DNA of 50,493 nucleotides from Microgenomates group bacterium GW2011_GWC1_46_15 (GTDB taxonomy: Bacteria; Patescibacteriota; Microgenomatia; UBA1400; UBA12028). The position numbers and the translations under genes are program-made. The stretch covers positions 1 to 50,493 of the forward strand of contig LCLX01000005.1 in NCBI GenBank assembly GCA_001002285.1, in the 5' to 3' direction. Below, one piece after another: positions 1-50,493 of the stretch. Under the pieces are notes generated by a model, which was not told the DNA's origin, did no database searches, and saw only the letters and a list, made by a program, of their open reading frames with translations. Positions within the stretch are counted from its first letter, which is position 1, and each line of letters opens with the position of its first letter.

Positions 1-1
1 C

Positions 2-99
2 TTGAAGGAATCTGAGTTCAGATGGAATTATCGGAAACAAATGTACAAAGTAATGCTTAAAAAGCTGAGAGAAAGTCCGCTTTAAGTTTACTAGCCCCT
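2..99. repeat. 98-bp terminal inverted repeat, left copy
   Basis: Positions 2-99 (ttgaaggaatctgag...ctagcccct) are the exact reverse complement of 50396-50493; identity stops at 100. Confidence 0.97.
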
Positions 100-660
100 G
101 ACCAAATTACAACCAACAGCACGACTACGAGTAATTTTTGCATCTTTTGGTCCTTTGCCCTCCACGAAAACAACCCCCCCTGGAACAAGCAAGTGATCTA
201 ACTCAAAAGCGAGTTTATACATTGTCGTATCATCAATATGCAAAGCGCTCCTTGCGTAAAAAGCATCAACTGACTCGGGGATATCCGTAAGTGGAAAACA
301 TCCCCGACCTATATCCCATAAAATTGGAGTAACCATCTCGACTACCATCTGTTCTATTGCCAACTCCTTCATCTGCTCCAATGCTACATCAGAAAAATCG
401 ATAGCCAATACATTATGCCCAAGAGACGCCCAATACCGCGCATCTCGCCCGTTGGCAGAACCAACTTCCAGAATAGTCGACCCCTTTTTTAAATGTTGGG
501 AAAACTCTATAGCAGAATTATTAGGAGTAAATTTTAGGGACTCACTACCCTCTAGTGCCAAGCCACGCGTAGCATGCTGACGGTTCCATAACTGTCTCTG
601 GTCTGGTATTTCATGATTATATCTGGACATAAGGCGTAATTCTACACATTCACACGACAT
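91..660 (-). CDS. Class I SAM-dependent methyltransferase, C-terminus probably truncated at the inverted repeat
   Basis: Motif I ILEVGSANGRDARYWASLGHNVLAIDFS; ends ...VGCNLVRG* where the repeat begins, shorter than expected for the fold. Confidence 0.75.
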   Translation of the reverse strand: MSCECVELRLMSRYNHEIPDQRQLWNRQHATRGLALEGSESLKFTPNNSAIEFSQHLKKGSTILEVGSANGRDARYWASLGHNVLAIDFSDVALEQMKELAIEQMVVEMVTPILWDIGRGCFPLTDIPESVDAFYARSALHIDDTTMYKLAFELDHLLVPGGVVFVEGKGPKDAKITRSRAVGCNLVRG

Positions 661-724
661 CAGTCAATAAGTTATAGGATATTATCTCCTACATCAATCA
701 AAGTGAAGATAGGTTTTGCCATGC

Positions 725-739
725 TACACTTTATATATG
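725..739 (+). promoter_or_regulatory. Predicted -10 TACACT (725-730) 12 nt upstream of ATG 737; leaderless start
   Basis: tgcTACACTttatatATG; no Shine-Dalgarno sequence. Confidence 0.55.
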
Positions 740-2209
740 AAAAAGTCTGGGTTACTCCTCAGCATCCTTCTTCTCGCCTTTCTCGTCCGCCTTGTTCTTC
801 TCAATCAATCTTTTTGGCTTGATGAAGCCGCGCAAGCACTAGAAAGTATTCGGCCGTTTTCACACCAACTGCAGATTAGGTATGACTTCCAACCACCGTT
901 ATACCATGTGTTCGTTCACTTCCTCACCAAAGTTTCTGTTAAAGAATGGTGGCTCCGTAGTCTTTCCCTGCTGGCGGGGGTGGGAACGGTGTATCTGACC
1001 TATTTGATTGGCATTGAAACAAGTGAAAATAAGAAAAAAGGTGTTGTCGTTGGGTTATTGGCAAGCCTATTTCTTTCACTTTCTGTCATCCATATTTTCT
1101 ATTCTCAGGAACTTCGGCCATACGCGCTGGCGGCGTGGTGGGGGACGCTTTCGTGGTATGTTTTGCTCAAGCGCAACCAAAACAAAACCACTCAATTAGT
1201 ATTTACGATATCTTCACTTGCAGGAATCTACACGATGTATGTGTATCCGTTCCTTTTATTTTCCCAGGCAGCATATGTGTTTTTTCACACGAAATCTTTA
1301 TGGAAACAGATGGTCCGCTCACTAGGAATCATCGCGCTTTTCTCGCTCCCCCTCGCGCCGCTTTTCTTCAACCAACTACACATTGGGACACAATTGAGAG
1401 TCCAACTCCCGGGGTGGGAACAGGTGGTAAGCCTGCCTCAATGGAAAGCACTCCCGCTTGTCGGGGTAAAGTTTTTGTCGGGATTGGATAAAGTATCGTT
1501 TTCTACTGTGCTTAGCAGTATCTATGCCATTGGGCCATTGATACTTGTGGGAGCACTAAGTATGTGGTTTTTCCTCAAGAAAAAAACGTCGACACCCATC
1601 GCACCATACCTCTACTGGTTCGGCGTTTCTATCCTCACGGCTTGGCTTGTTTCGTTTATTGTACCGGTCATTCAGCCCAAGCGCGTGTTATTTGCGCTCC
1701 CCGCAATGTACCTCTTGATCGCATATATGGCTATGGAGCTTCCCGTACGGTACAAAAAAACATTTATTGTACTTTTTATGATTCTGCAAGTTTGGATGAT
1801 CGGGTCATACTGGACCAAGCCAGCGAATCACCGCGAAGACTGGCGGGGTGCCGTAACAACGCTGCATGCACAGTTTCCCACCGACTCCACAATTATTGTA
1901 TTTGGTTCGTACGAGCCGTTTGCGCCGTGGATTTGGTATGAACGCACGGCACCCCTAAAGTTCCGCACGCTCCCGGTTGCTTCGGTTCGCAGCGTAACTC
2001 CTCAAGACGTCGAAAAAAACATGCCAACCGTTTTGCCCTATACACATGTGTTAGTGTTCGACTATCTCCGTGATCTCACCGATCCATCCCGCGGTATCGA
2101 GCGCTGGCTGGAAAGCCACGGATACAAAGGGGTGGCTTCTCTGGATACTACAAATATTGGGTTTATCCGGCAGTATGAAAAACAGCAGTTTCTCTCGAGT
2201 GGCCAATAG
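737..2209 (+). CDS. GT39-like membrane glycosyltransferase (dolichyl-phosphate-mannose-protein mannosyltransferase type)
   Basis: Multi-TM, N-terminal LVRLVLLNQSFWLDEAAQALESIRPFSH typical of GT-C/PMT proteins. Confidence 0.8.
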   Translation: MKKSGLLLSILLLAFLVRLVLLNQSFWLDEAAQALESIRPFSHQLQIRYDFQPPLYHVFVHFLTKVSVKEWWLRSLSLLAGVGTVYLTYLIGIETSENKKKGVVVGLLASLFLSLSVIHIFYSQELRPYALAAWWGTLSWYVLLKRNQNKTTQLVFTISSLAGIYTMYVYPFLLFSQAAYVFFHTKSLWKQMVRSLGIIALFSLPLAPLFFNQLHIGTQLRVQLPGWEQVVSLPQWKALPLVGVKFLSGLDKVSFSTVLSSIYAIGPLILVGALSMWFFLKKKTSTPIAPYLYWFGVSILTAWLVSFIVPVIQPKRVLFALPAMYLLIAYMAMELPVRYKKTFIVLFMILQVWMIGSYWTKPANHREDWRGAVTTLHAQFPTDSTIIVFGSYEPFAPWIWYERTAPLKFRTLPVASVRSVTPQDVEKNMPTVLPYTHVLVFDYLRDLTDPSRGIERWLESHGYKGVASLDTTNIGFIRQYEKQQFLSSGQ

Positions 2210-2251
2210 CACGAAAGTACCTGTTCTCAAGACAAACGTGGCTCAATCCGC

Positions 2252-2266
2252 TACAATACGTCTATG
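2252..2266 (+). promoter_or_regulatory. Predicted -10 TACAAT (2252-2257) 12 nt upstream of ATG 2264; leaderless start
   Basis: cTACAATacgtctATG; no Shine-Dalgarno sequence. Confidence 0.55.
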
Positions 2267-3367
2267 CAGATGCGTGTTGGCATAGACATCAGCGCGATTC
2301 AGTACAACAGGGGGGTGTCGCGGTATACCTCCAATCTGGTGCGCGCGCTTTATGAGCACAAACATGATGTGGCACTCAAACTCTTTGGCGCCTCGTTCCG
2401 CCAGCGCGCGGTCCTTCAAACATTTGCAAAAAAAACCTGTCCAACCGCGCTTTCCCGTATTCTCCCGCACCCTGCTCGTATCATGGATATCGTGTGGAAT
2501 CAGTTTCATGTGTTTTCTCCAGAGCGCCTCCTTGGTAAAATGGACGTGTTTCACTCTTGGGAAGTTCAGCCGCCACTTCAGCACGCGGCGCTGGTAAGTA
2601 CGATTCATGACTTGGCGATGCTCCGTTTCCCTAAAACGACCGATCCAACCGTTCTTGCCATGAACGAGCGCTCATGGAAATATCTCAAAAAAGAAGCCAA
2701 GGCGGTTATCGCGGTTTCTGAAGTAACAAAAAAGGACATTATTGAACTTTTACAGATTGATCCATCAAAAGTTTTTGTCGTACATGAAGCATTGACCGAA
2801 GAATCACAACAAAAAGTTTCGGTTGAACGGAAAAAAGAACTTCTCGCATTTTTTGGTCTTATAAAACCATACTTTCTCTTTGTCGGCACGATTGAACCAC
2901 GTAAAAACCTCAAGCGATTGATCCAGGCTTGGCAGCCAATGAAAAAGGAGTACGACCTTGTGATTGCGGGTGCCGCGGGATGGGAAAACATTACACAGGA
3001 AGATGGTTTGCGCATTGTTGGCACCGTCACCAACGAAGAGTTGGTCGCGCTCTACGCAGGCGCGGAACTTCTCGCGTATCCATCGCTCTACGAAGGATTT
3101 GGTTTGCCGATCCTTGACGCGTTTTACCACGGGATTCCGGTTGTAACTTCGAATGTTTCAAGCATGCCAGAGCTTGCGGGTGATGCTGCGGTGCTGGTGA
3201 ATCCGCACGAAGTTGAGAGCATCACGATTGGCCTCAAACGCGCGTTGGAGAAAAAGAGTTACTTTACAGAAAAGGGAAAACAACGGCTTCAACAATTTTC
3301 TTGGGAAAAAGCGGCGAAACAAACCATTGAGGTGTACAGAAAGGCAAGCGATGCGCATAGGAATTAA
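2264..3367 (+). CDS. GT4 family glycosyltransferase
   Basis: VGTIEPRKNLKRLI and LYAGAELLAYPSLYEGFGLPILDAFYHGIPVV motifs. Confidence 0.88.
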   Translation: MQMRVGIDISAIQYNRGVSRYTSNLVRALYEHKHDVALKLFGASFRQRAVLQTFAKKTCPTALSRILPHPARIMDIVWNQFHVFSPERLLGKMDVFHSWEVQPPLQHAALVSTIHDLAMLRFPKTTDPTVLAMNERSWKYLKKEAKAVIAVSEVTKKDIIELLQIDPSKVFVVHEALTEESQQKVSVERKKELLAFFGLIKPYFLFVGTIEPRKNLKRLIQAWQPMKKEYDLVIAGAAGWENITQEDGLRIVGTVTNEELVALYAGAELLAYPSLYEGFGLPILDAFYHGIPVVTSNVSSMPELAGDAAVLVNPHEVESITIGLKRALEKKSYFTEKGKQRLQQFSWEKAAKQTIEVYRKASDAHRN

Positions 3368-4493
3368 CGCCTACGAGGCAAATGTTGCCAACCGTGTTGG
3401 AAGCAACGAGTTTGCGTACCAAGTACTCATTCACCTCGAGAAGCTTTTGCGCGATGATGACGTTATTATCTACTTGCCATCACCCCCTTTGCAGGATATG
3501 CCGAAATCAAGAAAAGGATGGATGTACGCCGTTATTCCACCAGCAGGTTTGTGGTCGGTATGGCGCCTGCCGCTCGCACTATTGAGGAAAAAATTATTTG
3601 GAAAATCGTTTGATGTATTTTTTTCGCTTGGCCATTACGCTCCGCTCATCTGCCCGTTCCCCAGCGTTATTTCGATTATGGACTTGGCGTATGAAAAGTT
3701 TCCGCAGTTTTTCAAGAAAAGCGATGTGATGAAACTGAAAGTATTCACCCGCGCGAGCGTTAAAAAAGCCGCGCACATGATCGCAATTTCTCAGCACACG
3801 AAACAGGACTTGGTCAAACTGTACGGCGTTTCGGCAAATCATATTACGGTCGCGTATCCCGGAGTTGAAGAACACCAACTCGTTGGTTCATCTGTGCGCA
3901 TTTTGCAGGGATTAAAAGTGCGGGAGCCATACATTGTATACGTCGGCACGATTCAGCCACGGAAAAATATTGCCCGATTGGTGAAAGCGTTTGAGAAAGT
4001 GAAACAGAAAAAAAAGTATGCCGATCTTTCACTCGTGATTGCTGGCAAGGTAGGGTGGATGGCTGATGACGTGATGCACGCGATTCAACATAGTCTCGTC
4101 AAACATCACGTTAAGCTTCTTGGCTTTGTTACAGAGGAGCAAAAATTGACGTTGTACAAACATGCGGTAGCGGCGGTTCTTGTTGGATTGTATGAAGGAT
4201 TTGGCATTCCTCCACTGGAAGCGATGCTGGCAGGAACGGTGCCTCTCGTATCCAACACCGCGAGTTTACCAGAGGTAGTTGGCGGTACTGGTGTTCAAGT
4301 TGACCCGCTCAATAGTGACGACATTGCGCGAGGCATTGAAGAAGTTCTAGAATATACTACACGCCAACGCCAGGAAATGATCGCGCAGGGGAAAGTACAA
4401 GCAAGTCAATTTTCTTGGGAGAACACCGCGTTGCGCGTTGCACGAGTTTTACATGAAGTAGGGGCGCGCCAAATAGGAGGAAAAACAGCATGA
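3351..4493 (+). CDS. GT4 family glycosyltransferase
   Basis: MRIGINAYEANVANRVGSNEF start, VGTIQPRKNIARLV, LYEGFGIPPLEAMLAGTVPLVSN. Confidence 0.88.
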   Translation: MRIGINAYEANVANRVGSNEFAYQVLIHLEKLLRDDDVIIYLPSPPLQDMPKSRKGWMYAVIPPAGLWSVWRLPLALLRKKLFGKSFDVFFSLGHYAPLICPFPSVISIMDLAYEKFPQFFKKSDVMKLKVFTRASVKKAAHMIAISQHTKQDLVKLYGVSANHITVAYPGVEEHQLVGSSVRILQGLKVREPYIVYVGTIQPRKNIARLVKAFEKVKQKKKYADLSLVIAGKVGWMADDVMHAIQHSLVKHHVKLLGFVTEEQKLTLYKHAVAAVLVGLYEGFGIPPLEAMLAGTVPLVSNTASLPEVVGGTGVQVDPLNSDDIARGIEEVLEYTTRQRQEMIAQGKVQASQFSWENTALRVARVLHEVGARQIGGKTA

Positions 4494-5095
4494 GTTCACC
4501 GTTTACAGATCGCATGGGCCGTCCACTATCCTGGAGTGAGGCCGTTCAAAAAATTGCAGTAAGGTTCTACAACTATTGGCTGGAACTTGTGACAGGTTTC
4601 CTCTGGTATATTGTTGGCGCTATGCCGTCCCACGTTGTCCGCCGGTTTTTCTACAGAATGTCGGGTGTCCAAATTGGCAAGGGCTCCACAATTCACATGT
4701 TCGCGCGGTTTTATGATCCCACACACGTGCGGATTGGTGAAGGAACACTCATTGGTGATCAAGTAGTGCTAGACGGTAGGGCGTCGTTAACCATTGGGAA
4801 TCACGTAGATGTTGGAACGGGCGTCATGTTTTTTAACGCGGAACACGATCTTCGCACCGATGATTTTCGCCCAATCGAAGAACCTATTGAGGTTGGCGAC
4901 TACGTGTTTATTGGTCCGCGCGCGATCATTCTTCCGGGAGTCAAAATTGGCAAAGGTGCAGTTGTTGCGGCAGGTGCGGTAGTGACAAAAGATGTGCTCG
5001 CAATGAGTATTGTTGGTGGTGTTCCTGCCAAAGAGATTGGAAAACGGTCTGGGGAACTCAAGTATCGGCTTGGGAGACCACGCCTTTTCCAATAG
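4490..5095 (+). CDS. Hexapeptide-repeat acyltransferase (LbH fold, maltose/galactoside acetyltransferase type)
   Basis: IGEGTLIGDQVVLDGRASLTIGNHVDVGTGV...IGPRAIILPGVKIGKGAVVAAGAVVTKDV. Confidence 0.88.
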   Translation: MSSPFTDRMGRPLSWSEAVQKIAVRFYNYWLELVTGFLWYIVGAMPSHVVRRFFYRMSGVQIGKGSTIHMFARFYDPTHVRIGEGTLIGDQVVLDGRASLTIGNHVDVGTGVMFFNAEHDLRTDDFRPIEEPIEVGDYVFIGPRAIILPGVKIGKGAVVAAGAVVTKDVLAMSIVGGVPAKEIGKRSGELKYRLGRPRLFQ

Positions 5096-5129
5096 TGTGT
5101 GTAATCCGCGTCCCGTAAAGAAAGTGAGC

Positions 5130-6041
5130 ATGCCTACAGAAGTTTCTATTATCATCGTGTCGTACAACACAAAAGCGCTCACAAAACAGGCAGTGGCGGC
5201 GGCGTACGCATCGTCCCAAACACATGGTCTTGAGGTGATTGTCGTAGATAACGGTTCCACTGATGGTTCTCAAGAGGCACTCAAAAAAGCCTTTCCCATG
5301 CTCGTGTTGATTCAGCAAAAAACCAACGGAGGATTTTCTCAGGCGAATAATCGTGGGGCGCAAGAAGCAAAAGGGAAGTATCTGTTCTTCTTAAACTCGG
5401 ATACAGAAATAGAACAGGGAGCTACCGATGTGTTGGTAAAAGAGCTTGAACGGTCAAGTAAAGTCGGCATCGTAAGTGGGATGTTGCTCAATGAAGATGG
5501 GTCGGTCCAACCTCAAGGAGGCGCGCTTCCGAATCTTCTCAATATTAAGGCGTGGATGATGTTTGTGGATGACTTTCCTTTGGTAAATAGGCTTTTTCTG
5601 CCATACCAGCAAAGCCGTTCTTCCTACTTTACCGCCAGGCACCAGATGGGGTGGATAGGCGGTACCGCGGTTATGATGCGTAAAACGGTATTTTCACAGA
5701 TCGGAGCGTGGGATGAGCATATCTTTCTGTACGGAGAGGATATTGAGCTCTGTTTACGCCTGCACAAGGCCGGATTTTTGTCTGTTTATACTCCGGAAGC
5801 AAAGATTGTCCACCTCAAGCACCAAAGCGCTGGAGCAGAGCGGGCGGCCAAGGGGGAGGTTGAAGGGCTTTTGTATATCTGGAAGAAGCACTTTCCCGCC
5901 TGGCAGTTACCTTTTCTCCGTCTGATTTTGCTCACCGGCGCATGGTTACGCATCCTTATTTTTGGTATACTGCTCGGTGATGACGAAAAAAAGCGCACCT
6001 ACACCGAGATTGCACGCTCTTTGGCAGTGGCTGGACGATAA
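5130..6041 (+). CDS. GT2 family glycosyltransferase (rhamnosyltransferase-like)
   Basis: EVSIIIVSYNTKALT...VVDNGSTDGS...NNRGAQEAKGKYLFFLNSDTE. Confidence 0.9.
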   Translation: MPTEVSIIIVSYNTKALTKQAVAAAYASSQTHGLEVIVVDNGSTDGSQEALKKAFPMLVLIQQKTNGGFSQANNRGAQEAKGKYLFFLNSDTEIEQGATDVLVKELERSSKVGIVSGMLLNEDGSVQPQGGALPNLLNIKAWMMFVDDFPLVNRLFLPYQQSRSSYFTARHQMGWIGGTAVMMRKTVFSQIGAWDEHIFLYGEDIELCLRLHKAGFLSVYTPEAKIVHLKHQSAGAERAAKGEVEGLLYIWKKHFPAWQLPFLRLILLTGAWLRILIFGILLGDDEKKRTYTEIARSLAVAGR

Positions 6042-7710
6042 AAAAGTTCTCTTTGCGCTTACCGCGTTTTTGTTTGCGCTTATTCCTCTCTACCCAAAAC
6101 TTCCGCTTGCAGACCTCATTACGGGCTATATTGTCCGCCTCCGACTTGAGGACTTAATTATTGGCATAGCGGGTGTTGTCTGGCTTATTCAGCTCATTCG
6201 GAGAAAAATCAGCCTCAAAACGCCACTTACCATCATCATTACGCTGTATCTTTTGGTGGGACTCGCATCGTCTTACTCGGCGGTGTTTGTGCTTTATACG
6301 GTTCCGGTTCCAATCAACATGAAGCCATCTATCATCAAAATGATCACAACACAAAGTTTGCCGCTCGAGTTGTTCCATGTCGCAAAACTTCTTTTGCATT
6401 ACTTCCGCCGCGTCGAGTATTTTGCGCTCTTTTTTATTGCGTATGCCGCGATAAAAGAAAAGCAGCAGGTTAAAAAATTGATCGCAATTTTTTCGATTTC
6501 TGCACTTCTTGTCGCGGTGTATGGGTTTGGACAGAAGTACTTGTATTGGCCGGTGTACTCGACAATGAATAGGGAGTTTAGCAAGGGCCTTCGGTTGTAT
6601 CTTACGGAACACGCGCGTGTACAATCTACGTTTGGCGGACACTACGACTTTGCTGCGTATCTGGTGATGGCGCTTCCGCTGGTTCTTTCCCTTTTCTTTT
6701 ACTTTAAGAATAGAAACACAAAAATACTGTTGGCGGTTACATATCTCTTGAGTTTGTGGGGGTTGATGATGACCTCTTCCCGGTCCTCATTTCTTGCCTA
6801 TGTTGCGGCAATTACAATCGTGCTTGTATTGTTCGCGTTTCGCAAGGGACTTATTTGGTTTTTGACTCGAGCAGCGGTGGTGTATGGATGCACCGCGGTG
6901 TTCTTTTATATGTTCGGCGACTTAAGTCAGCGGTTTAGCCAAATTTTTACCGGTAGCGGAGCGCTCGACACATTTCAGACGACGGTTGAAGAAATCAAAA
7001 CAAAGGCACAACAGCCGTTTGTTGAGCCGCCAAAAGATGGTATTTCTATTGATGATGTAGCAAAAGCGGCCGCGGAAGCGGAGAAAATAGCTGCAAAAAA
7101 ACCGGTTATTGACCAAAGCGACACGCAACCAACCCCAGTTGAACCACTTCCCCCGGATGTGTTTGTTGATGTTCCCGCAGAAGTGATAACGACGACTTCT
7201 CCAACGGGCAAAGAGGTAACGGTGGAAATTCCGCGCGTGTTTTCTGAAAACGCGCACCGCCTTGGCCTTTCCGCGGCGATCCGTTTGGATACGTTGTGGC
7301 CATTCGCGATCCGTGGCTTCCTCCGCAACCCGTGGCTCGGGTCGGGTTACTCAACGCTCACGAAGTACACAAATCTTGAGTTTACGGAAGCAGAGTCCAC
7401 AGACAACGATTTTCTCCGCACGCTTGGGGAAACGGGGGCGCTTGGGTTTATCACGTTCTACGGAGTCATGGTTGTCGCGCTTGTTTCAACATGGAGAGCG
7501 GTGTGGAAAACGGATGACGCGTATCTGTCTGTTCTCGCCATTGCGTTTACCGCGGCAACGGTTGGTCTGCTGATTAACGCGGTCTACATTGACGTATTTA
7601 TCTCTTCAAAAGTGATCCAAGTGTACTGGATCTTTACTGCCCTTGTCCTTGCGTACGCGAAGCTTTCGGTCCGTCCGGAGCAAAAGGCGGTAAGCAAGGC
7701 AAAAGCTTGA
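5980..7710 (+). CDS. O-antigen ligase (WaaL)-family polytopic membrane protein with a long Pro/Ala/Thr-rich loop
   Basis: Many TM segments, SSRSSFLAYVAA, NPWLGSGYSTLTKYTNLEFTEAESTDNDFLRTLGETGALGFITF. Confidence 0.8.
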   Translation: MTKKSAPTPRLHALWQWLDDKKVLFALTAFLFALIPLYPKLPLADLITGYIVRLRLEDLIIGIAGVVWLIQLIRRKISLKTPLTIIITLYLLVGLASSYSAVFVLYTVPVPINMKPSIIKMITTQSLPLELFHVAKLLLHYFRRVEYFALFFIAYAAIKEKQQVKKLIAIFSISALLVAVYGFGQKYLYWPVYSTMNREFSKGLRLYLTEHARVQSTFGGHYDFAAYLVMALPLVLSLFFYFKNRNTKILLAVTYLLSLWGLMMTSSRSSFLAYVAAITIVLVLFAFRKGLIWFLTRAAVVYGCTAVFFYMFGDLSQRFSQIFTGSGALDTFQTTVEEIKTKAQQPFVEPPKDGISIDDVAKAAAEAEKIAAKKPVIDQSDTQPTPVEPLPPDVFVDVPAEVITTTSPTGKEVTVEIPRVFSENAHRLGLSAAIRLDTLWPFAIRGFLRNPWLGSGYSTLTKYTNLEFTEAESTDNDFLRTLGETGALGFITFYGVMVVALVSTWRAVWKTDDAYLSVLAIAFTAATVGLLINAVYIDVFISSKVIQVYWIFTALVLAYAKLSVRPEQKAVSKAKA

Positions 7711-7713
7711 GGT

Positions 7714-9156
7714 ATGAAACACCACTCTTTCGTCGCAGAGTTTGTTATTGTAAGTATTCTTCTTGTCCTCACGCTCTTCCCGCGCCTGTACCGCATCACA
7801 TATCCATTAACCGATTGGCATTCATGGCGGCAGGCGGACACCGCTTCGGTTACGCGCGAGTTTGTCAAACATGGCATTGATCTTTTGCATCCAACGTTCC
7901 AGGATTTATCGAACATCCAGTCAAACATGGAAAACCCGCAGGGGTACCGGATGGTGGAGTTTCCGCTGTTAAACGCGGGAACGGCACTCTTAATAAGCAC
8001 ATTTCATCTTGAAAAAAACGAAGTGATTGTAGGGCGATCGGTTTCTATTTTCTTTTCACTTATTACTGCACTGTGTATTTACGTGATTGGCCGCAATCTG
8101 ACAAACAAACGAGTTGGTGTTCTTGCTACACTTCTTTTTGCATTTCTCCCGTACTCTGTCTACTATGGGCGGACCATTTTGCCCGATGTTCCCATGCTTT
8201 CGTTCGCGATGGTGGCGTTTGTATTCCATATGGTATGGCTGCGGAGTAAAAACCATGGGCGGATATGGTATCTCCTTTCTTTGGTGAGTTTTGCTGTTGC
8301 ACTACTGTTAAAACCATTTGTTCTTGTGTTTGCGTTGGTGTTTGCCGCGCTTGCCGTTCAAGAAAAAGGGAAGAAAGCGTTGGTCTTGCCGGGCATGTAT
8401 CTTTTCCCACTTCTTGCCCTGGCGCCGTTTGTGCTGTGGCGGCAGTGGATGACGCAGTATCCCGCAGGTATTCCAGGGTCATCTTGGTTGTTTAACGAAA
8501 CGGACCTCCGGTTTACCGGCGCGTTCTGGCATTGGCTGTTCGAGGTACGTGTATCTTCACTCATCTTAGGTATTGGACTGATTGTTCCGTGTGTGATGGG
8601 GTTGGTGAGAAAAGGAAAAGATTGGCTTGTATACACTGCTTGGGCCATCGCGATGTTTACGTATCTTTCCATTGTGGCTGGCGGAAACATCCGGCACGAC
8701 TACTACCAAATTATGCTGATTCCATTCTTGGTATTAACCGTCGCGCGTGGCATGGATACATTGCTGCGTTTACCCAGTACGTTTGTACACCCACTGGCAG
8801 TAAAAGCGAGTTTGGTTCTTTTGACAGCATTCTCGATCTTTGTTTCGTGGTACGTTGTTCGCGGATACTTTAACGTGAATAAGTGGGAGCTTACAGAAGC
8901 GGGCCAAGCCATTGACCGTTTAACTCCGCCAGACGCAAAAGTAATCGCTCCGTATGGAGCAGATACCGCGTTTTTATTCCAAACAAACCGCACAGGGTGG
9001 CCGGTGGACGGGGAAATTGAAAAACGCATTACGCAGGGCGCGACATACTACTCGAGTATTACGTATGATGATGAAACAAACGCAATGATGAAAACGTACC
9101 AGGTTATAGAAAAAACACCAAGATACGTGATTGTGAAGCTACAAAAACACCTGTAG
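7714..9156 (+). CDS. GT39/ArnT-like membrane glycosyltransferase
   Basis: Polytopic; YPLTDWHSWRQADTASVTREF and GRTILPDVPMLSFAMVAF motifs. Confidence 0.78.
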   Translation: MKHHSFVAEFVIVSILLVLTLFPRLYRITYPLTDWHSWRQADTASVTREFVKHGIDLLHPTFQDLSNIQSNMENPQGYRMVEFPLLNAGTALLISTFHLEKNEVIVGRSVSIFFSLITALCIYVIGRNLTNKRVGVLATLLFAFLPYSVYYGRTILPDVPMLSFAMVAFVFHMVWLRSKNHGRIWYLLSLVSFAVALLLKPFVLVFALVFAALAVQEKGKKALVLPGMYLFPLLALAPFVLWRQWMTQYPAGIPGSSWLFNETDLRFTGAFWHWLFEVRVSSLILGIGLIVPCVMGLVRKGKDWLVYTAWAIAMFTYLSIVAGGNIRHDYYQIMLIPFLVLTVARGMDTLLRLPSTFVHPLAVKASLVLLTAFSIFVSWYVVRGYFNVNKWELTEAGQAIDRLTPPDAKVIAPYGADTAFLFQTNRTGWPVDGEIEKRITQGATYYSSITYDDETNAMMKTYQVIEKTPRYVIVKLQKHL

Positions 9157-9168
9157 TAGAGGATCTCT

Positions 9169-10365
9169 ATGAAAGTTTTGATGTTGACACCATACTTGCC
9201 ATATCCATTGCTTTCTGGTGGGCAGATCCGTACGTACAACTTGCTTAAAAACCTCAGCAAAACAAACGAGATCACGTTATTTGCGCTGATTAAAGACGAA
9301 AGCGAGAAACAATACATCGCTGAACTGGAAAAGTACTGCACAAAGGTTCAAGTATTCAAGCGGTCGAAGCATCCGTTTACACTGCGCAACATTTTGCGCG
9401 CGGGTTTTTCCGCGTTTCCGTTTCTAGTGGCGCGAAATCTTGTTGATGAAGTGCGCGGCGCGGTGGAAAAAGAACTGCAGGAGAATCAGTACGATCTCAT
9501 CCACGCAGAAACGTTTTACATGATGCCGAACATTCCGCGGACGTCAATTCCTGTTCTGTTGGTGGAGCAGACGATTGAGTACCTTGGCTACCTAAGCTAT
9601 GCAAACTCATCCAAGTTTTGGTTGATCAAACCACTTCTTCATATTGATATTGCAAAAATCCGTTTTTGGGAAGAGAACTTTTGGAAAACATGTTCGCGGC
9701 TGGTTGTTATGTCCGAGGATGACAAGCAGTACATGCTCAAAACAGCTCGCCAGGTGCAGAACATTGACGTGGTAGAGAACGGCGTTGATATCGAGTACTT
9801 TGAACAAACCGTAAAAAATCTGCCAAAAGAGCCAACCGTGTTGTTTGTTGGTACGTTCAAATGGCTGCCGAATATTGAGGCGGTCCGCTTTCTTATTAAA
9901 GAAATTTGGCCACGTGTCCGCAAAAGTGTTGGCAATGCGCAGTTGCTGATTGTTGGAAACTCGCCCACGACCGAAGTGTACGCGCTGGCGAAAAAAGATG
10001 ACTCCATTACAATCCGTGGCAACGTACAGGATATCCGTGAGGCATACAGCCAGGCACATGTGCTGCTGGCGCCGGTGTTTAGCGGAAAGGGAACACGGTA
10101 CAAGGTGCTCGAAGCGATGGCGACGCGCACCCCCGTGGTTGGCACAAAACTGGCGGTTGAAGGGATCGCGATTCAATCGGGTGTGCACGCGCTCATCGGC
10201 AACACGGCAGATCAGTTGGCAAAACAAACGGTGCGTGTGCTTAAAGATGCTAAGTTGCGCGAAACATTGGCGGCAAAAGGAAAAACGCTCGTGTTCGATC
10301 AGTACAACTGGAAAAAAATCTCGAATAAACTCAACGCGATTTATCAGGAAGTGGGGCGGGCATGA
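9169..10365 (+). CDS. GT4 family glycosyltransferase
   Basis: MKVLMLTPYLPYPLLSGGQIRTYNLLKNLSK; FVGTFKWLPNIEAVRFLI; GKGTRYKVLEAMATRTPVVGT. Confidence 0.88.
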   Translation: MKVLMLTPYLPYPLLSGGQIRTYNLLKNLSKTNEITLFALIKDESEKQYIAELEKYCTKVQVFKRSKHPFTLRNILRAGFSAFPFLVARNLVDEVRGAVEKELQENQYDLIHAETFYMMPNIPRTSIPVLLVEQTIEYLGYLSYANSSKFWLIKPLLHIDIAKIRFWEENFWKTCSRLVVMSEDDKQYMLKTARQVQNIDVVENGVDIEYFEQTVKNLPKEPTVLFVGTFKWLPNIEAVRFLIKEIWPRVRKSVGNAQLLIVGNSPTTEVYALAKKDDSITIRGNVQDIREAYSQAHVLLAPVFSGKGTRYKVLEAMATRTPVVGTKLAVEGIAIQSGVHALIGNTADQLAKQTVRVLKDAKLRETLAAKGKTLVFDQYNWKKISNKLNAIYQEVGRA

Positions 10366-19726: not shown

Positions 19727-20505
19727 AAAAGCGAAACCTTTTGATTGGTGTAATGGTTGTAGCGGCAGTTGTACTCAGTGGGTGTGGGAAAAAAACAACA
19801 TCGCTTCAACCTACCCCAAAGCCAAAGTTAGTGCTTCCAAGTAATGTTATTCCTGTTTCTGAACGCCCTTTTGTGACGATTGCTCCAACCGCGGCGCGTG
19901 AAGTTGTTCTCACTATTGGAAGTCTCAAAAAATCAGCAGAATCTGTTGATTTCGAACTTCAGTACTCTGCGGGAGAAAAAGAAGAAGCGGCGATTGGATC
20001 GCTTGATTTGGCAAAAGGAAAAGATCGGTGGAGCAAAACAATTTTGCTGGGATCAAAGAGTGGCGGCGGAAAGATTACGTATCACGAAAATGTTACAGGC
20101 GGCACACTCGCGCTTACGTTCTACAACGAAAACTACAAAATCTCGAATGACTGGGCGTACATTGATAACCGCAAGCCAACTTCACTCTTTGCGTCCCGCG
20201 ACGGCAAGTTTAGCATTGAGACGGGGAAGTTGTTAAAGAGTATGCCGTATGTCATCGTGTACCAAAATCCAGGACTACCGGCTCCAACCACGGGAACTGT
20301 TGTCAGTGGGCCGTACTCTCTTTCGGGAACGAGTACCCTTCCAAGTGGAACAGGAACGGTAACAATGCGGACTTCCGAGGTCGGGCAAGCACAGATTTTA
20401 GGGTGGACTGGAAAGGAATGGAAAATGTTCCCGACCAAAGTTGACGGAAAAATGGCAACGGCGCAGGTTGATATGCTTCAAACATATGTTGCGGTAAGCA
20501 AATAA
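19723..20505 (+). CDS. Putative lipoprotein, function unknown
   Basis: Lipobox VVLSGCGKK; SD aaaggag. Confidence 0.7.
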   Translation: MKKRNLLIGVMVVAAVVLSGCGKKTTSLQPTPKPKLVLPSNVIPVSERPFVTIAPTAAREVVLTIGSLKKSAESVDFELQYSAGEKEEAAIGSLDLAKGKDRWSKTILLGSKSGGGKITYHENVTGGTLALTFYNENYKISNDWAYIDNRKPTSLFASRDGKFSIETGKLLKSMPYVIVYQNPGLPAPTTGTVVSGPYSLSGTSTLPSGTGTVTMRTSEVGQAQILGWTGKEWKMFPTKVDGKMATAQVDMLQTYVAVSK

Positions 20506-20599
20506 CCAGTTTTTAGTTTTCCACTGGGCTCTTTTTCTTTAGTTATATCCATATCTCACTACGTCATTTTTCCTTGGTGATTTTCGTGTTTTGTTTGTC

Positions 20600-20628
20600 T
20601 TGACACCAGGGATGAAAAGGTATTTACT
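20600..20628 (+). promoter_or_regulatory. Predicted promoter of the dcw cluster, TTGACA-17-TTTACT
   Basis: TTGACA at 20600-20605 and TTTACT at 20623-20628 upstream of mraZ. Confidence 0.5.
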
Positions 20629-20645
20629 TGAGGAAGTTAAAACAG

Positions 20646-20665
20646 TGGTAAAAAATGGTAAATAA
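20646..20665 (+). promoter_or_regulatory. Candidate MraZ operator: two 10-nt direct repeats
   Basis: TGGTAAAAAA TGGTAAATAA immediately upstream of mraZ; MraZ family regulators bind short direct repeats upstream of their own gene. Confidence 0.5.
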
Positions 20666-20674
20666 ACCTAGAAC

Positions 20675-21127
20675 ATGTACCTCGGCACATACTATCATAC
20701 GGTTGAGGAAAAAGGCAGAATCTCTCTGCCGGTCAAGTTTCGCACTCAACTGGGAAAGAAGCCGATTATGACAAGAGGACTTGATGGGTGTTTATTCATT
20801 TTTTCCCAAGCAGAATGGGTTGATTTTTCCCAGGGTATCGAAGAAACGACAATCACAAAAAAAACACACCGCGATTTTGCCCGCTTGATGGCCAACGAGG
20901 CAACAGAACTCGAGATTGACGCCCAGGGCCGCGCACTGGTTCCGGAGCACCTCCGCAAACTCGCCAAACTCAACAAAAACGTCGTGTTTGCGGGTTCCGT
21001 AAACCGCGTTGAACTCTGGGACCGTGCGGTGTACCACGAGTACGCCGAAGGTCTGGAGAAAAAAGCCGAAGATATTGCCGAGTCAATCGAACTTCCTGCC
21101 CGGAAGGTTGGAGCAGATGACAAGTGA
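20675..21127 (+). CDS. mraZ: Transcriptional regulator MraZ
   Basis: MYLGTYYHTVEEKGRISLPVKFR...LEIDAQGRALVPEHLRKLAKL. Confidence 0.95.
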   Translation: MYLGTYYHTVEEKGRISLPVKFRTQLGKKPIMTRGLDGCLFIFSQAEWVDFSQGIEETTITKKTHRDFARLMANEATELEIDAQGRALVPEHLRKLAKLNKNVVFAGSVNRVELWDRAVYHEYAEGLEKKAEDIAESIELPARKVGADDK

Positions 21128-22052
21128 ACATACACACATCCCCGTCCTCCTTAGCGAGGCGGTGGATGCGTTGGCAGTAAAACAGGGCGAGTGGTATATA
21201 GATGCGACATTTGGTCGGGGAGGACACACACAGCGCATCCTAGAACTCGGCGGAAAAGTGATTGGGATAGACCACGACGAGGAAGCGATTGAGACAGGAA
21301 AAAAAATGTTTGCAGAAGAAATAGCGAAAGGGAATCTTGTGTTAGTCCGCGAAAACTTTGACAAGCTTGGTGAGTTAGCAGACCTCAAAGACAAGGCAGT
21401 GTATGGCGTGTTGTTTGATTTTGGCATTAACAGCGTTCAGTTGGATACGCCGGAGCGCGGATTTAGTTTCCAGCACGATACCGCACTGGATATGCGTATG
21501 GATTCACGTTTAGGGGTGACAGCGAAGGATTTGGTAAACGCGCTAGGAAAGAAAGAATTATACGACTTGCTCACGACATACGCGCAAGAGTATCGCGCGC
21601 GGATTATTGTTGATGCCATTTTGCAGAGCCGAGCAAAACAGCCAATTGAAACAACACAAGAGTTGGCCAATCTTGTGGAGAAAGCGGTTGGTGGACGTGA
21701 AGAGGGTGGTCGCGGTCGTCTGCATCCGGCGACAAAAACATTTATGGCATTGCGTATGGTTGTAAACGATGAACTGGGGAATATCGAGCGGGCCCTGCCC
21801 CCCGCCCTCGATCTTCTCCAGCAGGGCGGTCGGATGGTAACGATCAGCTTCCAAGAAGGCGAAGACCGATTGGTAAAGCACACGATGCGCCAATGGGAAG
21901 CCGATGGAAAAGGTGAACAGCTCACAAAGAGACCAGTTACACCGTTGGGCGAAGAGTTGCAAAGAAACCCAAGAAGCAGGAGCGCGAAACTCCGGGTCTT
22001 CGCAAAAGGCATGAAAACAAAATCGAGTCTAGTAGTGGGAGGAACTCTGTGA
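21117..22052 (+). CDS. rsmH: 16S rRNA (cytosine1402-N4)-methyltransferase
   Basis: HIPVLLSEAVDAL...YIDATFGRGGHTQRIL...FDFGINSVQLD; follows mraZ. Confidence 0.95.
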   Translation: MTSEHTHIPVLLSEAVDALAVKQGEWYIDATFGRGGHTQRILELGGKVIGIDHDEEAIETGKKMFAEEIAKGNLVLVRENFDKLGELADLKDKAVYGVLFDFGINSVQLDTPERGFSFQHDTALDMRMDSRLGVTAKDLVNALGKKELYDLLTTYAQEYRARIIVDAILQSRAKQPIETTQELANLVEKAVGGREEGGRGRLHPATKTFMALRMVVNDELGNIERALPPALDLLQQGGRMVTISFQEGEDRLVKHTMRQWEADGKGEQLTKRPVTPLGEELQRNPRSRSAKLRVFAKGMKTKSSLVVGGTL

Positions 22053-22324
22053 AATCAATACTTTTTATTGGCCCACTCTTGTTTGTCACCCTTCTCATCG
22101 GGTTAAACGTTGCGTTTTCCGGCAACATGATCGGTAACGGCGAACGCCTCCATACACTCGAGAAAAATGTGCACGCGCTTCAACTCCAACAAAAAGAGTT
22201 GGCATCAACATTGGCCTCTTCTCAGTCACTTCAGCGCGTATACGATGAGGCATTAGCACAGGGCTACGTTCCAATTAGTCAAGTCGCATATCTTGATACC
22301 ACACGCACCGTCGCTTCACGCTAA
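22049..22324 (+). CDS. FtsL-like short division membrane protein
   Basis: GTG start overlapping rsmH; TM plus coiled coil between rsmH and ftsI. Confidence 0.6.
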   Translation: MKSILFIGPLLFVTLLIGLNVAFSGNMIGNGERLHTLEKNVHALQLQQKELASTLASSQSLQRVYDEALAQGYVPISQVAYLDTTRTVASR

Positions 22325-22338
22325 ACCAAAAACTGCGG

Positions 22339-22353
22339 TAGGATACATGCATG
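22339..22353 (+). promoter_or_regulatory. Predicted -10 TAGGAT (22339-22344) 12 nt upstream of ATG 22351; leaderless start
   Basis: TAGGATacatgcATG. Confidence 0.4.
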
Positions 22354-24135
22354 CCAAGAGCGTACGCACTTCATGAAGGTCCCGATCTTAACAGTCGTAT
22401 TCGTGTGGTCCGCGCATTTTTATTCATCTGTTTATTCGGCGTGCTCGCGCGTCTTTTTTACTGGCAAATCATGAAGGCCGATGATTTACGCAGTGCTGCC
22501 GAGTCACAGTACAGTTCGATTTACCGTACGACTGGTAGTCGTGGGAGTATTTTAACTGCGGATGGGTACGCGCTTGCCGCAAATCAAGATGTGTATACGC
22601 TATTTGCTCAGCCAAAACTGATTGAAAAAACGCCGGAAGAGATCGCGGATCAACTTGCACCGATGATTGCGCCGTTGGAGGAAACTGATAGCGCAACAGT
22701 TTCTGCTGATACGACTCCAATATTACCGGAAGATTTGCTTGTGCAGTGGAAGAAAACGATTATTGAAAAACTGCGTAACTCTGGTTTGAGTTGGGTATCA
22801 CTCAAGCGAAAAATTCCACGGAACGTCAAAGATCGCATGGTTGCGTTAAACATGAAAGGCATTGGTTTTGACCAGGAAGAGATGCGGTACTACCCGGAGG
22901 CTTCTATGGCCGCGCAGGTGCTTGGATTTGTCGGCAACGACGCGCGTGGGCAAGAACAAGGCTACTTTGGTATCGAAGGGTTGTTTGACCGTGAACTGCG
23001 CGGGCGGGCGGGTGTCGTAAAGCAGGAAAAAGATGCCGCCGGCCTTCCGATTGCAATCGGAGGGTACGATGCGATCAACGCGCAGGATGGGCGCGATTTG
23101 GTGCTCACGATCCGTAGAGATCTTCAGTTTATGTTAGAAGATCAGCTCAAAAAAGGCATGGTACGGTATGGAAGCAAAACGGCTGAAGCAGTTGTCATGG
23201 ATCCCAAAACTGGTGCGATTTTGGCGATGGCAGCATTTCCTACCTACGATCCTGCCAAGTTTTATCAATTCGACCCTCAGCTCTATAAAAATCCTATTGT
23301 AAACGACGTATATGAACCGGGTTCAACAATGAAGATTTTCACCATTTCCGCGGGCATTGATACCGGTGCAATTACGCCGGAAATGCAGTGCGATCAGTGC
23401 ACTGGTCCGCGTGTGATTTCCGGCTACACCATTAAAACGTGGAATAACGAGTACACACCCAACACAACAATGCTTGAAGGGCTTGTCCGTTCCGATAACA
23501 CCGCGATGATTTTTGCCGCAGAACGTATAGGTCTTGATACGTATGTGAAAGAACTCCGCAAGTTTGGATTTGGTGAAAAGACAAACATTGATTTGCAGGA
23601 AGAGGCTTTGCCGCCATTCCGCGACACATGGAAAGAGCTGGACATGGCAACCGCATCGTTTGGCCAGGGTATTGCCGTAACGGGGATTCAAATGCTCCGG
23701 GTGGCGCAGGCAATTGCCAATCGCGGAGTGATGATGCGTCCCATGATTGTACAGGCAGTGAAACAAGACGATCGTACAATCACGGTCCAGCCCAAAGAAT
23801 ACCGCCAAGTCATGAGTTTGGAAACCGCGCAGACTGTAACGGGGATGATGGAACAGTCCGCGTTGCATGGAGATGCGAAGTGGGCGATTCCGAAAGGATA
23901 CCGTATTGCCGGAAAAACAGGAACAGCGCAGGTCGCGGTCGCGGGCCACTACGACGCGGAAAAAACAGTCGCGAGTTTCATTGGTTTTGCTCCGGCCGAA
24001 GATCCAAAGTTTGTGATGCTCGTGAAGTTGCGCGAGCCCTCCAGTTCTCCATGGGGATCGGAAACCGCGGCGCCACTATGGTTTAGCATCGCGAGGCAGT
24101 TATTTTTGCGGATGAATATTGCGCCGAGCAGATAG
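22351..24135 (+). CDS. ftsI: Class B penicillin-binding protein / FtsI
   Basis: STMK in EPGSTMKIF, SDN in RSDNTAMIF, KTGTAQ. Confidence 0.93.
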   Translation: MPRAYALHEGPDLNSRIRVVRAFLFICLFGVLARLFYWQIMKADDLRSAAESQYSSIYRTTGSRGSILTADGYALAANQDVYTLFAQPKLIEKTPEEIADQLAPMIAPLEETDSATVSADTTPILPEDLLVQWKKTIIEKLRNSGLSWVSLKRKIPRNVKDRMVALNMKGIGFDQEEMRYYPEASMAAQVLGFVGNDARGQEQGYFGIEGLFDRELRGRAGVVKQEKDAAGLPIAIGGYDAINAQDGRDLVLTIRRDLQFMLEDQLKKGMVRYGSKTAEAVVMDPKTGAILAMAAFPTYDPAKFYQFDPQLYKNPIVNDVYEPGSTMKIFTISAGIDTGAITPEMQCDQCTGPRVISGYTIKTWNNEYTPNTTMLEGLVRSDNTAMIFAAERIGLDTYVKELRKFGFGEKTNIDLQEEALPPFRDTWKELDMATASFGQGIAVTGIQMLRVAQAIANRGVMMRPMIVQAVKQDDRTITVQPKEYRQVMSLETAQTVTGMMEQSALHGDAKWAIPKGYRIAGKTGTAQVAVAGHYDAEKTVASFIGFAPAEDPKFVMLVKLREPSSSPWGSETAAPLWFSIARQLFLRMNIAPSR

Positions 24136-24192
24136 AGTTGTAGTGACAGAGAGCAGTTTCCATTCCGTACGGTCATTGTTAGATTAGGACAT

Positions 24193-24207
24193 TACAATAA
24201 TGGAATG
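24193..24207 (+). promoter_or_regulatory. Predicted -10 TACAAT (24193-24198) 12 nt upstream of ATG 24205; leaderless start
   Basis: TACAATaatggaATG. Confidence 0.5.
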
Positions 24208-24432
24208 CAAACAACGCATATCGCACTTAAAACATGTGGAAATCTTTTGTATGAACTATCAAAAGGAAGCTTACTTACTGCAATCACAACTCCGATTATT
24301 TTACCAAAAACGTCTTGGAAACAGCTTGTAATATTGTATGTTGTTGGAGTTTTCTGTACGATACTATCTATTAAAACAAGGAAATCATATTATTCTACAA
24401 TAGAAGAAAGGAGTGTTCATGTCGGGAAATGA
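24205..24432 (+). CDS. Small hypothetical membrane protein
   Basis: 75 aa with one or two TM segments; promoter-like -10 positioned at start. Confidence 0.5.
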   Translation: MQTTHIALKTCGNLLYELSKGSLLTAITTPIILPKTSWKQLVILYVVGVFCTILSIKTRKSYYSTIEERSVHVGK

Positions 24433-24601
24433 CCTTTTTGTTTTAAGTCTTTTACTTTGTGCAGTACTTTTATTTCTTCTTACATTGTTTTCCATTATTG
24501 CCGATAAAGTTGAGTTAGATCGCAAGAAAATCCGTCTTTTGGAAGAGATAAAATCCGGCAAGAAAACATTGCGCCAACTTACACTTGCCGACCTAGAGTG
24601 A
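24419..24601 (+). CDS. Small hypothetical membrane protein
   Basis: SD gaaaggag; N-terminal TM then charged helix. Confidence 0.55.
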   Translation: MSGNDLFVLSLLLCAVLLFLLTLFSIIADKVELDRKKIRLLEEIKSGKKTLRQLTLADLE

Positions 24602-26149
24602 GTTTAGTTTGTTTGCCAACGTTTGTTGTTCTTCAGCAAGTGTGTTGTCGCGCTGAATCATCGCTTTTTCATTATCGTTGAACCATTGGTTTGCAGACAT
24701 TTTTGCATATATCGTTTGCGCAATATTTAGCCGCTCGTGCAGAATTGAAATCATGCGTTCATAATCCTGTTTGTGATCTTCATACTGTCCGCCGTAGCTC
24801 CGGGCGCGCTCCCAGCTTGGGAGAATTTCCTGGAGTCTGGTGATAAGCGTCTGCCAACTTTCAATATCTTCTTTTTTGTAGTTTGGTGGGACATATCCAG
24901 CAACGTGCTGGACAATGATTTGCGTGGGGCATCCACGAACTTCACCCAACACCGCCGCAATGCCGGTATCCTGATACTGTTTATCCAATAGGAATGCCTC
25001 CCATTGCGGAAACTGCGCATAGTTTTCCAGCAACTCTTCAGCAGTGTAGTATCCAAGCGTTGGCGCTTCACCGTACACAATGTTGGCATATCCCACTTGG
25101 TTGAGCGCTTTTCGCATGGTGTATCCGCTTTTTGTTGCTTCAAAAGACAAATCGTTATACTTGAGCATTGTTTTTGCCCGAAACGCCGCAGACTGCGCGA
25201 GCTTGTCGTTGTACTTCAGCGGCTTGACGTTGTGTGATGCGCGGATTTCATTGAGTCGGCGGAGATACTCTTGCGGATCAAGCGTGACGGTGTTCGCTTG
25301 TTCATTATCGTTTGACGGATCGTGCCATTGTGCTTCAAACGGCGTTTGTTCTTCAAGCGGGAGTACCTGGTGGATATCTTCGAGATTCACAAGGCCAAGC
25401 GTATGGCGGGAGTCAAGGCTTCCTTTTCTGTTATCACCCATCACAAATACTTTGCCGGTTGGAATTGAAAGTGCTATACAGTTCGGCAAAAATTCACCGC
25501 CAAATGTTGAACGGGCGGACGCGGTATATGGTTCGGGCAACCGTTCGCCATTGCGGAGGACAAAACCATCACGGATTTCAATCGTATCGCCAGGCAAACC
25601 AATGACGCGTTTTACAAATCCGGAGAGTAGTGATCCAGAAAGCGTTGCGGAGTTAGCACTACCATTAGTGCTGTCCGTGTTATTGTTATTTTCGCCATCG
25701 CCACCAGCAATAATTTTTTCTGTTGTATCGTTGATAAAACTCACAACATCGCCGTGCTTGAGCGTATACGACAAATAGTGTTTGCCAAAAAGAGTAAAAC
25801 CACCAGGGTAGGCTCGCATATTTGGCGCGGCAACGGTTTCCTGTTCTTTTTCTTTAGTTGTTTTGCTGGTGCCTTTTGGAAAAGTCGGGTACATGGACCC
25901 CGTTCCCGCAATGTACACGGGCGTGCGGGTAAGTCCCGCCTGCCAGACGAGGGAAGATGTGGCGCGAGCGACCGCCAAGCCAATGACCGCATCAGCAGCC
26001 AGCCAGAGTGGAAGAAGAAAAATGACAAGAACAATGCCGGCAAAAAAACGCTCGAGGTACCACAAAAATCCAAGCCGTTTCTTTTGAGGAACTCGAAGGA
26101 GAAGTTTGAGCAAGTAAAGTGGGTAAAACGCGAGCTTCACAAGGAACAT
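24593..26149 (-). CDS. Signal peptidase I (S26) fused to C-terminal CAP/SCP-like domain
   Basis: GTGSMYPTFPKG (catalytic Ser), VKRVIGLPGDTIEIRDG (Lys), VFVMGDNRKGSLDSRHTLG; then LRRLNEIRASHNVKPLKYNDKLAQSAAFRAKTML...QDTGIAAVLGE. Confidence 0.85.
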   Translation of the reverse strand: MFLVKLAFYPLYLLKLLLRVPQKKRLGFLWYLERFFAGIVLVIFLLPLWLAADAVIGLAVARATSSLVWQAGLTRTPVYIAGTGSMYPTFPKGTSKTTKEKEQETVAAPNMRAYPGGFTLFGKHYLSYTLKHGDVVSFINDTTEKIIAGGDGENNNNTDSTNGSANSATLSGSLLSGFVKRVIGLPGDTIEIRDGFVLRNGERLPEPYTASARSTFGGEFLPNCIALSIPTGKVFVMGDNRKGSLDSRHTLGLVNLEDIHQVLPLEEQTPFEAQWHDPSNDNEQANTVTLDPQEYLRRLNEIRASHNVKPLKYNDKLAQSAAFRAKTMLKYNDLSFEATKSGYTMRKALNQVGYANIVYGEAPTLGYYTAEELLENYAQFPQWEAFLLDKQYQDTGIAAVLGEVRGCPTQIIVQHVAGYVPPNYKKEDIESWQTLITRLQEILPSWERARSYGGQYEDHKQDYERMISILHERLNIAQTIYAKMSANQWFNDNEKAMIQRDNTLAEEQQTLANKLNSL

Positions 26150-26161
26150 AGATCTACGGTA
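26147..26161 (-). promoter_or_regulatory. Predicted -10 TACCGT (minus strand) 12 nt upstream of ATG 26149; leaderless start
   Basis: Minus strand TACCGTagatctATG. Confidence 0.35.
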
Positions 26162-26228
26162 CGGTTTGGAGGTGGGAAATGCAAATCCAGACGAAAGAAT
26201 GGTACAATGTTTTCCGCATTCATTCCAT

Positions 26229-27440
26229 ATGTTGAACATCTCCCTCATCAGCGCCACCCTCAAGTCACCCTTCCACTGGGTGAAGGGTTTGTCCGCTATG
26301 ATCTGGTATGGATTTCCCGCCCGCCGCCTCACGATTATTGGCGTGACCGGAACCGATGGAAAAACAACTACCGCAACAATGGTCTATCACGTTCTTAAGC
26401 ACGCCGGCAAAAAAGTTGCGCTCATTAGTACGGTGTCGGCATATATGGGTGACGAGGAAATTGATACGGGTTTTCATGTCACGACACCGGAACAGTTTCC
26501 ATTTCAGCGCCTTTTGCGCCGCATTGTAAACTCTGGGCATACTCACGTCGTACTCGAGGTAACGTCACACGGTATCGCCCAACACAGAATTTTTGGTATC
26601 CGTCCAACCATCGCTATTCTTACGAATATTACGCACGAACATCTTGATTATCACGGAAGCTATGCTGCGTACCTTAAGACAAAGGCGCGATTTTTATCAC
26701 GTGCAAAGACCGCAATTATCAACCATGATGATTCCTCGTTTGATGAGGTGAAAGCATATATTAAAAAACACTCTTGGAACACGCGCATAGTTCCGTATGC
26801 GTATCGTTTACTTGACGCCCAGTCAAAGCGTATTGTGCTTGACCGGTTTCCGGAGGGATACAACAGACAAAATGGTGCGGCGGTTATCACTGCGGCCGAG
26901 TACTTACACCTCCCGCTTGCTCAGACATTAGATGCGATAAAACGGTTTCCATCCGTACTTGGCCGGATGCAGGAAGTTCCAAACACCCGTGGTCTTACGC
27001 TCATTGTTGATTTTGCGCACACGCCAAATGCGCTGGAACACGCGCTAAAAGCATTGCGTGGCGGTGTGAAGTCGGGAAAAAAGTTGATTGCAGTGTGTGG
27101 TGCGGCAGGACTACGGGATGCAATGAAGCGCCCCATGATGGGAAAAATTGCAGCAGAGTTGGCCGACGAGATTGTATTCACTGCTGAAGATCCCCGTATA
27201 GAAGACGTGAACGTTATCATTCGCCAGATGAAAGAGGGTGTGCGTGAAAACCACGGACATGTCCATGAACTTGCTGATCGTCGGACCGCTATCCGGTTTG
27301 CGATTCAAACGCTCGCGCGGCCGGGAGATACGATTGGTATATTCGGAAAGGGGCATGAGACAAGCATGAATCTGGACGGGAAACACGAAGTTCCGTGGTC
27401 GGATGCTGAAGAGGCGCGATTAGCATTGGAAGGAATATGA
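26229..27440 (+). CDS. Mur ligase family protein (MurE-like) lacking a full N-terminal domain
   Basis: IGVTGTDGKTTTATMVYHVLKHAGK, ITHEHLDYHGSYAAYLKTKARFL, GKGHETS. Confidence 0.88.
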   Translation: MLNISLISATLKSPFHWVKGLSAMIWYGFPARRLTIIGVTGTDGKTTTATMVYHVLKHAGKKVALISTVSAYMGDEEIDTGFHVTTPEQFPFQRLLRRIVNSGHTHVVLEVTSHGIAQHRIFGIRPTIAILTNITHEHLDYHGSYAAYLKTKARFLSRAKTAIINHDDSSFDEVKAYIKKHSWNTRIVPYAYRLLDAQSKRIVLDRFPEGYNRQNGAAVITAAEYLHLPLAQTLDAIKRFPSVLGRMQEVPNTRGLTLIVDFAHTPNALEHALKALRGGVKSGKKLIAVCGAAGLRDAMKRPMMGKIAAELADEIVFTAEDPRIEDVNVIIRQMKEGVRENHGHVHELADRRTAIRFAIQTLARPGDTIGIFGKGHETSMNLDGKHEVPWSDAEEARLALEGI

Positions 27441-27622
27441 CAGAGCACGCTGATACAAAGTTTTCGGTGCGAGACTGGGTAAAGTATCAGGACGAGGTGT
27501 TTCAAATCGTTGATATTCAAAATTTTGGTCATGGAAATATGTATGTTCTTCATTCAAATACGGCATCTTGGACGGCAGTTGTTCCAGAACAAGACGGGAA
27601 TAAATATTTTAGAAAAATGTAA
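27437..27622 (+). CDS. Small hypothetical protein
   Basis: ATG overlaps end of the Mur ligase; SVRDWVKYQDEVFQIVDIQNFGHGNMYVL. Confidence 0.6.
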   Translation: MTEHADTKFSVRDWVKYQDEVFQIVDIQNFGHGNMYVLHSNTASWTAVVPEQDGNKYFRKM

Positions 27623-27637
27623 TGAGAAGTCATATCT

Positions 27638-28612
27638 ATGACGAAAAAAAACATTGTGGTTATTGGCGGCGGTACGGGAATTTCAAGCGTGGTGTCCGGG
27701 CTTAAAAATGAACCGGTTGAGTTAACCGCGCTTGTTTCTGTCGCGGACTCTGGTGGTTCAACGGGCCGCCTGCGCGACGAGTTTGGATTTCAGCCTGTCG
27801 GTGACTTGCGGCAGTCCTTAGCAGCGCTTGCAAAAGAAAAAAGTCAGGAATGGATCCGCAAACTCTTACTATACCGTTTTGAAAAGGGAACAGGGCTTAA
27901 TGGTCACAATCTTGGTAACCTTATTCTTACCGCCCTGCAAGATATGGCTGGTTCAACGACAAGTGCATTAGAAGTTGCGGAAAAAATCTTTCAACTCAAT
28001 GGGAAAATTTACCCTGTCACTTCGCAGAATGTTCAGCTCGTTGTGGAGTATGTTGATGGATCGGTTGTGGTTGGTGAGCATCGGTTGGATGACAACGGCG
28101 CGGGGAACAAAAAAATTAAACGGATCCGGTTGTCACCGCGCGCGAAGATTTATAAAAAGGCTGAACAATCAATTTTAAACGCTGATCTCATTGTGATTGG
28201 GCCCGGCGATTACTATGGAAGTATTCTGGCCGCGCTTTCTGTTAATGGAATAAAACGGTGTATGCACGCAACCTCTGCCAAAATTGTCTATGTTGTGAAC
28301 CTTATGACACGGTTTACGCAGACCTATGGAATGACCGCGCGTGATCATCAGCGAGGTATTGAAGAAGCCATTGGACGCACGTGCGATTTGACAATCGTGA
28401 ACTCCAAACCAATTCCTGCTGAAATTCTTGCGATGTATGTGCATGAGCAGGAGTATCCTATTGTGAACGATCTGGCTAAAGGAAAGTATATCTCTGCAGA
28501 TCTTCTTTCTTCTGTACGGTTTACAAAAGTATCTTCTGATCTTGCCCATCGTTCATATCTACGTCATGATGCGAAAAAACTTGCAAAAGTACTCATGCGC
28601 GTGGTGAAATAA
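27638..28612 (+). CDS. yvcK: YvcK/CofD-like protein (gluconeogenesis factor family)
   Basis: IVVIGGGTGISSVVSGLKN...ADSGGSTGRLRDEFGFQPVGDLRQSLAAL...GHNLGNLILTAL. Confidence 0.93.
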   Translation: MTKKNIVVIGGGTGISSVVSGLKNEPVELTALVSVADSGGSTGRLRDEFGFQPVGDLRQSLAALAKEKSQEWIRKLLLYRFEKGTGLNGHNLGNLILTALQDMAGSTTSALEVAEKIFQLNGKIYPVTSQNVQLVVEYVDGSVVVGEHRLDDNGAGNKKIKRIRLSPRAKIYKKAEQSILNADLIVIGPGDYYGSILAALSVNGIKRCMHATSAKIVYVVNLMTRFTQTYGMTARDHQRGIEEAIGRTCDLTIVNSKPIPAEILAMYVHEQEYPIVNDLAKGKYISADLLSSVRFTKVSSDLAHRSYLRHDAKKLAKVLMRVVK

Positions 28613-28619
28613 GGAGCGC

Positions 28620-29384
28620 ATGACTACACCACTTCCAACTTTTTCCACAGTCCAAGCCATTGTCCTCGCCGGTGGCCGTGGTACCCGCATGAAAGCGGTT
28701 GAAAAAAACAAGGTGATGTACGAAGTCGGCGGCAAGCCAATGATCTCGTACTCGGTTTCCGCGCTCAAAGAACTAGGAATAGAAAGACCGATTGTTGTGA
28801 TAGGGTTCTCTAAGGAGAGTATTCAGGAGTACCTCAAGGATACTGTTGAGTACGCAATTCAGGCTGAAGCCAAAGGAACCGCTGATGCTGTCCGTTCAGC
28901 TATGCCGCAGATCAAACCAGACACACAAAATGTTTTTGTACTCTACGGCGACCATACCACTTTTTACACCGCAAAAGTTCTTCGCCAATTATTCGATCAT
29001 CACATTGCCAGTGGGGCTGGTATGACATTAATTACCACGCACACCGAACCTGCCGGGTATGGCCGGGTTCTGCGCGATGCAAACGGCGCAATGATCGGCG
29101 TTGTAGAAGAAAAAGTTGCGACTGAGGAACAGAAAAAAATCCGTGAGATTAATACAGGTAACGCGGTATACACCGCGGAGTTTCTCAAGAAATATCTGTC
29201 AAAAATTGAGATGAACCCAGTTTCCGGCGAGTACTACTTCACCGATATTATCGAGCTTGGCTTCCGCGGGCACGAGAAAATCGAAACGTTTGTTGTTGAG
29301 GATGAACTTGTCGCGGTGGGTATTAACACACCAGATCAGCTCCAGAATGCCGAGCAGCTCATGAAAGGTGTGAAAAAGGGCTAG
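28620..29384 (+). CDS. NTP transferase / UDP-GlcNAc pyrophosphorylase-like (GlmU N-domain only)
   Basis: AIVLAGGRGTRMKAVEKNKVMYEVGGKPMI; QAEAKGTADAV; no C-terminal LbH domain. Confidence 0.85.
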   Translation: MTTPLPTFSTVQAIVLAGGRGTRMKAVEKNKVMYEVGGKPMISYSVSALKELGIERPIVVIGFSKESIQEYLKDTVEYAIQAEAKGTADAVRSAMPQIKPDTQNVFVLYGDHTTFYTAKVLRQLFDHHIASGAGMTLITTHTEPAGYGRVLRDANGAMIGVVEEKVATEEQKKIREINTGNAVYTAEFLKKYLSKIEMNPVSGEYYFTDIIELGFRGHEKIETFVVEDELVAVGINTPDQLQNAEQLMKGVKKG

Positions 29385-29386
29385 GT

Positions 29387-30088
29387 GTGACACACGCTTC
29401 CAAACTTGAAATGTTTCCAGGATGTTTTGCGGCGTACTCTACCCGCGCAGATGGTTCAATGGATACACCTGAACAGGCATTAGCGTGGGTTCATATACGC
29501 ACTCCGAGCAAAAATGGGACATATCTCCATTTGGAACACGGAACAACCGTTGTTCTCGATGAAAACCCAGCACATGAACTTCAAGGTGACGCAATTATTT
29601 CTCAGCAGATTAACCACGCTCTACTATTCCGTGTCGCCGATTGTGTGCCAATAGCGCTTTTCCACTCTCAATCGCATACTTTTGGACTGATTCACGGCGG
29701 CTGGCGGTCTTTGGCGGGTGGTATTGTAGAAAAAACACTGAACCAGTTTTTGCGTGTTTCCCATGCAGATCCTCAAGAAATATGCGTGTGGATAGGCCCA
29801 TCACTGCGTTCATGCTGTAACGTTATTGAGCGTGATAACCCATTATCCAAGCTTCCAGAATGGAAATCCTTTTTACACATCGAGAAAAACGAAAAAACAA
29901 GTGTGGATTTACAAGGTTTTTGTTCAGCTGAATTGGCGCAGGCAGGAGTTTCTCGTGTACACATCAAAGATTCTGGTCTTTGCACCTATCACAACCCCGA
30001 TTTTTACTCGTACCGCCACTTTAGGCGGGAACAAGACCAGTCGGCGCATGGTAGAATAGCTGTTGGTATCTGGATGAACAACACATGA
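29387..30088 (+). CDS. pgeF: YfiH/PgeF family (polyphenol oxidase/laccase-domain, peptidoglycan editing factor)
   Basis: VADCVPIALFHSQSHTFGLIHGGWRSLAGGIV...WIGPSLRSCCNVI. Confidence 0.88.
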   Translation: MTHASKLEMFPGCFAAYSTRADGSMDTPEQALAWVHIRTPSKNGTYLHLEHGTTVVLDENPAHELQGDAIISQQINHALLFRVADCVPIALFHSQSHTFGLIHGGWRSLAGGIVEKTLNQFLRVSHADPQEICVWIGPSLRSCCNVIERDNPLSKLPEWKSFLHIEKNEKTSVDLQGFCSAELAQAGVSRVHIKDSGLCTYHNPDFYSYRHFRREQDQSAHGRIAVGIWMNNT

Positions 30089-31437
30089 CCTCTGCCACAA
30101 CACTTCCTTTTCAAGACAGTACACACATCCATCTTGTTGGTATGAAAGGTGTTGCGATGACCGCGCTTGCGCAATGTCTTTTGGATTTGGGGAAACAGGT
30201 GACAGGTAGTGATGTAGAAGAAGATTTTGTAACAAAACACCTTTTGGACACATTTCATGTTCCAGTGAAAATAGGTTTTCATGCGAGCAATATAAGTGAA
30301 CAAACAGATTGTGTGATATACACAGGAGCGCACAACGGAAGTAAAAATCCAGAAGTCATTGAAGCAAAAAAAAGAGGTATTCTTGTACTCAGCCATGCTG
30401 AGGCACTTGGTCTTTTCATGCGTGGAAAACGCGGTGTTGCAGTCTGCGGTGTGGGTGGAAAAACGACCACGACGGCAATGTTGGCATGGATTTTAGAGTC
30501 TGCTGGCCAGAAGTCAAGCTATGCCATTGGTGTGGGAAATGTTTTCAACCTCCAGCGTACCGGTGTGTATCATAAAGAAAGTGAATGGTTTATCACTGAA
30601 GCCGATGAGTATGCCACCGACCCAGGCCACGACAATACACCGCGGTTTATGCATCTAAACCCGGAGGTCATTATCTGTACGCGTGTTGCGTATGACCATC
30701 CTGATATGTACCCCGGGTTTAAGGAAACGCAAGATGCGTACCTTGCATTTTTTGCAAAACTTCCACAGAACGGAGTCTTCATTGTGCCGGAAGAAGCTGT
30801 TGCTCTTTTTGGCAAACGGTTAAGTGTCCTTCAAGAAGAAAAGAAGTTTTCGGTGTTCACATATATCCAGCCGGACTCTGCTATCAATCTTAAAATCCCC
30901 GGAGAGTATAACAGAATGAATGCACAGGCGGCATTGTTGGCTGCAACACACATGGGGATTTCTCAGGAAGCTGCCGTGCGCGCGCTTGCACAATTTTCCG
31001 GGACAATGCGGAGATTTGAACATGTAGGCAATACGGGGGGTATTGAGCGGTACGATGACTACGCGCATCACCCGGATGAAATAACGGCAGTCCTGCGTTC
31101 TCTCAAGGAAAAATATCCAAAGAGTACTAAGGTTGTTCTTTTTCAACCACATACATACAGTAGAACACTTTCGTTGCTCAATGAGTTTTCACAGTGTTTC
31201 ACGGACGCCGATCAAGTATATCTTCTTGATATCTTCGCTTCCGCGCGCGAAAAAGAAAATCCAGGAGTATCTTCCGATATGCTTGCAGAACTCATGAAAA
31301 AACAAGGAAAACAGGCAGAAAACCTTAAAACGCTTCCTTTGGCGGCAGAAAAACTCAATACAATTCTTAAGCCTGGTGATGTGTTCATGACCCTTGGGGC
31401 GGGAGATGTTTATCACGTCCATTCCATGATAAAATAA
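30085..31437 (+). CDS. murC: UDP-N-acetylmuramate--L-alanine ligase
   Basis: IHLVGMKGVAMTALAQCLLDLGKQVTGSDV; GVGGKTTTTAMLAWILE; DDYAHHPDEI. Confidence 0.93.
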   Translation: MTSATTLPFQDSTHIHLVGMKGVAMTALAQCLLDLGKQVTGSDVEEDFVTKHLLDTFHVPVKIGFHASNISEQTDCVIYTGAHNGSKNPEVIEAKKRGILVLSHAEALGLFMRGKRGVAVCGVGGKTTTTAMLAWILESAGQKSSYAIGVGNVFNLQRTGVYHKESEWFITEADEYATDPGHDNTPRFMHLNPEVIICTRVAYDHPDMYPGFKETQDAYLAFFAKLPQNGVFIVPEEAVALFGKRLSVLQEEKKFSVFTYIQPDSAINLKIPGEYNRMNAQAALLAATHMGISQEAAVRALAQFSGTMRRFEHVGNTGGIERYDDYAHHPDEITAVLRSLKEKYPKSTKVVLFQPHTYSRTLSLLNEFSQCFTDADQVYLLDIFASAREKENPGVSSDMLAELMKKQGKQAENLKTLPLAAEKLNTILKPGDVFMTLGAGDVYHVHSMIK

Positions 31438-32372
31438 TGGGAATGGAATCACCCCTTATACATCGTCTGAAAACGCGGTTCCCAACGGCGCAGTTTCAGG
31501 AGCATGAAAAGCTTTCCAATCATACGTATTTTAAAATTGGCGGACCCGCTGAAGTGTTTATTGTTGTTCGCGAGACTCAACTTTTAGCCGACCTTGTCTC
31601 ATTGTGTGTCAAAGAACATATCCATTTCATAATTTTTGGCGGCGGAAGCAATGTGCTTGTTACTGACGACCTCATTCCCGGCCTTGTCATAAAAAATCTT
31701 ACGCAGGGCGTTCGCATCGAAAAAACACCAGATGGTGGCAGTATCTTTGTGGAAAGTGGTGTGCCGACAAACGTGCTGGTCCGCAGGGCTATTGATGAGG
31801 GGCTCGCTGGTCTTGAGTACTTTCTCGGCGTTCCTGGCTCTGTTGGCGGGGCAGTGTACAACAACTCGCACTACATGAATCAACTCATTGGCGAACACAT
31901 CGAAAGCATTGACGTTATTGAAGCAAAAACCGGCGAAAAGAAAACAATGAAAAACGTTGAGCTTCAGTATAAATACGACTACTCGATTTTGCAGGAAACA
32001 CACGATATTGTGCTGTCGGCAAAGTTTGTTCTTAAAACGGGAAATAAAGAAGAGCTTGAACAGCGGGCGCGTGAAGCGACCACAAAACGCGCCAACACTC
32101 AGCCACTTGGTATTCCAAGTTCCGGGTGCATGTTTCAAAACGCAATCATGCCCGATGGGAAAATGGTTTCTGCGGGCTACTTAATCGACCAAGCGGGACT
32201 TAAAGGGACGCGCGTTGGTGATGCGATGGTGAGCGACAAACACGCGAGTTTTATTGTGAATGTTGGTTCTGCAACCGCAAAACAGGTTGATGAGTTAGCA
32301 GAGTTAGTAAAAAACACCGTGAAGGACAAGTTCGGTGTAGTATTGAAACGGGAAGTGTTCTCATTAGGATAA
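31437..32372 (+). CDS. murB: UDP-N-acetylenolpyruvoylglucosamine reductase
   Basis: NHTYFKIGGPAEVFIVV...FGGGSNVLVTD...GVPGSVGGAVYNN...PSSGCMFQN. Confidence 0.95.
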   Translation: MGMESPLIHRLKTRFPTAQFQEHEKLSNHTYFKIGGPAEVFIVVRETQLLADLVSLCVKEHIHFIIFGGGSNVLVTDDLIPGLVIKNLTQGVRIEKTPDGGSIFVESGVPTNVLVRRAIDEGLAGLEYFLGVPGSVGGAVYNNSHYMNQLIGEHIESIDVIEAKTGEKKTMKNVELQYKYDYSILQETHDIVLSAKFVLKTGNKEELEQRAREATTKRANTQPLGIPSSGCMFQNAIMPDGKMVSAGYLIDQAGLKGTRVGDAMVSDKHASFIVNVGSATAKQVDELAELVKNTVKDKFGVVLKREVFSLG

Positions 32373-32373
32373 T

Positions 32374-33723
32374 ATGCACCATCAATCATTCATCATTCAT
32401 GGGGGAAAGCCGTTATTTGGTTCAGTGCGTTTGGGTGGCGCGAAAAATGCAAGTTTCAAGTTGATGATTGCTTCGCTGCTGGCAAAGGGTGAGACGCGGC
32501 TCCTCAATTTTTCGCACATTAAAGATGTTGAGATCACGCGCGAAATTCTCGAAGAACTTGGTGCTTCCACGCGAAATGCGGGAGAACGCACGGTGTTTAT
32601 TTCCACACAAGGTTTACATTCACACGTTATTTCGGAAAAGTATGGAAAACTTTCCCGCGCTTCCACCCTCTTTTTGGGACCGCTTCTTGCGCGTTTTTGC
32701 AAAGCCGTTGTTCCTTTTCCTGGTGGAGATCAAATTGGCGCGCGTCCGATTGATCGGCATTTGGATGGACTCATCGCGCTTGGAGCAAAAATACACCGTA
32801 CAGCAAGCACCATTGAGGCGGAGTGTGATGGCAGACTCCATGGCACAACGTATACATTTGAAAAAAGCACACATACCGGAACCGAAACGATGATTATGGC
32901 TGCGGTGCTTGCGGAGGGAAAAACAGTTTTGAACAATGTCGCACTGGAACCGGAAATTGACGATCTCATCGAGTTTTTAAACAACATGGGCGCGAAAATT
33001 CAACGGCACGCCAATCGCGTGATTGAAATTGAAGGCGTCAAAGAACTTACTCCAACGATTCATCGCATTATGCCAGACAGAAACGAAGCCGTGTCGTACG
33101 CGTGCGCGGCAATCGCGACCCACGGAGACATCATTGTTGAAAACGCACGGCACCAACACTTAAAAGCATTTTTAGACAAACTAGATGAGATGGGCGCGGG
33201 GTATGAAGTTGGAACGTACGGTATCCGGTTTTTTGCGAAGAACGGGCTAAAAGCAGTTGACGTCGTAACGGCCCCGCATCCCGGCTTTATGACCGACTGG
33301 CAACCACTGTGGGCGGTTTTACTCACGCAAACACAAGGAAAAAGCGTGATTCATGAGACCGTTTCGGAAAATCGGTTTCAATATGTTCCACTGTTGCAAA
33401 ACATGGGTGCCGAAATCCGTTTATTCAATCCAGAAGTGAAAAAATTGGAAGATGTGTACGAGTTTGACGTATCGCATGGTCCTCCGGAAGGGTATCGCGC
33501 GGCAGAGATCACCGGCGTTTCCCCGCTCAAAGCGGGTGAGTTTACGGTTCCCGACCTTCGTGCCGGAGCAACGTTAGTTTTGGCTGGTTTAGTTGCGCAC
33601 GGAACAACAACGCTGCACAATATTGAGCAGATCGATCGTGGATACGAAGAACTGGATAGTAGATTACGAGGTATGGGTGCAGAAGTAGTGCGTTCGACGG
33701 AAAACGAAGAAAAAACGGAGTAA
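32374..33723 (+). CDS. murA: UDP-N-acetylglucosamine 1-carboxyvinyltransferase
   Basis: GSVRLGGAKNASFKLM; RASTLFLGPLLARF; FPGGDQIGARPIDRHL. Confidence 0.95.
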   Translation: MHHQSFIIHGGKPLFGSVRLGGAKNASFKLMIASLLAKGETRLLNFSHIKDVEITREILEELGASTRNAGERTVFISTQGLHSHVISEKYGKLSRASTLFLGPLLARFCKAVVPFPGGDQIGARPIDRHLDGLIALGAKIHRTASTIEAECDGRLHGTTYTFEKSTHTGTETMIMAAVLAEGKTVLNNVALEPEIDDLIEFLNNMGAKIQRHANRVIEIEGVKELTPTIHRIMPDRNEAVSYACAAIATHGDIIVENARHQHLKAFLDKLDEMGAGYEVGTYGIRFFAKNGLKAVDVVTAPHPGFMTDWQPLWAVLLTQTQGKSVIHETVSENRFQYVPLLQNMGAEIRLFNPEVKKLEDVYEFDVSHGPPEGYRAAEITGVSPLKAGEFTVPDLRAGATLVLAGLVAHGTTTLHNIEQIDRGYEELDSRLRGMGAEVVRSTENEEKTE

Positions 33724-33726
33724 TGT

Positions 33727-34758
33727 ATGGCACTTATTTTAGGTTTATTGCTATTTTCATTCATCGTAACAAGTGTGTGTATTGTGCCGTTCATTAACAC
33801 GCTGTACGCGTTAAAGTTTCAGCGGAAAAACAAAAAAAGCAAAGATATGTTTGGATTTGCAACGCCTATTTTTGACGCATTGCACAAACACAAAACAGGA
33901 ACACCGATCGGCGCGGGACTTCTTTTAATTGCTGTTGTATCGCTCTTATTTGCCTCTATTTTCCCTTTGCTTAAGTACTTGGGCATCTCAATCACACAAG
34001 TCTATCCGTTGGAGAAAGAATTAAACGTGATTTTCTTCACCTTCCTATCTTTTGGTCTTCTTGGGTTGTATGACGATATTAAAAAGTTTTTTGGATTTGA
34101 AAAATCTGGATTTTTTGGATTACGGTTATCGCAGAAACTTGCTGTGCAACTCGGTCTTGCGGTCATTATTTCATTGATGTTGTATGGATCGCTTGGAATC
34201 TCCATCGTAAACATTCCGTTTTTTGGCGTTGTGCACATGGGTTTATGGTTTATTCCATTTGCCGCGTTTGTGATTGTGTCGTTTGCCAACGCGGTAAACA
34301 TCACCGATGGTTTAGATGGACTTGCGGGTGGCGTGTTAATGATCTGCCTTTTTGGTTTATGGTTTCTTTCCGCGGCAATTTTAGATACACCGCTGGCCAT
34401 TTTTCTCACGCTGTGGATTGGTTCATTAATCGCGTTTCTTTACTTCAATGTGTATCCTGCAAGAATCATGATGGGCGACGTTGGCGCGCTTGCGTTTGGA
34501 GCAACGTTGGCGGTTGTCGGTCTCCTACTTGGGAAAATTATGGCCCTGCTCATTATTGGTGGAATCTTTGTTGTTGAAGTTGGTTCAAGTCTTTTGCAGA
34601 TTCTTTCCAAACGCATACGCAAACAAAAACTTTTCTCAGCTTCACCTGTGCATTTATGGTTGCAGCACCGCGGATGGCACGAAACAAAAATTGTTCAGCG
34701 CGCCTGGCTTACCGGCATCGTACTTACCCTATTCGGGGTGTGGCTTGCGTTTGTATAA
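33727..34758 (+). CDS. mraY: Phospho-N-acetylmuramoyl-pentapeptide-transferase
   Basis: GTPIGAGLLL; LGLYDDIKKFF; NAVNITDGLDGLAGG; MMGDVGALAFGATLA. Confidence 0.93.
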   Translation: MALILGLLLFSFIVTSVCIVPFINTLYALKFQRKNKKSKDMFGFATPIFDALHKHKTGTPIGAGLLLIAVVSLLFASIFPLLKYLGISITQVYPLEKELNVIFFTFLSFGLLGLYDDIKKFFGFEKSGFFGLRLSQKLAVQLGLAVIISLMLYGSLGISIVNIPFFGVVHMGLWFIPFAAFVIVSFANAVNITDGLDGLAGGVLMICLFGLWFLSAAILDTPLAIFLTLWIGSLIAFLYFNVYPARIMMGDVGALAFGATLAVVGLLLGKIMALLIIGGIFVVEVGSSLLQILSKRIRKQKLFSASPVHLWLQHRGWHETKIVQRAWLTGIVLTLFGVWLAFV

Positions 34759-34767
34759 TCCGTTATG
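34754..34767 (+). promoter_or_regulatory. Predicted consensus -10 TATAAT (34754-34759) 11 nt upstream of ATG 34765; near-leaderless start
   Basis: TATAATccgttATG, no SD. Confidence 0.6.
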
Positions 34768-35853
34768 AAACTTCATTTTTTTCGTGCGCTATCAAAGCAT
34801 CCTGAACGTCTGATGTTTTTGACAATCTTGCTGTTATTAATTGCAGGAGTGTTGTTTGTGTTCGATGCGTCGGTTGCGGAAGCGTTTTATCAGTTCGGAG
34901 ATAAGTATTACTTTGCAAAACAACAAATGATATGGGTTGGCCTTGGACTGTCCGCGCTTGTTGTGTGCTCTTTTATTCCGGTGAGAGTATGGAAAATGGT
35001 CAGCACACCAGTATTTTTTCTTTCCGTTGCCCTGCTGGTGTTGGTTCTCATTCCTGGTGTTGGTACGACAGTTCAAGGCGCGCAGCGATGGATTGTGTAC
35101 GGTGGGTTTCGGTTTCAGCCTGCGGAGTTAGCAAAGTTGGCGGTGATTTTTTACTTTCCTACCTGGCTGATACACCACCAGCGCATTGGTCCATTCGCGT
35201 TTTTTACATCTTTATTGTTTGGACTGCTTTTGTTTCAGCCAGATCTTGGTACCGCCCTCGTGCTCATGGCAATCTGCGTGGGGCTATACGTTTCCGCAGG
35301 GGGGTCGTGGAAGTACATCGTAGGGTTTGGTGGTGTTGGTATACTCGGAGTTTTATTGATTGTGCTGGTGTCTCCGTATCGTATGCAAAGAATTACTGCT
35401 TTTTTAAATCCTGAAACGGATCCCTTGGGCGCGTCATATCACATCCGGCAGATTACAATCGCGCTTGGTTCCGGCGGGTTGTTCGGACAGGGTATCGGAC
35501 AGTCTCGGCAGAAGTATCAATACATTCCTGAAGCGAGTACTGACTCCATTTTCGCGATCGCGGCAGAAGAGATTGGGTTTATCGGCGCGCTCGTCATGCT
35601 TGGACTTTTCAGCGTCGTGTTTATCCAAGGCTTTGCTATTGCGGAAAAAACGAAAGATCCATATGAAAAACTGGTCGCAACAGGAATTGTGATTTGGGTA
35701 ACGGCACAAACGATATTGAATCTGGGGTCAATTGTTGCGCTGGTCCCGTTAACAGGTGTTCCACTGCCATTTATTTCGTATGGAGGCTCTTCTTTGATCT
35801 CTTTACTTGCAGGCAGCGGTATACTCATTGGTATTGGAAGGAGAACGGCGTGA
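34765..35853 (+). CDS. ftsW: SEDS protein FtsW
   Basis: QPDLGTALVLMAICVG; FLNPETDPLGASYHIRQITIALGSGGLFGQGIGQSRQKYQYIPEASTDSIFAIAAEEIGF. Confidence 0.93.
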   Translation: MKLHFFRALSKHPERLMFLTILLLLIAGVLFVFDASVAEAFYQFGDKYYFAKQQMIWVGLGLSALVVCSFIPVRVWKMVSTPVFFLSVALLVLVLIPGVGTTVQGAQRWIVYGGFRFQPAELAKLAVIFYFPTWLIHHQRIGPFAFFTSLLFGLLLFQPDLGTALVLMAICVGLYVSAGGSWKYIVGFGGVGILGVLLIVLVSPYRMQRITAFLNPETDPLGASYHIRQITIALGSGGLFGQGIGQSRQKYQYIPEASTDSIFAIAAEEIGFIGALVMLGLFSVVFIQGFAIAEKTKDPYEKLVATGIVIWVTAQTILNLGSIVALVPLTGVPLPFISYGGSSLISLLAGSGILIGIGRRTA

Positions 35854-36995
35854 AGATTTTAATCTCTGGAGGTCATCTTACCCCGGCGCTTGCGGTGATT
35901 CATGCGATCCGGCAACGCTCACCAAGAACGCAGGTTGTGTTTGTTGGACGCGAGTACATGCAGGAAAAAGAAAAAATGCAAAGCCGCGAGCGGGAAGAGA
36001 TTGAAAAACAGCACATGAAGTTTTATGAAATTCCTGCGGCAAAGTTTCACCGCACGCACGTATTCCGCAACGCTGAAGAGTTTTTCCGTTTCATTCCATC
36101 AATTAAAAAGTCGTACGACATTATTCACTCAGAAAAACCCGATATCTTTTTGTCGTTTGGTGGGTACTTGGCGGTTCCACTTGCGCTCGTTTCACGAGGC
36201 CTTGGTATCCCAGTACTGACGCACGAGCAAACAAAGACCGCGGGCATGGCAAATCAGCTTATCGCGCATATTGCGACAAAAGTATTAATTTCATACGAAG
36301 ATTCCAAACAATTTTTCCCACGCAAGAAAACATTATTTACGGGCAACCCTTTGCGTCCATCGTTTGCGCGTAACTTCCGCAAAAAACCAGAATGGCTCAA
36401 ACAAGTTCCGCTCACTCTTCCGCTTGTGTATGTAACAGGAGGAAGCCAAGGGTCGCATATTATCAATCAGACGCTGCGGAATATTTTGCCGGAACTCACA
36501 CAGTCATACCTCGTGGTACACCAATGTGGAGCATCACAAGGTTCGAGTTATTTGCACGATCTAGAAGAGGCGAAAGCGGTTCTTCCTCCGCAGAAGCAAA
36601 AACGGTATATTCTCCGCGAATGGATTAGTGAGGAAGATGTTGCGTGGTTGTTCCAGCATGCCGCGCTTGTTGTCGCGCGGTCGGGTGCAAACACGGTGCA
36701 CGAAATTGCTGTGAGCAAAGTTCCGGCAATTTTTATTCCGCTTCCATTTGCGCACAATAATGAGCAGGTTAAAAATGCCATGCCGTTAGTTGACCAAGGA
36801 AGCGCGGTGATCCTTCCACAAAAAGATCTTGTTCCGTCAATTCTTTTACAAACTATCCGAGGAGCAATACGGAGAAAAGAAACGATGCAGAAACATGCCG
36901 ATTTGGCGGGAACACAAGAAATGAACGATGCCGCGTCCCGCATCGCGGAGTACTGCTTTACCCTGTATGAATACACAAAACATCACAAGAAATAA
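35850..36995 (+). CDS. murG: UDP-GlcNAc:lipid I N-acetylglucosaminyltransferase MurG
   Basis: GTG start overlapping ftsW stop; ILISGGHLTPALAVIHAI; LSFGGYLAVPLALVSRGLGIPVLTHEQ; VTGGSQGSHIINQ. Confidence 0.92.
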   Translation: MKILISGGHLTPALAVIHAIRQRSPRTQVVFVGREYMQEKEKMQSREREEIEKQHMKFYEIPAAKFHRTHVFRNAEEFFRFIPSIKKSYDIIHSEKPDIFLSFGGYLAVPLALVSRGLGIPVLTHEQTKTAGMANQLIAHIATKVLISYEDSKQFFPRKKTLFTGNPLRPSFARNFRKKPEWLKQVPLTLPLVYVTGGSQGSHIINQTLRNILPELTQSYLVVHQCGASQGSSYLHDLEEAKAVLPPQKQKRYILREWISEEDVAWLFQHAALVVARSGANTVHEIAVSKVPAIFIPLPFAHNNEQVKNAMPLVDQGSAVILPQKDLVPSILLQTIRGAIRRKETMQKHADLAGTQEMNDAASRIAEYCFTLYEYTKHHKK

Positions 36996-37719
36996 GAGCG
37001 CAGACACGCCGTTTCTCCGTAGAAATAAAAAACTCATCTTTACGCTCGTTTTTGTTGCGTTGTGGATTGTTGCGATTGTGTTTGGGTTACAGATCACAAA
37101 GATTTCACGCGTAGAATGTTTTATGCAGGACGATAAAGTGTGTGAGGAAGCAGTTCAGGCAGAGTTTAATGGACTGCGTGGATCGTCACTTTTTTCATTT
37201 TATCCAAACGACATTGAGAAAAAAGTAAAAAGGGCCCGGCCGGAAGTTCAATACATTTCGTACAAAAAAATACTGCCAAACACACTGCGCGTTCTTCTTG
37301 TTTCATATCCAGAATCTTTCCAGTTTTCATCAACAGGAAACCCGCCGTACGCGATTGTAAATGAAGCTGGAGTTGTGATGAGTGTTGAGCAGGATCTCCG
37401 CGATGGCGCGGTGTATACGTTAGCTACCGCAAGTTCCCGCATATACAGTCCAGGAGAAAAACTTGAAGGAGAGATAGGGAATGCTCTTGTTGTTGTTGCG
37501 CAAGCGGTGAAAAAAACATCGTTGCGCGTGCGTATCTGCCGGTACGCGAATCAGGATGAAATAACGTGTACGCTTGAAACCAACAGGATGTTCCTTATCC
37601 ATGCGCGGGATGTTGATAAAGAGCTCACCACTTTACAGCGTATCTTGAATGACGCTACAATGAACGAGTATATGGGCGTTATTGACGTCCGTTTTGCACA
37701 GCCTGTTTTCCGCGAGTAA
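36967..37719 (+). CDS. ftsQ: FtsQ/DivIB-like division protein
   Basis: Single TM, POTRA-like NDIEKKVKRARPEVQYISYKKILPNTLRVLLVSYPESF; between murG and ftsA. Confidence 0.8.
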   Translation: MNTQNITRNKSADTPFLRRNKKLIFTLVFVALWIVAIVFGLQITKISRVECFMQDDKVCEEAVQAEFNGLRGSSLFSFYPNDIEKKVKRARPEVQYISYKKILPNTLRVLLVSYPESFQFSSTGNPPYAIVNEAGVVMSVEQDLRDGAVYTLATASSRIYSPGEKLEGEIGNALVVVAQAVKKTSLRVRICRYANQDEITCTLETNRMFLIHARDVDKELTTLQRILNDATMNEYMGVIDVRFAQPVFRE

Positions 37720-37757
37720 TGCGGGAGTGGGTAGAGGAAGAGAAAAAGAAAGTATTC

Positions 37758-39068
37758 ATGCCGAAACACAAAACCATAGCAGCAATAGATATTGGAACAG
37801 AAAAAATCTGCACACTGATCTCTGTACTGCATGAGGGAACCCGGGAACCGCAAGTGGTTGGTGTTGCATCGGTCCCAAGCCGTGGTTTGCGGAAAAGCCA
37901 AATTGTTGATCTCGATGAAGCGATCAGCGCGATGACCGAAAGTGTGGATGCTGCGGAACGAATGGCGGGAACAGGAATAAAGTCGGCATTTGTTTCGGTT
38001 GGCGGAGCGCACATTCAATCGCAAAACTCGAAAGGTGTTGTCGCCGCGTCTAATCCGCAGGGTGAGATTACAGAAGAAGACGTCCGCAGAGTCATTGAGG
38101 CGGCGCGTGCCGTTTCTTTACCAAATGCCCGCGAAGTTATTCATGTGATCCCGCGCGACTACCAAGTAGACTCGCAGTCGGGGATTAAAGATCCGATTGG
38201 GATGTCTGGTGTCCGGCTGGAAGCAGAAGCGCACATTATCACCGGTTCCTCAACCGCGATGCGCAACATTACAAAATGTTTATCCGAGCTTGGTATCCAA
38301 TGCTCCGGTTTTGTTTTTTCAGGTTTGGCGTCCGCGCACGCGGTTCTTTCCGAGACCGAGCGCGAACTTGGCGTTGTCGTTGTGGATATTGGCGCGGGCT
38401 CAACATCAATTTGCGCGTTTGTAGAAGGTTCGTTGGCGTACAGCGGTGTATTGCCGATTGGCGCACGGCACATTTCTGCTGATATTGCATTGGGATTGCG
38501 CATGAGTTTGCAGTCAGCTGAAAAAATTAAGCTGTCTCTGGCACGCGTGTACACGCAAAGCACTGAGCCTTTGCCCGGCGAAACGCGTGAGCAAGCACGC
38601 GAACGCAAAAAGAAACACGACGAACTCGATCCGCACGCGATTGGTGTTACGGAAGAGGTTGGAATGCTTTCAAAGAAAACACTGGTTGAAGGGATTATTG
38701 TTCCGCGGTTGCAGGAAATGTTTAAACTCATTGGTGAAGAACTTGAAAAACAGAACTTGTACCCGCTTATTCCCGCCGGCATTGTGTTAACAGGAGGCGG
38801 TGCAGAAACAGTACAGATTGTTGAGGTGTGTAAGCGCATGTTGAACTTGCCAACGCGTATTGGTGAGCCAGGTGGATTAACGGGTTTGACTGATGAAATT
38901 CATTCCCCCATGTACTCTGCAACGTCTGGCCTGTTGGTGTACGGGGTAAAAACGGGTGCTGAGGAAAGCACTCCAAAAGGACAGGATTTAACGGTATTTT
39001 TTAAGCACTTGCGCGTCAAACAACTTATTGAGAAGTCGGTAAAGTTTGTCCGGTCGCTTTTTCCGTAG
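37758..39068 (+). CDS. ftsA: Cell division protein FtsA
   Basis: IAAIDIGTEKICTLI; VVVDIGAGSTSICAFVEGSLAYSGVLPIGARHISADIA; C-terminal VKFVRSLF amphipathic tail. Confidence 0.95.
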   Translation: MPKHKTIAAIDIGTEKICTLISVLHEGTREPQVVGVASVPSRGLRKSQIVDLDEAISAMTESVDAAERMAGTGIKSAFVSVGGAHIQSQNSKGVVAASNPQGEITEEDVRRVIEAARAVSLPNAREVIHVIPRDYQVDSQSGIKDPIGMSGVRLEAEAHIITGSSTAMRNITKCLSELGIQCSGFVFSGLASAHAVLSETERELGVVVVDIGAGSTSICAFVEGSLAYSGVLPIGARHISADIALGLRMSLQSAEKIKLSLARVYTQSTEPLPGETREQARERKKKHDELDPHAIGVTEEVGMLSKKTLVEGIIVPRLQEMFKLIGEELEKQNLYPLIPAGIVLTGGGAETVQIVEVCKRMLNLPTRIGEPGGLTGLTDEIHSPMYSATSGLLVYGVKTGAEESTPKGQDLTVFFKHLRVKQLIEKSVKFVRSLFP

Positions 39069-39193
39069 GTTTGCCAAAAGGAGCCTTTATACACCTCCTT
39101 CTTGCGAACCCAAAGATAATACAGTAGGATAAACGGCATATTGTCTAGTATGTAGAATGTAATTTCCAGCCCGCCCAACATGAAGAGAGGATT

Positions 39194-40387
39194 ATGGCGC
39201 TTGTTAAGCCGAGTAACACAACGTTTGCAAAAATTAAAGTGATCGGCGTTGGAGGCGGGGGTGGAAACGCGATCAACTCAATGATCTCGTCAAACTTAAT
39301 TCAAGGTGTTGAGTTTGTGGCCGTGAATACCGACGCGCAGGCGCTCCTCACAAATAAAGCTGACACAAAGTTTCAGATTGGCTCAAACTATACGCGCGGA
39401 CTTGGCTCCGGTGCCGATCCTGAGGTCGGCCGGCAAGCTGCGGAAGAGTCGCGTGAAAAACTCAAAGAACTCGTGTTCGATACCGACATGGTATTTATCA
39501 CCGCTGGAATGGGCGGTGGGACGGGGACAGGAGCCTGCCCCATTATTGCTGAGTTAGCCAAAGAGGCCGGTGCGCTTACCGTGGCCGTGGTCACGAAACC
39601 ATTTGTATTTGAAGGCGTACGCCGTATGGGTGTTGCCGAAGAAGGCATCGAACAACTCCGAGACAAAGTTGACACTCTGATTGTGATTCCAAACCAGCGG
39701 TTGTTAGATGTTGTTGACCGCAAGATGACGCTCATGGACGCGTTCCACCTTGCTGATAACGTGTTGGGTCAAGGCGTGCAGGCAATTTCCGATCTCATTA
39801 TTGTTCCAGGTTTGATTAATGTGGACTTTGCCGATGTCAAAACCGTCATGTCGGACTCTGGTACCGCGCTTATGGGTATTGGAACGGCATCCGGTGAAAA
39901 TCGTGCCATTACCGCAGCCCGTGCCGCGATTTCCTCACCATTGCTTGAACTTTCTATCGAAGGAGCGAAAGGTATTTTGTACACCGTCACAGGTGGCGAC
40001 GATCTCACGCTTGCCGAGGTTTCTGAGGCCTCTACTATTATTCAACAGACCGCCGATCCCGACGCCAACATTATTTTCGGCGCCAACATTGATAAAGAGT
40101 TGGGAAATACCGTCAAAATCAGTGTTATTGCGACAGGATTTGACGAGAACAAACTACGATATGGTGGATATCGGCCACGGTTTGGCGCATATGACGCCGC
40201 GGCAAAGGCAAAAGTGGCTTCGCAACAAGGAGGCGCGGGAGCGTTTGGAGCTGTGCAATCTAGCCAACAGCCACAACAAAATATGCAGTCGAATCCCGTA
40301 ATCAACGATCAACCCGTACAAGAAGATAAAAAAGACGAATTCGAAGATGAGTTTGATATCCCAGCATTTTTGAGACAAGGAAAGTAA
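39194..40387 (+). CDS. ftsZ: Cell division protein FtsZ
   Basis: [35 protein letters not shown]-terminal peptide [13 protein letters not shown]. Confidence 0.98.
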
Positions 40388-40400
40388 TAAAAGAGGAAAT

Positions 40401-40720
40401 ATGCCACCCGTTGCAGAACAAATTGATAGTTTTTGCTACACTCCTGGACAAGGAGAGGGGCGACCCGCAAGATTCGAAATTGTTGTTGCCAATGGAGAAG
40501 GAGGACAGCAATCATACACTTTTCCCTTTTTGAACTCATAAAAGTTTTACAGTTACCTAATTCTAATCCAGTTCTTCTCAATCTTTGGAATATGGTCAAT
40601 CAGGCAGCCGAAGCAGAAAAACTTGACGCAGAATCTCTTTCAGCATTTACGACATTTTTAATGCAGTTGTCTGGATACATGTCTGGGAATGTGGGTGCTG
40701 AATATGCGGGAAAGGAATAA
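40401..40720 (+). pseudogene. Small ORF pair that reads as one protein if a -1 frameshift occurs near 40524-40531
   Basis: Frame A MPPVAEQIDSFCYTPGQGEGRPARFEIVVANGEGGQQSYTFPF(LNS*) 40401-40541 continues sensibly in frame B as ...FELIKVLQLPNSNPVLLNLWNMVNQAAEAEKLDAESLSAFTTFLMQLSGYM... ending at 40720; RBS agaggaaatATG. Confidence 0.5.
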
Positions 40721-40977
40721 TGGCAGAAACTTTTTCTCCCACTGCTGGGTATGAACGACACTTCATTATTGGTAATTTTGTAGGGGCACCATACTACACA
40801 TATCCTTTTGGAGAACGCGTGACCCCTGAAAAAGATATTCCTCAAAAATATCGTGTCAGACGCCCACTTCCAGGTGGTAAAACTCAAGTCTGTGATAGTA
40901 GAATCGCATATACTTTTCATCCCAAAGTTGGTGCATACCTTGAATGCGCTGATGTTGCGTTTGATGAAGAGTGGTGA
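40720..40977 (+). CDS. Small hypothetical protein
   Basis: TAATG stop/start overlap with the previous ORF; 85 aa. Confidence 0.6.
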   Translation: MAETFSPTAGYERHFIIGNFVGAPYYTYPFGERVTPEKDIPQKYRVRRPLPGGKTQVCDSRIAYTFHPKVGAYLECADVAFDEEW

Positions 40978-41005
40978 TCATTTCCTGACTGCAGTTCACC
41001 TGTGT

Positions 41006-41011
41006 TATACT
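41006..41011 (+). promoter_or_regulatory. Predicted -10 of the ileS leader promoter
   Basis: TATACT 41006-41011; predicted TSS ~41018; -35 weak. Confidence 0.5.
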
Positions 41012-41017
41012 ATTCCC

Positions 41018-41180
41018 AAATAAATAAAAGCATACTCCCCGCCCATCATCGGGGTGCTGATCGAAGAAATCCTTCGGGAAAGTAGAACGATCCGGGTAAG
41101 CCCGAGACAGCAGGATTGAGAAGCAAGTAAGGTGGAACCACGCGGAAGCGTCCTTGAAGGACAGTGAGCGTGGTTTTTTT
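41018..41180 (+). ncRNA. T-box riboswitch leader of ileS, predicted ultrashort Stem I with ATC specifier
   Basis: Antiterminator AAGG-TGGAACC-ACGC-ggaa-GCGT-CCTT (41129-41155); Stem I hairpin CCCCG-cccATCAt-CGGGG (41037-41054) on base agca/tgct. Confidence 0.88.
41137..41180 (+). terminator. Intrinsic terminator of the ileS T-box
   Basis: ACCACGC (41137-41143) pairs with GCGTGGT (41168-41174) enclosing GTCCTtgaAGGAC, followed by a T run; mutually exclusive with the antiterminator. Confidence 0.8.
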
Positions 41181-41211
41181 ATGCCAACATATGACACAAT
41201 AGGAGTGCGCA

Positions 41212-44031
41212 ATGAAACATATAGATAGTTTTCAAACTCAGCCAAATCTTCCTCAACTCGAAGAGGAAGTGCTCAAGCATTGGGACGAAACAGACGCATT
41301 TGCCAAATCCGTTAGCCAGCGTCCGGCCACCAAGCCCTACATTTTCTACGATGGCCCTCCATTTGCGACGGGTTTGCCGCACTATGGCCATCTCTTGGCT
41401 TCAACCATTAAGGACGTGATTCCGCGGTACTGGACGATGAAAGGCTACCGCGTGGAGCGTGTGTGGGGTTGGGACTGCCATGGAGTTCCGATCGAAAACA
41501 TGATCGAAAAAGAACTTGATCTCAAAGGTGGGAAAAAAGGCATTGAAGAAATGGGAATTGGCAAGTTTAACGCTGCGTGCCGCGCGGCAATTTTGCGATT
41601 CGACAAAGATTGGGAAATCATCATTAAACGCCTTGGCCGGTGGGTGGACTTCAAACACTCCTACAAGACAATGGATAACACATACATGGAATCGGTGTGG
41701 TGGGCATTTTCGCAGCTCCACACTGGTGGATTGGTGTACGAAGGGCACAAAGTCATTTTGTACTGCCCGCGATGCGCCACACCGTTGTCGAACTTTGAGA
41801 TTGTAATGGATAACTCGTACAAAGACGTCGAGGATAACTCGGTTTATGTAAAGTTCAAGGCGGTTGGCATCGAAAACGAGTACTTTATCGCGTGGACAAC
41901 TACACCATGGACACTCATTGGCAATGTCGCATTAGCAGTAGATGCTAAAGCGGAGTATGCGCAGGTTGAACTCAATGGGGAGCTGCTTTGGGTGGCAAAA
42001 AAGCTTGTCAAAACAGTATTTAAGGGTGATAAACCGGTCGTTAAGCAAACAATCAAAGGCAAAGACCTTGTTGGTCGGCAGTATGAGCCACTTTATACGT
42101 TTATGCCTTTGGATGGAAAAAAGGCGCACTACATCGCATCTGCTGATTTTGTGAGTTTGGAAGATGGAACGGGTATTGTTCATACCGCCGCGATTTATGG
42201 TGAAGATGACTATGCGCTAGCGCAAAAACTTAATCTTCCGTGTGTCCCAACGATGGATGACCAAGGGCGATTCTTGGAGTTTGTAACTCCGCTCGCCGGT
42301 GTGTTTTACAAAAAAGCAGAAGACTGGATTATTGAGGACTTAACCAAACGCGCTCTCATGTATGCCGCACAAAAAACAACGCACTCATATCCATTCTGCT
42401 ACCGCTGTTCCACACCGCTGTACTACAATGCTGTGCCGGCATGGTTTATCAACGTACAAAAAATCAAGCCGGAATTAGTAAAACAGAATGAAAAGATTAA
42501 CTGGTATCCGGAATTTTTGAAACACGGACGGTTTGGTAAGGGGCTAGAAACGGCACCGGATTGGAACATTTCACGCTCCCGCTATTGGGGAACGCCGATG
42601 CCGGTATGGGTGGGTGAAAAGACTGGCAAGCAACGCATTTTGAGTTCGTTTGCAGAGTTAGAGAAGTGGGCGGTAAAGCCGGATTCTGTTCGAACATTAA
42701 CGGATTACCACCGCGAGTTTCTCGATGATATTGAAGTTTGGGTTGACGACGCAAAAACAGAAAAAGGCCGCCGCATTCCCGATGTGTTTGACTGCTGGGT
42801 TGAGTCTGGTTCAATGCCGTACGCGTCTATCCACTATCCGTTTGAGCATAAGGACAAGTTTGAGGCGAGTTATCCCGCGCAGTTTATTTCTGAGTACATC
42901 GCGCAAACCCGCGCGTGGTTTTACACACTGCACGTGATGTCAGTTGGACTGTTTGGAAAGCCGGCGTTTGAAAATGCTGTTACGACAGGGACAATTTTGG
43001 CAGCAGATGGGTCCAAAATGAGCAAGTCCAAGAAAAACTATCCCGATCCGATGCTTCTCATCGATAAACATGGTGTAGATTCTTTGCGCCTGTACTTGAT
43101 GAGTTCAACCGTGATGAAAGCAGATAACGTAAACTTTAGCGAAGACGGAGTGAACGAGATTCGCAAAAAAGTATTTGGCATTTGGTGGAATGTATTTTCA
43201 TTCTACAAACTTTATGCAGATCAAACAAAACCATTAGAGTTGCCCAAAAAGATTACACATGTCATGGATGTGTGGATTGTGTCTCGGATAACTCGCCTTA
43301 TTCAAGAGGTAACGGCATACATGGATGCGTATGATGTGGTCAACACTTCCCGCGTGCTCATGACGTTTGTTGATGAACTGTCCACGTGGTATCTGCGTGA
43401 GAGCCGTGATCGCCTGCGGGATAAAGCAACGAATGGTGAAGCAAGCCAAGTGTTTGGATGGGTACTGCTTACGCTCGCAAAATTGTTTGCCCCGATCACA
43501 CCGTTTTTCCCGGAGTTGTTATATCAGCATCTTGGACAGATAAAAGGGGAGTCTATTCACTTGGAAGATTGGCCTGTTGCAGAACCTACGTACATACACG
43601 ATCAGCTTGAGCAGATGATGAAACTTGTTCGTGAAGTTGTAGAAAAAGTGCACGCAGCCCGTAAGGAACAACATATAAAGGTTCGTCAGCCTCTTGCACG
43701 TGTAATAGTGACGGCCTCTGCACAACCGATGGACAATGTACTTGATATTCTTAAACAAGAAATCAATGTAGAGGAAGTTGTGTGGACTGAAAAAGCAGAA
43801 AGTGAACTTACTGTTACCCTCGACACAACACTCACTGACAATCTCAAAGCCAAAGGAGAGATGCGTGAAGTCATGCGTGTTATTCAAGATCTCCGCAAAG
43901 AATCGAACGTTGGATTTGACGCGTACGTAAATGTTCAGCTTCCAAGTTGGCCGAAACAGTTTGAAGATGAGATCAAAAAGAAGACGCTAGTGAAAAACCT
44001 CACAGCTGGTGATGTTCCGAAGATTGTATGA
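41212..44031 (+). CDS. ileS: Isoleucyl-tRNA synthetase
   Basis: FYDGPPFATGLPHYGHLLASTIKDVIPRYWTMKGY; WGWDCHGVPIE; DGSKMSKSKKNYPDP. Confidence 0.97.
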   Translation: MKHIDSFQTQPNLPQLEEEVLKHWDETDAFAKSVSQRPATKPYIFYDGPPFATGLPHYGHLLASTIKDVIPRYWTMKGYRVERVWGWDCHGVPIENMIEKELDLKGGKKGIEEMGIGKFNAACRAAILRFDKDWEIIIKRLGRWVDFKHSYKTMDNTYMESVWWAFSQLHTGGLVYEGHKVILYCPRCATPLSNFEIVMDNSYKDVEDNSVYVKFKAVGIENEYFIAWTTTPWTLIGNVALAVDAKAEYAQVELNGELLWVAKKLVKTVFKGDKPVVKQTIKGKDLVGRQYEPLYTFMPLDGKKAHYIASADFVSLEDGTGIVHTAAIYGEDDYALAQKLNLPCVPTMDDQGRFLEFVTPLAGVFYKKAEDWIIEDLTKRALMYAAQKTTHSYPFCYRCSTPLYYNAVPAWFINVQKIKPELVKQNEKINWYPEFLKHGRFGKGLETAPDWNISRSRYWGTPMPVWVGEKTGKQRILSSFAELEKWAVKPDSVRTLTDYHREFLDDIEVWVDDAKTEKGRRIPDVFDCWVESGSMPYASIHYPFEHKDKFEASYPAQFISEYIAQTRAWFYTLHVMSVGLFGKPAFENAVTTGTILAADGSKMSKSKKNYPDPMLLIDKHGVDSLRLYLMSSTVMKADNVNFSEDGVNEIRKKVFGIWWNVFSFYKLYADQTKPLELPKKITHVMDVWIVSRITRLIQEVTAYMDAYDVVNTSRVLMTFVDELSTWYLRESRDRLRDKATNGEASQVFGWVLLTLAKLFAPITPFFPELLYQHLGQIKGESIHLEDWPVAEPTYIHDQLEQMMKLVREVVEKVHAARKEQHIKVRQPLARVIVTASAQPMDNVLDILKQEINVEEVVWTEKAESELTVTLDTTLTDNLKAKGEMREVMRVIQDLRKESNVGFDAYVNVQLPSWPKQFEDEIKKKTLVKNLTAGDVPKIV

Positions 44032-45224
44032 AAAATATTTTCCCACTCTCTCACATAAAAAATATCAAATTGTTTTATATTCTCACGATTTTGACAAATT
44101 GTTGGTTTATTTCCGCAAACTGGATTTTCTTCTGGACTCGGTTAATGACATATAAACAGTTGGGCATTGTAGATGCCTCTGCATTCGCATTCGGTCTTTT
44201 AATGGAAATACCAACAGGAGCTATTGCGGACATGTTGGGGAAAAAGAAAACATTGCTTACATCCTTGTTCATTTCCGCGTGCTCAGTTTTATTTATTACA
44301 TTCTCAAACTCCTTATTTTCTTTTTGGGCTGGATTTTTTATTCTCCAGTTAGGTTGGGCATTATATTCAGGAACTGCTGAAGCATTCGCATATGATACTC
44401 TTGTTGATCATAAAAAAGAGAAATCATTTGATCAAGTTATTTCAACAAGCGGCACTTTAATGGGAATCACTTCTATTTCGGCACTTGCGTTAGGAGGAAT
44501 TGCCTATGCTATTAATTTCCGTCTTTCTCATTTTTTCTGGGGCATAGCGTATTTGATTGGTTTTTTCTTAGCATTTGGTCTTACTGAACCCAAAATGGAT
44601 ACAGAGAAATTTTCATTAAAAGCATATTTTGCAAAAATTTTAGAAGGAGTTAAGTATCTTTTTCAACGATCATTACGACCATTCTTAGTTATTATTCTTG
44701 TACTGATGGGTTCTGACTACATGTTCCATTGGAGATTGATAAAACCAGCAATGGGCATGATGTTTCATTTTGATGCAAACATGATGTCAATACTTTTTAC
44801 GATATTCGGTATTATAAGCGTGGGTGTTATAAAGTTTCTTCCGCAAATTCGCCGGTTAATCAACGATACTCTAGGACTATATCTTTTAGCGATTGTTATG
44901 GCTGTTGGTTTTGGCTTAGCCTTTTTTGATTTAGGATATTGGGGAGCAATTGCGATATTACTGATCTGGTTGGCTGGAACACTTACTCAACCATGGATTT
45001 CTGTTGTTGTTAATCAAAAAATACCTTCAGCATCTCGGGCAACAACGTTATCAACTGTTGCACTCATTACGAAGATTCCATATGTTTTTACGGCAGTTAT
45101 CGCAGGACAAATGTTACAAGAGGGTAAATTGAATGTCTTCAGCCTCGGTGTTGCAATATTTATTCTTACGTCAATACTCGTAAGTTCTATAGTGATGTTT
45201 ATTCAGAAACGACCCGCACAATAA
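44028..45224 (+). CDS. MFS transporter
   Basis: Polytopic; FGLLMEIPTGAIADMLGKKKTLLTSLFISACSVLF; ATGA overlap with ileS. Confidence 0.82.
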   Translation: MKNIFPLSHIKNIKLFYILTILTNCWFISANWIFFWTRLMTYKQLGIVDASAFAFGLLMEIPTGAIADMLGKKKTLLTSLFISACSVLFITFSNSLFSFWAGFFILQLGWALYSGTAEAFAYDTLVDHKKEKSFDQVISTSGTLMGITSISALALGGIAYAINFRLSHFFWGIAYLIGFFLAFGLTEPKMDTEKFSLKAYFAKILEGVKYLFQRSLRPFLVIILVLMGSDYMFHWRLIKPAMGMMFHFDANMMSILFTIFGIISVGVIKFLPQIRRLINDTLGLYLLAIVMAVGFGLAFFDLGYWGAIAILLIWLAGTLTQPWISVVVNQKIPSASRATTLSTVALITKIPYVFTAVIAGQMLQEGKLNVFSLGVAIFILTSILVSSIVMFIQKRPAQ

Positions 45225-45227
45225 TTC

Positions 45228-46109
45228 TTATTCCTGCGTATCGGTGCTTGTATCCCCACCGCCATACTGCTTTATGAGTGCATCAATTTCAGCTTGGCTT
45301 GGTCCTTCTGAACCACCTGTTCCACTTGAGCCACTGCCACCACTGTTGCTTCCGCCTCCCGTAGTTCCAGCTCCTGCCGGCGCGTACATCATCTCAAACG
45401 CGGACTTTCCTTCGGGAACGTCTTTGGTCGGAGACGGCACGGTAACAGAAGTGTCATCGTACGAGTACACCATGGTTGAGGTGAACTCGCCGAACTTTGA
45501 CTCCTCTTTTCTCAGCAAGTACTGCTTATCGTCAAACCAGAACGTACGTTTCCCCTCTGGGTTATCGGTTGCGGACTCCTCATATTTGTAACACATGAGA
45601 GTTCCACACGCTTCTTTCCCAAGGCTCTTATACACAGTCTTGTCTTTCTGCTCTTCAAATTGTTTCTTCATCTCATCCGGTGAAAACTTGAATGTATCTT
45701 CTGCCGGTGACTTTTTGTCATCCTTTTTCGCAACTTCTTTCCACCACTTACCATCTTTTTGATCTTTCAGATATGTGGTATCACCCATCATGATGTAATC
45801 CATTGTTTCTTTTCCATTGTCAACGGATGTTGTGCGGAAGTTTGCCGTACTTCCCTTGACTTCCATGCGCATCGTTGTGGTTCCCTCACCTTTTCCGGAC
45901 GACGTACTCACGATTTTGTATGCCATTTTAGAAAACTGTGCGGCGAGGTGTTTGCGCAATACATCGTCTTTAATGTTAACGAGCATTGTTTCGATTGCCG
46001 ATTTTGCCGCTTGTTCGGTTGCTTTTTGTTGGACATTCTGCGCGAGCGTGCATCCGCCGAATACAAGACTCGAACACAAAAGGAGAGCTACAGCATGTGT
46101 TTTTATCAT
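45228..46109 (-). CDS. Putative lipoprotein with Gly/Ser-rich C-terminus
   Basis: Signal and lipobox SSLVFGGCTLAQN; GAGTTGGGSNSGGSGSSGTGGSEG. Confidence 0.75.
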   Translation of the reverse strand: MIKTHAVALLLCSSLVFGGCTLAQNVQQKATEQAAKSAIETMLVNIKDDVLRKHLAAQFSKMAYKIVSTSSGKGEGTTTMRMEVKGSTANFRTTSVDNGKETMDYIMMGDTTYLKDQKDGKWWKEVAKKDDKKSPAEDTFKFSPDEMKKQFEEQKDKTVYKSLGKEACGTLMCYKYEESATDNPEGKRTFWFDDKQYLLRKEESKFGEFTSTMVYSYDDTSVTVPSPTKDVPEGKSAFEMMYAPAGAGTTGGGSNSGGSGSSGTGGSEGPSQAEIDALIKQYGGGDTSTDTQE

Positions 46110-46155
46110 ATGCACCTACTGTACAAAACTTATATGCGGATTGCAAATAGACGTG

Positions 46156-46170
46156 TACACTAGGGAAGTG
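46156..46170 (+). promoter_or_regulatory. Predicted -10 TACACT (46156-46161) 12 nt upstream of GTG 46168; leaderless start
   Basis: TACACTagggaaGTGAAGCAA. Confidence 0.5.
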
Positions 46171-47244
46171 AAGCAATCTGTACTCGTGCTACTGGGCACT
46201 CTTTTTCTTTTTTCGCTGATATCTCTACTCGTGCTTTCGAGTGTTTCTCCACAATCTCTTTGGTCGCAGGCAATTGCATTTCTGATTGGAGGTGTTGTGT
46301 TGTACATGAGTGCTCGCCTGCCGTTCTCTGCGTGGAAAAAACTTGCCATTCCGCTTTTGCTCTCCGTAATTTTCCTTTTTCTCCTCACGTTTATTCTTGG
46401 GAAAACAACGAAAGGCTCGACGCGGTGGATTTCGTTGGGGATTGGCCAGTTCCAACCTTCGCAGTTTGGTAAACCAATATATGCGCTTGCGCTAACAGTA
46501 TTGGCGGGGGCATCGTTAAAAAAACCAAGAAAGATCATGAAGTTTTTAGGATACGCTCTTGTTCCCGCAGGCTTGGTGTTTTTCCAGCCCGATCTTGGAA
46601 CGGCAGTCATCTATATAACAATCGCGGGGGCCGTTATTTTGGCTTCGGATATGCCAGTTCAGTATCTTTTAGGCCTATTAGTTGTGTGTGTGGTGCTGGG
46701 GACGCTGAGTTGGTTTGTTGTACTCCGTGACTACCAGCGCCAGCGGATATATAGCTTTGTTCACCCGGATCAAAATGCGTTGCACGCTGGGTACAACGCA
46801 AGGCAGGCGATGATCGCGGTGGGTTCGGGAAAAATTTTTGGTAGGGGACTCGGGCACGGGATTCAGTCGGGCTTGAAGTTTCTGCCGGAAAAACACACGG
46901 ATTTCTTCTTTTCGTCCATTTCCGAGGAATTAGGGTTGATCGGCGGGGGAATAGTGCTTGTGCTGTACGGAATGCTATTTTCAGTTCTCCACCGCATAAT
47001 GCACACTGCCCGCGATCCCGTTAGTAAAATTTTCATGTTTGCGCTTATTTCCGGCTTATTTGCGCAAACGGCCATCAACATTGGAATGAACATCGGCTTG
47101 CTTCCAATTACCGGTATTACACTCCCCCTGCTCTCGTTTGGCGGAAGCTCGGTGGTTTCCACGTGTCTTTTCCTTGGTATCGCCTCCAGCGCCGCGAAAA
47201 CAGCAAAGCCTGGTTCGGTCGTTGAATTCCGGTCGTTCCTCTGA
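46168..47244 (+). CDS. rodA: SEDS protein RodA (second FtsW/RodA paralog)
   Basis: TKGSTRWISLGIGQFQPSQFGKP; FQPDLGTAVIYITIAGAVI; FVHPDQNALHAGYNARQAMIAVGSGKIFGRGLGHG. Confidence 0.9.
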   Translation: MKQSVLVLLGTLFLFSLISLLVLSSVSPQSLWSQAIAFLIGGVVLYMSARLPFSAWKKLAIPLLLSVIFLFLLTFILGKTTKGSTRWISLGIGQFQPSQFGKPIYALALTVLAGASLKKPRKIMKFLGYALVPAGLVFFQPDLGTAVIYITIAGAVILASDMPVQYLLGLLVVCVVLGTLSWFVVLRDYQRQRIYSFVHPDQNALHAGYNARQAMIAVGSGKIFGRGLGHGIQSGLKFLPEKHTDFFFSSISEELGLIGGGIVLVLYGMLFSVLHRIMHTARDPVSKIFMFALISGLFAQTAINIGMNIGLLPITGITLPLLSFGGSSVVSTCLFLGIASSAAKTAKPGSVVEFRSFL

Positions 47245-47261
47245 TACAATCGCCAAATATG
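47245..47261 (+). promoter_or_regulatory. Predicted extended -10 TGATACAAT, ATG 14 nt after TACAAT start; near-leaderless rplU
   Basis: TGaTACAATcgccaaatATG. Confidence 0.55.
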
Positions 47262-47576
47262 AAATACGCCGTTATTCTTTTCCAGGGCAAACAGTACCGT
47301 GTTGAGGAAGGCATGAGCCTGACACTCGACCGCGTAGCCGAGGAAGAGAAGAAATCATTGACGCTCAAAGATGTGTTGCTTTTTGTTGATGGCGATACCG
47401 TAAAGATTGGCGCGCCGTATGTTGACGGTGCAACAGTCAAGGCAACAGTGCTTTCTCATGGCCGTGGTGAAAAAATCCGCGTTGCAACATTTAAAGCAAA
47501 ATCAAAAGAACGCAAAACGATTGGACACCGCCAGGCAGAAACAGTGCTCAAGATTGATACGATCTCTGCAAAATAA
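47259..47576 (+). CDS. rplU: Ribosomal protein bL21
   Basis: MKYAVILFQGKQYRVEEGMSLTLDRV...FKAKSKERKTIGHRQ. Confidence 0.93.
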   Translation: MKYAVILFQGKQYRVEEGMSLTLDRVAEEEKKSLTLKDVLLFVDGDTVKIGAPYVDGATVKATVLSHGRGEKIRVATFKAKSKERKTIGHRQAETVLKIDTISAK

Positions 47577-47615
47577 CCGTGAAAGATGAACCGTGCATAA
47601 CGGAAATACCCTGCC

Positions 47616-50493: not shown

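Follow-up and report, generated by a model that had tools for sequence, protein, structure and literature searches.

T-box riboswitches have been sorted into four classes, of which classes I and II carry a long Stem I and are generally transcriptional, and classes III and IV are mostly translational (PMC10482949). In class III, represented by the Nocardia ileS leader, a short Stem I presents the specifier in an apical penta- or hexanucleotide loop, and Stem II is required (PMC10482949). We examined a 50,493-nucleotide stretch of DNA (hereafter the window) from a genome of 913,836 bases in 8 contigs, in which nucleotides 41018 to 41180 form what is, on sequence evidence, a well-supported T-box riboswitch of ileS with an apical Ile specifier that would act on transcription. 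The relatives of the encoded IleS protein place the host in Patescibacteria, near Microgenomates, as judged by identities of 79% to the protein of locus L004 (labelled Candidatus Paceibacterota) and then about 60-65% to Gottesmanbacteria. The parts assigned to this region are as follows.

41003-41011, + strand: extended -10 element TG-T-TATACT, read from the sequence, with the RNA start expected near 41018
41018-41180, + strand: T-box leader of ileS, upstream of the open reading frame at 41212-44031
41029-41058, + strand: ultrashort Stem I of 30 nt, with base AGCA (41029-41032)/TGCT (41055-41058), 4-nt bulge TACT (41033-41036), apical stem CCCCG (41037-41041)/CGGGG (41050-41054) and apical loop CCCATCAT (41042-41049)
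41045-41047, + strand: Ile specifier codon, ATC, within the apical loop; the next base is A41048
41059-41092, + strand: Stem II, with lower helix GATCG (41059-41063)/CGATC (41088-41092), S-turn-type internal loop AAGAAA / AAGTAGAA and short upper stem TCC/GGA, as aligned to the covariance model
41093-41111, + strand: Stem IIA/B element CGGG-TAAG-CCCG (41093-41104) with F-box-like tail AGACAGC, kept in relatives
41129-41155, + strand: antiterminator, with helices A1, AAGG (41129-41132)/CCTT (41152-41155), and A2, ACGC (41140-41143)/GCGT (41148-41151), the latter around GGAA; from sequence, model alignment and fold
41133-41139, + strand: T-box bulge TGGAACC, with UGG predicted to pair with the CCA end of the tRNA and A, the fourth base, opposite A73
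41137-41180, + strand: intrinsic terminator with arms ACCACGC (41137-41143) and GCGTGGT (41168-41174) and 7 T (41174-41180); from sequence, fold and relatives
41201-41205, + strand: Shine-Dalgarno sequence AGGAG of ileS, 3′ of the terminator and outside its pairing
41212-44031, + strand: ileS, isoleucine--tRNA ligase, 939 aa (TIGR00392, 854.7 bits, above cut-off)

Like the class III ileS T-boxes of Nocardia farcinica and Mycobacterium (PMC10482949, PMC10651847, PMC7583486), this leader has a short Stem I without the elbow-binding IDTM, a small apical loop that holds the Ile specifier and a purine after it, an S-turn in Stem II, a Stem IIA/B element with an F-box, and ileS downstream. Unlike them, however, it carries a terminator overlapping its antiterminator rather than acting mostly on translation initiation, it belongs to Patescibacteria rather than to the Actinobacteria in which class III has mostly been identified, its relatives bear Ser, Asp, Val, Asn and other specifiers, and the window copy lacks the GA/GA kink-turn. 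With class I T-boxes (B. subtilis tyrS type; RF00230) it shares an antiterminator with a 7-nt UGGNACC bulge, a mutually exclusive terminator and a synthetase gene downstream, but not the long Stem I with its internal-loop specifier and IDTM. The class II glycine T-boxes, such as B. subtilis glyQS, also use a transcription terminator as their platform, but their Stem I is long and Stem II is missing. In the ileS leader this is reversed, and a glyS leader in the window seemingly has neither a long Stem I nor a Stem II. By these comparisons, the ileS leader is a class III-like aptamer joined to a class I-like expression platform. Because our search for T-box papers on Patescibacteria covered the open-licence literature and found none, we regard novelty as provisional, and place it in how the already known parts are combined, in how widely Patescibacteria share that combination and in the departures of the window copy.

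A preliminary description of this region, made from the letters alone, had proposed the Stem I hairpin with its base and bulge, the ATC codon next to an A in the loop, the perfect antiterminator and the mutually exclusive terminator with its T-run, and each of these was recovered base for base. It had also listed CGGG-TAAG-CCCG as a further hairpin; the hairpin exists, and it corresponds to the Stem IIA/B element. Stem II, which encloses the AAGAAA and AAGTAGAA motifs, had been missed. The proposed sharing of one minimal architecture with the glyS leader holds for the ultrashort Stem I but not for Stem II and Stem IIA/B, which the ileS leader has and the glyS leader apparently lacks. Searching the window for the T-box core AAGGTGGAACCACG without allowing mismatches gave a single hit.

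Stem I folded alone adopts the described structure (-11.0 kcal/mol, z -2.1), and the lower helix of Stem II covaries in relatives; minimum free energy folding of Stem II in isolation favors a different pairing. The antiterminator's bulge and its helix A2 supply the terminator's 5′ arm. Since the terminator is predicted at -19.4 kcal/mol (z -3.7; 1 of 200 shuffles was equally stable) and the antiterminator at -7.2 kcal/mol, the off state would be favored without help, as expected of a T-box.

An Rfam scan of the window gave nothing at gathering score, and ten related leaders compared with Rfam likewise gave no gathering-level T-box match. The preliminary description had called for an Infernal/Rfam search. 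The ileS leader scores 26.8 bits against RF00230, whose gathering cut-off of 93 is a detection threshold and not a biological feature; a covariance model of our own (R1) found it at 86.7 bits (E=1e-20). The window leader was held out of that model, which was seeded with seven other ileS leaders whose variable loops were trimmed by hand. At the level of whole genomes, R1 has matches in 61 of 88 within the order and in 124 of 380 within the phylum; Chloroflexi ileS leaders in L062 and L065, in which the T-box core GGGTGGTACCGCG is present, gave no match to it. In many relatives, the ileS leader has a short hairpin directly 3′ of a -10 box, with NN-ATC-A or NN-ATC-G in its loop. The window leader belongs to a large, so far uncatalogued T-box group of Patescibacteria.

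Two-sided changes were seen in 28 of 29 pairs among 71 distinct sequences. Compensatory cells numbered 609; shuffles gave 157, and sliding the partners gave no more than 135. A second set of 40 sequences agrees. The apical hairpin, for which absence of covariation had been named in advance as evidence against the proposal, covaries strongly: all 6 of its pairs changed on both sides in the 71 distinct relatives, and 96.6% of its cells are paired. Because these alignments were made by fitting to the model, the raw covariation counts weigh less than the slid controls and the agreement between codon and gene.

Specifiers were read by a fixed rule, as the triplet immediately preceding the final base of the model loop. 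Downstream genes were named by NCBIfam for 40 leaders; for the others, the best BLAST match or the cluster gave the name. The loop codon agrees with the downstream synthetase in 81 of 93 leaders, kinship among genomes being uncorrected. Because the seed was biased toward ATC, the strict test is the non-Ile set, where 31 of 39 leaders agree, against a mean of 9 and a maximum of 18 in 20,000 permutations (kinship again uncorrected). By class, agreement was found for ATC in 50 of 54 Ile leaders, AGC or TCC in 13 of 14 Ser leaders, GTC in 7 of 9 Val leaders, GAC in 4 of 6 Asp leaders and GAC or AAC in 6 of 6 Asp/Asn-type leaders; Trp (TGG) is also represented. An Ile codon in an internal loop, the other outcome that had been named as contrary, was not what the ileS alignment gave, 50 of the 54 parsed leaders having ATC at the apex. 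All 50 matching Ile leaders use ATC, in line with the C-rule for specifiers (PMC7778990), and the genome of the window has one tRNA-Ile(GAU). On the codon-gene test we reject the idea that the apical ATC is a chance codon. The model loop of the window copy, CCATCA, is effectively 8 nt long through a C-U mismatch; the loops of relatives are mostly 6 nt. Five valS leaders (L151, L159, L161, L165 and L232) have apical loops enlarged to 9-11 nt that end in ATGTCA, with GTC as the specifier.

These data also bear on two other ways of reading the leader. It might be a canonical T-box with a longer Stem I, whose internal loop holds the true specifier while the apical ATC is coincidental, and canonical long-Stem-I T-boxes do exist in the same order, with RF00230 matches over the cut-off. 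The promoter, however, lies too close for a longer Stem I to fit, as TATACT (41006-41011) ends 17 nt 5′ of the Stem I base. Distances are similar in relatives, 77 of 92 of which have at least 5 of 6 matches to TATAAT within 35 nt 5′ of Stem I (a perfect box in 30 of 92, compared with 6.6% of shuffles). A consensus promoter scan called no promoter at the -10 site of the window. With the apical codon tracking the gene in several amino-acid classes and the apical stem covarying, we consider an internal-loop specifier extremely improbable. Alternatively, the leader could be an ultrashort T-box acting on translation as in Actinobacteria, its U-run incidental. The aptamer does match a class whose members act mostly on translation initiation (PMC10482949, PMC7583486), but control by a sequestrator does not fit the layout: the 7-U terminator precedes an exposed Shine-Dalgarno sequence, which lies 20 nt 3′ of the U-run and outside the switch hairpins. 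Besides the stability of the terminator itself, antiterminator-excluding terminators, counted as hairpins that start inside the antiterminator and end flush with a U-run (all U-runs considered), are present in 73 of 100 leaders with a T-box motif, compared with 5 of 300 shuffles as stable. Translational control is therefore very unlikely.

The window copy departs from its group in three features. Between the base and apical stems, most relatives have GTTTGA ... GA/AA, a GA motif resembling a kink-turn (73 of 92 by the relaxed GA/GA criterion). The Stem I base of the window, AGC-ATACT / T-GCT, has no GA/GA kink-turn, and only a bulge of about 4 nt is present there and in L004; if this element works like class III at all, it would do so with an altered bend. 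The F-box U after CCCG is kept in 66 of 73 leaders and is A in the window and L004; in Nocardia, the F-box change U90C caused a 20-fold loss (PMC10482949). The third feature is the fourth base of the T-box bulge, counted with a strict T-box pattern that avoids false TGGN sites, which is U in 47 of 55 Ile and 8 of 9 Val leaders and C in 10 of 14 Ser leaders. The discriminators expected for the Ile, Val and Ser tRNAs of the relatives are A73, A73 and G73, so that in most classes the bulge base tracks the tRNA. Discriminator bases were read from tRNA genes in the genome of the window and in that of L004 (G001) only. Its perfect antiterminator notwithstanding, the window leader offers UGGA to A73 of the sole tRNA-Ile(GAU) gene, so that the UGGN-discriminator pairing fails, and L004 has the same bulge A and the same A73. 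The serS (UGGC, G73) and glyS (UGGA, U73) switches of the same genome do match their discriminators. This pairing is found in the majority of cases, with exceptions, according to TBDB (PMC7778990), and because exceptions are known, the mismatch does not exclude T-box membership. Both S-turn motifs are found in 48 of 54 Ile leaders, and AAGAAA/AAGTAGAA of the window conforms as a pair of sequence motifs. Elsewhere in the group, these motifs were seen in 8 of 8 Val leaders, 1 of 14 Ser leaders and 1 of 6 Asp leaders. The joint occurrence of kink-turn loss, F-box change and discriminator mismatch in the window genome and in G001 might mean that the T-box is decaying and senses tRNA-Ile poorly, leaving a mostly constitutive terminator or a weak switch. 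Against this, a second genus, with only 79% identity in IleS, has kept the same three states, and between the two genera Stem I shows a compensatory change (CCCCG/CGGGG in the window, CTCCG/CGGAG in L004), which argues against decay since the structure appears to be under selection. We regard decay as unlikely, and the ileS leader as a real and functional-looking T-box by its sequence features.

We assign a probability of about 0.88 to the reading that a tRNA-Ile-sensing T-box controls ileS by transcription attenuation. Architecture, specifier identity, covariation and the mutually exclusive terminator are established here from the sequence itself and from its relatives; tRNA binding, its dependence on charging and actual termination are what we infer. 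The RNA would start about 11 nt 5′ of the ultrashort Stem I and offer AUC in the apical loop to the GAU anticodon of tRNA-Ile. The resulting duplex would be clamped by Stem IIA/B and by the S-turn of Stem II, in the manner of the ileS T-boxes crystallised from Nocardia and Mycobacterium. When the tRNA is uncharged, its CCA end would pair with UGG of the bulge, the antiterminator would form, and polymerase would read into ileS. When it is charged, the far stabler terminator would stop polymerase before the Shine-Dalgarno sequence.

The 0.9 Mb genome carries four T-box switches, preceding ileS, glyS, serS and aspS. The glyS leader, at 18200-18335 of the window (18.2 kb), has an ultrashort Stem I with GGC in the loop GTTGGCAG, then apparently no Stem II or Stem IIA/B, and then a Stem III-like hairpin, a UGGA antiterminator and a terminator. 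A similar layout is seen in four other genomes (L136, L138, L141 and L142). Such a leader would be without both known means of strengthening tRNA binding. The serS T-box (L001 1503-1644, G000:C4) has an apical AGC and UGGC; for the AGY codons, a single tRNA-Ser was found in the genome, and ARAGORN reads its anticodon as ACU, not GCU. The aspS T-box (L199 530-644; G000:C1:240029-240143) has an apical GAC and UGGC. Long-Stem-I T-boxes over or near the Rfam cut-off (L114-L123) coexist in the same order; L119 precedes alaS, and others precede genes without an NCBIfam name.

According to a review, transcriptional T-boxes generally need a long Stem I and a tRNA-elbow module, with binding completed before polymerase reaches the terminator, whereas those with an ultrashort Stem I are translational switches without such a time limit (PMC7583486). 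We tentatively suggest, with rather less than even confidence, that Patescibacteria harbor a broad T-box lineage of several specificities in which an ultrashort Stem I without elbow contact controls termination, that the elbow module is dispensable for transcriptional T-boxes, and that the window copy works even without the standard kink-turn or discriminator pairing. A widespread group that combines an ultrashort aptamer with a terminator would make the kinetic argument directly testable with natural RNAs. It would also bring a tRNA-sensing regulon, missed by the Rfam cut-off, to bacteria for which we found no T-box paper.
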